A stretch of 45,288 nucleotides of DNA from the NCBI GenBank assembly GCA_030601705.1, contig JAUWBM010000009.1, positions 1 through 45,288 on the forward strand. The letters run 5' to 3'. A program made the translations under genes and the position numbers. Each line of letters begins with the position of its first letter. Positions within the stretch are counted from its first letter, which is position 1. Positions 1 to 45,288 of the stretch are shown here, piece after piece. Under the pieces are notes generated by a model, which worked only from the letters and a program-made list of their open reading frames with translations, had not been told where the DNA came from and did no database searches. This DNA is from Thermoplasmatota archaeon (GTDB lineage: Archaea; Thermoplasmatota; E2; DHVEG-1).

Positions 1-95
1 TCTACACAAGTCTTACCGTCCTCCCTTAATTTTACAATCAATTCCCTTTCTTTTCTTTTAGCTAAATTCATGAGTGCACCAAAAAGAATATGCAT
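1..95 (-). CDS. partial helix-turn-helix protein (N-terminus only)
   Basis: The reverse strand opens an unbroken reading frame that runs off the left edge of the window. From the internal Met at 71 it reads MNLAKRKERE followed by LIVKLREDGKT. This resembles the first helix of the short HTH domains common in archaeal accessory proteins (pattern 'L..EGKT..EIAK'). Only about 23-31 residues are visible, so the function cannot be established. The start could be the ATG at 95 or the one at 71. It lies directly downstream of the integrase fragment on the same strand, so it is probably part of the same decayed element. Confidence 0.4.
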   Translation of the reverse strand, partial: MHILFGALMNLAKRKERELIVKLREDGKTCV

Positions 96-123
96 GACCC
101 AGTATATACAATTAATCCATTAA

Positions 124-684
124 TTAATGTCGCATACTAGTTTCAGGGCATGGTAGTAATATTTCTACATTTTCTGGACAAAAGGGAACTCTATATTGAG
201 GCCATCGTTTATCGAATCCCCATGCTCTCATAAACATTTTCATTGCTTTCCACTGGTGTTTCAGAGCGTTAGGCGTTGCCTTTTCAATTTCTTCTCTATA
301 ATCCATGTGTCTTATGAAATTTTCATAACTTGGATTCCTGAAATTAACAGGCATAAGATGTTTTTCCATGAACCGTGCATATCGAAGATGTTTTTCAATA
401 GTTGATTCAGATAATCTTTGTCTCAGTTTTGCATGCAAAGCTATGTCTATGAAAGTAGAAGTTTTTGGATCAAGGACTATCGGGCAATTTAGTCTATTAA
501 ATTTTGTTACATAATCTAATTCACCCATGTCCTCCTCTTCTTGAGGTTTTGGGTGTTTGACATGTTTCTGGCCTAATTTCTCTAAATTTTTCCATATTTC
601 ACTTTTGCCTCCCACAGCATCAAAATCAATGTTTGCTGTAGGATCTGAATCGTAATTGTTGTTAATATTGTTTTTTAGACTCAA
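124..684 (-). pseudogene. truncated archaeal tyrosine integrase, core-binding domain only
   Basis: This 186-residue protein looks like the N-terminal SAM-like, DNA-binding half of an archaeal phage-type integrase. The section with LSESTIEKHLRYARFM, then NFIRHMDYRE and LKHQWKAMKMFMRAWG, is the helical core-binding domain. It stops after LPCPETS, where the catalytic domain (R, HxxR, Y) should begin, and no catalytic motif follows in any nearby frame. The start is TTG at 684 with GGAGG about 10 nt upstream. It is either a deletion remnant or one half of an integrase gene split on integration. The family assignment is from sequence pattern only. Confidence 0.6.
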
Positions 685-747
685 CTAAATAGAGCCTCCA
701 AAAGCTTTATTAAATAAAGATACGTATGTATTATCGAGGAGATGAGT

Positions 748-936
748 ATGGGGAAAATTCATTATTATACGCAGATGCGTATAGCAAAAGATGGATATAT
801 TGAAAATGAACCATGGTTTTATGAAGAAGACGATTCTGGTAAAAGAATAATAGACGAGCCTGTTTATTTTGAAAGAATGAATGAAAAAACAGGGCAAGTA
901 GAACGTATTAAAAATTCTAATATCCCGCGCTATTAA
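748..936 (+). CDS. small hypothetical protein
   Basis: This 62-residue ORF is rich in acidic and aromatic residues (PWFYEEDDSGK, PVYFERMNE). It has a good ribosome binding site, GAGGAG at about 736-741, placed correctly for the ATG at 748 rather than the ATG at 742. There is no signal peptide or membrane segment. A T-tract (AGATGTTTTTTT) follows the stop and may terminate transcription. I do not recognise the family. Its position beside an integrase fragment suggests accessory DNA. Confidence 0.5.
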   Translation: MGKIHYYTQMRIAKDGYIENEPWFYEEDDSGKRIIDEPVYFERMNEKTGQVERIKNSNIPRY

Positions 937-984
937 TTCTAAATAATCAGATGTTTTTTTCCAATAGCTTACAAAAATTTTATA

Positions 985-1008
985 AATAACAAGACACTTT
1001 TTGTTATT
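985..1008 (+). promoter_or_regulatory. palindrome between TATA-like box and start codon
   Basis: AATAACAA (985-992) and TTGTTATT (1001-1008) form a perfect 8-bp inverted repeat with an 8-nt spacer. It sits immediately before the ATG at 1011 and next to a TATA-like TTTTATAAAT at about 976-985. This is where an archaeal repressor would block a leaderless promoter. The operator role is inferred. Confidence 0.35.
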
Positions 1009-1010
1009 GG

Positions 1011-1265
1011 ATGCACAAAACGTTAAAACAACTACTGATCGTAGTGATAATACCAACAATTGTGTATATAATTTTAACTTCTTGGAATTATTATTATATG
1101 TTCGGGAAACTTTTCGGTGCTGTCGAATATAATGCAGAGTATGAAATCCTTCTGTTTTGGTTAGGCCATCTGATTTTACTCGGATTTTATATTGTGTTAA
1201 TATGTATTTTATATGCACATTTTTATCTGATAGATTCAGCAAATGGCTTATGGAAAGTGAAATAA
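1011..1265 (+). CDS. small membrane protein, two predicted transmembrane helices
   Basis: This 84-residue protein has two hydrophobic stretches, at roughly residues 8-28 (LLIVVIIPTIVYIILT) and 46-70 (LLFWLGHLILLGFYIVLICILY). A short aromatic-rich loop separates them. The N-terminus is basic and there is no cleavable signal. The TATA-like box about 26-35 nt upstream of the ATG suggests a leaderless transcript. A T-tract follows the stop. The family is not recognised. It forms a trio of small genes with 748 and 1319. Confidence 0.5.
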   Translation: MHKTLKQLLIVVIIPTIVYIILTSWNYYYMFGKLFGAVEYNAEYEILLFWLGHLILLGFYIVLICILYAHFYLIDSANGLWKVK

Positions 1266-1318
1266 CCCGTATCCCTACTAAAAAATTAGATGTTTTTTTG
1301 TTTTGAAAACCTCCAAAA

Positions 1319-1522
1319 ATGTTAAAACAACTAGAATTATTCAATTGGTTAGGAAAAAGAAAAATGAAACCATTTAAAGTATTATTAGTAATAATAGGGG
1401 TAATAATTTTTGCTTTAGCATTTATTGTGAATGTCTGGATAGTGGGGGTTATAATGTGGTTTGCAGGAGTTATATTAGTATATTTAGGTCTATCATCATT
1501 AATTAGAATTTTAAAATGTTGA
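1319..1522 (+). CDS. small membrane protein, two predicted transmembrane helices
   Basis: This 67-residue protein consists almost entirely of two hydrophobic helices (VLLVIIGVIIFALAFIVNVW and VGVIMWFAGVILVYLGLSSL) joined by a very short turn. That is the pattern of a membrane hairpin. An internal Met at 1364 (MKPFKVLL) is an equally plausible start and would leave a compact 52-residue hairpin protein. The family and function are unknown. Confidence 0.45.
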   Translation: MLKQLELFNWLGKRKMKPFKVLLVIIGVIIFALAFIVNVWIVGVIMWFAGVILVYLGLSSLIRILKC

Positions 1523-1587
1523 AGTTTTAAAAGAAGAACCTGTATGGGAAGATTAACTATTTATTACAAAAAAGAGGGTTTTTAAAA

Positions 1588-1833
1588 TTATGCCACCATA
1601 GGATCAAAGTTATCTTTGGAAGTTATTTTATTACTTTCATTCAACTTATTTGAAACAAAATTTTTAAAATTTTTTTCAACCATTTCAACCTGTTTCCTGC
1701 TCAAATTAGTTTTCCTGATCACTGTTTCCCCACTTTCATTGAGAACTTCTATGGTCCCTTTACTAGCATTGGAAATTACCTTAAAGACCTTGCCCTTTGC
1801 TTGCATCCATGTCCAGATTTTTTCGCTTGTCAT
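1588..1833 (-). CDS. small protein with W-x-W-M-Q motif, paralogue of 5677..5904
   Basis: This 81-residue soluble protein begins MTSEKIWTWMQ. It continues with a short beta-rich section (KGTIEVLNESGETVIRKTN) and then a helix (LSRKQVEMVEKNF). The same layout appears in the ORF at 5677..5904: K-x-W-x-WMQ, a G-T-(I/L) strand, an acidic turn, R-x-x-L-(S/T)-x-(K/Q)-Q and an E-x-x-F helix. The two copies are therefore homologous. Both lie on the minus strand and flank the adhesin/pilin/KaiC genes. No known domain is recognised. A small regulatory or adaptor protein is a guess. Confidence 0.65.
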   Translation of the reverse strand: MTSEKIWTWMQAKGKVFKVISNASKGTIEVLNESGETVIRKTNLSRKQVEMVEKNFKNFVSNKLNESNKITSKDNFDPMVA

Positions 1834-2014
1834 AGCGGTTCGCCTTATTATAGATTATTTTTATAATTTTAAGTTGATTTAAAAGTATATAAACATTGCG
1901 AATTAAAAAGAAAAAAACTTCAATCTTCCTATTTCGATTAAATAAAAATAAAGAAAAGTTTGGTTGAAATAATCATGAGAAAATTTTTCCATTATGACAT
2001 TTTGACACATTATG

Positions 2015-2023
2015 TTTATATAC
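2015..2023 (+). promoter_or_regulatory. TATA box upstream of the NosD-PKD adhesin gene
   Basis: TTTATATAC lies about 50 nt before the start. Transcription would begin near 2048, leaving a short leader that contains the purine-rich GAGAGATGG ribosome binding site. Confidence 0.45.
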
Positions 2024-2068
2024 AATTAGTATCAAACTTTGACATGCAATTAACGAGAGAGATGGAAA

Positions 2069-3883
2069 GTGAAAATGGCAATGATGAAAAAGATAGTATT
2101 ACTATTAGCATGTGCTTTAGTGTTTTCAGTATTTACAGGTATTTTTCTTATTGAAAATTGTATAGCCTTAGGTAATACTATTTATGTCGATGATAGCAAT
2201 ACTGGTGGACCTTGGAACGGAACACAAGAACATCCATATCAATACATTCAAGATGGAATAGATGCTGCAAACTCTGGCGATACAGTTTATGTTTATAGTG
2301 GAACATATAATGAGAATGCTGAAATTAACGAAAATATAACTCTAATCGGCCAAGATAAGACTACTACAACTATCAACGGTGCTTCCAGTAATAAACATAC
2401 GGTAAAAATATACGGTTCTGTTTCATCATATCTTAATGTTGTGAGTATTACTGGATTTACCATTAGAAACGTGGTTGGCTCAAGTAACAGCTGGGATGGT
2501 ATTTATGGTGAATACATAGAAAATTGTAGTATCACAGATTGTATCGTTAAGGATAGTGACGATGGAATTAAGGTTAAAAGGCTTTATTATAGTACCATAA
2601 GTGAAAACACAATAAAAGAGAACGATGCAGTTGGATTATATCTAATAAGCTCTAACAATAATGAAATCAAGACGAATACAATTCAGAATAATCAGAAGGG
2701 AATGCATATTTATTTATCTTCTAACAACAATCTCATATATCATAATGATTTTACAAACAATGGTCAAAACGCACAAGATCCATTAACAAATTATTGGAGC
2801 TATAACTCCCAAGGAAACTACTGGGATGACTACGATGGCTATGATAACAATAGTGATGGAATAGGTGATACTCCGTATGACATTCCAGGTGGAGATAACC
2901 TAGATGAGTATCCATTAGGTTATTTTAAAGAATCTGAACCACCAAGTGGTAATCAACAACCAATTGCACATTTACCTTCAATATCTCCAAATCCAGCAAC
3001 CTATGGAGAAACTGTGACGTTTAGTGGTAGTGGATCAGATAGTGACGGGTACATAACTGGTTATAATTGGAGATCAAGTACTGATGGACAATTAAACACC
3101 CAAAGCACCTTTGGCACCTCAAGTCTTTCTGCTGGAACCCATGTTATCTATTTCAAAGTAAAAGACAATGATGGTGACTGGTCCTCAGAAAAAGCAACGA
3201 CCCTAAGCATAATAGATGTAGCACCTACTGCACATATTGATTCCATAACACCAAATCCAGCAATGGCAGGAGAAACAGTATACTTCATCGGTCATGGAAC
3301 TGATGGGGGTGAAATTACTGAGTGGAAATGGATTTCTAGCATAGATGGCGTTATCAGCAGTAGTAAATCATTCAATTCATCTGTTCTATCCCCTGGAGCA
3401 CACACCATTTATTTCCAGGTTAAGGATAATGACAATGAATGGTCCAAACAAGATACAGAGACATTAACGATAAACGACGATTCATCTAATCATCCCCCAG
3501 TGGCAAATGCTGGAGGGCCGTATTCATACTATGCAAACGCGGAAATTAACATTGATGGTTCTGATAGCTATGATGATGACGGATCAATAGTAGAATATCT
3601 TTGGGATTTTGGAGATGATACTACTGGAGCGGGTAAATCTCAAACACATACATATACTGCTCCAGGGAATTATAGTATTATGTTGACCGTAACAGATGAA
3701 CATGGAAGCACCTCTACAGATTCAACATATGTAACCATTGCTCAATCAACAAATCAAAGTGGCGGTAGTGAAGGTTTACCCGGTTTTGAATTTGAAGTGC
3801 CATTTCCTTTAGTGATAGTCTTTGAGCTTATCTTTATTATAGCTATAATTGCATTATTTTTATTTTGGATTAAACGTAAATAG
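2069..3883 (+). CDS. secreted NosD-like beta-helix / PKD repeat protein with C-terminal membrane anchor
   Basis: This is a 604-residue surface protein. Residues 1-33 form a signal peptide (IVLLLACALVFSVFTGIFLI). Residues about 35-290 form a right-handed beta-helix of the NosD/pectate-lyase type, with DDGIKVKRLYYSTISENTI-type coils. It ends in the hallmark GNYWDDYDGYD and DGIGDTPYDIPGG motif. Three PKD or PKD-like domains follow at about 296-385, 386-475 and 480-560; the last has WDFGDDTT and HTYTAPGNY. The C-terminus is PGFEFEVPFP, a hydrophobic helix and KRK, which resembles a PGF-CTERM-like archaeosortase signal or a simple anchor. The start is GTG 2069 or ATG 2075. It likely acts as an adhesin or glycan-binding surface protein. 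Confidence 0.85.
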   Translation: MKMAMMKKIVLLLACALVFSVFTGIFLIENCIALGNTIYVDDSNTGGPWNGTQEHPYQYIQDGIDAANSGDTVYVYSGTYNENAEINENITLIGQDKTTTTINGASSNKHTVKIYGSVSSYLNVVSITGFTIRNVVGSSNSWDGIYGEYIENCSITDCIVKDSDDGIKVKRLYYSTISENTIKENDAVGLYLISSNNNEIKTNTIQNNQKGMHIYLSSNNNLIYHNDFTNNGQNAQDPLTNYWSYNSQGNYWDDYDGYDNNSDGIGDTPYDIPGGDNLDEYPLGYFKESEPPSGNQQPIAHLPSISPNPATYGETVTFSGSGSDSDGYITGYNWRSSTDGQLNTQSTFGTSSLSAGTHVIYFKVKDNDGDWSSEKATTLSIIDVAPTAHIDSITPNPAMAGETVYFIGHGTDGGEITEWKWISSIDGVISSSKSFNSSVLSPGAHTIYFQVKDNDNEWSKQDTETLTINDDSSNHPPVANAGGPYSYYANAEINIDGSDSYDDDGSIVEYLWDFGDDTTGAGKSQTHTYTAPGNYSIMLTVTDEHGSTSTDSTYVTIAQSTNQSGGSEGLPGFEFEVPFPLVIVFELIFIIAIIALFLFWIKRK

Positions 3884-3962
3884 ATAATGAACGAAGATTA
3901 CAAAGAAAAAATATAAGTTGCAGTTATATAACAGTTATATAATACAGAAAATGGAAGGAGAG

Positions 3963-4790
3963 ATGAAATACAAAAAAATTATAGAAAAAGAACATGCTGT
4001 CGCAGGTGTTATTGAAGCCCTTTTACTTGTAGCTCTTGCTTCAATAATAATATCAACGATACAGCTTGTCTACATACCCCAGATAATGGAGGAAAGAGAA
4101 GCAGAACATATGGATCAAGTATCAAATCAACTCTCATCATTAAAATCTATGATAGAGCTGCAAGCGATAACAAGTTCATCAGCATCGATATCGACAATGA
4201 TTTCACTTGGAAGTAGAGAACTTCCCTATTTCATAACAGCAGGAAGTTACGGAGAGATTAAAGTTCCAGATACAGGTGGATGGAATATAAAAGTAATAAG
4301 TAATGATTCTGGCATTTACAACTATGATTTAACGTCCATCACATACGAGGCGTATAATTCATACTTCGTTAATCAAATATACTCCCTGGAAGGCGGAGGA
4401 GTCATAGTAAAACAGCCCAACGGAGAACCAGTTATGAGGGTCGATCCTTCCATCTCTGTAGAAAATGGAACTACAATAGATATATATTATAATTTTCCCA
4501 TAATCGTTGGATTCCCTGGTAAAAATCTGACATATGGATACGGAAAATGTTTCGTTCGTACGAATTGGTCTCAAGGAGATGCAGACCATATAACCAATGT
4601 ATATAGTATAAATATCTCTACACAATATCCAAAGGCTTGGAATAAAACATTTTACAATATGCTTGGTGACAACGTTGATTACGAACAAGGAGCATCGTAT
4701 GCGAAAATAACTAAAAAGGGGAAAGGGATTAATCTCGATCTTGATTATTATTACATCTATACGCAGATAGGTCACGGATGGATTAAATAG
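3963..4790 (+). CDS. archaeal type IV pilin-like protein
   Basis: The protein begins with a short basic segment, then KEHAVAGVIEALLLVALASIIIS. This is a class III (prepilin-type) signal: a charged N-region, a cleavage site just before AVAG and a hydrophobic assembly helix. The remaining ~240 residues are beta-rich with several N-glycosylation sequons (for example NGTT, NISTQ, NKT). This matches large archaeal pilin-like proteins processed by the prepilin peptidase PibD/EppA. An in-frame Met at 3951 gives a slightly longer form. An 11-nt sequence containing a TATA (CAGTTATATAA) is duplicated just upstream. It follows the adhesin gene closely and precedes a KaiC-like ATPase. Confidence 0.75.
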   Translation: MKYKKIIEKEHAVAGVIEALLLVALASIIISTIQLVYIPQIMEEREAEHMDQVSNQLSSLKSMIELQAITSSSASISTMISLGSRELPYFITAGSYGEIKVPDTGGWNIKVISNDSGIYNYDLTSITYEAYNSYFVNQIYSLEGGGVIVKQPNGEPVMRVDPSISVENGTTIDIYYNFPIIVGFPGKNLTYGYGKCFVRTNWSQGDADHITNVYSINISTQYPKAWNKTFYNMLGDNVDYEQGASYAKITKKGKGINLDLDYYYIYTQIGHGWIK

Positions 4791-4820
4791 GGAGATTCAG
4801 TTTTCGGATTGCCCTGCACA

Positions 4821-4836
4821 TATTATATATATATAT
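4821..4836 (+). promoter_or_regulatory. TATA-rich promoter of the first KaiC-like gene
   Basis: TATTATATATATATAT lies 12-28 nt before the ATG at 4849. Transcription would start at or near the coding region, so the mRNA is probably leaderless. The ATG at 4864 is then an alternative start. Confidence 0.45.
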
Positions 4837-4848
4837 TGTTCATTATAT

Positions 4849-5643
4849 ATGAGAGATTTACACATGGACGAGGAAAATATTGAGGAAAAGGTAGAGGACA
4901 AAGTGCTTAAAACTGATATTAATGGATTTGATGATTTATTTGCAGAAGGGGGTATTCCAAAAGGCAATTCTGTTTTAGTTGCTGGTGGAACAGGCACTGG
5001 AAAGAGTACTTTTTGCAGACAGGTATGCCACAGTCTCATCTCTAAGGGAAAAAATTGTATGTACGTAAGCTTTGAGGAGACTATCGAAAAAATAGAAAAA
5101 AGTATGAATAACTTTGGATGGGATGCAAAAAGATATGTGGATGAGGGTCATCTTTTAATCCAAAAAATTAACCCGCTTGATATACTTAGAATGAAGTTTG
5201 GATCAATAAGTGGCTCAGGATCAGCAACAGAAATATCATACAAGGTCAAACCTCTGATAATACCTACGGGATTTAATCCGGAGGTGATTGTTGTAGATTC
5301 CTTAACTGCAGTTATTTCTGCTTCCCTTAGTAAAGAAAAAAATTACAGGGTTTATCTTCAGCAACTGTTCAGTTTCTTTGAAGAAACAGGTGCAACATCA
5401 TTTTTAGTAACAGAAACAGAACAGATGCCGACAAGATTTAGCGACACAGGAATAGAAGAGTTTTTAGCTGATGGGATAATTGTATTGTACAATATCCGGA
5501 AAGGGGACAAGCGGGAAAACGCTATTGAGATTTTAAAAATGAGATGTTCTGACCATCAGAAAAAGATATTTGCTATGGAGATAACCAACGAAGGCATAAA
5601 AATTTATCCAGAAAGACAAGTTTTTTTATATGAATCTACATAA
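4849..5643 (+). CDS. KaiC/RAD55-family RecA-like ATPase
   Basis: This 264-residue single-domain KaiC-like ATPase has Walker A GGTGTGKST (about 46-54). The Glu pair that activates water in KaiC proteins is present (SFEET, E76-E77), and Walker B is VIVVDS (D150). The N-terminus reads LKTDINGFDDLFAEGGIPKG, the usual KaiC entry motif. Archaeal members of this family act as signalling or regulatory ATPases, often near motility and surface genes. The neighbouring pilin-like and adhesin genes suggest a role in controlling surface structures. That link is inference. Confidence 0.85.
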   Translation: MRDLHMDEENIEEKVEDKVLKTDINGFDDLFAEGGIPKGNSVLVAGGTGTGKSTFCRQVCHSLISKGKNCMYVSFEETIEKIEKSMNNFGWDAKRYVDEGHLLIQKINPLDILRMKFGSISGSGSATEISYKVKPLIIPTGFNPEVIVVDSLTAVISASLSKEKNYRVYLQQLFSFFEETGATSFLVTETEQMPTRFSDTGIEEFLADGIIVLYNIRKGDKRENAIEILKMRCSDHQKKIFAMEITNEGIKIYPERQVFLYEST

Positions 5644-5676
5644 GTACAAATAGGAAATTTTTGTAGAGATAATACT

Positions 5677-5904
5677 CTAAAGGTAAGTAAAAGGCTCCCT
5701 GTGACCATCTACTCTTTTGATACAATGATTTGAAAAAATAATTTCTATATTTTTAGTCTGCTGTTTGGTCAGTCCCATTCTTCTCAATAGTATATTATCG
5801 TATTCATCATAGATAGTTAGTGTTCCAGTATTTTGGTTTAACACTGCTTTAAGCAATCTGTTGTTTTGCATCCAGATCCAAGTCTTTACGTTTTTATTTA
5901 CCAT
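5677..5904 (-). CDS. small protein with W-x-W-M-Q motif, paralogue of 1588..1833
   Basis: This 75-residue soluble protein begins MVNKNVKTWIWMQ. It has a beta-like stretch (NTGTLTIYDEYDNILLRR) and a helix with MGLTKQQTKNIEIIF. It shares the motif order and spacing of 1588..1833. It sits between the two KaiC-like genes but is transcribed in the opposite direction, as the first copy is relative to the adhesin. Its function is unknown. Confidence 0.65.
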   Translation of the reverse strand: MVNKNVKTWIWMQNNRLLKAVLNQNTGTLTIYDEYDNILLRRMGLTKQQTKNIEIIFSNHCIKRVDGHREPFTYL

Positions 5905-6072
5905 TCTAACACTTTGTTGCAGTTCACTATAATATATCTTTATTTATTAATATATAAACATTTTCATAAAAATTAATATAGCTGCACAAAAACATGAAAA
6001 AAATAATCTTCAAAACTTTGCAACCAGGTAAAAGATAAAGTAATTATACACGCTACTACATATGGATGTTAC

Positions 6073-6834
6073 ATGCCTCTAATTCAATCTGAAAGTAAAG
6101 ATATGATAAGTAGAGTGGGGAGAATAAAAACGGGCGTTGGTGGTTTAGACGATTTAATTTCAGGCGGTTTACCAAAAGATACTATAACTCTTATATCGGG
6201 TCCCCCAGGAAGTGGGAAAACCATATTATGCTGTCAATTTCTTTATAAAGGAATAGAAGAAGGAGATAAATGCCTATTTTTGACACTTGATAAAAAAATT
6301 GAGGGGCTTCTTAGCCAGACTCAGGAACTGGGTTTAGACTTTCAACCAGCAATAGAAAAAGGGCAGATAAAATTCTTACATCTAAACATGAGCAAAAAAC
6401 TTGTTTATGAAACTATGGCCAATGAGATTTTATCAGGAGATTACGAAAGAATTGTCCTCGATTCAATCACACCTTTGTCAGAGATGCCCATTTATATAAA
6501 TAATCTGGACTTAGTCAAGGACCTAAGTATCATCGACTCCGAAGAAACATCTACCGACGGAACCTATCCAATACGAAGATTGCATCTACACTACATAATG
6601 AATGCTTTGCAAACGGCAAAATGCACTTCACTAGTAACATCAGAATTACCGTCAGGCTCTCCCCATATGTCAAGAGATGGACTTTCGGAGTTCTTAGTAG
6701 ATGGTGTCATAGTTATGAGCTTAGATCCTACTATGGATAGAAGAAAATTGGCAGTAATGAAAATGAGAAATACAAAACACACTCTTAAACCACAAGATAT
6801 CGAAATCGGAAAAGGCGGAATAACAATCATTTAA
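6073..6834 (+). CDS. KaiC/RAD55-family ATPase lacking the catalytic Glu pair
   Basis: This 253-residue KaiC-like protein has the entry motif KTGVGGLDDLISGGLPKD, Walker A GPPGSGKT (43-50) and Walker B RIVLDS (D130). The position usually occupied by two glutamates reads TLDKK (71-75), so it may bind ATP but hydrolyse it poorly. It could be a partner or sensor for the first KaiC-like protein. The stop is 6 nt before the next gene, so it is probably co-transcribed with the methyltransferase. Assignment to the family is firm. The catalytic consequence is inferred. Confidence 0.85.
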   Translation: MPLIQSESKDMISRVGRIKTGVGGLDDLISGGLPKDTITLISGPPGSGKTILCCQFLYKGIEEGDKCLFLTLDKKIEGLLSQTQELGLDFQPAIEKGQIKFLHLNMSKKLVYETMANEILSGDYERIVLDSITPLSEMPIYINNLDLVKDLSIIDSEETSTDGTYPIRRLHLHYIMNALQTAKCTSLVTSELPSGSPHMSRDGLSEFLVDGVIVMSLDPTMDRRKLAVMKMRNTKHTLKPQDIEIGKGGITII

Positions 6835-6840
6835 AAGATC

Positions 6841-7308
6841 ATGTTGAAATACAGACCACCAAAAGAACTAAGAGCGCTTTTTATTGTTCATTATGCCCCA
6901 ATTTTACTAATCATATTAGCTGGGCCTTTAACAGCAATATATGGTGTCTGGGAGATGCCAACAAATAAAATCGCAACTATTATTGCGGGAATGCTTATTT
7001 TTCTCATTGGAACATTTGTTTATTTTAAATGGGAGATATTCTGGGAAAGAACATACAAAGGACAACTTGTTACGGACGGAATTTTTCAATACGTGAGGCA
7101 CCCCCATTATACCTCATTACTTATAGTCGGTTTTGGGTTGGCCTTTTTCTTCTTCTCACTTTTTGCACTATTAATCGCAGTGATTGCAATACCAATAATG
7201 ATATGGAGTATAGTCGACGAAGAAAAATTATTGATAAAACAATATGGCAATGAATATAAGAAGTACATGGAAAAAGTACCGTGGAGAATGATACCAAAGA
7301 TATTTTAG
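6841..7308 (+). CDS. integral-membrane methyltransferase, isoprenylcysteine carboxyl methyltransferase/PEMT-like
   Basis: This 155-residue protein has about four transmembrane segments. It carries the family signature VRHPHYTSLLIVG followed by EEKLLIKQYGNEYKKYMEKVPWRMIP, which is typical of the ICMT/phospholipid-methyltransferase superfamily. These enzymes use S-adenosylmethionine to methylate membrane-embedded or lipid substrates. The substrate cannot be told from sequence. The gene starts 6 nt after the KaiC-like gene and is followed by a radical SAM gene, so the three may form one transcript. Confidence 0.8.
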   Translation: MLKYRPPKELRALFIVHYAPILLIILAGPLTAIYGVWEMPTNKIATIIAGMLIFLIGTFVYFKWEIFWERTYKGQLVTDGIFQYVRHPHYTSLLIVGFGLAFFFFSLFALLIAVIAIPIMIWSIVDEEKLLIKQYGNEYKKYMEKVPWRMIPKIF

Positions 7309-7333
7309 AAGAAATATTATAGACGCTTATGTG

Positions 7334-8365
7334 ATGAATAAAATTGATTCTGCCAGAAAAAAAGCAGAACTAATAATAAACAATAAAATCTACATACCAA
7401 AGGATATAAAATTATCATATCCCATGGATAGATCAACGGCTGGACCAACATCGGGATCTCTATCTATCACTCTAACTTTTGCCAATAAAAACGTTAAACT
7501 GGCTATTAGCCAGGACCAAAATGAATGTTTTTCGTTACAAAAAGAAAATGATAAATTTCATATACTAAAAGATAAAAAAATCTTTCTTGAAAATGTGGAG
7601 ATAACGCCCATATTGTTCCATGCACCTAGGCAAGCGTTTATAAATTTAGATGATAGGTGTATCTACAGCTGTGCCTTTTGCAATTTATCAAAGCAAGGAT
7701 TTCTCCAAGAATATGATGCAGAAAAATTTGTTAAACTAATTCTTAAAGCATCAAATCGTAGTGATTTCCAAGCTGTTGCTTTAACTAGCGGAGTTTATCC
7801 TGACAACACTGAAATAATAAAAAAGATGTGTTATATCTTAAAAAATGTAAAGGAAAAACTCCCAAATATTCCAATTGGTGTAGAGCCTTGCATATCCAAC
7901 AAAAAAGAAATATTAGTACTTAAAAAAGCAGGTGCTGACGAGATAAAAATCAATCTACAAATTCCAGATAGAGATTTATTTGGTAAAATATGTCCAGATT
8001 TTTGTTATGACGATGTACTCAATATATTGAAAGAAGCAGTGAGACTTTTTGGAAAAGGAAAGGTAACCTCAAATATCATATATGGACTTGGAGAATCAGA
8101 TAGATCAGTTATCAAAACCATTGAAAAACTTGCGGAGATAGGTGTTGTTCCTACTTTAAGAAAGGTAAGAATAAATGAGTTGAACAAGAAAAAATTAGAA
8201 GAAATAATATCATATAAATCACCTAACATTTCAGTTGATAGAATTCTAAGAATTGCACATGGACACAAGAAGATGCTAGAAAAATATTGCTTGACTACAA
8301 AGACATTTGAAACTATGTGTCTTAAATGTGGTTGTTGTGATATTGTTCCCTTCTGGGACGTATAA
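7334..8365 (+). CDS. radical SAM protein
   Basis: This 343-residue protein has the [4Fe-4S]/SAM-binding motif CIYSCAFC (C109, C113, C116; CX3CX2C) after a ~100-residue N-terminal domain. The rest fits the radical SAM barrel (ALTSGVYPD, IGVEPC, EIKINLQ, NIIYGLGESD). The C-terminus carries a second cysteine group (CLKCGCCDIVP) that could bind another cluster or zinc. The start is ATG 7334; GTG 7331 is three bases upstream. The substrate is unknown. Its place behind the methyltransferase hints at a shared pathway. Confidence 0.8.
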   Translation: MNKIDSARKKAELIINNKIYIPKDIKLSYPMDRSTAGPTSGSLSITLTFANKNVKLAISQDQNECFSLQKENDKFHILKDKKIFLENVEITPILFHAPRQAFINLDDRCIYSCAFCNLSKQGFLQEYDAEKFVKLILKASNRSDFQAVALTSGVYPDNTEIIKKMCYILKNVKEKLPNIPIGVEPCISNKKEILVLKKAGADEIKINLQIPDRDLFGKICPDFCYDDVLNILKEAVRLFGKGKVTSNIIYGLGESDRSVIKTIEKLAEIGVVPTLRKVRINELNKKKLEEIISYKSPNISVDRILRIAHGHKKMLEKYCLTTKTFETMCLKCGCCDIVPFWDV

Positions 8366-8383
8366 AAAGATGGGGCAATAACA

Positions 8384-8393
8384 TTTATATACC
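8384..8393 (+). promoter_or_regulatory. TATA box of the ribosomal protein operon
   Basis: TTTATATACC lies in the gap before rpl3. Transcription expected about 25 nt downstream would begin near 8418. That leaves an unusually long ~145-nt leader before rpl3. No other TATA-like box as good is visible closer to the gene. Confidence 0.5.
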
Positions 8394-8433
8394 ATTTCCT
8401 TAATGCCTTACTTCCCTATCCATACCAGACATT

Positions 8434-8490
8434 GATCGGGCAATTCACTTAGAAACCCGGCATCAAACAGCCATTCGTGTTTTTGGCTGT
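8434..8490 (+). promoter_or_regulatory. structured 5' leader of the ribosomal protein operon
   Basis: Two adjacent hairpins can form. In one, GAT-CGGG (8434-8440) pairs with CCCG-(GC bulge)-ATC (8456-8464). In the other, ACAGCCA (8467-8473) pairs with TGGCTGT (8484-8490). A later AACGGG (8515-8520) could compete for the CCCG strand. This may be an autoregulatory binding site for a product of the operon, but no known r-protein-binding motif was identified. Confidence 0.4.
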
Positions 8491-8564
8491 CTGAAAAATG
8501 TCACGGTTTAGATAAACGGGACAATAACTAGTCTAAATAAAATAAAGCCATCAGAGGCTATATT

Positions 8565-9557
8565 ATGTCTGAGAGACATCATCCTAAAAGGGGTTCACAT
8601 GGCTTTTCGCCACGAAAAAGAGCTAAAGCCGAAACGCCACATATAAAGAACTGGGCAGAAGACGGCGAAACACCAAAGATTCAAGGTTTCTTTGGTTATA
8701 AAGCAGGTATGACCCATGCTTTTATAGTTGATTACAGACCCACATCTACTACTTCAGGTAGAGAAGTAAAAATGCCTGTCACAGTCGTTGAAACGCCTCC
8801 AATAAAAGTTGCAGCTGTTAGAGCATATCAAAGAACTTCACATGGGCTCCATACTGTTGGTGAGATGTGGGCAGATAAGTTAGATTCTGAATTATCAAAA
8901 AGAATTCCTCTCATAAAAAAACAGAAGAAGAAAAATTGGGATTTTACCAAAGATGCTGATGAAATAAGAGTTGTAGTGTATACTCAACCAAAACTAGTTA
9001 CAGGCGTACCTAAGAAAATTCCTGAAATAAGCGAGTTAAGAATTGGTGGCGGGAGTATTGAAGAACAGATAAAATATGCAAAGGAAATCCTTGGAAAGGA
9101 ATTGAAAATAAACGATGTTATCAAAGATGGAGATATGTTAGATATTATAGCAATAACAAAAGGGAAAGGATTTCAAGGTGCAGTGAAAAGATGGGGTGTA
9201 AAACTTTTAACACATAAAAATTCAAAACATCGCAGAATGATTGGTACTGCAGGATCGTGGCATCCTAATTGGGTCCAAGCAACTGTGCCCCAGGCTGGAC
9301 AAATGGGATACCATCAAAGAACGGAATACAACAAGCGTGTTTTGAAAATTGGCGAAAACGGAGACGAAATTACTCCTGCTGACGGTTTTCCTCATTATGG
9401 TGTCATAAGAAATGCATATATTCTTATCCATGGTTCAATTCCCGGACCTGCAAAAAGATTGATAGGTATGAGAGATGCGGTAAGATATCAACGTGGCGTT
9501 AAAGTTGAAAAAGCAGAAATAAGCTACATATCCACCACAAGTAAGCAAGGAGCCTAG
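8565..9557 (+). CDS. rpl3: 50S ribosomal protein L3 (uL3)
   Basis: This 330-residue archaeal L3 matches the family's length (about 330-345). Its N-terminus is the typical RHHPKRGSHGFSPRKRA. The conserved core GKGFQGAVKRWG is followed by TAGSWHPNWVQATVPQAGQMGYHQRTEYN, the loop that reaches the peptidyl transferase centre. It is the first gene of the operon and is followed by rpl4 after 2 nt. L3 is an early-assembling large-subunit protein. Confidence 0.97.
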   Translation: MSERHHPKRGSHGFSPRKRAKAETPHIKNWAEDGETPKIQGFFGYKAGMTHAFIVDYRPTSTTSGREVKMPVTVVETPPIKVAAVRAYQRTSHGLHTVGEMWADKLDSELSKRIPLIKKQKKKNWDFTKDADEIRVVVYTQPKLVTGVPKKIPEISELRIGGGSIEEQIKYAKEILGKELKINDVIKDGDMLDIIAITKGKGFQGAVKRWGVKLLTHKNSKHRRMIGTAGSWHPNWVQATVPQAGQMGYHQRTEYNKRVLKIGENGDEITPADGFPHYGVIRNAYILIHGSIPGPAKRLIGMRDAVRYQRGVKVEKAEISYISTTSKQGA

Positions 9558-9559
9558 AC

Positions 9560-10321
9560 ATGATAAAGGCAAATATTTATGGAATAGATGGTACGGTAAA
9601 AGACAAGATTGATTTACCTGGCATATTTGGTACACCTTACCGGCCAGATATTATAAGAAAATCATTCAATGCTCTTCGTTCTAATAAAAGACAACCTTAT
9701 GGCGCAGATCCGATGGCTGGAAAGAAGCACGCGACAGCATCTGTCGGTAAAGGGAGAGGCAGGTCCAGAGTGCCAAGACTTACTCAGGGGAGAGCTGCAG
9801 CTCTTGCCCCATCCACAGTAGGAGGCAGAAGAGCACATCCTCCAAAAGCAGAGAAAAACTGGAAAGAGAAAGTGAATAAAAAGGAAAAACTACTTGCACG
9901 CAACTCAGCAATCGCTGCAACAGCAGATAAAGAGATCGTTTCCAAAAGAGGACATAAGTTTGACGATAAATTAACGTTACCTATTATTATAGACGATGAA
10001 TTTGAAAAAATTAAAAAGACAAAGGATGTAATAGATACACTAGAAAAGATTGGAATTTACGATGATGTTCTTCGTTCAGTAAACGGCAAACACATACGTG
10101 CAGGCAAGGGCAAAATCAGAGGGAGAAAATATCGAACACCAAAATCAATACTAATAGTTTCTACAAAAAATAATTTAGAGAAAGGTTCGAATAATTTAAG
10201 CGGCGTAGATATAGCAAAACCAGATCAGTTGAATATCGAACATCTGGCACCTGGCGGAGACGCTGGCAGACTGACAATACTAACAAAATCTGCATTAAAA
10301 GAGCTAGGAGGCGGCAAATAA
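9560..10321 (+). CDS. rpl4: 50S ribosomal protein L4 (uL4)
   Basis: This 253-residue archaeal/eukaryal-type L4 has the conserved basic loop GKGRGRSRVPRLTQGRAAALAP and VGGRRAHPPKAEK, which extends into the exit tunnel. The C-terminal AIAATADKEIVSKRGH is also family-typical. It is in the normal position between rpl3 and rpl23. The stop codon overlaps the rpl23 start by one base (TAATG), consistent with translational coupling. Confidence 0.97.
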   Translation: MIKANIYGIDGTVKDKIDLPGIFGTPYRPDIIRKSFNALRSNKRQPYGADPMAGKKHATASVGKGRGRSRVPRLTQGRAAALAPSTVGGRRAHPPKAEKNWKEKVNKKEKLLARNSAIAATADKEIVSKRGHKFDDKLTLPIIIDDEFEKIKKTKDVIDTLEKIGIYDDVLRSVNGKHIRAGKGKIRGRKYRTPKSILIVSTKNNLEKGSNNLSGVDIAKPDQLNIEHLAPGGDAGRLTILTKSALKELGGGK

Positions 10322-10578
10322 TGGATCCTTTTGACATAGTGCTACATCCTTACGTTACAGAAAAAACAATGAATCAAATGGAAAAAAACAATGCCTTAGA
10401 GTTTATAGTTAAAAGAAATGCGGATAAGGCACAGATAAAAAAGTCGGTTGAGAAAATGTTTGATGTTAAAGTTAAAAGTGTTAACACCAGAATTGTAAAA
10501 AATGGTAAACATGCAATAGTAATATTTATGCCTGAGTTTAAAGCAGAAGATATCGGCATGAGAATAGGAGTATTCTAG
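10321..10578 (+). CDS. rpl23: 50S ribosomal protein L23 (uL23)
   Basis: This 85-residue L23 is the usual archaeal length. It has the signature VLHPYVTEKTMNQME near the N-terminus and FDVKVKSVNTRIV in the centre. L23 sits at the tunnel exit and binds the signal recognition particle. The start overlaps the last base of rpl4. Confidence 0.95.
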   Translation: MDPFDIVLHPYVTEKTMNQMEKNNALEFIVKRNADKAQIKKSVEKMFDVKVKSVNTRIVKNGKHAIVIFMPEFKAEDIGMRIGVF

Positions 10579-10587
10579 GGGTAAAAA

Positions 10588-11295
10588 ATGGGGAAAAATT
10601 TAATACAACAAAGACGAGGCAGAGGAAAAGGAAGATATACCGTCCCTTCACACAAATTTAGAGGAAAAATAAAATATGATAATAATAGAGAGATGAAAGG
10701 GACAGTTGAAGAAATAATTCATGACCCTGGTCGTACCTCTCCTATTGCAAAGATAAAACTAAAGAATAATAAAAAAATGCTTGTATTGGCTACAGAAGGA
10801 ATAGAAATTGGTCGTGAAATTAAGTTTACAGATAACAAAGGAAACTGTGAAATAGGAAACGTTCTGTCAATTGGAACGATTCCTGAAGGTTTTCCGATTT
10901 ACAATATTGAAATCACGCCTGGAGATGGAGGTAAACTTGTAAGAGCAGGAGGAAGCGGAGCAACAGTTGTATCACATGATTTAAAGAAAACTGTAATAAA
11001 GCTTCCTTCAGGTCAATTCAAAACATTGGATTCATCATGCAGAGCAACAGTTGGAATTCCTGCAGGAGGTGGAAGAAAAGACAAACCTTTCCTCAAAGCA
11101 GGGAAAAAATCTATTGCACGTAGGAGGAAAGGAAAGCAATACCCTATTGTGAGAGGAGTTGCAATGTGCGCTGTAAGTCACCCTCATGGTGGTGGAGGTC
11201 ATCAGCATGTCGGACAGCAAAGTTCCATATCTCGGGGAGCCTCTCCAGGCAGGAAAGTTGGAAATATAGCTCCTAAACGTACTGGGAGGAAGTGA
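10588..11295 (+). CDS. rpl2: 50S ribosomal protein L2 (uL2)
   Basis: This 235-residue L2 has family motifs including [11 protein letters not shown], the [14 protein letters not shown] region and the conserved His-containing loop [13 protein letters not shown] before the basic C-terminal tail. L2 is needed for subunit association and peptidyl transferase function. The archaeal form lacks the longer bacterial N-terminal part, as seen here. The end overlaps the GTG upstream of rps19. Confidence 0.97.
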
Positions 11296-11300
11296 GTGCC

Positions 11301-11765
11301 ATGGCAAAAAAAGTTGCTTTTAAATCATCTGCAAGAAGCAGACGTAAAAGAGAACGTAAGAAAGTGGGTGTAAGAAAAAAAGAATTTAGATATCATGGAC
11401 ATTCGCTAGAAGAATTACAAAAACTCTCTGTAGAAGAATTGTTACCACTATTTCCTTCAAGAATCCGTAGAACATTAAAAAGAGGTTTAACCGCGGAGCA
11501 AAATAAGCTATTGCAGGATATAAAAAATGCAAAAAGAAAAGAAGGAGATATCATAAAAACACATTGTAGAGATATGATAGTATTACCTGAATTTTTCGGT
11601 CATATTATTCATGTTCACAATGGAAAAGAGTTCCAAAGAGTGAATATACAGCCCCAAATGATAGGGCATTACTTGGGAGAATTTGCATTAACCCGTAAAA
11701 AAGTAAAACATACAGGACCTGGTGTTGGAGCTACTAAATCCTCCAAATATATGCCATTGAAGTGA
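11301..11765 (+). CDS. rps19: 30S ribosomal protein S19 (uS19)
   Basis: This S19 has the archaeal signature [16 protein letters not shown] and the core [21 protein letters not shown]...[19 protein letters not shown] chose ATG 11301 because GGGAGG at 11284-11289 is too close to the GTG at 11292. This gives 154 residues, the usual archaeal length. S19 lies in the head of the small subunit. Confidence 0.95.
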
Positions 11766-11771
11766 TGAAAA

Positions 11772-12218
11772 ATGCCAAAATATTCGATTGAAATGGATCC
11801 GGAAAAAAGTGCAAAAGCATATGGATATGAGTTGCACTGCTCTCCAAAAGATTCCATGAATCTAGCATATGCTTTAAAGGGACTGAAAACTGAGAGAGCA
11901 AAGAAATTCCTTGGCGAAATAATTGAGATGAAACGTCCACTTCCTGCGACATTCCATAAAAGAAAACGAGCGCATCAAAAGGGAATAGGGGCAGGTAGCT
12001 ATCCGCAAAAAGCTGCTCGCCATATGTTAAAAATAATTGAGAATGCTGAAAATAATGCAGAATACAAAGGATTTGATGTAGAAAACATGAAGATATCCCA
12101 CATATCTACGTATAGAGGTAGAATAATTAAAGGAATCATGCCAAGGGCTCAGGGACGAGCCACTAACAAAAACAAGATCACAACAAATATTGAAATTATT
12201 CTCGAAGAGGTAGAATGA
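11772..12218 (+). CDS. rpl22: 50S ribosomal protein L22 (uL22)
   Basis: This 148-residue archaeal L22 begins PKYSIEMDPEKSAKAYGYEL, the standard start of the family. It has RGRIIKGIMPRAQGRATNKNKITTNIEIIL at the C-terminus, with the beta-hairpin that lines the exit tunnel. The stop overlaps the start of rps3 (ATGATG). An upstream GAGGTAG provides the ribosome binding site for rps3. Confidence 0.96.
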   Translation: MPKYSIEMDPEKSAKAYGYELHCSPKDSMNLAYALKGLKTERAKKFLGEIIEMKRPLPATFHKRKRAHQKGIGAGSYPQKAARHMLKIIENAENNAEYKGFDVENMKISHISTYRGRIIKGIMPRAQGRATNKNKITTNIEIILEEVE

Positions 12219-13081
12219 TGGCAAGTGAACGGAAATTTATAAAAGAGAATACAAAAAGATCATTGATAAAAAAATTCTTGCTTGAAGAGATAGAGGGAGC
12301 AGGCTTTGGCGGTATGAGTATTCAGAGAACTCCTATCGGAACGAGGATAAATATCCTTGTAGAAAGACCAGGAATGGTAATTGGTAAAGGTGGGAGTAAG
12401 ATAAAAGAGTTAACAGAAAACATTCAAAATAAGTTTAACGTAGATAATCCTCAAATAGAAATTCAAGAAGCTGGCGCTAGTGCCCCACTAAACGCCCAGA
12501 TAATGGCAGAAAAACTTGCAGAAGCTTTAGAGAGAGGTTGGCACTTTAGGAGAGCGGGACATTCAACTGTTAGAAGGATCATAAATGCTGGCGCGAAAGG
12601 ATGTCAAATTATAATTGCTGGGAAACTGACAGGATCGAGGCACCGAACTGAAAAATTCACAGAAGGGCATGTGAAATATTGTGGTGATATTGTAAAGAAA
12701 ATTATGGATGAGGGCTTTGCAACAGCAAAACTAAAGGCAGGAGTTTTGGGAGTGAAAGTCAGAATTATGAAACCTGACGCGAAACTACCCGATGAAATTA
12801 AATTTAAAACTCGCGAAAAGGAAGAAGTGGAAATAGAGAAAAAGGCGGTAGAAAAAGAACCAGAAACTAAGCCAAAGAAAAAAACTGATATTAAAAAACT
12901 TGCAGAAATCCAAGGAATCGGGCCCTCTATAATCAAAAAACTTGAAAAAGCAAAGATAACGTCGTTAGAAGAGTTATACGAAATGGATGCCGACAGTATT
13001 GTGTCTATTAAAGGTATCGGTAAAAAAACAGCAGAAATAATTATTAAAAAATTAAAAAAATTAATTGAGGAAGGTAAGTAA
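12215..13081 (+). CDS. rps3: 30S ribosomal protein S3 (uS3) with C-terminal helix-hairpin-helix extension
   Basis: Residues 1-200 are a normal archaeal S3. They include the KH-domain motif GMVIGKGGSKIKELT and the C-terminal GWHFRRAGHSTVRRI. After a charged linker (about 200-225, EKEEVEIEKKAVEKEPE), residues about 225-288 form a tandem helix-hairpin-helix unit: IQGIGPSIIKKLEKAKI and later IKGIGKKTAEIIIKKLKK. Most S3 proteins end before this. The same fold appears at the N-terminus of L32e in this operon. The extension could bind rRNA or other nucleic acid. Confidence 0.95.
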   Translation: MMASERKFIKENTKRSLIKKFLLEEIEGAGFGGMSIQRTPIGTRINILVERPGMVIGKGGSKIKELTENIQNKFNVDNPQIEIQEAGASAPLNAQIMAEKLAEALERGWHFRRAGHSTVRRIINAGAKGCQIIIAGKLTGSRHRTEKFTEGHVKYCGDIVKKIMDEGFATAKLKAGVLGVKVRIMKPDAKLPDEIKFKTREKEEVEIEKKAVEKEPETKPKKKTDIKKLAEIQGIGPSIIKKLEKAKITSLEELYEMDADSIVSIKGIGKKTAEIIIKKLKKLIEEGK

Positions 13082-13082
13082 G

Positions 13083-13286
13083 ATGGCTCTTAAGGCTAAA
13101 GAAATCAGAGAATTTACTCCTGAAGAAAGGATTGAAAAACTTAAAGAACTAAAGGAAGAACTTATGCATGAAAGAGGAGTGTCTGCGATGGGTGGATCGC
13201 CACCATCTCCGGGTAAAATCAGGCAGATACGAATGTCCATTGCAAGAATGCTTACAATCATGCAGGAGGAAAGAGAAACCAAATGA
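13083..13286 (+). CDS. rpl29: 50S ribosomal protein L29 (uL29)
   Basis: This 67-residue L29 begins MALKAKEIREFTPEER and includes the archaeal signature GSPPSPGKIRQIRMSIARMLTI. The start is ATG 13083, with GAGGAAGG well placed upstream. The ORF track's longer TTG start would overlap the end of rps3 needlessly. The stop overlaps the aIF1 start by 4 nt. Confidence 0.94.
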   Translation: MALKAKEIREFTPEERIEKLKELKEELMHERGVSAMGGSPPSPGKIRQIRMSIARMLTIMQEERETK

Positions 13287-13582
13287 GCGACATATGCCCA
13301 AAATGTGGTCTACCTAAGGAGATTTGTGTTTGTGAAGAGATTGCTAGGGAACAGCAAAATATCACTATCGCCATCGATAGGAGAAGATACGGAAAAATGA
13401 TGACTATCGTTGACGGTTTGAACCCCCATGATCTGGACGTGGATTCGCTGATAAGTAATCTAAAATCAATATGCGCCTGCGGCGGAACAATAAAAGAGGG
13501 CAAGATAGAGCTGCAGGGAGATCACAGATCAAAGGTAAGAGAAGCATTAGAAAAAATGGGATTCGTAGTCGAAGTATCCTAA
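13283..13582 (+). CDS. translation initiation factor aIF1 (SUI1 family)
   Basis: This 99-residue SUI1/eIF1-type factor has an N-terminal zinc-ribbon-like CPKCGLPKEICVC. It ends with the conserved core KSICACGGTIKEGKIELQGDHR and EALEKMGFVVEV. aIF1 helps select the start codon on the 30S subunit. Its place between L29 and Rpp29 is a recurrent archaeal arrangement. Confidence 0.93.
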   Translation: MSDICPKCGLPKEICVCEEIAREQQNITIAIDRRRYGKMMTIVDGLNPHDLDVDSLISNLKSICACGGTIKEGKIELQGDHRSKVREALEKMGFVVEVS

Positions 13583-13637
13583 TAAAAACAACCCAGCACA
13601 CAAGCACAAATATCGACATATACTATGGGAAGATAGC

Positions 13638-13901
13638 ATGGGCAATAATAGAATCGTCAAAGATGAACTAATGGGCAGAAATGTCACGATCAAAGAATGC
13701 ACAGACCCAAATTGGATTAACAAATCCGGAAAAATAATCGACGAGACAAAAAATACATTCCTCATAGAAATTGAAAATCAACAGAAAAGAATTGCAAAAA
13801 ATACTGCAATATTTGAATTTGAATATGACAGGAAAAAAACAATCGTTGAAGGATCGCGATTGGTATATAGACCTGAAGATCGGATAAAAAAAGCAAGGTG
13901 A
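13638..13901 (+). CDS. rnp1: RNase P protein component 1 (Rpp29/Pop4)
   Basis: This 87-residue protein has the Rpp29 pattern: [32 protein letters not shown], a Sm-like beta barrel, and [18 protein letters not shown] at the end. It is a subunit of the archaeal RNase P holoenzyme, which matures tRNA 5' ends. Its location between aIF1 and S17 is conserved in many archaea. The stop overlaps the ribosome binding site of rps17. Confidence 0.9.
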
Positions 13902-13906
13902 ATAAG

Positions 13907-14242
13907 TTGGCAGGAAAAAAAGATGTAAGAAATGTGGGATTAAATGTCAAACCACCTACAGAAAGCTGTGACGATAAAAACTGCCCATTTCATGGTATAT
14001 TACCAATAAGAGGGCAGATAATAAAAGGAAAAGTGGTATCGAGCAAAATGCAAGGCTCCATATCAGTCAAAAAAGAATTTATGCATTATGTTAAAAAATA
14101 TGAGAGATACGAAAAAAGAACATCTACCTACCTTGCTCACAGTCCGCCTTGTTTAAATTTAAAGGTAGGGGATGAGGTTAGAATAGCAGAATGCAGACCT
14201 TTGAGTAAAACAGTATCGTTTGTTGCTATAGAAAAATTGTAA
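13907..14242 (+). CDS. rps17: 30S ribosomal protein S17 (uS17)
   Basis: S17 has the archaeal features [30 protein letters not shown] and [30 protein letters not shown]. The most likely start is TTG 13907 ([12 protein letters not shown]), about 5 nt after the AAGGTGA ribosome binding site. The GTG at 13898 overlaps the previous stop. With the TTG start it is 111 residues, normal for archaeal S17. Confidence 0.94.
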
Positions 14243-14255
14243 TGGTGAAACAGAA

Positions 14256-14654
14256 ATGAAAGGAATAGCTGGCAGAATGATGAGAGGTTTACCAGTTGGT
14301 GCCCGTTTAGATTGCATAGACAATACAGGTGCAAAAGTCATTCAAATAATCATGACACTAAAACTGAAAGGCGTGCATCGTCGGTATCCAACGGCTGGAG
14401 TGGGAGACATGGTAGTGGTTAGCGTTAAGAAAGGAGCGGCAGATATGAAAAGACAGGTATTGAGAGCCATAATAGTACGTCAAAGAAGATCTTTTAGAAG
14501 ACCAGATGGCACCATGGTTCAATTTGAGGACAACGCTGCTGTTTTAGTTACAGATACTGGAGAAACAAAAGGAACTATGATAAAAGGTCCCGTTGCAATA
14601 GAAGCTGCAGAACGGTGGCCAAAGATAGCCTCATTGGCATCTACAATAGTATGA
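14256..14654 (+). CDS. rpl14: 50S ribosomal protein L14 (uL14)
   Basis: This 132-residue archaeal L14 has [17 protein letters not shown] near the start, the central [13 protein letters not shown], and [24 protein letters not shown]14 sits at the subunit interface and is a target of initiation factor aIF6. It lies 13 nt after rps17 and 10 nt before rpl24. Confidence 0.97.
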
Positions 14655-14664
14655 GTGATTAAAA

Positions 14665-15348
14665 ATGAAATCAATAAAACCTAGAAAACAAAGAAAAAGA
14701 CTATTCAATGCTCCCCTTCATAAGAAGAGAAAATGGATTGCAGCCCATCTAGCAGAAAACTTGCTTTTAAAATACGATCATAGAGGTACTCCAGTTGTAA
14801 CGGGAGATACTGTAAAAGTTATGAGGGGTAGTTTCAAGGGACATGAAGATAAGGTGGCACGTGTCGATATACGTAAACAGATTGTAGAAATTGAAGGGAT
14901 AACAACAGTTAAAGCAGATGGAACAAAAATTGCAAAACCGATGCATGCAAGTAATTTATTGATCACAAAATTGAATTTAACAGATAAATGGAGAAGAAAA
15001 AAACTAGAAAAGGGGCTCTCAGAAGAGACAAGGAAGGAAATTGAGAAAGAAGCTGAAGAACAAATTAAAGAACTTGAAGAAGAGAAGATGGTTGAAGAGA
15101 TAGCCGAACCAGGAGAGGGAGAAGAGGCTGAAAAAATCCCTGAAGAAACGAGTAAAATTCCAGAGGAGAAAGAAGAGAAACCTAAAGAGAAGGAAAAACC
15201 TAAAGAAGAAAAGAAAGTAGAGAAGAAGAAAAAGCAGGAAACTAAGAAAAAAGCTGTTGAAAAGAAGGATAAGCCTCCTAAAAAGAAGAATATGAAAAAA
15301 ACTCCTACAAAAACGACAAAAAAGAAAGAGGGGGATAAAAATGAGTAA
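14665..15348 (+). CDS. rpl24: 50S ribosomal protein L24 (uL24) with long charged C-terminal extension
   Basis: Residues 1-115 are archaeal L24: KPRKQRKRLFNAPLHKKRKWIAAHL, then the KOW segment VTGDTVKVMRGSFKGHEDKVARVD. The remaining ~110 residues are an extreme low-complexity tail of Glu and Lys (for example EKEKPKEEKKVEKKKKQ), with no folded motif. Typical archaeal L24 is about 120 residues, so the tail nearly doubles it. The reading frame is intact and overlaps rps4e by 8 nt, so it is not a frameshift artefact. The tail could contact rRNA or help assembly. Confidence 0.94.
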   Translation: MKSIKPRKQRKRLFNAPLHKKRKWIAAHLAENLLLKYDHRGTPVVTGDTVKVMRGSFKGHEDKVARVDIRKQIVEIEGITTVKADGTKIAKPMHASNLLITKLNLTDKWRRKKLEKGLSEETRKEIEKEAEEQIKELEEEKMVEEIAEPGEGEEAEKIPEETSKIPEEKEEKPKEKEKPKEEKKVEKKKKQETKKKAVEKKDKPPKKKNMKKTPTKTTKKKEGDKNE

Positions 15349-16057
15349 ACATTTAAAGAGACTTGCAACGCCTAGAACAGTAAGATTACACAGAAAAGAA
15401 AAAACTTGGACGATAAAATCATCACCAGGTCCACATCCTCTAGATAAATCAATACCTCTAGGTTTAATAATAAGAGACTATCTCGGATTATGCGACACAT
15501 ATAGAGAAGCAAAAAGAGCTATTGCAAGTGGAGATGTTTTAGTAGATGCAGTAAAAAGAAAAAGCCACAAATTTCCCTGTGGACTTATGGACGTAATATC
15601 GATTCCAAAACTGAAAAAGAATTTTAGAGTTTTATTTGATCGAAAAGGTAAGTTAACTCTTGTACCGATATCAGCTAAAGATGCTGAATGGAAACTGTGT
15701 CGCATAGAAAACAAGACGATTGTTAAAGGAAACAAAATACAACTCAACTTTCATGATGGTAAAAATAAACTTGTAAAAAAAGACGAATACAAAACTGGTG
15801 ACGTACTCAAGATTTCTCTAGCGGACAATAAAATAAGTGATGTTTTTAAATTTGACAAAGGAAATGTGTCGATGATAATTGATGGTAGCCATGTTGGTCA
15901 AATGGCCAATATAGAGGATATTCAAATTGTTTCATCATCAAAACCCAATCTAGCTAAGATGAAAGGTGATAAGGAATTTTCAACACTTGCTGAGTACATA
16001 TTTCCCATTGGAAAAATCAAACCAATAATAACACTTCCTGAGGTGAAGATACAATGA
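15341..16057 (+). CDS. rps4e: 30S ribosomal protein S4e (eS4)
   Basis: This 238-residue archaeal/eukaryal-specific S4e has an N-terminal RLATPRTVRLHRKEKTW and a small S4-like RNA-binding segment. DYLGLCDTYREAKRAIASGDVLVDAVKRK is the diagnostic part. The start overlaps rpl24 by 8 nt and the stop overlaps rpl5 by 4 nt, indicating translational coupling through this stretch. Confidence 0.96.
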   Translation: MSKHLKRLATPRTVRLHRKEKTWTIKSSPGPHPLDKSIPLGLIIRDYLGLCDTYREAKRAIASGDVLVDAVKRKSHKFPCGLMDVISIPKLKKNFRVLFDRKGKLTLVPISAKDAEWKLCRIENKTIVKGNKIQLNFHDGKNKLVKKDEYKTGDVLKISLADNKISDVFKFDKGNVSMIIDGSHVGQMANIEDIQIVSSSKPNLAKMKGDKEFSTLAEYIFPIGKIKPIITLPEVKIQ

Positions 16058-16611
16058 GTACAAAGACAGCAAAGAAACAGTCTAAAACCACACATAAAAA
16101 AGAGAAAAAACCTCTGAAAACAGGTATGGCAAAAATTACTGTTAACATTGGTGTTGGTGAAGCAGGTGAAAAACTCAAAAGAGCGGAAGCAGTATTGCAG
16201 GGTTTGACTGGCCAAAAACCAGTACAAACACTCTCTAAAACAACAAATAGAGATTGGGGTTTACGAGAAAGGATGGCCATTGGTTGCAAAGTAACATTAA
16301 GGAAAAAATCCGCGGATAAATTTTTAATTGAAGCATTAAAAACAAGGGAAAATAAAATTGCAGATTATTCATTTGATGATCAGGGAAACTTTTCTTTTGG
16401 TATACCAGACCATACGTTATTTGAAGGACAAAAATACGATCCAAACATAGGCATATTCGGGATGGATATATCCATAACCATGGAAAAACCAGGGTATAGA
16501 ATTAAACATAGACGTGTTGATAAAAGAAAAATACCACAGAAGCATCAAGTAACAAGAGAGGAAACCATCAATTTTATTACAGAAGCTTTTAACGTGGAGG
16601 TCGTAGAATGA
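16054..16611 (+). CDS. rpl5: 50S ribosomal protein L5 (uL5)
   Basis: This 185-residue L5 has a Lys-rich N-terminal extension of about 24 residues ([20 protein letters not shown]) before the normal start of homology ([21 protein letters not shown]). Core motifs are [22 protein letters not shown] and [20 protein letters not shown]5 contacts 5S rRNA and the P-site tRNA. GAGGTGAAG upstream of the ATG supports the long start. Confidence 0.95.
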
Positions 16612-16763
16612 GGATAAAAGAGAAAAAGAAAGTTTACGGCAGAATAGTTGGATGTGAACAATGTGGCAGAAAGCGGGGAATAATACGAAGATATGGTCTA
16701 CATCTATGTAGACAATGCTTCAGAGAAAAAGCAGAAGAAATTGGATTTAAAAAATATTATTAG
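16608..16763 (+). CDS. rps14: 30S ribosomal protein S14 (uS14), zinc-binding
   Basis: This 51-residue protein is missing from the ORF track because of its length. It reads [20 protein letters not shown], then [20 protein letters not shown]. The four cysteines in two CxxC pairs bind zinc, as in archaeal S14. The start overlaps the rpl5 stop (ATGA). It is the expected neighbour between L5 and S8. Confidence 0.95.
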
Positions 16764-16777
16764 GAGTTGCTAGGCTT

Positions 16778-17167
16778 ATGTTGAATGATCCATTAGCAAA
16801 TGCGTTATCTACCATAAAAAATGCAGAGACAAAAGGAACGGATAAATGTATAATACGACCTTCTTCAAAAATGATTGGCGGAATTCTGAGTTTATTAAAG
16901 GATAATGGATACGTAGGTAGTTTTGAATACATTGATGACGGTAAAGCAGGAATTTTCCAAGTTAAGTTAATTGGAAATATTAATAACTGTGGTGTCATCA
17001 AACCGAGATATCCGATAAAAAGAAGTGATCTGGAGAGATGGGAGTCACGATATCTTCCTGGGCGTGATTTTGGTTTACTTATATTAACTACAACAGAGGG
17101 CATTATTTCCCATTATGACGCGAGAAAAAAAGGTATTGGAGGGAAGTTACTAGCTTATGTTTATTAA
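16778..17167 (+). CDS. rps8: 30S ribosomal protein S8 (uS8)
   Basis: This 129-residue S8 begins MLNDPLANALSTIKNAETKGTD, the usual archaeal start. The C-terminal LPGRDFGLLILTTTEGIISHYDARKKGIGGKLLAYVY is highly conserved. S8 binds the central domain of 16S rRNA and is a primary assembly protein. GGAG precedes the ATG. Confidence 0.97.
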   Translation: MLNDPLANALSTIKNAETKGTDKCIIRPSSKMIGGILSLLKDNGYVGSFEYIDDGKAGIFQVKLIGNINNCGVIKPRYPIKRSDLERWESRYLPGRDFGLLILTTTEGIISHYDARKKGIGGKLLAYVY

Positions 17168-17181
17168 TAAAGAGTGATAAA

Positions 17182-17724
17182 ATGCCAGAGACCACTAAGA
17201 TAAAAAAAGAGATTGAAATTCCAAATGGCGTAGAAGTATCTATAGAAGAAAAAACGGTCCATGTAAAAGGTGAAAAAGGATCCCTTTCAAAAGTGCTATC
17301 ACATCCAAAAATAGATCTAAAGGTAAAAAACAACATCGTTGAAATCTCTTGTTCTAAATCTCCCCATAGAAAAGAGAAAGCATTGATAGGGACCTTCGCA
17401 GCACATATACGGAACATGATAAAAGGGGTTACTGAAGGATTTGAATATAAAATGAAAACAGTATTCGCGCATTTTCCTATAAAAACAAGTGTAGAAGGAA
17501 ACGAGTTTGTCATACAAAACTTCCTTGGGGAACGCTCACCTCGTAAAGCAAAAATCCTTGAAAACGTGAAGGTAGAGACAATGGGGGACAATGTAACAGT
17601 ATCGGGCATAGATAAAGAAAAAGTTGGACAAACCGCCGCAAATATAGAAAGATCCACTAAAGTTAAACACAGAGATATTCGCGTTTTCCAAGACGGTGTT
17701 TATTTAATCAGTAAAAGGGGCTAA
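17182..17724 (+). CDS. rpl6: 50S ribosomal protein L6 (uL6)
   Basis: This 180-residue archaeal L6 has two L6 repeats. Identifying sections are IEIPNGVEVSIEEKTVHVKGEKG, MIKGVTEGFEYKMKTVFAHFPI and NFLGERSPRKAKI, the last being the archaeal/eukaryal motif near the sarcin-ricin loop. VFQDGVYLISKRG is the standard C-terminus. It is 3 nt before rpl32e. Confidence 0.97.
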   Translation: MPETTKIKKEIEIPNGVEVSIEEKTVHVKGEKGSLSKVLSHPKIDLKVKNNIVEISCSKSPHRKEKALIGTFAAHIRNMIKGVTEGFEYKMKTVFAHFPIKTSVEGNEFVIQNFLGERSPRKAKILENVKVETMGDNVTVSGIDKEKVGQTAANIERSTKVKHRDIRVFQDGVYLISKRG

Positions 17725-17727
17725 AAA

Positions 17728-18453
17728 ATGGCAAAAGAAGATGTTATCAAGAAATTTACATCGCTTAAGGGAGTGGGTAAAGCAAAAGCAGAACTACTCC
17801 ATAACAGTGGATTCAACTCAATTGAAAAACTGAAAAATACAACTGTTGAAGATTTGGTAAAGATAAAAGGAATTAGCGAAAAAAATGCAAAGGATATATT
17901 AAACCAATTAAAGAGCGAAAGAAAGGAAGAGCCAAAGAAAAATAAAGAAAAGGCTGAGATCAAAGAAACTGAAGAAGTAAAAGAGAAAAAAGTGAAGGAA
18001 AAGAAAACAGAAGAAGTAGAAATCGTTGAAGAAAGTGAGGAGGGATATAAAGCAAAGAAAAAACCAGATCTTAGTAAGGAACAAAAAGAAAAACTGTTGC
18101 TAAGAAAACAAATAAAAAAGAGAACACCAGAATTTCTTAGGGAAGAATGGTTTAGATACAAAAGAATTCCAAAGAAATGGAGAAGACCTGATGGGATAAC
18201 ATCAAAAATGCGAATTAACTTGAAATATAGACCTAGCAAAGTAAGAGTTGGTTTTAGAGGGCCTAAAGAGGTGCGTGGCTTGCACTCTTCAGGTTTTGAA
18301 GAAGTTATGGCATACAATGTGGCAGATCTTGAAAATGTCGATCCGAAAAAACAGGCAGTAAGAATCGGGAGTACAGTTGGAACGAAAAAACGCTTAAAAA
18401 TTGCAAAGAGAGCAGAGGAATTGGAAATTAGGATATTAAACATGAAGGTGTAA
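17728..18453 (+). CDS. rpl32e: 50S ribosomal protein L32e (eL32) with N-terminal helix-hairpin-helix domain
   Basis: The C-terminal ~125 residues are L32e: LREEWFRYKRIPKKWRRPDG and GFRGPKEVRGLHSSGFEEVM. The N-terminal ~65 residues form a helix-hairpin-helix unit (KGVGKAKAELLHNSGFNS, then KIKGISEKNAKDILNQL). A Glu/Lys-rich linker of about 55 residues follows. N-terminal extensions of this kind occur in some euryarchaeal L32e proteins. The domain resembles the C-terminal extension of S3 in this operon. Confidence 0.95.
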   Translation: MAKEDVIKKFTSLKGVGKAKAELLHNSGFNSIEKLKNTTVEDLVKIKGISEKNAKDILNQLKSERKEEPKKNKEKAEIKETEEVKEKKVKEKKTEEVEIVEESEEGYKAKKKPDLSKEQKEKLLLRKQIKKRTPEFLREEWFRYKRIPKKWRRPDGITSKMRINLKYRPSKVRVGFRGPKEVRGLHSSGFEEVMAYNVADLENVDPKKQAVRIGSTVGTKKRLKIAKRAEELEIRILNMKV

Positions 18454-18455
18454 AA

Positions 18456-18920
18456 ATGACCGATTTACGAAATCAACGGAGAATGGCAGCAACCATATTG
18501 AAATGCGGTGAAAATAGGGTTTGGATGGATCCAGACAGAACAGATGAGGTTGCAAAAGCAGTTACTAGAGGCGATATAAAAATTCTTATTAACGGTGGAG
18601 CTGTAAAAAGCAAACAAGTCCGGGGCATTTCAAGTGGACGTAAAAAATTTAGACAAAAACAGAAAGAGAAAGGAAGAAGAAAAGGTCATGGATCAAGAAA
18701 GGGTGCAAAATATGCACGTCTATCAAGAAAAGAACGTTGGATAAACACAATACGTCCAATCAGAATTTATCTAAGACAACTGAGGGATGATGATAAATTA
18801 ATCGACCGAAGTGTCTATCGCAAATACTATCACAGGGCAAAGGGTGGTGACTTTAGAAACAAACACCATCTAAAAACACATCTCATATCAGACGGTATTT
18901 TAAAGGAGGATAAACAATGA
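18456..18920 (+). CDS. rpl19e: 50S ribosomal protein L19e (eL19)
   Basis: This 154-residue archaeal/eukaryal L19e begins TDLRNQRRMAATILKCGENRVW. It has the basic central hinge GRRKGHGSRKGAKYARLSRKERWI and the helical C-terminus RDDDKLIDRSVYRKYYHRAKGG. The stop overlaps the rpl18 start (ATGA). Confidence 0.97.
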   Translation: MTDLRNQRRMAATILKCGENRVWMDPDRTDEVAKAVTRGDIKILINGGAVKSKQVRGISSGRKKFRQKQKEKGRRKGHGSRKGAKYARLSRKERWINTIRPIRIYLRQLRDDDKLIDRSVYRKYYHRAKGGDFRNKHHLKTHLISDGILKEDKQ

Positions 18921-19423
18921 AGCAAGGACCACGGTATCATGTTAAGCCAAGAAGACATCGGGATGGAAGAACAGATTATAGAAGAAGATTAAGGCTCCTA
19001 AGGTCTAGAAAAACAAGGATAATCGTTAGAAAATCTTTAAAAAATATTAGAGTGCAATTTGTTGAATATTACCCAAAAGGAGATAAGATTCTTGTTTCAG
19101 CAATTTCCAATGAACTTATTAAAAATTATGGTTGGAAATATTCTACTTCTACAACATCTGCAGCCTATTTAACGGGTCTACTTGCAGGAAAGAAAGCAAA
19201 TGATAAAGGAATAAAAGAAGGTATACTAGACATAGGTCGATATAGGCCGACTACCGGTAATAAGCTATTTGCTGCACTTAAAGGAGTTTTAGATGCGGGG
19301 ATAGAATGCCCACATGATGACACAAAGATACCTGCAGAAGATAGGATTTTAGGAAAACATCTAAACAAAGAAATCACGCCGTTAGTGGGCGAAATAAAAG
19401 GTAAGATAATAGGAGGCAAATAA
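18917..19423 (+). CDS. rpl18: 50S ribosomal protein L18 (uL18)
   Basis: This 168-residue archaeal L18 has [34 protein letters not shown], the 5S rRNA-binding N-terminus. [22 protein letters not shown] and [13 protein letters not shown] are the archaeal signature. The terminal A of the stop codon is shared with the start of rps5 (TAATG), so the two are probably coupled. Confidence 0.97.
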
Positions 19424-20178
19424 TGGCATTAAGAGGACGTAGAGGACGTAGAGGACAATCTAGAGGACGTATGAAACGACCTGATAAACCTATGACAACA
19501 ATAGATTGGGGACCAAAAACCAGATTAGGACAAATGGTCAAAAAAGGGGAAATCTCTACCATGAGTGATGCACTGAATTCTGGTCTGCCCATGAGAGAAC
19601 CCGCAATTGTAGATATCTTACTTCCTGAAGTTGAAGATGAAGTTATAGATGTTAAAATGGTTCAGCGTATGACTGATTCTGGTAGAAGAATAAAATTCGT
19701 AATTACTGTAGTTGTTGGAAATAAAGATGGTTTTGTAGGGTTAGGACAGGCAAAAGGAAAAGAAGTAGGACCTAGCATAAAAAAAGCCATTGATAACGCA
19801 AAATTAAATATCATTGAAATAAGGAGAGGATGCGGATCTTGGGAATGTGGTTGTCGGAAACCTCACACGGTTCCATTTGCAGTAAAAGGCAAAAGTGGAT
19901 CTGTAGAAGTGACCTTTAAACCTGCTCCACATGGAATAGGATTAGCTACTGGCGATGTGGCAAAAAAGATTCTAGAATTAGCTGGAGTGAAAGATTGCTG
20001 GGCATTTACAAAAGGACAGACCAAGACCGTAGTTAATTATGCTAAAGCGGTATTTGATGCCTTAAAAAAGAATACAGAAATGCGAATTACTCAGAATGAA
20101 GTTAAGAAAATTAGTATAGTATCGGGTAGCATTGATCTACCAACCGAAAAACCTACAACAGTAGAAGCGGGGGCATAA
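19423..20178 (+). CDS. rps5: 30S ribosomal protein S5 (uS5)
   Basis: This 251-residue S5 has a short Arg/Gly-rich leader ([19 protein letters not shown]) and the double-stranded RNA-binding section [29 protein letters not shown] second conserved part, [28 protein letters not shown], is the archaeal version, and [22 protein letters not shown] follows. The Arg/Gly leader is encoded by repeated AGAGGACGT units at 19434-19470. S5 takes part in decoding fidelity. Confidence 0.97.
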
Positions 20179-20180
20179 AG

Positions 20181-20645
20181 ATGGTATTTGCAGTTATCAG
20201 AGTAAGAGGAATAGTTAATGTAAAACCGGATATAAAACGTACTTTGGAATTACTCCGCTTAACTAAGGTAAATCATTGTGTACTATTGGAAGAAAACAAA
20301 GTTTACAAAGGAATGTTACAGATTGCTAAAGACTATACGACTTGGGGAGAAATAAACAAAGAGATACTCTCAAATCTTATAAATTCCAGAGGAATGCTGG
20401 TTGGCGACAAAAGGATTACAGAGGAATATGTAAAATCTGCAACATCATATGATAGCATAGAAAAACTTTCGCAAGCAATAATAGATAATAAATTCAAATA
20501 CAACGAGATACCTGAAATAAAACCATTATTTAGATTAAGCCCACCAAAAAAAGGATACGAAGGTATAAAAAGATCTTTTACTAACGGTGGTGCTTTAGGT
20601 TATAGGGGAAAAGAGATAAACAAATTGCTAGAAAGGACGTTATAA
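20181..20645 (+). CDS. rpl30: 50S ribosomal protein L30 (uL30)
   Basis: This 154-residue archaeal-length L30 begins FAVIRVRGIVNVKPDIKRTLELLRL. It has KVNHCVLLEENKVYKGMLQ and ends with the conserved PPKKGYEGIKRSFTNGGALGYRGKEINKLL. It is the last gene of the tight operon; after it the spacing opens to 72 bp. L15 and SecY, the usual next genes, are not in this window. Confidence 0.97.
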   Translation: MVFAVIRVRGIVNVKPDIKRTLELLRLTKVNHCVLLEENKVYKGMLQIAKDYTTWGEINKEILSNLINSRGMLVGDKRITEEYVKSATSYDSIEKLSQAIIDNKFKYNEIPEIKPLFRLSPPKKGYEGIKRSFTNGGALGYRGKEINKLLERTL

Positions 20646-20663
20646 CGTCAAATATTCCAAAAG

Positions 20664-20674
20664 ATTATTATATA
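20664..20674 (+). promoter_or_regulatory. TATA box for the small gene at 20718
   Basis: ATTATTATATA lies about 45 nt before the ATG, so transcription should begin near 20698. A purine-rich ribosome binding site (GAGGGAAG) is 5-12 nt before the start. It marks the break from the ribosomal operon. Confidence 0.4.
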
Positions 20675-20717
20675 GAATGCTTTTTATCAAATAGAAATTG
20701 CTGATGAGGGAAGTAAT

Positions 20718-20927
20718 ATGGAGGAAGTTTTGTATAATATCGAGATACATAAAGATGCGGGCGGTTATCTAGGAAAAATATATTCAGATATTGATGGAGT
20801 TAAAGAGTTCAATAACGAATATATAGATAGGTTACTCCGAGACATTATCTTTGATATGCAACTTGCTCTTGATGAGTTCTCTAACCGCTCTGCAGATTTT
20901 GCAGAAGGCATGGAGGAAATAAAATAA
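20718..20927 (+). CDS. small conserved-looking protein, function unknown
   Basis: This 69-residue acidic soluble protein has the pattern YNIEIHKDAGGYLGKIYSDIDGVKEF, followed by a helical C-terminus (IIFDMQLALDEFSNRSADF). The first part resembles the short beta-alpha folds of HicB-like or similar small proteins, but the match is not firm. It has its own promoter and a good ribosome binding site. Its position between the r-protein operon and rpoK suggests a housekeeping role. It is not part of the operon itself. Confidence 0.55.
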   Translation: MEEVLYNIEIHKDAGGYLGKIYSDIDGVKEFNNEYIDRLLRDIIFDMQLALDEFSNRSADFAEGMEEIK

Positions 20928-20945
20928 ATTTACTCATTTTTAAAA

Positions 20946-20961
20946 AATTGCCGTGGCAATT
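20946..20961 (+). promoter_or_regulatory. 16-bp palindrome upstream of rpoK
   Basis: AATTGCC-GT-GGCAATT is a perfect 7-bp inverted repeat with a 2-nt centre. It lies about 25 bp upstream of a TATA-like ATTTTTAAAT (20986-20995). It is not followed by a T-tract, so a terminator is less likely than a regulator binding site. Confidence 0.35.
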
Positions 20962-21044
20962 CTGTAAAGATAATTTCGAGGGCAATATTTTTAAATGCTT
21001 CTGATATTTGGTGGTTCTACTATCCATATGATTGGAGGAATTAA

Positions 21045-21221
21045 TTGAGCTATACCAGGTTTGAAAAAGCTCGTATCATCGGTGCAAGAGCATTACAGAT
21101 ATCCATGGGTGCGCCACCAACACTGGCTAAAATTCCTAAGGACGTAATTGATCCTGTTGAAATATCCATGTTGGAATTTGAAGAAGATGCAATCCCCATT
21201 ACAGTAAAGAGAAAACAATAG
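21045..21221 (+). CDS. rpoK: DNA-directed RNA polymerase subunit K (omega homologue)
   Basis: This 58-residue protein is absent from the ORF track because of its length. It reads [23 protein letters not shown], then [32 protein letters not shown], the full archaeal RpoK/Rpb6 core. The start is TTG 21045, with GGAGG at 21034-21038. The nearby ATG at 21028 is out of frame and hits a stop. It is followed by rps2 after 15 nt, a common archaeal pairing. Confidence 0.93.
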
Positions 21222-21236
21222 AAAAAAGGATGACAT

Positions 21237-21863
21237 ATGGCCGAAGAAAAGGAAGAACAAGAACGCGAAACTAAAATGTTAGTTTCTGAAGAAACTTATA
21301 TGACATCAGGTGTCCATATCGGAACAAGACAGAAAACATCGGATATAAAAGATTTCATATACAAAGTTAGAAATGATGGGTTGTATATAATAGATGTTAA
21401 AAAGACTGATGAAAGAATTAAGAATGCTGCAAAGTTTTTAGCAAAATATGATCCTTCTAAGATTTTAGCAGTTTCTGTGAGACAATATGGACAAAAACCC
21501 ATAAAAAAACTAGGGGAATTTACAGGAATGCAGGCATTAGAGGGGCGTTTTAGACCAGGTATCTTGACAAACCCAAATTCTAAAGATTTTTTTGAGCCAG
21601 AAATAATATTATTAACTGATCCATTGGCTGACATACAAGCTTTACACGAAGCTGAAAATATTGGAATCCCTGTTGTAGCACTTTGTGATACTAATAATGA
21701 AACGAGATACGTCGATTTAGTTGTACCAACCAATAACAAAGGAAGACGAGCTCTCGCGCTTATCTATTGGTTATTGACAAAAGAGATCTTGAAGGAACAG
21801 GGTAAAATAAAATCAGATGAGGAGTTTACCGCCGCAGTAGAAGATTTTGAGGCTGAAATTTAA
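21237..21863 (+). CDS. rps2: 30S ribosomal protein S2 (uS2)
   Basis: This 208-residue archaeal S2 has [65 protein letters not shown] and [38 protein letters not shown] short acidic N-terminus ([10 protein letters not shown]) precedes the fold. Co-transcribed with rpoK, from the TATA-like box near 20986-20995. Confidence 0.97.
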
Positions 21864-21910
21864 ATAGTCTTTTGAAGTAAATTACATATTAGAGCCGAAA
21901 AGGAGATACT

Positions 21911-23074
21911 TTGCAAGTTAAGATAAATGATAATATTATACTGGTTGGTACTGCACATATTTCTAAGGAGAGCGTTGAAGAAGTAAAAGAGGCTATTGAA
22001 GAATATAAACCTGATATTGTAGCAGTTGAGCTCTGCAAGAGACGATATGAATCAATAACGAAAAAGGATAAATGGGAAAATACTCCGATTACTTCTCTTC
22101 TGAAATCAGATAATGCATATCTCTTGTTAGCGCAAACATTTTTGTCATCTATTCAAAGGAGACTAGGCAAGGAATATGGGGTCGAGCCAGGTTCTGAAAT
22201 GATTGCGGCTATGGACGAGGCTAAAAAACATGATCTAGAAGTAGCACTTGTAGATAGAGATATCTCTGTTACTCTTAAAAGAGCCTGGAAAAAGATGGGC
22301 ATTAGAGAGAAATTTAGATTAACATGGGAGTTCATGAAGGCAATTTTAGGATATGATGAAGAGGAACTGGAAGAACTTGACCTAAAAGAACTTATGGATC
22401 AAGATGTAATTTCTGCCATGATGGAGGAATTTGGTAAAATTGCTCCAAGTGTGGCTACTGTTTTAATTCATGAGCGAGATAAATATATAGCCAAAAAAAT
22501 TCTTAACGAAAGTAAAAAAGGAAAGGTTGTTGCAGTAGTAGGTGCAGGTCATCTTAACGGTATTAAAAAGCATTTGGAAAAGAAAAAAATAGATGTTGAT
22601 TTAACTGAGTTAGAATACGTTCCTAAAAAACGTTTTAGCGTTTTGAAGACTGTTGGTTATGCTATACCTGTTGTTTTTGTCGCATTAATTGTTTATCTTT
22701 TTCTAATTGGAGGCTGGGGCCGAGCGGCTGACGCATTGCTATGGTGGTTTTTAATTAACGGCAGCCTATCGGCACTTGGAACGGCAATTGCTAGAGGTCA
22801 TCCCTTTTCAATAGCAACTGCATTTGTAGCCGCTCCCCTTACTTCGTTAAACCCTGCCATAGCTGCTGGATGGGTTGCTGGTTATGTAGAATTTAAATTA
22901 AGAAAACCTATAGTAAAGGATTTCCAGAATTTAAGCAAAGTGGATAGCACCAAAGATTTTTTTAATAACAGGGTTATAAGGCTTCTTATGGTTGTAGCGT
23001 TAGCAAATCTTGGGAGTATGATTGGTACATTTATAGCTTTTCCATATATCGCAAGTCTTGTATTTGGCGGATGA
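21911..23074 (+). CDS. TraB/PrgY-family membrane protein
   Basis: This 387-residue protein of the TraB/PrgY/GumN superfamily has VGTAHISKESVEEV at the N-terminus, IVAVELCKRRYESI, and AVVGAGHLNGIKKHLE. These are the conserved GTAH, E and GxGH parts of a putative metal-dependent hydrolase or protease domain. Residues about 250-387 contain four or so membrane helices (VGYAIPVVFVALIVYLFLI and others). The start is TTG 21911, with GGAG 5 nt upstream. In bacteria PrgY counteracts a pheromone; the archaeal role is unknown. Confidence 0.85.
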   Translation: MQVKINDNIILVGTAHISKESVEEVKEAIEEYKPDIVAVELCKRRYESITKKDKWENTPITSLLKSDNAYLLLAQTFLSSIQRRLGKEYGVEPGSEMIAAMDEAKKHDLEVALVDRDISVTLKRAWKKMGIREKFRLTWEFMKAILGYDEEELEELDLKELMDQDVISAMMEEFGKIAPSVATVLIHERDKYIAKKILNESKKGKVVAVVGAGHLNGIKKHLEKKKIDVDLTELEYVPKKRFSVLKTVGYAIPVVFVALIVYLFLIGGWGRAADALLWWFLINGSLSALGTAIARGHPFSIATAFVAAPLTSLNPAIAAGWVAGYVEFKLRKPIVKDFQNLSKVDSTKDFFNNRVIRLLMVVALANLGSMIGTFIAFPYIASLVFGG

Positions 23075-23121
23075 TTACTTTATTCAAAACACTCATAAGT
23101 TGTAATAATAATTGAGGATTT

Positions 23122-23844
23122 ATGCAGGAGAGAAAAAAAGTCTACACCTCATTTCATGATCTCTCACCCAGAGAATACATGTACTTCCCCAAAGGTACTC
23201 TTAATGCAGGAAAGCCAGGAGAGTTTAGCAGAACCGAGATAACTCATATTCTCATAGCGATGGGTGTTCTAACAATTGCTTTTTCCTTTACTATTTCTGC
23301 GAACAACCTATTCTCAGGCTTTAATGACATAGGTTCTCTACTCTTATTCATTCCTATATCGTTTTTAGGTATTGTAACGGCATTTTTTGTTCATGAACTT
23401 TCGCATAAATTTATGGCACAGAAATATGGACTTTGGTCTGAGTTTAGAATGTATCCACGGGGTTTGCTGTTATCACTGGTATTAGCATTTCTTACAGGTT
23501 TTGTGTTTGCAGCTCCAGGAGCAGTAATGTTCAGAGGTGAAACAAGAAATTTTGAAACAGGGCGAATAGCTGCTGCAGGGCCATTAGCAAATATAATAAT
23601 TGCTGGTATAACATATGCATTATATCGTTTTGTTTTTTTTGAGGCAGGTTTTGTAGGCAAAGTTCTTGGATTTATCTGTTTAGTCAATGCGTTATTAGGA
23701 ACATTTAATTTATTACCATTTGGTCCTCTTGATGGAGTTAAAGTGATACGTTGGAATGGGATTGTATGGTCAATTTTGTTGACAATTTCGATAATATTAT
23801 TGGTATTTATTTTCTATGGAGGAATTTCACTTCCTGGTTTTTAA
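23122..23844 (+). CDS. site-2 protease-like M50 metallopeptidase
   Basis: This 240-residue polytopic membrane protein has HELSH (residues 91-95) in FFVHELSHKFMAQKYG, the HExxH zinc site of M50 peptidases. NLLPFGPLDGVKVIRW near the C-terminus supplies the third ligand (the LDG motif). AAAGPLANIIIAG is the typical intervening helix. These proteases cleave within membrane segments, often in signalling. It follows the TraB-family gene by 47 bp, and both are membrane proteins. Confidence 0.88.
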   Translation: MQERKKVYTSFHDLSPREYMYFPKGTLNAGKPGEFSRTEITHILIAMGVLTIAFSFTISANNLFSGFNDIGSLLLFIPISFLGIVTAFFVHELSHKFMAQKYGLWSEFRMYPRGLLLSLVLAFLTGFVFAAPGAVMFRGETRNFETGRIAAAGPLANIIIAGITYALYRFVFFEAGFVGKVLGFICLVNALLGTFNLLPFGPLDGVKVIRWNGIVWSILLTISIILLVFIFYGGISLPGF

Positions 23845-23893
23845 GTCAGTAATATCTTTTACTTTCAAAATCAATTGTCTAAAACGTGGAAAC

Positions 23894-23901
23894 GTATATA
23901 T
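23894..23901 (+). promoter_or_regulatory. TATA box for the RuvC-like gene
   Basis: GTATATAT lies 26-33 nt before the ATG at 23927. This spacing places the transcription start at the initiation codon and predicts a leaderless mRNA. Confidence 0.45.
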
Positions 23902-23926
23902 CCCCAATATCCGATATTTTAATTGA

Positions 23927-24688
23927 ATGAAAACACTGGGAGTTTATACAAAAGATTTTTCTCTTTATCACGATATTTTAAAAATTTTAAAAAAACGAAA
24001 ATTAGCCTATGTCTCACTTTCTTCGCCAAAAGATATACCAAAAAGAGTTGGTGTGATATTAACATCCCAAAAAGAAAGCCACGACATGAAATCTCAAAAA
24101 ACTATTGCCATCGATGTCTATGATTCCATTGATTATGCTGTAGATCTAGCTATACAAAAACTCACTGGAAAAGAAATTTATTCGAAGATTTTTATAGGCA
24201 TAGATCCTGGTGAACGTCCAGGTATTGCCGTAGTTGGCGATGATATTTTGCTACAAAAAGTACAGATTGATTCCCCAGAAAAAGTTGTATATTCGATAAA
24301 GCGCTTTTTGATAGTATATCCATCTAAAGAAACGTATATTCGTATAGGACATGGATCAATTATTACGCGAAATAGAATAATAAACTCCCTCATTCCATTA
24401 AAAATACCCATCGAAATTGTTGATGAAACGAGTACAACCCCTTCTCAACAGACAGGACGTTCTGAAAGAGATAGAGAGGCAGCTGCTGCCATCGCGTTAT
24501 TATCTGGGGGAAAGGTGCAAACAAACCTCCCTCTAAAACCTACGAGAGGAACGATAAAAAATGTACAAAAACAGAGTAGGCAACTCACAGAAGGAAAATA
24601 TACAATATCGAAGGAAACTGCATTACAAGTTTTAAAAGGTAAAATAAGTTTAATTGAGGCAATTGAAAACGAAAAATCTAAAAGCTAA
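23927..24688 (+). CDS. RuvC/RNase H-fold protein of unknown function
   Basis: This 253-residue protein has a central segment FIGIDPGERPGIAVVGDDILL, resembling the first strand and catalytic Asp of RuvC/RNase H-fold nucleases. IRIGHGSIITRNRIINSL and VDETSTTPSQQTGRSERDREAAAAIALL follow, with further acidic residues where RuvC-like enzymes have theirs. The N-terminal ~75 residues are a separate alpha/beta part, and the C-terminus is helical. It could be a nuclease or an inactive relative. The family is not recognised by name. Confidence 0.6.
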   Translation: MKTLGVYTKDFSLYHDILKILKKRKLAYVSLSSPKDIPKRVGVILTSQKESHDMKSQKTIAIDVYDSIDYAVDLAIQKLTGKEIYSKIFIGIDPGERPGIAVVGDDILLQKVQIDSPEKVVYSIKRFLIVYPSKETYIRIGHGSIITRNRIINSLIPLKIPIEIVDETSTTPSQQTGRSERDREAAAAIALLSGGKVQTNLPLKPTRGTIKNVQKQSRQLTEGKYTISKETALQVLKGKISLIEAIENEKSKS

Positions 24689-24734
24689 CCCAAATGTTTA
24701 TGAGCTTCTTTCATATGCTCACTAGGTAAGAGTA

Positions 24735-26285
24735 ATGGAAAATAAATATGCTCTGATTAGCGTTTTTGACAAAGAAGGGATAGTTGATTTTACAAAAGAA
24801 TTGTCTAAACTTGGTATAAATATTATATCAACAGGCGGAACTGCCGCTATTTTGCGAGATTCAGGGATAAAAATCAGGGAAGTCTCAGAATTGACAGGAT
24901 TTCCTGAAATGCTTGATGGTAGAGTAAAAACCCTTCATCCACTTGTTCATGCAGGAATACTTGCAAAAAGAGACGAAAAATTACACATGAACTCGCTAAA
25001 AAAACATGGCATAAAGACAATAGATCTAGTTGTGTGTAATCTCTATCCATTTGAGGAAACTATACAAAAACCAAACGTAAGCACTGAAGAAGTTATAGAA
25101 AATATTGACATAGGTGGACCTACACTGATACGGGCATCTGCAAAGAATTACAAAGATGTTATAGTATTAACAAAACCAAAGCAATATAATGAAATCCTTG
25201 AAATTTTGAAATCAAAAAAAGAAGTGAGTTTGGAACAAAGAAAGAGACTTGCCATTGAAGCTTTTTCTCATACTGCTCAGTATGACTCGATAATATCACA
25301 ATATTTTAGGAAAAAATGGGCAGATGAAATCTTACCTGAAAACTGTACTTTAACTATGAGAAAAATCCAAGATATGAGATACGGTGAAAACCCTCATCAA
25401 AAAGGTGCGTTTTACAAGGCACTTCCAATAGTGGGAGAACCTTGTATATCAAATGCTAAACAACTTCAGGGAAAAGAGTTGTCTTTTAACAATATTTTAG
25501 ATTCGGACTGTGCAATAGAATGTATAAAAGAATTTTCCGATCAAACCTGTGTAATTGTAAAACATGCTACTCCTTGCGGGATGGCTAGCTCAAATGACTT
25601 ATTGCAGGCTTGGAAAGATGCATATGCAACTGATGTCTATTCTCCTTTTGGAGGTATTATTTCCTTTAACGGAGAAGTAAAGGAAGATGTTGCCAAAGAA
25701 CTTTCCAACTACTTCTTAGAGGTGATAATTGCACCAAAGTTTAGTAAAAAAGCGTTATCAATATTTGGAAAAAAGAAAAATCTTAGGCTGCTTGAATTGA
25801 AAGATTTAGACAAAAAAATTGACAGAAAAGGCACAGACTTTCGAAGCGTTGTAGGAGGATTTCTAGCTCAAGACAGAGATGTGTGGCTATCTGATAAAAA
25901 TAACTGGAAGATTGTTACGAAGAAGAAGCCATCACAAGAAGATTTGGAATCCATGGAGTTTGCAGTTAAATGCGTCAAACATGTGAAATCCAACTCTGTT
26001 CTTTTTGTAAAAGATACACGTACAGTAGCTATCGGAGGAGGGCAAACCTCCCGTGTTGACGCTGCATGGATTGCAACACACAAGGGCAAAGAGAATACCA
26101 AAGGATCTATTATGGCCAGTGATGCGTTTTTCCCATTTAGAGATGCGGTTGATGTTGCTGCAAAGGCAGGTGTAAAAGCCATTATTCAGCCAGGTGGATC
26201 CATACGTGATAAAGAGGTTATTCAGGCAGCCAATGAAGAGGACATAGCCATGGTTTTTTCAGGACAACGATACTTTAGACACTAG
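24735..26285 (+). CDS. purH: bifunctional AICAR transformylase/IMP cyclohydrolase PurH
   Basis: PurH carries out the last two steps of IMP synthesis. The N-terminal cyclohydrolase part has STGGTAAILRDSGI, MLDGRVKTLHPLVHAGILAKRD and NIDIGGPTLIRASAKNYKDV. The C-terminal transformylase has MRYGENPHQKGAFY, KHATPCGMA, YSPFGGIISFNGEV, GGGQTSRVDAAWIA and ASDAFFPFRDAVDVA. The length of 516 residues is normal for the bacterial enzyme. Many archaea instead use PurP and PurO, so this fusion may have come by transfer. Confidence 0.95.
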   Translation: MENKYALISVFDKEGIVDFTKELSKLGINIISTGGTAAILRDSGIKIREVSELTGFPEMLDGRVKTLHPLVHAGILAKRDEKLHMNSLKKHGIKTIDLVVCNLYPFEETIQKPNVSTEEVIENIDIGGPTLIRASAKNYKDVIVLTKPKQYNEILEILKSKKEVSLEQRKRLAIEAFSHTAQYDSIISQYFRKKWADEILPENCTLTMRKIQDMRYGENPHQKGAFYKALPIVGEPCISNAKQLQGKELSFNNILDSDCAIECIKEFSDQTCVIVKHATPCGMASSNDLLQAWKDAYATDVYSPFGGIISFNGEVKEDVAKELSNYFLEVIIAPKFSKKALSIFGKKKNLRLLELKDLDKKIDRKGTDFRSVVGGFLAQDRDVWLSDKNNWKIVTKKKPSQEDLESMEFAVKCVKHVKSNSVLFVKDTRTVAIGGGQTSRVDAAWIATHKGKENTKGSIMASDAFFPFRDAVDVAAKAGVKAIIQPGGSIRDKEVIQAANEEDIAMVFSGQRYFRH

Positions 26286-26330
26286 AAATCAAAGGGGGAT
26301 AAAGAAAAAATGAAGAGAGATTTTCGTTTA

Positions 26331-28607
26331 TCACTGGAGATTTAATATTCTATTCAGAACTGGAGATAATGAAAATATTCGTTCTATTAGTGGAAACCGC
26401 TGGATAAGATTCTGGAGGAATTGAAGAAATAACGAATTGGTTGATTGTTTGTTTTTCGGCATGGTGACTTCTAATGTTGTCCAGTCGCTCTCGGCATCAT
26501 GACTGTCTTTGGCTTTTGCTCTAATGGTATATGTTTTTTGTTCATCCCACGAGTGACTTATTATGACTTCTTCACCTGAGTCATACGACCCAATCCAATC
26601 TTCTATGTTGCCATCGCCCCATTCAATGTAGTAATATACGACATCGTCATTTGGATCGATTACAGAGAATGTATAATCGTATTCTTCTCCTGCTTTACCA
26701 CTGGTTGAACCATCGATGCTTGGTTCATTTGGTGGTTGATTTTGTTCCAATTCTGTGGTAAAATGCCATATTGGGCCAGTTGTAGATAAATCCTGACTAT
26801 CCCATGCTACAATCTGCCAATAATACGTTGTGTTTAAGTCCATTGTACCAGGGTCATAAGCGGCCTGAGTTAGATCTTCTTCAACCAGTGGAGGAGGACT
26901 ACTTGTACCAAAGTATACATCATACATTACCGTATCACCAGGGTTTGGGTCTCCGCCCGTCCACTTTAGAATATCGTCAATGTAAACATCGGTTGCTCCA
27001 TCTTCGGGATCAGGATCACTTGGCTCATTTGGTGGGATATTTGCTTCAGTTGTAAAACTCCATATTGATCCAGTTGAGGAATAATTAAAGATATCCCAGG
27101 CGACAATCTGCCAATAATATGTGATATCAAAATCAAGTACACCTGGAGGATTATAAGACGTACCAGATTGATTACTCTTGACCTTTGGAGGAGGACTATT
27201 TTTACCAAAGTAGACATCATATGTTACATCGTCACCATCAGGATCACCACCGCTCCAGCTAAGATCTATATCGATGTTAACATCTGTTTCACCATCCTCT
27301 GGGTCAGGGTTACTCGGTGTATTTGGTGGAAAGTTTACTCTAGTTGTGAAATGGAAAATTGGACTAGAATTGGTATAAATGGCATCGGTAACAGAAACAT
27401 TCCACCAGTATGTGGTTCCGAAATTACTAAAATTACTATTGGTTTGACTGTATGTTCCATCTTCAATACTTATATTGCTTCCAAAAGCTTGCCATGAACC
27501 ACTGCTGTTACTATACCAATTAATGGTCATTGTGTCACCATCAGCATCACTTACAGATATATTCAGTTGTGGGAGTGGGATAATCTCTACACCAGTACTT
27601 CCATTACTAGGGTTTTCGTCAAAAATTTCTGGCATTCGATTAAATCTGCATCGTGCATCAGCAACCAATGGAGCTGTTTCAGGATCTTCCCCAGTTTTTA
27701 TCCCTATGCTATAAAATTCATAATAACCAGTGCTATTTGGGAAGTCAAAATTCCAGCTCCAAGGATAAAATAGATCAGGATTGCTGATATCATTCCAAAA
27801 TGACCAATTTATACCAGTACCTATTGTGTAATGAAAGTAGATGTCATCCCAAGCACGGCCGTCATTGGTCAATCGATAGTTGTCATATTGCTGAAAAGCT
27901 ATGGCAAAATTGCTATTTGCCGGTGACGAGAAATCTGGATCTGCACTTATATCATATTGAAATTGTGTAAATGTTTGTACATTTAAACTTGCCTCTGAAA
28001 CTATCTCATACCAAGTGTTACCATCGTTTGTAAATGCTACAACATCATAGTTACCCCAACCTGTCCAACTATCTGGTGCTTCATTTGCTTCATCGCCCCA
28101 TTCACGTTCCCAGAAATCAATACTGATATCCGTTGCCTCTGTGAAGTCAATATTGGTGTAAATTACATTGAGAGCATAATCACCAGTATTTGTATCGTCA
28201 TCATCCATGGCACATGAATAAGTACCACCATGAGCCGATCCATAATTCCATTGAATACGTGCATCCCCACCAGTTTGAAAGATGTTCCATAAACTTGTAT
28301 TTTGACTTCCTGATTCAAATCCTTCGAAAATCGTAAACTCATTTATTCCTGACCAGCTGATATTGTCTTCACTCCATCTGTAAAACAATATGACATAATC
28401 TAGATCACTTGGTCCTGTAGCAGTAATTGTTAAAGGTGAAGATTGTATGTTATATGGAGAAATATTATCAACATACGTGTTAATAGACATTAAAGGTGAG
28501 GTAGATCTAATTTTTATATTTCCTGCTCCTAGTATTCCTGCTCCTGGTATAACAGTTGCGACAATTAACAGCGTACAAACAAAAATTCCTACGATTTTCT
28601 TTTTCAT
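26331..28607 (-). CDS. secreted multidomain Fn3/PKD protein with P-x-N-K C-terminal tail
   Basis: This 758-residue exported protein starts with a signal peptide (IVGIFVCTLLIVATVIPGAG). A beta-rich N-terminal part (about 30-320) contains a MAM/jelly-roll-like stretch (GGTYSCAMDDDDTNTGDYAL, SIDFWEREWGDE). Three fibronectin-III-like repeats follow at about 330-635; two are close copies (PNEPSDPDPEDGATDVYID and TYYWQIVAWD). One PKD-like domain (WGDGNIEDWIGSYDSGEEV) comes next. The end is MPKNKQ with a hydrophobic, amphipathic stretch (LQNLIQRFPLIERIFSL). The start is 19 bp after the stop of the upstream gene, so they form an operon. Confidence 0.8.
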   Translation of the reverse strand: MKKKIVGIFVCTLLIVATVIPGAGILGAGNIKIRSTSPLMSINTYVDNISPYNIQSSPLTITATGPSDLDYVILFYRWSEDNISWSGINEFTIFEGFESGSQNTSLWNIFQTGGDARIQWNYGSAHGGTYSCAMDDDDTNTGDYALNVIYTNIDFTEATDISIDFWEREWGDEANEAPDSWTGWGNYDVVAFTNDGNTWYEIVSEASLNVQTFTQFQYDISADPDFSSPANSNFAIAFQQYDNYRLTNDGRAWDDIYFHYTIGTGINWSFWNDISNPDLFYPWSWNFDFPNSTGYYEFYSIGIKTGEDPETAPLVADARCRFNRMPEIFDENPSNGSTGVEIIPLPQLNISVSDADGDTMTINWYSNSSGSWQAFGSNISIEDGTYSQTNSNFSNFGTTYWWNVSVTDAIYTNSSPIFHFTTRVNFPPNTPSNPDPEDGETDVNIDIDLSWSGGDPDGDDVTYDVYFGKNSPPPKVKSNQSGTSYNPPGVLDFDITYYWQIVAWDIFNYSSTGSIWSFTTEANIPPNEPSDPDPEDGATDVYIDDILKWTGGDPNPGDTVMYDVYFGTSSPPPLVEEDLTQAAYDPGTMDLNTTYYWQIVAWDSQDLSTTGPIWHFTTELEQNQPPNEPSIDGSTSGKAGEEYDYTFSVIDPNDDVVYYYIEWGDGNIEDWIGSYDSGEEVIISHSWDEQKTYTIRAKAKDSHDAESDWTTLEVTMPKNKQSTNSLFLQFLQNLIQRFPLIERIFSLSPVLNRILNLQ

Positions 28608-28626
28608 ATGTATTCTTTCCCCATAA

Positions 28627-30402
28627 TTATAAGTTTTCGAGTAATATAATATCGTATTTCAATAATCCTAGTAGGCATTTAAATGTAAGAAATGCAAGTG
28701 GGAATCGTTCAAACAACAATTCTAATAGATTAAAGTTAAATGCTTTGTTTCGTGGTACGCTGACTTCGTGTTCTGACCAATCACCATAGTAATCAAATTT
28801 ATCTTTTGCCCGTGCTTTTATTATATAAGTACCAGTTTCATTCCACGAGTGACTTCGAGGAAATATCTCACCAGATGGAAATGGTCCAATATCTGTTTCT
28901 ATATTGCCATCACCCCAATCGATATCATAGGTTATATTATCATTTTCTGGGTCAAAAGATATAAAACCATATTCATATTCTATACCTGGTGTACCCTGGA
29001 CCGCCCCATATATTTTTGGCATGTTTGGTGGCTGGTCTCCTATTCGTACGTGATATACTGACAAATCACCTGGTTTACCATGGATGTCATATGCTTTGGC
29101 GGTTATATTATAATCATCTTCTGTCTCCCAACTGTGTGATAGTTGTACCGATGTATTTGATTGTACATAATTGGTTTCATCTGTGGTACCATCATCCCAA
29201 TCTATAAAATATTTAACATCATCCTCTTCTTCGTCACCTGCTACAAATGTGTATGTTAGTTGTTGCTGTGGATCTCCATATCTTTGACCACCTATTGTTG
29301 GTGGTTCTGGTGGCTGATTTCCAATTTTTACTACATATATTGAAGAAATACTATCATGCCAAATGTCTTTGGATTCAGCTCTAATTTCATATTTATCATC
29401 ATCATCCCATATATGACTAAAAACGACTTCTTCACCTGACTCGTACCATTCATCATATTCCTCAAAGGTACCGTCGTCCCAATCAATATATAACTGTATA
29501 TCATCTCCTTCCGGGTCATTAGTTACAAAAGTGAAATCATACTCAAATCCAGGTTCTCCCTCCATTGGACCAGATATGATCGGTGGATTTTGTTGATTTC
29601 CACCGGGATATTTGATAATTTTAAGTTTATCTATTGCTCCATCAAAATAGTCTATTGCATCACGAGATTGGCTGCCTATTTTGGCTCTTTCAAACTCGTC
29701 GGCAGAGAAAGAGCACACCCATTCTGTATTACTGATATCGAGTTCATCATCAACGTAAATTTTTACAGTTGGATTTGATGTAATACCATTATAAAAGATT
29801 TCAGCATGATGCCATGAATCATCGTTGTAAGTATCTTCAGATATTGTTGTGTGTCCACATGCTCCAACCCACACCTGTACCTTTATATTACCGTCAGAAT
29901 TCAATTCAATATGAACCTCTGGATAGTTTCCAACCAAATGATGACTCATACTATAAATGCAACCTGAATCAGTTGATGTCGTTTTAAAATATACTGAAAA
30001 TATCAAGTCATCGGTTTTATTGAACCCCAGATTTTCTGAATGAGCATCCAAATCAACATAATCATTTACTCCATCATAATCCAGTGCGTAACCAGAATGA
30101 CCCGTAGTCCATGTAGCCCCATGAATTGTCCCATCATAATCATGTCCAGAAGAATCATACGCAGTGTTACCGAAGCCTTCATCAAATTCCCAATAAGCTA
30201 ATATATAATCATCATTCGTTGATTGATACCCGCTTATACTCGATGTAACACTCAGTCCGATTAATAATAAAATTATTCCGCAAACCAAGCTTCTCCTAAA
30301 TAAACTATTTTGCAATTTATCTACCTCTCTTTTCTTAGTTTTAATCCTAGGGTCCAATCTAAATCTTTTGGATAAATATTGTAAAATGTTTGTGAACCCC
30401 AT
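28627..30402 (-). CDS. secreted LamG/PKD protein with P-x-N-K C-terminal tail
   Basis: This 591-residue protein is first in a two-gene operon with 26331..28607. A LamG/concanavalin-like domain (about 65-245) is marked by ILAYWEFDEGFGNTAYDSSG and YALDYDGVNDYVDL. It is followed by three PKD-type repeats (IDWDDGTFEEYDEWYESGEEV, IDWDDGTTDETNYVQSNTS, IDWGDGNIETDIG). The tail is VPRNKAFNFNLLELLFERFPL. ATG 30402 leaves a long basic N-region. TTG 30315 has a GAGGT site upstream and gives a compact signal peptide, so it may be the true start. Confidence 0.78.
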   Translation of the reverse strand: MGFTNILQYLSKRFRLDPRIKTKKREVDKLQNSLFRRSLVCGIILLLIGLSVTSSISGYQSTNDDYILAYWEFDEGFGNTAYDSSGHDYDGTIHGATWTTGHSGYALDYDGVNDYVDLDAHSENLGFNKTDDLIFSVYFKTTSTDSGCIYSMSHHLVGNYPEVHIELNSDGNIKVQVWVGACGHTTISEDTYNDDSWHHAEIFYNGITSNPTVKIYVDDELDISNTEWVCSFSADEFERAKIGSQSRDAIDYFDGAIDKLKIIKYPGGNQQNPPIISGPMEGEPGFEYDFTFVTNDPEGDDIQLYIDWDDGTFEEYDEWYESGEEVVFSHIWDDDDKYEIRAESKDIWHDSISSIYVVKIGNQPPEPPTIGGQRYGDPQQQLTYTFVAGDEEEDDVKYFIDWDDGTTDETNYVQSNTSVQLSHSWETEDDYNITAKAYDIHGKPGDLSVYHVRIGDQPPNMPKIYGAVQGTPGIEYEYGFISFDPENDNITYDIDWGDGNIETDIGPFPSGEIFPRSHSWNETGTYIIKARAKDKFDYYGDWSEHEVSVPRNKAFNFNLLELLFERFPLAFLTFKCLLGLLKYDIILLENL

Positions 30403-30492
30403 ACAATCATTTTCTTCATATATTATCCCAACATATACTATTATTATATAGTATTTAAATTTAACTATATATCTTTATTTTGCTTTGTGTAA

Positions 30493-30630
30493 TTATCTTT
30501 TCAGTGCTTTCAACAGCAATTTTCCTTTCTCAGTTAGATGATAAACCTTTTTTTCATTCTTTTGATTTACTTAGATAGGCCCAGGATGGATTAGATAACG
30601 GGGATCCTCCCTAATTTTTAGGCGTTTACA
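30493..30630 (-). pseudogene. winged-helix regulator remnant with in-frame stop
   Basis: Reading the minus strand from about 30630 gives KRLKIREDPRYLIHPGPI, a TAA at 30571-30573, then VNQKNEKKVYHLTEKGKLLL and AL-KR. This is the wing and C-terminal helix of a winged-helix transcription factor. The N-terminal recognition part is missing, and the TAA splits what remains. It occupies most of the 425-bp gap between the secreted-protein operon and 30828. No intact copy of the regulator is in the window. Confidence 0.5.
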
Positions 30631-30649
30631 ACTTAAAACCGTTTAAGTT

Positions 30650-30670
30650 TCGGTTAATTATCTTAACCGA
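30650..30670 (+). repeat. palindromic element TCGGTTAA-5-TTAACCGA (copy 1)
   Basis: TCGGTTAA (30650-30657) and TTAACCGA (30663-30670) form a perfect 8-bp inverted repeat. A related palindrome occurs at 35573-35593. In both the flank reads TTT before and TAC after. This looks like a shared regulator binding site or a repeat relic. Confidence 0.45.
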
Positions 30671-30683
30671 TACCAAGGGTTTT

Positions 30684-30740
30684 GAGGGAGGATAAAAAGG
30701 GATTGAAAAACAAGGTTTTAGCTAGAAGAATCCGTGACAG
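30684..30740 (+). repeat. dispersed repeat with GGGAGGATAAAAA core (copy A)
   Basis: This ~57-bp stretch begins GAGGGAGGATAAAAAGGG and runs to GTGACAG. It is closely matched, in inverted orientation, by 35411..35480, with most positions identical. Its core alone recurs at 32926..32938. It can encode a short reading frame (LARRIRDRVWEF) starting at TTG 30703 after the GGGAGG site. The inverted copy encodes a similar LARRICDKWKH, so it may be a gene-start remnant. Confidence 0.45.
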
Positions 30741-30827
30741 AGTGTGGGAGTTTCTTATTTTATCGTCAAATCAGGGATAAAAACTAAATATATGATATGC
30801 ATTATCATTACATAGGGGGAAGAAAAA

Positions 30828-31694
30828 ATGATAAATAGTATGTTAAAAAAAGGTTGGATTGTAATTGTTATATTTCTGTTAATCGGAATAAGCATTGCAC
30901 CAATTGTTAATGCAAATTTTAATCGTATTTTACCAACAACTAAGAATAATGGAGAGGTTGAAGCGGGAGATTTTGTAGAGGTCACATGTCAGGTGAGCAC
31001 TTTAAGAGGTATCAGACAAGTTGTCAAGAATATCCCTCAGACCGAGCTTGATAAAATAACAAAGCTTGCTAACGAATTAAATGCTCTTTTAGATGGAAAA
31101 TGTTCCGTTACTAAATTACGAGAGAAAGTTTCTGCTTTAGCAGTTGAACTGAAGGAGGTAGGACTGTTTCCAAAAGGTATAGATGTTGATGATGCAACAG
31201 ATCTAGTGATGAAATATGTTTTACATTCAAGACAGTCTTTTACTGTTTCAAACAATCAACAAATAAAATTTAATTCAAAAGGGGATTTTCCTCCTGAAGA
31301 ATGGAATTATTTTAGTTTTGTTTTTGGCATTGGACAGGATACTCTTTCTTATTGCTTTAGAGCTGATCTTCTTGGTGCTTTTATATTAACTCCTATATGG
31401 CTTATTATTGAGTTGCTTATACGTGCAGATTTTCTTGATTTTGAACATTTGTTTAAGTTTTTTGATCTCGTGGATTTTCTTCAGTGGCAACGTCCCAGAG
31501 CAGCATTTGCTATAGGATGGTGGTGGGCTAGGAATGCTTCTTTAACAACAATAGGGCTTCAAGGAGTTCAACGATGGGATGATAGTTATGTTGATTTAAA
31601 TCTCAACGGTTTTATTGGAATTGCTGTAACTTCTGTAGAAAGTACTGGTTTTATCCTTGGATTTAGTCTTCGTTCAAGACTAACTCCAAATTGA
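30828..31694 (+). CDS. exported protein of unknown function
   Basis: This 288-residue protein has a signal peptide (GWIVIVIFLLIGISIAPIVNA) and a helical middle part (ELDKITKLANELNALLDG). It also has an internal hydrophobic patch (LLGAFILTPIWLIIELLIRA) and a C-terminal part rich in aromatics (AIGWWWARNASLTTIGL). No known domain is recognised. AGGGGGAAG gives a strong ribosome binding site. The next gene starts 32 bp after its stop, so the pair is probably co-transcribed. Confidence 0.65.
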   Translation: MINSMLKKGWIVIVIFLLIGISIAPIVNANFNRILPTTKNNGEVEAGDFVEVTCQVSTLRGIRQVVKNIPQTELDKITKLANELNALLDGKCSVTKLREKVSALAVELKEVGLFPKGIDVDDATDLVMKYVLHSRQSFTVSNNQQIKFNSKGDFPPEEWNYFSFVFGIGQDTLSYCFRADLLGAFILTPIWLIIELLIRADFLDFEHLFKFFDLVDFLQWQRPRAAFAIGWWWARNASLTTIGLQGVQRWDDSYVDLNLNGFIGIAVTSVESTGFILGFSLRSRLTPN

Positions 31695-31726
31695 TTGTTT
31701 GTGATTCTCAAATAATGGAGGGGAAA

Positions 31727-32857
31727 ATGAAAAATCTCTTACCTAAAAAGGGAATTGCCTTTGCTGTAATCGCTTTGTTTATTGGAACAAGTGTTGTTTC
31801 AGCAGGTATAAATGTAATTGAAGGAGGATCTATCTCAGATAGAGAACAATTGAAATATTCTGAAAATAATAGACAATTCATAGACGTTACTGAAACAACG
31901 AGTTTTGATGAGTTTGATGTTTATTACACTTTTTCTAATGGAACATATTCCTATTATAGAGCCTTGAATACAAGCGGTAGTCAATCTGAAAAAACAGGTG
32001 GCGATAATTATTATGTTCATGGAAAAACCAATAAATCCTTTATCGTCAAAGTATCATCTCCCTATTACATTTCCCTTGAAAATTTCAGGTGCAATGTTCA
32101 CTGGAACATCACCACGAATAATCCGACTTCTTCAGGGCGCCATATCCAATGTTTTCTCACCGATAAGACATGGATGCTCCCACTTATGGGAATGGGAGGA
32201 ACAGGACCAGAAACAGCAGGTAAATTTAGATACTTCCATGTAAAATTTGGGAGATTCACATACACATATGATAATAGAACACTTTATAACGGAAGCGGAG
32301 CTAATTGGACTGATTGGATTAGTTATCCTTTCACTTTTCCCCTATCTCCTGGAACATGGTATTTTATCTTTACTGCAGCATTTTATGATTTAAGTCAGGA
32401 GGAGGTACTAGAAAGTATTTCAGTGTGGATGAATCTTAGCGGCACAGACCTAGAGATTTCAACAAGCGAAGGAGGAATAGTCTATGCTCTCTGGTATGGC
32501 GAATTTGACAGTAACCTCTTAATAAGCAAAGCAGGGTTCTTTGAGATGATGCTGAGGGGAAGAACCCGATTTCATATCAACCATACGTTCCTGTACAATT
32601 TTCCATTAGATCCCAATTATCAAGGGTTTTGGCGAGTAAAATGGATTACCCCCGATGAAGTACGGAAGTTAACCGTTATTACAATCAAGGGTAAACACTA
32701 TTGTAATCAAGATTATAATACCTCAAAGTGTCTTTGGTGGTTCGGTGAAAGTGGTGAGTATGAACTTCGGATGAGTTATCTTGATTATGTACCTGATGGT
32801 GATATTCCATGGGCTAGACACCCATATTTTTTCGGTGTGGATGTAGAGCTACCTTGA
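31727..32857 (+). CDS. exported protein of unknown function
   Basis: The start is ATG 31727, with GGAGGGG immediately upstream. The TTG at 31691 in the ORF track is not needed. The 376-residue protein has a signal peptide (GIAFAVIALFIGTSVVSAG) and a long aromatic, sequon-rich beta region (NGTYSYYRALNTSG, WNITTNNPTSS, NRTLYNGSGANWT). Repeated NxT/S sites suggest N-glycosylation outside the cell. No known domain is recognised. It faces the NosD-like gene convergently. Confidence 0.65.
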   Translation: MKNLLPKKGIAFAVIALFIGTSVVSAGINVIEGGSISDREQLKYSENNRQFIDVTETTSFDEFDVYYTFSNGTYSYYRALNTSGSQSEKTGGDNYYVHGKTNKSFIVKVSSPYYISLENFRCNVHWNITTNNPTSSGRHIQCFLTDKTWMLPLMGMGGTGPETAGKFRYFHVKFGRFTYTYDNRTLYNGSGANWTDWISYPFTFPLSPGTWYFIFTAAFYDLSQEEVLESISVWMNLSGTDLEISTSEGGIVYALWYGEFDSNLLISKAGFFEMMLRGRTRFHINHTFLYNFPLDPNYQGFWRVKWITPDEVRKLTVITIKGKHYCNQDYNTSKCLWWFGESGEYELRMSYLDYVPDGDIPWARHPYFFGVDVELP

Positions 32858-32885
32858 TTTTATCAAAGCAAGAGCATCAGCAAAG

Positions 32886-32914
32886 TTAGGAATTAGAAAA
32901 AAACCAATTCCTAA
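32886..32914 (+). terminator. 9-bp inverted repeat between convergent genes
   Basis: TTAGGAATT (32886-32894) and AATTCCTAA (32906-32914) form a perfect stem with an 11-nt A-rich loop. It lies 29 bp after the stop of 31727..32857, and the NosD-like gene ends on the other side. A bidirectional terminator is likely, though no long T-tract follows. Copy B of the GGGAGGATAAAAA repeat begins just after it. Confidence 0.35.
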
Positions 32915-32938
32915 GGGCTTTTGTGGGAGGATAAAAAT
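32914..32938 (+). repeat. dispersed repeat core (copy B)
   Basis: AGGGCTTTTGTGGGAGGATAAAAA matches the first part of copy A (AGGGTTTTGAGGGAGGATAAAAA) almost base for base. The similarity then stops, so this is only the 5' half of the element. Confidence 0.4.
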
Positions 32939-32947
32939 ATTGATTCT

Positions 32948-35356
32948 TTAATCTTCCGTATTTGATCCTATCAAAGAACGAAGTCGTACACGAATACACG
33001 CAAGAATACACAGAAAAACAAAGGGTTTGGTTATCGCAGGTTTTTTCAACCATGGGTCAAAGGAAACGTCCCCTTCAACAACCTCAATGTAATCACCACT
33101 ACCAGGCCCCTCGCCACTTGGACCATCATCGCTACCCCACCAGTTATTTGCCGCATCTACTGTGCAGTAACCCACTTGCATGCCCTTATCGTTATCATAT
33201 ATGTTATTACGGTGAAATTCGCATCTCTGACAATTAGAAACAATAATTCCGATACTTGTATCATGAATGCTGTTATGATGGATATTATTATCATGAGCTT
33301 TGACTAAACCGATTCCAAAAAAATCCATATTATAAATGTTATTGTTATGGACCGTATTGTTGTGAGATCCAACAGGCTGATCAGGTCCCATAATAACAAT
33401 TCCAGAATACCCATTATGAATACTGTTAGAGGAAATCTCGTTTCCCCAACAATCATCATGAATGCTAAATCCGCCCCTATTGTCAGAAATTTTGTTACCG
33501 CAGAACACATTGTTACAAGAATTCTTAACTTGAAATCCATTAATCCACTGATTATTAATATTACAATCCCGAACAATGTTATCATGTGAATAAAAAAGAT
33601 TAAATCCAACACTATTACCAGAGACTCTGCACCGTACCACACCGACACCTGACGCATATTCAAAAATAAAACCAAAATCATTATAGTATATCTTAGAATC
33701 ACAAATTCTCAATAGAGACCTGTTGAACACATATATCCCAAAAGCATTATATGAAAACTCGCACCTCCTAATGATTGCATTTGTCTTTGCAAGCAGTATA
33801 CCCTGAATGCTATTACTAATTTGTAAACCATATACGATTATATTTTTACAGTTAACCAATGCTAGAAACCCAACGTTTGAACCAGTAATGACTTGATTTT
33901 TTTCTTCAACAAGGTAATAGATGGGTTTGTCATTCAGGGTGTTTGACTTATCAATATCTTGATAAAAATCCTCTAATTTTTGTCCCAACACTCCAAATCT
34001 AGAATTACCAGATATTGAATTATCCCGAAAAACATTATATGGAGAATTCTGTAATGGAATGGCTATACTCGTGTTAATAAAGTTACAACCACTAACAGTA
34101 TTATTTGAGGATTTAAATAATAGGATTCCATGGAAATCGTTATTAAAGGTTGATGATGCTATCATAGAATTTTGTGATCCTGCTAACAGCACTCCTTGCC
34201 CAAGGTTATTCATTGTAACATTTTTAACAAGAATATTATCACAATTGACTAAACCTAAATAGCCAATATCATCACTTCCATCAAAGACAAGATCACTTTC
34301 ATTAATAAGATAATACACAGGTTTTCCATCAACTGTATTTGATGCATCTATATCATGAATATATTCGTCCATCTCGTAACCGTAAACATAAAGATTGTTG
34401 GTGTTATCGTGAAGAATGTTATTTCTAAGAATTAAAGAAGATGATTCATAAATATCTATCCCAGCAACATAATTGGAAAATATATGACAATCTTTAATCA
34501 CATTAGACGAAGAACATTTCTTTACATAAACACCATAATACCCACCAGTAGCTGAGATATTTGACAATATACAGGACGTCGATCTGTCAAGACGAACACC
34601 GTCCCCATATTCACTTGTAGATGTAATACTGCAATTATACGCAGAGACATTTACCGATTTTTCAATAAAGAGAGCGATTTCCGCAGAAATCGTAGAATCA
34701 CTAATGGAGACATTAAATGAACTATATGTACGTATCCCATTAAACTTAGTGTTGCATATCGTATCAGTAACCGTTCCAACAGCTATTTTATATAGATATA
34801 TCCCAAATTCAGCATTTTTTAAAAGACAATTCCTAATAATAAAATACGAAGTTGTCTGAGATATTGATATGGCATAAAACTCTGTTGTATCAATTTCCCA
34901 ACCTTCAATTATATAAGGGTCATTAACTGTTCCATTTCCACCAGTAACCCCATTTTCAGAGGTAAAATCATCATCACTGTCAATAATAATCGGATCATGT
35001 GGTGTATAACCATTTCTTGAACCTGTCCATATAGGTTCTCTAACATAGGCATTTTCCCTTGAAAAATCTTTTAGTGTTCTATCCTTTAATTGGTCAATGT
35101 ATTGCCTACGATAGTCAAGACTATATGGATTCATCTTAGGTAAATGGTATCCCAGCTGGTTTTCGGTAATATCATTAGGTATTCTGTATCTATCAACATT
35201 TGTTAAAACACTATACCCATCATCTTCTTCCTTTACTATTTCAACCTGTTTTTCCAACCTAGTACTATAACTAGTTACAATTGGCATAAAAATTATTGAA
35301 ACAAGAACAATTGCTATCCCAACTACTAGCAATTGTTTCATTAAATCATTTTTCAT
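32948..35356 (-). CDS. secreted NosD-like right-handed beta-helix protein
   Basis: This ~802-residue exported protein uses the start ATG 35356 (MKNDLMKQLLVVGIAIVLVS), preceded by GGGAGGAAAA. The ORF track's longer start adds an unlikely N-terminus. After a signal peptide and ~100 residues, a long beta-helix is made of many coils of the type SSNTVSGCNFINTSIAI, NNTVHNNNIYNMDFFGIGL and HDNNIHHNSIHDTSIGI. It ends with AANNWWGSDDGPSGEGPGS. Such NosD/pectate-lyase folds often bind polysaccharides. A short hydrophobic C-terminus (PFVFLCILACIRV) may anchor it. Confidence 0.85.
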   Translation of the reverse strand: MKNDLMKQLLVVGIAIVLVSIIFMPIVTSYSTRLEKQVEIVKEEDDGYSVLTNVDRYRIPNDITENQLGYHLPKMNPYSLDYRRQYIDQLKDRTLKDFSRENAYVREPIWTGSRNGYTPHDPIIIDSDDDFTSENGVTGGNGTVNDPYIIEGWEIDTTEFYAISISQTTSYFIIRNCLLKNAEFGIYLYKIAVGTVTDTICNTKFNGIRTYSSFNVSISDSTISAEIALFIEKSVNVSAYNCSITSTSEYGDGVRLDRSTSCILSNISATGGYYGVYVKKCSSSNVIKDCHIFSNYVAGIDIYESSSLILRNNILHDNTNNLYVYGYEMDEYIHDIDASNTVDGKPVYYLINESDLVFDGSDDIGYLGLVNCDNILVKNVTMNNLGQGVLLAGSQNSMIASSTFNNDFHGILLFKSSNNTVSGCNFINTSIAIPLQNSPYNVFRDNSISGNSRFGVLGQKLEDFYQDIDKSNTLNDKPIYYLVEEKNQVITGSNVGFLALVNCKNIIVYGLQISNSIQGILLAKTNAIIRRCEFSYNAFGIYVFNRSLLRICDSKIYYNDFGFIFEYASGVGVVRCRVSGNSVGFNLFYSHDNIVRDCNINNQWINGFQVKNSCNNVFCGNKISDNRGGFSIHDDCWGNEISSNSIHNGYSGIVIMGPDQPVGSHNNTVHNNNIYNMDFFGIGLVKAHDNNIHHNSIHDTSIGIIVSNCQRCEFHRNNIYDNDKGMQVGYCTVDAANNWWGSDDGPSGEGPGSGDYIEVVEGDVSFDPWLKKPAITKPFVFLCILACIRVRLRSLIGSNTED

Positions 35357-35410
35357 ATGTTTTCCTCCCATAATAATATCTATCACAGATATGTTATATA
35401 AATGCTTCCA

Positions 35411-35480
35411 CTTGTCACAGATTCTTCTGGCTAAAAACACCCTTTTTCAACCCCTTTTTATCCTCCCCACGGGTTTTTTC
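35411..35480 (-). repeat. dispersed repeat (copy C, inverted)
   Basis: On the minus strand this reads GTGGGGAGGATAAAAAGGGG, a related segment, then AGCCAGAAGAATCTGTGAC. Copy A on the plus strand has the same order with few changes and one indel. The two copies therefore form a long imperfect inverted repeat around the 30.7-35.5 kb block. On the NosD side it continues into the NosD promoter region. Confidence 0.45.
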
Positions 35481-35572
35481 ATAGGTAATATGCTGATTCT
35501 CTAAACCGCTGGTATGTCATATGGTTCTCGTGCTGGATGCCAACCAAAATTTATCCAAGGTAGCATGTCATT

Positions 35573-35593
35573 TCGGTTTATCACATTAACCGA
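35573..35593 (+). repeat. palindromic element TCGGTT...AACCGA (copy 2)
   Basis: TCGGTT (35573-35578) and AACCGA (35588-35593) lie in the context TTTCGGTTTATCACATTAAC. The same arrangement, with TTAACCGATAC on the right, is found at 30650..30670. Both copies sit in gaps next to winged-helix regulator remnants. Confidence 0.4.
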
Positions 35594-35657
35594 TACTTTT
35601 AGGCATTTCTAGTTATTGCCCTCTATACTATCCTATTGTTAGAATCTCAGGACATAT

Positions 35658-35732
35658 TTATAAATTAAGTTTTTTTTCTATTTCGATTAAAAGCTTAGCG
35701 ATTTCTTTGCCTTTGGGAGTAAGAGACCATAT
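35658..35732 (-). pseudogene. winged-helix regulator C-terminal remnant
   Basis: The minus strand reads IWSLTPKGKEIAKLLIEI then EKKLNL and a stop. This is the characteristic end of a winged-helix (ArsR/PadR-like) transcription factor, 'LTPKGKEIAKLL'. Upstream of the Trp codon the frame runs into antisense of an archaellin gene. The fragment therefore ends abruptly at about 35732. The ORF in the track (35658..35879) is an artefact of this fusion. Confidence 0.5.
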
Positions 35733-35734
35733 AA

Positions 35735-36220
35735 GAAGTATCAACAGGTATTCACGTAGCTGATGTCGAGGGTCACGTAGAAACCCCATCAAATGGAGTT
35801 GATCTGCTGACCATAAGTGTAAGAGGGAGATCGGGATCAGGAAATATCGATCTTGGTGAAACTGTTGTCGAGTTGGCAAACAATGATACGAATGTGGTAC
35901 TTAGGTACAATAGCACACAACATCAGGCAAGCCCCGCAAGCACTGGAATTTTCAACACTTCTGCATTCAGTCTAGCAGCGAATGAATTTGGCATAATTGT
36001 AATAGAGGATGCAGACGGGTCTTGTGACACAACTGCAACTCCAATAATCAACAGAGGAGATCTTGTAATGCTAACCGTTAATACAAGTATGACTTTTAGC
36101 CCTAGCTTGGCGGAAAGGACAAACGTGTGGGGTAACGTTATCCCTGAGATTGGATCTTGGGGCATAATCACCTTTAGAACGCCTGCGTCATATGTGAGAG
36201 AAGTATACAATTTATTGTAG
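35735..36220 (+). pseudogene. 5'-truncated archaellin (FlaB-type) gene
   Basis: The frame reads EVSTGIHVADVEGHVETPSN then GVDLLTISVRGRSGSGNIDL. It later has FGIIVIEDADGSC, INRGDLVMLTVNTSMTF and GNVIPEIGSWGIITFRTPAS. These features are typical of the globular part of archaellins. The N-terminal prepilin signal, the hydrophobic assembly helix and the start codon are absent (about 60 residues). A TAA lies just before the fragment, at the junction with the HTH remnant. The ORF track's 115-aa version is the tail only. No other archaellum gene is in the window. Confidence 0.65.
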
Positions 36221-36281
36221 GTAGAGATTGTGTAAATATTAAAATTATTCTATAGCTAAGGTTAAATAAAATCAAACATCT

Positions 36282-36302
36282 CTTTTTCTTTTTTCTTTTT
36301 TT
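36282..36302 (+). terminator. T-tract terminator after the archaellin remnant
   Basis: CTTTTTCTTTTTTCTTTTTTT is a strong pyrimidine tract, and archaeal RNA polymerase terminates at such tracts. It lies about 60 bp after the archaellin stop codon and is probably the original archaellin terminator. Confidence 0.45.
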
Positions 36303-36391
36303 AATTTCATATAGATGTATTAGTTCTGTTTTGCTAGAATAAGGTAGATAAAGGAAAAGGAATGTTTTTCTTCTAAAAAAATGCTGAAATA

Positions 36392-36517
36392 ATGAGCGAG
36401 TGTAATTCTTATGGAAAACGTGGATATTTTAATTCTGGTAGGGATGACAAAGGTTCTAAAAACAGCTTAATAGGCCCGCCGAACCGTAAACAGATTAACA
36501 GGAGAAAAAATAGGTAA
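36392..36517 (+). CDS. possible 41-residue basic small ORF
   Basis: An ATG opens a short frame beginning MSECNSYGKRGYFNSGRDDK and ending PPNRKQINRRKNR. The Arg/Lys-rich C-terminus is notable, but there is no clear ribosome binding site and no recognisable domain. Apart from this frame and the T-tract terminator I see nothing coding in the 339-bp gap at 36221-36559. Confidence 0.2.
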   Translation: MSECNSYGKRGYFNSGRDDKGSKNSLIGPPNRKQINRRKNR

Positions 36518-36559
36518 AACAAAGGGGGGTTTTTGCGGTTTTGATTCTCAATCTCTTTT

Positions 36560-37408
36560 TTATTTATAGCAATATCGACGAAACTGAATTACTGTAATAA
36601 CCGCTGCTGACCCCATTGCTATAGCAGCCCATGGAATTGCATACATCACTTTTTCATATACTGCATAAATTCCAGAGAACATTAACATCATTAGGTAGAG
36701 AATAACAGCCAAAAGTGTGTAGCCTGATCGTTTATCTCCACCTATATAAATTTGACTTTTCTTTACTATAAACAGGTAAATACTGTATGATATAAAGACT
36801 ACTGCAGACATTTCTATCCATACTGCATAGTTCCATATTGGAATACCATAATAAATTCCACCGCCAGGCCAACTCCATACACCCATTGCAACTAGCACAG
36901 GGTCATTAATTAAATCCCAAGAGATCATGATCAATCCTGCTACAATACCCATACCAATCATTTTTAAAAACCATTGCAGAGAGGCTTTTTCATCAGACTT
37001 ATGGTTTGTCTTGATTCTATCAAAGATGATATTTGTCATAGTGAAAGCACAATAAAGAGCAATAGACCAGGCAAGTGGTATGATATAAGGGATTTTACCA
37101 AGGAACTTTGGTCCCAACAGATCACTATAGTAACACCTACACCCAAACCATTCACCCCACCCAAATGCCTCAGTATACTCATAGAGTAGCGTAATGGTAT
37201 AAGCAATTAAAAAAAAGACCAGTATCTCTCTAAACCCTAACGTCTTCCACCCATGAATGACAACAATAATTAAAAAGAGCAGGGCCCCTACCATCATAAA
37301 TATCGTTTCTGAGAGTGGAATATTTAGAACTTTACCGAGAACAAAATAAACTCCCATTACAACAAGTAAAATCGTCATAATTCTGTTTGAATCCAACTTT
37401 TTCATCAT
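36560..37408 (-). CDS. CruF-like carotenoid hydratase family membrane protein
   Basis: This 282-residue membrane protein with about eight helices resembles the CruF/DUF422 carotenoid biosynthesis family. The features are YYSDLLGPKFLGKIPYIIPLAW, WDLINDPVLVAMGVWSWPGGG and YYGIPIWNYAVW. In haloarchaea CruF hydrates the ends of C50 carotenoids. The chosen start is ATG 37408 (MMKKLDSN), since the ORF track start is an upstream TTG. It is divergent from the next gene, sharing a bidirectional promoter. Confidence 0.75.
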   Translation of the reverse strand: MMKKLDSNRIMTILLVVMGVYFVLGKVLNIPLSETIFMMVGALLFLIIVVIHGWKTLGFREILVFFLIAYTITLLYEYTEAFGWGEWFGCRCYYSDLLGPKFLGKIPYIIPLAWSIALYCAFTMTNIIFDRIKTNHKSDEKASLQWFLKMIGMGIVAGLIMISWDLINDPVLVAMGVWSWPGGGIYYGIPIWNYAVWIEMSAVVFISYSIYLFIVKKSQIYIGGDKRSGYTLLAVILYLMMLMFSGIYAVYEKVMYAIPWAAIAMGSAAVITVIQFRRYCYK

Positions 37409-37462
37409 ATCGCCATTATAGTTTACACAGCTGCCCAATTTTCTTGTAAAACGTATAAGGAG

Positions 37463-37474
37463 ATATTTATATAA
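37463..37474 (+). promoter_or_regulatory. bidirectional TATA promoter of the biosynthetic cluster
   Basis: GATATTTATATA reads as a TATA box on both strands. It sits 29-40 nt before the plus-strand ATG at 37503, which would give a near-leaderless mRNA. It is 55-66 bp from the minus-strand ATG at 37408. A second TATA-like GTATATATTT lies even closer to 37503. Confidence 0.4.
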
Positions 37475-37502
37475 CAGCTTTACGTATATATTTAAACATA
37501 CT

Positions 37503-38204
37503 ATGAAAAAAATAGTTTCTATCTTGACAATATCATCAATAACAGGTATTGGATGTATTCTCCTTGGTTTTTATTACCCCGAAAATAATGTTCTTAATGG
37601 ACTCACAGTTGTAGGACTCTGCATACTTTTAGGAGTAGCAGTAAAAATGATGGATCAATTGGTAGATGAAATAAAAGTCAAATCATATAAAATATGGATT
37701 GTGCCACTAGCTATCTTTATACCAACTTCTATGGCATATCTGGCATTAACAGAAGAACCAGTAATTGGTATGGTAACTGGAACAGCGATTGGATTATTGA
37801 TAGCAGGTAAACTAGATCATCCTATGTACTTAGTAAGTGTGATTTTGTTTGTAATCTTGATTTTTATAACCTTTGCACTAAATGTAATAAACATAGAACC
37901 AACTACATTCTGCATTATTCCAGTAGCCGCAATAGGATCCTTTCTCGATGAATTTGGGCATGACAAATTGGAAAGTAACAAAAAAGTTATTATATTCATG
38001 TTTAAACACCGATTTTTTTTGAAAGCTTTTGCATTTCTTGGTTTTATACTAGGTTTTGCTCATCTCATTCATCTAATAGGATTTCTTTGTTTTGATATTT
38101 TTTATGATCTTGTAGATACCGCATGGCAATATGATATAATCAGCGAAAAATTCATGCCACATGTTTCCCAAGGTAGGTTAAATGAACGAGTTGACGATGT
38201 TTAA
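37503..38204 (+). CDS. polytopic membrane protein of unknown family
   Basis: This 233-residue protein has about seven hydrophobic helices. It carries two acidic motifs, MMDQLVDEIKVK after the second helix and FLDEFGHDKLE after the fifth. These are placed somewhat like the Asp-rich motifs of prenyltransferases, but they do not match UbiA. No family is recognised. The downstream radical SAM gene starts 23 bp inside this one, which suggests translational coupling and functional connection. Confidence 0.65.
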   Translation: MKKIVSILTISSITGIGCILLGFYYPENNVLNGLTVVGLCILLGVAVKMMDQLVDEIKVKSYKIWIVPLAIFIPTSMAYLALTEEPVIGMVTGTAIGLLIAGKLDHPMYLVSVILFVILIFITFALNVINIEPTTFCIIPVAAIGSFLDEFGHDKLESNKKVIIFMFKHRFFLKAFAFLGFILGFAHLIHLIGFLCFDIFYDLVDTAWQYDIISEKFMPHVSQGRLNERVDDV

Positions 38205-39495
38205 TCCACTTGTTAAAACATTGGCCAAATGGTATTCCAAAAAATGTTCTAAATGTGGCACCACTCGTATAGAAACCATACTTAATAGTTTTAGAGAGAA
38301 AACAGAATGTCCAGACTGCAAAAAACAGATTCTTTTTGGTAAAATCCCACTCAAAATACTAATGACTTATATGAGAATAACTAGCAGCGATTTAAATGAT
38401 TTATCTTCTGATAAAGAGGCTATTTCATTAGTTAATGCGCTTTTTCGTGGGATAACTAAACATGGACTTAAAGCGGTTAGAATTGGAATACCAATCTATG
38501 TTGTATTTGATATTACAGACAAATGTAACTTAAAATGTATTCATTGCTATTCCTCGGAACAAAACGAGGAATTAACAACAAATGACGTTTATCATATACT
38601 AAACATGCTTTACGAGGCAGGAGTTGGGATAATCGATTTTGGAGGTGGAGAACCATTATTGCGAAAGGACATATTAGACATAATCTCCTATTCTAAAAAT
38701 CTAGGATTGTATACATCTATTTCAACCAATGGCACACTTCTCAATGATGGCTATGTAAAACATCTGAAAGCAATTCATATAGATCATGTTTGCATAAGTC
38801 TAGATGGCGTTAATCCAGAAACACATGATTACATTCGTAATAAAAAGGGAACATATGAAAAAACGATTAAAGGAATCGAAAACTGTGTAAACGCCGGTAT
38901 TAATACACAGATCTCCACTGTTTTTATGAATAGTAATTTCGATGAATTAGTAGATATCTACAATCTATTAGACTTGCTTAATGTCAATGGATGGTATATT
39001 TATGATTTTATTCCTGCTGGGCGAGGAAAGGAATTGCAAAAAGAGATACTTGATCCAAAACAACGAGGTGAACTCTTTGCGCGTTTACAAGATCTCGCAG
39101 TTTCAAGCAAAATGTCACTTAAACCATATCCTTATTCAATAACGGTCAATTCTGCATGTGGAACAGATACATATTTTTATAAAAAATACGGGAAGTTAAC
39201 AGAGCTTTTTAAGGGTTGTCTATCAGCACGATGGGTATGTCATATTTCAAGTAATGGAGATCTACATCCTTGCCATCTTTTACCGCATAAACTTGGAAAC
39301 CTAAAACAAGAAGCTTTTGAAGATATTTGGTTCAATAAAGATAATCCTGTTTTAAAAGAACTACGAGATAGGACGCTGCTGAAAGGAAACTGTGGAATAT
39401 GTAAATATCGAGATGTTTGTGGTGGTTGCCGTGCGCAAGCATTTTGGAATACAGGTGAGTATCTTGAAAGTGATAGGTGCTGGATTAAAACTTAA
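38182..39495 (+). CDS. radical SAM/SPASM-domain enzyme
   Basis: This 437-residue enzyme has the radical SAM motif CNLKCIHC (C115, C119, C122). FGGGEPLLRKD is the SAM-binding GGEP motif, with STNGTLL and ISLDGVNPETHD. The N-terminus carries two CxxC pairs (C22/C25 and C43/C46, a zinc ribbon or cluster site). The C-terminus has CHISSNGDLHPCHLLPHKLGN then CGICKYRDVCGGC, a SPASM domain for extra Fe-S clusters. SPASM enzymes modify peptides or small molecules. The substrate is unknown. The start overlaps the membrane protein gene by 23 bp. Confidence 0.88.
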   Translation: MNELTMFNPLVKTLAKWYSKKCSKCGTTRIETILNSFREKTECPDCKKQILFGKIPLKILMTYMRITSSDLNDLSSDKEAISLVNALFRGITKHGLKAVRIGIPIYVVFDITDKCNLKCIHCYSSEQNEELTTNDVYHILNMLYEAGVGIIDFGGGEPLLRKDILDIISYSKNLGLYTSISTNGTLLNDGYVKHLKAIHIDHVCISLDGVNPETHDYIRNKKGTYEKTIKGIENCVNAGINTQISTVFMNSNFDELVDIYNLLDLLNVNGWYIYDFIPAGRGKELQKEILDPKQRGELFARLQDLAVSSKMSLKPYPYSITVNSACGTDTYFYKKYGKLTELFKGCLSARWVCHISSNGDLHPCHLLPHKLGNLKQEAFEDIWFNKDNPVLKELRDRTLLKGNCGICKYRDVCGGCRAQAFWNTGEYLESDRCWIKT

Positions 39496-40577
39496 ATTCC
39501 TGTAACTAAAAACTGTTTAGATTGAAGTTTTTTTAATAACCAAATGGGATCTATTATTTCACCAAATGTAAAAAGACCTGTCTTTTTTAGATTATTTTCC
39601 AGTAAAAAGTTAACTCCACAAGCAATAGCAGTAGCTGTCGCAACAAATGTATCCGGATGCTGCAGGTTTACTACCATTTTTTCTGATACTGCATTATTTG
39701 ATTTTTTACCAGCAGCATCCATTCTAATTGCAAGACCACGGGGTGCAAGATACTGATTTATCTGGCTAGCATATTTGAGATATCTTGCCAGCAATTCTGT
39801 TAACCGATAATTAGCAGTGTTGATGGAATGCACTAAAACCACTATATCTGATAAAAAACCAGGTGTTCCTAGCTTAAGAGTAAAATTTTGGATATTTGTT
39901 GGAAAATGAAGTTGTGTGTCTGCTGGAGGTGAAGCAAAAACATGTTGATTATTAAATGGCGGAGCAAAACATACGACGTCTCTCATTGAACCCAGTTTTT
40001 GTATGATCCATTGGCCGTTTTCAAAAACTTCAACAGGTTTTCTGGATTCCAAGAGCATATCAACTGCTGATCCCATTGAAAGAGGGTCGTTGAATATCAC
40101 TGAAACTTTAACATTATCCACCTTAACAAACCTACGAGATGCAAGTTCCAGCAAAACACGAGAAAGCCCAGGAAAGACTCCTGCTCCAGTAACCATCAAA
40201 ATGCCTTTCCCTTTTGCATTTTGATTGATTTCTTGAATGTTCTTATCACATTCATTTAAAATTGACATACCAGATTCCACATATGGAATAGTCTCCTCAA
40301 TAGCTGCCTCTGCAGGTAGCGTTTTGAATGTATGTGTTGGGCCTGAACAGTTAACGACCATATCAATTTTTGAATAAAACTTTTTCAAACTCTTTTTGCT
40401 TCCAGCATCTACCGAACAAATATCTATTATTTTGTCAAATTTGTTATAAATTTCTCGAAGCTTCTTCTCTTTTCGGCCAGCAATTACCACATTATTTTTT
40501 GTATTTCCAAGTAGTTCTTTAGTAAGTTTTTTCCCGACAGCTCCAGATGCACCGAGAATCCCTATCGTCTTTGCCAT
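39492..40577 (-). CDS. saccharopine dehydrogenase-like NAD(P)-binding oxidoreductase
   Basis: This 361-residue protein begins with a Rossmann motif IGILGASGAVGKKL (G9-x-x-G12-x-x-G15). NNVVIAGRKEKKL and MVVNCSGPTHTF follow, as in the saccharopine dehydrogenase-like superfamily. It is not a lysine-pathway enzyme by length or C-terminus. Relatives act on diverse substrates, including lipids and polyketides. It is convergent with the radical SAM gene (4-bp overlap) and divergent from the flavoprotein gene. Confidence 0.78.
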   Translation of the reverse strand: MAKTIGILGASGAVGKKLTKELLGNTKNNVVIAGRKEKKLREIYNKFDKIIDICSVDAGSKKSLKKFYSKIDMVVNCSGPTHTFKTLPAEAAIEETIPYVESGMSILNECDKNIQEINQNAKGKGILMVTGAGVFPGLSRVLLELASRRFVKVDNVKVSVIFNDPLSMGSAVDMLLESRKPVEVFENGQWIIQKLGSMRDVVCFAPPFNNQHVFASPPADTQLHFPTNIQNFTLKLGTPGFLSDIVVLVHSINTANYRLTELLARYLKYASQINQYLAPRGLAIRMDAAGKKSNNAVSEKMVVNLQHPDTFVATATAIACGVNFLLENNLKKTGLFTFGEIIDPIWLLKKLQSKQFLVTGI

Positions 40578-40647
40578 TCAACGTCATCTCTATAATCAAT
40601 TCAATGTTTACATTAGTACATATATTTTTAGATTTATCGCTATAACA

Positions 40648-40656
40648 AAATATATC
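40648..40656 (+). promoter_or_regulatory. TATA box for the flavoprotein gene
   Basis: AAATATATC lies 26-34 nt before the ATG at 40682, the usual archaeal distance for a leaderless message. Confidence 0.4.
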
Positions 40657-40681
40657 AACGTCACGCCCCTTAATCTTACTG

Positions 40682-41758
40682 ATGACAACAAAAGATATCC
40701 AGATTTATGGCGCAGGTTTGTCAGGTCTAGTTTCTGCTATAAATCTAGCTAGAGGTGGACATACTGTTACAGTATATGAAAAAGAAAAGAAAATTGGAGG
40801 AACGTTAAAATGTCATCCTTCGGTCCATATGACGCCTGTGCATATTCAAAATATGCAGAGGTATGTTGGAATAGAATTAGAATCATGTTTTTCAAAATTA
40901 GAGGCCTTTAGAGGTTATATTGGTCCAAAAAAAATTGTATTTTCCACAAAAAATCTCTATATTGTTGAGCGGGGACCAAGAGAATCATCATTAGATTATT
41001 TTCTCTACAAAACAGCTTTAGAAGAAGAGGTTAACTTCGAATTTTCACATCCTTTAACCCCAGAAAAATTGAGAAGTATTCCTGGAAATTCAATTATTGC
41101 AACAGCGGGATATTCACAGATCGTCAGAGATCTCCATCTGCCATATGTTACCTTTAAACAATTCGACACACATATGAAGACTGATATTAGAAATATTACT
41201 ATAGTTTACTTTGGAGATTATACATCCGACTATGGATATATTTCAGCGAAAAATGGGATGCTCTCAGCTCAATTATCGGGTCCATCAAATCTTTCTCAAG
41301 AAAATTTAAAGAAATTTACAAATTTAGTGAAAGAAACGGAAGGTATCGAACTAGATAGTTGGTCTTCTATTATTACTCATTTTCCCAAAAAAGCACGATT
41401 GTTTACTAAATTTGATGGAAAAACCTATGTGCTAGCTGGAGATGTGGCTGGCTTTTTAGATCCATTTTTTGGTTTTGGTATTAACGGTGCACTTATGTCT
41501 GGAAAAATTGCTGCAATGGGCATAACATCAAAACAGGACGCATTACAAGAATTTAAACAGTTTACATCACATCTAAATAAAGATCTTTTACTACACACAA
41601 TTTATTGGCATCTTCCCTTAAAAAAGTTAATTCTTTCACAAATAATGAAATTCCATGATAATCATCTATCTTTGATCAAACGAAGTATACCTGGCTTTAC
41701 CGAGGAGGATTGGCTAAAAATTGTTTCAACTGAGAACCTAGTTTTTTATTGTATATAA
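40682..41758 (+). CDS. FAD-dependent oxidoreductase, geranylgeranyl reductase-like
   Basis: This 358-residue flavoprotein has an N-terminal dinucleotide-binding motif IYGAGLSGLVSAINLARGG with E33 for the adenosine ribose. The second FAD motif is VLAGDVAGFLDPFFGFGINGALMSGKIA near residue 258-285. That is typical of the geranylgeranyl reductase and related flavoproteins acting on isoprenoid or quinone substrates. It could reduce or desaturate a polyprenyl chain. The C-terminus is helical and basic, suggesting membrane contact. Confidence 0.8.
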   Translation: MTTKDIQIYGAGLSGLVSAINLARGGHTVTVYEKEKKIGGTLKCHPSVHMTPVHIQNMQRYVGIELESCFSKLEAFRGYIGPKKIVFSTKNLYIVERGPRESSLDYFLYKTALEEEVNFEFSHPLTPEKLRSIPGNSIIATAGYSQIVRDLHLPYVTFKQFDTHMKTDIRNITIVYFGDYTSDYGYISAKNGMLSAQLSGPSNLSQENLKKFTNLVKETEGIELDSWSSIITHFPKKARLFTKFDGKTYVLAGDVAGFLDPFFGFGINGALMSGKIAAMGITSKQDALQEFKQFTSHLNKDLLLHTIYWHLPLKKLILSQIMKFHDNHLSLIKRSIPGFTEEDWLKIVSTENLVFYCI

Positions 41759-41813
41759 AATATAGAGACTCCGCTGGGTAAGTATAGTTTTCCTATGATT
41801 GACTGGTCAATTT

Positions 41814-42053
41814 ATGAATATGGGATTTTCATCCATGTTCATGCCTGAAAAAGGTTGGTACTCGTTGACTGTTAGGTTAAGCACATCCAGGATGATTAGA
41901 GAGCTAGCATTGGCTAAGGGAATGACCGTGGATGAACTGTTAAATGGAATAGTATCTATACAGAGTAAGAAGTGGCTAACTTGTAGTTTATGTGGTGTAA
42001 AGGTTAGAGCATCAAACATGTCAAGCCATATGGCCAAAATGCATCCAAAATAG
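41814..42053 (+). CDS. small C2H2-type zinc-finger protein
   Basis: The protein of ~79 residues has an N-terminal part (YSLTVRLSTSRMIRELALAKGMTVDELL), probably a ribbon-helix-helix-like DNA-binding unit. The C-terminal CSLCGVKVRASNMSSHMAKMH is a C2H2-type zinc finger of the sort found on archaeal viruses and plasmids. The start is uncertain: ATG 41814, ATG 41820 and ATG 41841 are all possible. It is the first gene of the integrative-element region, followed by a hairpin terminator. Confidence 0.6.
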   Translation: MNMGFSSMFMPEKGWYSLTVRLSTSRMIRELALAKGMTVDELLNGIVSIQSKKWLTCSLCGVKVRASNMSSHMAKMHPK

Positions 42054-42073
42054 TTTACAAACTACCATAATTT

Positions 42074-42087
42074 CCCCGAAGGGGTTT
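42074..42087 (+). terminator. hairpin terminator
   Basis: CCCC-GAA-GGGG followed by TTTTG forms a short stem with a T-tract 20 bp after the zinc-finger gene stop. It likely ends that transcript. Confidence 0.5.
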
Positions 42088-42182
42088 TGTTCTATTCGGC
42101 TTAGAAAACGTACTCGAATTGTACTCATTCTATACTTTAAATGCGGCAAAATTTATACGGCATCAGCTCTTCATAGTGAGAT

Positions 42183-42698
42183 ATGGCATTGAAGCCTAAG
42201 GTTGTCAAAGAGATATGGGAATTGAGAGATGCAGGTTGGTCTATCAGGGCAATAGCAAAAGAACTTCATGTCGCAAAGTAAACTGTTCAAAGACACCTTA
42301 GCAGGGGCAAAGAAGAGCATAGAGAGGAACACCAAGAATTGAAAGTGTCACGTGAGCAGCTCCATCAGTTCCAAACAAATATTATGCAGGAGGAAATAAA
42401 AAAATTAAAAAAACAGATGATGCAGGATCCCATTGACCAGTTGTTTGAGTCAGGAGAGCAACTTAGAAAAATTGCAAAACTCAACAAGACATCCGTTGCG
42501 GACCACGAATACGCGACTGCCAAGCTTGGTACACTAACGAAGATTATCGTAAATAAGGACAAACGTTCCGAGGAGAGGGCGAGCAAAATAATCGGAAATT
42601 TTACCCCACTCCTCCGAGAATACCTGAGGGAGGCTACTTTGTTGAAGCGTCAACAGAGAAGGGCGATAACCCCCAATAAGGAAGAGAGCAACAGGTAA
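42183..42698 (+). pseudogene. HTH/coiled-coil protein interrupted by a nonsense codon
   Basis: Translating from ATG 42183 gives ALKPKVVKEIWELRDAGWSI then RAIAKELHVAK, a TAA at 42279-42281, and TVQRHLSRGKEEHREEHQEL continuing in the same frame to 42698. The stop falls inside the recognition helix of an HTH (expected 'AKxTVQRHL'). The rest is a long helical, charged segment (IMQEEIKKLKKQMMQDP). The layout suggests a small-terminase-like or replication protein. Because the frame is otherwise intact, a single point mutation has probably disabled it. Confidence 0.6.
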
Positions 42699-42797
42699 TT
42701 GATCAAGTGATAGGCAAAATATCAAAAATGGTAAATTGCGTAATCCTCCGTCTGAGCTTGCGCTTACTGCTTTTCTGATCTTAGCAATGTAGCAATC

Positions 42798-44006
42798 TTA
42801 TATCTTTTTTAGCTGTTTAGTTTGCAGTTTGTCCCATTTAGTGACCAACGTTTTCAACATTTGCATCTTGGATTCAAGATTGCCGAGCATCATGTTGAAA
42901 TCTCCCACCTCTGCTTTTGTTGTCTCCATCTCGGTTTTTAGACGATGGATCTCCTCGTTTCTCTCCCGATAATCCCCCATCTCTGATTTCATCTTGTTTA
43001 ATTCTCTCCTTAAGACATGTATTTCTTCCTCTTTTTCTCCTATCAGTATTTTAAGATCTGTGGTATCTGCTGGTACGTCAAATATTGAAATGGTATGGAC
43101 AGCTTTTTCGTATAGCTCTGCGAGTTGTTGCGGTGAGTACCGCCGGTATGCTTGGGTGAGATATCCCTCGTGTCCCATTAAGGCCTCAACAACGTCTACA
43201 GGGATCTCCAAGCTCATGCGTGTTCTAAAATACTTCCTAAGTGTGTGTATGTGCATTTTATGACGATTTGTCCGTTCCTCCCTTTCGGTATACCCTGCTT
43301 TACGTATCAACCGGTTCCATGCAATAAGAGCGGTTGCATATGTGAAAGGGAAAATATAGGAGCTATCTGCTGTTTTTGTATAGTGTTTAAAGTTGGCTCT
43401 TTTTACTGATACATTTAGATATTCGTCTCTAACCTTTAGCCATTCCTCCAAGTTGGTTTTTGCTTCTTCACTCATAAATGCTATTCGTGGATTGCCTGTT
43501 TTGGTGGTTTCGCCACGTATGCTGATTTTAACCGGTTTACTGTTCATATCTATGTCTGATTCTTTTAGGTGTAGTATCTCATCTATCCTCAATCCACTGC
43601 TACTAGCTATGAGAAACAAAGTGCGTTCTTTTACTCCCCCATGAGTAAGTATTTTCTTTAGCTGTATGTTTGTTGGAACCAAATCCTGTGTTACGGGCCT
43701 GTTTCCCTTTGCCCGCTTTCTAAAGTTCGTCCATACCTTTGGTTTAATATCTACATCGTTTTCTGTGAGGAAGGTTCTTATACAGGATATTCTCATATTT
43801 CGTGTACAGGGTGGTTCGTCAATAATTGCTTTCCAGAAAGTTTTTACATCCTGCTCATAGTCACGCCCATTGTTAAAGTACTGATCTGGATCTGCTTCTA
43901 TGATACTGAAAAATTTGTTTAGATGTGTCCTGTAGGCTTTGCGTGTTGATTTACTACTAGGGTAATTCTCTAGGAACTCTTCTATCTTATTCATCACAAT
44001 CATCAT
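42798..44006 (-). CDS. tyrosine recombinase (integrase) with C-terminal coiled coil
   Basis: This 402-residue integrase has the catalytic set: R140 in SSSGLRIDEIL, H254-x-x-R257 in HIHTLRKYFRTRM, H279 in LMGHEGYLTQAY and the nucleophile Tyr at 287 (or 290). The N-terminal ~100 residues form the core-binding domain. Residues about 310-395 form a long coiled coil (EIHVLRRELNKMKSEMGDYRE), not needed for catalysis. The gene lies beside a palindromic TATA (GTTTATAAAC, 44026-44035), giving a leaderless start at 44006. It likely belongs to an integrated virus or plasmid. Confidence 0.88.
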   Translation of the reverse strand: MMIVMNKIEEFLENYPSSKSTRKAYRTHLNKFFSIIEADPDQYFNNGRDYEQDVKTFWKAIIDEPPCTRNMRISCIRTFLTENDVDIKPKVWTNFRKRAKGNRPVTQDLVPTNIQLKKILTHGGVKERTLFLIASSSGLRIDEILHLKESDIDMNSKPVKISIRGETTKTGNPRIAFMSEEAKTNLEEWLKVRDEYLNVSVKRANFKHYTKTADSSYIFPFTYATALIAWNRLIRKAGYTEREERTNRHKMHIHTLRKYFRTRMSLEIPVDVVEALMGHEGYLTQAYRRYSPQQLAELYEKAVHTISIFDVPADTTDLKILIGEKEEEIHVLRRELNKMKSEMGDYRERNEEIHRLKTEMETTKAEVGDFNMMLGNLESKMQMLKTLVTKWDKLQTKQLKKI

Positions 44007-44038
44007 ATAATAAATAGACTTAGGAGTTTATAAACGTT

Positions 44039-45052
44039 ATGTTGATACATGGTTATAAATCAATAAACCTTATCGGAGAGGATAAAGATACTACTGTTAT
44101 TGATGGTGGTGGAAACGGTGTTGTACATTTATCTGCTAATAGTGTAAATATAAATGGTTTTACTGTTCAAAATGCCTCCTCTAAAATAGGAATACAGGTT
44201 AGTTCAAATTATAACAATGTTTCAGGAAATATTATTAGCAACAGTGACCGGGGTATATTGATTTCTTCGTCTTTTGGTAATATTATTGCCGGAAATACAA
44301 TTTTTGGGCATTGTAACTGTGGCATTAAAATAAGTTCATCATCCCCTGACAATATTGTTACTGAAAATATACTTCTAGGTTGGCATCGCATAGGAATTTG
44401 TCTGTCTGCTTGCAACAATACTATATCTGCTAATAATTTATCAGGTGGTTATTATAGAGGGATTAGTCTTGCTGGTAAAGATAATGTAATTTCTGAAAAC
44501 ATCATATCTGGAGCGGGTTCTCTTTGGGGGGGTGGTATATATTGCTATAAAGGGAGTAACACATTTTCAAAAAATGAGATAAGCTCCTGTGGTAATGGCA
44601 TGAAGCTAATTACTGATTTTTCTAATATCAAGGATAATATCATCTCAAATAATAATGATGTGGGAATTTATTTAAGTGGTGTTTTTAACTCTGTCTCAGG
44701 AAACATTATCAAAGAAAACAAGGTCGGTCTCGATTTGTTCCGCATCTCTAATATCATCTGGAAAAACTCGTTCAGGAACAATTCGGATGGAATCTCTCTT
44801 TATCATGGATTTAGTAATATTATCCGAAAAAATAATTTTGTTGATAACACAAATGATGCATATTTTGAGGATTCATTAGTTAATAGATGGAAGAGAAACT
44901 ACTGGGATAAACCGGGGATTCTTTATGTTATCAAAGGGAAGTTGAACATATACCCGATTACCCCAGAACCCTTTCCACCTCCAATATTGACTCTTACTTG
45001 GTTTAATTTTGATTTATTTCCAGCACAAGAACCATATGACATAGAGGTATGA
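44039..45052 (+). pseudogene. 5'-truncated NosD-like beta-helix gene
   Basis: The frame has NosD-type coils such as NLIGEDKDTTVIDGGGNG, SSNYNNVSGNIISNSDRGI and NSVSGNIIKENKVGL. It ends with the usual GxxWxxNYWD form (RWKRNYWDKPG) and a Pro-rich tail. The first residues (MLIHGYKS) are mid-domain sequence. No signal peptide or N-terminal coil exists, and the start coincides with the integrase promoter. It seems to be cut by integration or deletion at about 44040, though an intracellular or restarted product cannot be excluded. Confidence 0.6.
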
Positions 45053-45054
45053 GT

Positions 45055-45288
45055 ATGAAGAAACTACTTGCAGTTGGAGTGATAGTTCTTTTCCTTGGAC
45101 TTGCTATTGCACCATCAACTGGAATCACAATATTTAACGATGACACTACGCCACCTGTTACAACTTGTACACTTGACCCACCAGAACCTGATGGTGAAAA
45201 CGGCTGGTATGTAAATGATGTTAATGTGACGTTAAATGCTACGGATGATGGGTCTGGAGTAAATGCAACATATTATCGAATAAACAAT
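45055..45288 (+). CDS. secreted Ig-like/OmpL47-type repeat protein (partial)
   Basis: This frame runs off the right edge and is not in the ORF track. It begins [20 protein letters not shown], a signal peptide. It continues with [20 protein letters not shown] and [18 protein letters not shown], the opening of an OmpL47/Ig-like repeat common in large archaeal surface proteins. GAGGT lies 6 nt before the ATG. The gene follows the NosD remnant by 2 bp. Confidence 0.7.

Follow-up and report, generated by a model that had tools for sequence, protein, structure and literature searches.

Five adjacent genes of a Thermoplasmatota archaeon, designated B to F here, raise the question of which molecule their products act on. 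The first-pass annotation considered the locus as a candidate isoprenoid or pigment biosynthetic cluster built around a radical SAM/SPASM enzyme. We addressed this question in the whole 45,288-nucleotide stretch (the window), which is one contig of a metagenome genome (G000) that is 90% complete.

Organization of the cluster

The ORF list and the profile searches agree with the first description of the five genes, in both positions and families. B (36,560–37,438, minus strand) encodes a CruF-like membrane protein of 292 residues that belongs to PF04240, and its start is probably a conserved ATG near 37,405. C (37,503–38,204, plus strand) encodes a polytopic membrane protein of 233 residues with approximately eight helices, and is followed by D (38,182–39,495, plus strand), a radical SAM/SPASM enzyme of 437 residues. 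Convergent with D lies E (39,492–40,577, minus strand), a saccharopine-dehydrogenase-like NAD(P) oxidoreductase of 361 residues, and the cluster ends with F (40,682–41,758, plus strand), a flavoprotein of 358 residues resembling geranylgeranyl reductases (GGRs). No additional ORF of at least 80 residues is present within 36,560–41,758, and the intergenic gaps span ~64–104 bp.

Two details of this layout required adjustment. The 23-bp overlap originally assigned to C and D applies if D begins at its first ATG; however, Met6 of D (38,197) is invariant in the alignment of D homologues and the residues upstream of it are not, so D probably starts at Met6 and the overlap is probably 8 bp. Between the divergent genes B and C, the AT-rich element ATATTTATATAA (37,463–37,474) had been read as a bidirectional TATA promoter. 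Its core, ATATTTAT, is identical in all five genomes aligned over this region; B and C plausibly share a TATA element here, or have two placed back to back, although this is not proven.

Conservation of the cluster in the family

Among 45 genomes of the family, C and D are adjacent in nine (carriers), all from related sediment archaea, with identities of 58–91% for C and 64–94% for D, and the remaining 36 are non-carriers. F is present in eight of the nine carriers (71–86% identity in the seven others), and the contig of the ninth ends before F. Within the family F is nearly confined to carriers, as only 2/36 non-carriers contain it (Fisher p = 2e-6). This co-occurrence, together with the adjacency of C and D in nine genomes, confirms that the cluster is real and conserved rather than a chance assembly. 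B was found in 8/9 carriers (58–82% identity in seven others) and E lies next to the cluster in 6/9 (60–88% in five others); since E is missing there in three genomes and B in one (G007), neither is essential.

In three genomes, two additional radical SAM/SPASM genes (rSAM2 and rSAM3) are located between C and B. We considered whether rSAM2 always accompanies C and rejected this rule: of 390 genomes, 15 encode rSAM2-type proteins, but just five of these have C close by, and no C was found in the others whose surroundings were read. Two rSAM2-type proteins carry C-terminal tails resembling GGC(M/F)GS.

Relationship of D to Gms

D matches the Pfam families Radical_SAM (E = 2e-29) and SPASM (E = 8e-7). 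It contains an N-terminal CxxC...CxxC arrangement (C22, C25, C43, C46), a CX3CX2C radical SAM motif (C115/C119/C122) that is invariant in the D alignment, and SPASM cysteines for two auxiliary clusters (C346, C353, C364, C404, C407, C413, C416 and C433). In the tree, D falls into a group (support 91/95) with Gms-like enzymes, whose N-terminal domain it shares. Gms (GMGT synthase, also Hbs), itself a radical SAM/SPASM enzyme, introduces cross-links between GDGT chains (PMC11186832). Gms homology is defined by BLAST against authenticated Gms (E < 1e-50, >30% identity and >420 residues), followed by an SSN score of 90. In our comparison, which was made with the family's inferred Gms-like protein, D aligned over its full length at 40% identity (E = 1e-79). 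Like Gms, D combines radical SAM and SPASM domains in more than 420 residues, has a domain preceding the radical SAM motif, and comes from anaerobic archaea, on the same tree branch as the family's Gms-like proteins.

However, D lacks the CxC ligands of the AuxI cluster that lie at +247/+249 from the radical SAM motif (C370 and C372 in M. okinawensis Gms). Its cysteines are at +231 and +238, that is, one cysteine and another seven residues later, whereas the majority of Gms-like proteins in the family carry theirs at +248/+250. For this reason we did not file D as a Gms. The genomic setting differs as well, because D is clustered with B, C, E and F and the family's Gms-like genes that were read are not. 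True Gms-like genes occur in 0/9 carriers of the D cluster versus 12/36 other genomes; as p = 0.086, we make no claim that the two exclude each other.

C represents a new membrane-protein family

C had no match in Pfam or NCBIfam and no informative one in PHROGs. Alignment of 36 homologues revealed the invariant residues K48, D51, K103, D149, E150, R170, F197 and Y201. The AF2 model of C is confident (pLDDT 87.3), and no PDB fold matched with E < 0.3, the best Foldseek match being a rhodopsin at E = 0.33. UbiA, CarS and other known folds were rejected as identities for C, as neither two AF2 models with two PDB fold searches nor Pfam returned a match. On this evidence C is a new family.

C homologues also have isoprenoid-gene neighbors. 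In three distant genomes a C homologue is the divergent neighbor of a GGPP synthase homologue, and in mcrA-positive genomes of the phylum, C homologues lie between an aldehyde dehydrogenase and two GGR-family proteins, giving a methanogen operon of the order aldehyde dehydrogenase–C–GGR–GGR by which no radical SAM gene was recognized. A second C-like gene of G000 (L267) adjoins an F-like protein and a GGR. A second type of C-like locus adjoins a TIGR03975 RiPP-type radical SAM enzyme, and in G001 and G003 it also includes an ORF of 81–86 residues.

Family relationships of B, E and F

The CruF match of B withstood profile searching (PF04240, 91.5 bits, cut-off 25, E = 9e-26); as the genes also recur together in other genomes, neither of the outcomes that the first-pass annotation named as refuting it came about. 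B thus resembles the CruF/bisanhydrobacterioruberin hydratases in Pfam family and membrane-protein class; it differs in reaching only 65.7 bits against the TIGR03460 equivalog cut-off of 154.7, and most carriers are without phytoene synthase. E shares with saccharopine dehydrogenase-like oxidoreductases an NAD(P)-binding Rossmann domain (Sacchrp_dh_NADP, PF03435; E = 3e-12, 47.6 bits, cut-off 25.1), whereas its C-terminal half has no assigned domain and a sequence search of the PDB returned no relative. F matches generic FAD domains in Pfam and, as an FAD-binding flavoprotein, resembles the GGRs (TIGR02032; arCOG00570 paralogues, PMC10821996), but its superfamily match (E = 6e-12, 45.9 bits) is well under the cut-off of 158.8, and the Pfam search found no GGR_cat (PF22578) match at E ≤ 1.

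Relatives of F outside the cluster adjoin UbiE/CMAS-like methyltransferases. In an order-level neighbor (G047), a CruF relative adjoins genes for a GGGP synthase (PcrB), a UbiX-like protein and a polyprenyl-phosphate-translocase-like protein, and in G023 the distance from B to a polyprenyl synthetase gene is 3 kb.

Alternative substrates

PF04240 is the carotenoid hydratase family, and B could accordingly act as a carotenoid hydratase, with F as a carotenoid reductase. The bacterioruberin cluster of haloarchaea consists of lycopene elongase, CrtD and CruF; the B–F cluster resembles it in placing a CruF-like gene beside isoprenoid enzymes, but has no crtB, crtI, crtD or UbiA and carries the radical SAM enzyme and C instead. 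We searched all 45 genomes for phytoene/squalene synthase (PF00494) and found it missing from six of the nine carriers, G000 among them; crtB, present in the other three, is not enriched in carriers (p = 1). In G012 crtB lies ~0.6 kb from the CruF-like gene, yet these crtB surroundings are common to G030 and G036, both of which are without the cluster. Moreover, the family's own carotenoid clusters (crtB, crtI, lycopene cyclase, hydroxylase, UbiA and heliorhodopsin) are separate and contain no CruF. The PF00494 search and the crtB neighborhoods led us to abandon a carotenoid pathway as the main reading, and we regard it as improbable. It is less difficult to imagine, though still unlikely, that the same kinds of enzyme act on another isoprenoid, such as a respiratory quinone side chain, a polyprenol or dolichol, or a free polyterpene. 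Quinones and polyprenols have been put forward as substrates of GGR paralogues (PMC10821996), and the two GGR-family genes of the methanogen C operon and the UbiX-like and translocase-like neighbors of the G047 CruF relative would fit such a role, but the cluster has neither UbiA nor a methyltransferase, and ether-lipid chains are the substrate of D's nearest characterized relative.

Since SPASM enzymes often act on peptides, we also considered a RiPP maturation system. The TIGR03975 enzyme and short ORF at the second type of C-like locus, and the tails of the two rSAM2-type proteins, point in this direction; however, no precursor-like ORF (of at least 80 residues) was seen inside the B–F cluster, the CruF-, saccharopine-dehydrogenase- and GGR-like proteins are not RiPP enzymes, and the methanogen C homologues occur with GGRs and no recognized radical SAM gene; we keep peptide maturation as a minor and very unlikely alternative. 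Of still lower probability is a heme or siroheme pathway with D as an AhbD/NirJ enzyme. Although heme b synthase (TIGR04545) gives D its best NCBIfam score, D falls short of both equivalogs (260/500 bits for AhbD and 248/500 for NirJ2), G000 has a separate NirJ2-like gene scoring 491 bits, the tree sets D apart from AhbD/NirJ2-type enzymes, and no tetrapyrrole genes surround the cluster. The cut-offs and the tree led us to reject a heme/NirJ identity for D.

A putative membrane-lipid tailoring cassette

It is more probable that the cluster modifies the isoprenoid chains of membrane lipids. In favor of this reading are the conservation of the cluster, the grouping of D with Gms-like enzymes, and the genes that adjoin homologues of C and B elsewhere in the phylum, which point to membrane ether lipids, although such neighborhood evidence is guilt by association. 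The earlier proposal is supported in that the cluster is real and conserved, encodes isoprenoid-type enzymes and has a substrate other than an ordinary carotenoid; its pigment component is not supported. G000 also encodes tetraether synthase (Tes; match to 7tol, E = 7e-124). Counting against a membrane-lipid role are the missing CxC of D, the GGR score of F far below cut-off and its lack of a GGR_cat match, the position of B under the CruF equivalog, and the carriers in which E or B is missing beside the cluster.

On balance, with slightly better than even confidence, we propose that in anaerobic Thermoplasmatota the cluster works as a cassette for tailoring isoprenoid membrane lipids. The data show its conservation and co-occurrence, the family ties of its proteins and their isoprenoid-gene neighbors; what the cluster acts on, in which sequence, and what each protein catalyzes we infer as follows. 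D would take a hydrogen from a (bi)phytanyl chain, at a carbon that is not activated, and then make a C–C bond or another carbon-centered modification. B may hydrate, or handle, an isoprene double bond, and F and E may reduce double bonds or a resulting carbonyl to yield a saturated chain. C would be a membrane component of the system, which either binds or presents the lipid or catalyzes a prenyl step.

The lipids of uncultured sedimentary Thermoplasmatales membranes have "never been assessed" (PMC11868695). A bolder version of the membrane-lipid proposal, which we hold only tentatively and consider rather doubtful, is that the product is an undescribed archaeal core lipid. In this case, D (with rSAM2/3 in some genomes) would equip biphytanyl chains with a new C–C bond or functional group and B would add a tertiary hydroxyl, and C would be the first known member of a new-fold membrane enzyme family for isoprenoid lipid synthesis across Thermoplasmatota, methanogens included. 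Tetraether lipids of archaea serve widely as environmental markers, and if the cluster does tailor the lipids of these sedimentary archaea, its genes are candidates for the synthesis of a lipid not yet known. With its phylum-wide links to genes for GGR and GGPP synthase, and with no relative of known structure, the C family is a concrete target in the search for orphan enzymes.

Conservation of the cluster and its surroundings

All five genes that the first-pass annotation had described at 36560-41758 (B to F) were recovered at those positions, and the CruF-like identity given to B held in profile searches (PF04240, 91.5 bits). These searches also detected Radical_SAM and SPASM domains in D, a Sacchrp_dh_NADP domain in E, and FAD domains with a weak geranylgeranyl reductase (GGR)-superfamily match in F, and they gave no family match for the polytopic membrane protein C. 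The 23-bp overlap of C and D proposed earlier applies from the first ATG of D, but a conserved Met6 in D suggests that the overlap is 8 bp. Between B and C lies an AT-rich element, ATATTTATATAA, the core of which is identical in the 5 genomes aligned.

C occurs in nine genomes of the family at 58-91% identity and is directly followed by D every time. F comes next wherever the carrier contig extends that far, and is nearly confined to carriers (8/9 versus 2/36 non-carriers, p = 2e-6). Eight carriers have B, which G007 lacks, and six have E (G000, the window's own genome, and G035, G007, G037, G042 and G044). G035, G037 and G044 have an additional pair of radical SAM/SPASM genes, rSAM2 and rSAM3, located between C and B; the window has either lost them or never had them. 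Absences of genes are soft here, because the genomes are MAGs; one scan of the genome contigs covered at most 80 loci. The G039 copy of D (L029 5513-6686) is split across two frames, by either a frameshift or an assembly error. The rSAM2-type SPASM proteins at L031 4914-6368 (three copies in this locus) and L032 11401-12870 have C-terminal tails resembling GGCMGSLKDEE or GGCFGSLSKDD.

The window's MAG is of Thermoplasmatota type, 2.84 Mb in size and 90% complete. Among named sequences, those closest to D belong to Thermoplasmatales RS_17_39, UBA33 and a MAG from Lake Pavin sediment, presumably members of the MBG-D/DHVEG-1 lineage. Close downstream of the cluster, the minus strand encodes a tyrosine-type integrase (42798-44006; PF00589, 64 bits) with small ORFs on either side, a possible sign of an integrated element. 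A short plus-strand ORF at 35873-36220, possibly truncated, has an archaellin-like C-terminal match barely above the cut-off (PF01917, 29.9 bits).

Pigment synthesis as an unlikely explanation

The first-pass annotation had also considered a pigment or carotenoid pathway, which we reject as the leading explanation. Phytoene/squalene synthase (PF00494, crtB) is missing from the window's genome and from 6/9 carriers, and the carriers show no enrichment for it. The family's ordinary carotenoid clusters comprise crtB, crtI, lycopene cyclase, hydroxylase, UbiA and heliorhodopsin, and close CruF relatives were found inside none of them. In G012, B is located 0.6 kb from crtB, as a pigment role might predict, but the same crtB surroundings are common to G030 and G036, both without the cluster. 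One such carotenoid and heliorhodopsin cluster, with similar loci elsewhere in the family, lies at L171 2572-14483; its hydroxylase is an FA hydroxylase, and the archaeal family is related to anaerobes.

Membrane protein C and radical SAM enzyme D

Alignment of 36 homologues of C revealed invariant K48, D51, K103, D149-E150, R170, F197 and Y201. The invariance of charged residues within a hydrophobic protein suggests that C is an enzyme and not a passive anchor. Its AF2 model has a pLDDT of 87, and a fold search of the PDB with this model returned no entry with E below 0.3.

D reaches about half the cut-off of the models for the heme-pathway enzymes AhbD and NirJ2. Elsewhere in the window's genome, a NirJ2-like radical SAM protein (L182 1169-2170, contig C156) scores 491.4 bits, slightly below the cut-off of 500. 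In a 44-sequence tree, D joins a group of proteins with long N-terminal domains (support 91/95), made up of group X (Bathyarchaeota, Hadesarchaea), group Y (Thermoproteus, Desulfurococcales) and a Thermoplasmatota group that we term Gms-like; the exact join of X and D is uncertain because both branches are long. Each group Y member adjoins a second radical SAM gene reading as a B12-binding type, and the Thermoproteota Gms-like SPASM genes at L054, L059 and L075 each have such a neighbour, B12-binding-looking by sequence reading. The putative Gms-like label follows from cysteines at +248, +250 and +316 from the radical SAM motif in most of the Thermoplasmatota proteins, matching the positions, counted from C123, of C370, C372 and C438 in the GDGT-cross-linking GMGT synthase Gms (PMC11186832). 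D lacks the CxC and has a shorter insert, and we do not file it as Gms. With moderate probability, D works like Gms, by radical chemistry on lipid chains.

Association with isoprenoid and ether-lipid genes

In G084, G095 and G103, a GGPP synthase homologue (58-59% identity to the G095 copy) is divergently oriented to a C homologue, with an rSAM2-type enzyme nearby in G084 and G095. In mcrA-positive genomes of the phylum, which we infer to be Methanomassiliicoccales, C is in conserved order with aldehyde dehydrogenase, GGR-like and GGR genes. In the window's genome, a second C-like gene adjoins an F-like protein and GGR (L267 7362-11127, contig C55), and a CruF relative stands after GGGP synthase in G047. 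The window's genome also encodes tetraether synthase (Tes). B and C therefore accompany core isoprenoid/ether-lipid genes in independent lineages; this association is no proof of a pathway, and neither is placed in any lipid pathway.

At L250, L251, L254 and L255 (G220, G131, G241 and G146), the conserved arrangement runs from aldehyde dehydrogenase through the C family gene to the GGR-like and GGR genes, and adjoins the genes for ribosomal protein S6e and an aIF2-gamma-like protein. The second C-like protein (L267; also L036, L037 and L038) lies beside GGR-family genes and a TIGR03975-type radical SAM protein, that of L037 scoring 364 bits against a cut-off of 282 for this RiPP C-methyltransferase model; at L036 and L038 an ORF of 81-86 aa adjoins the locus.

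We propose that C would hold or make the substrate, D would activate a carbon of its chain, B would hydrate an isoprene double bond, and E and F would carry out reduction. The substrate is very probably some isoprenoid, and the balance tips slightly toward a membrane ether lipid.
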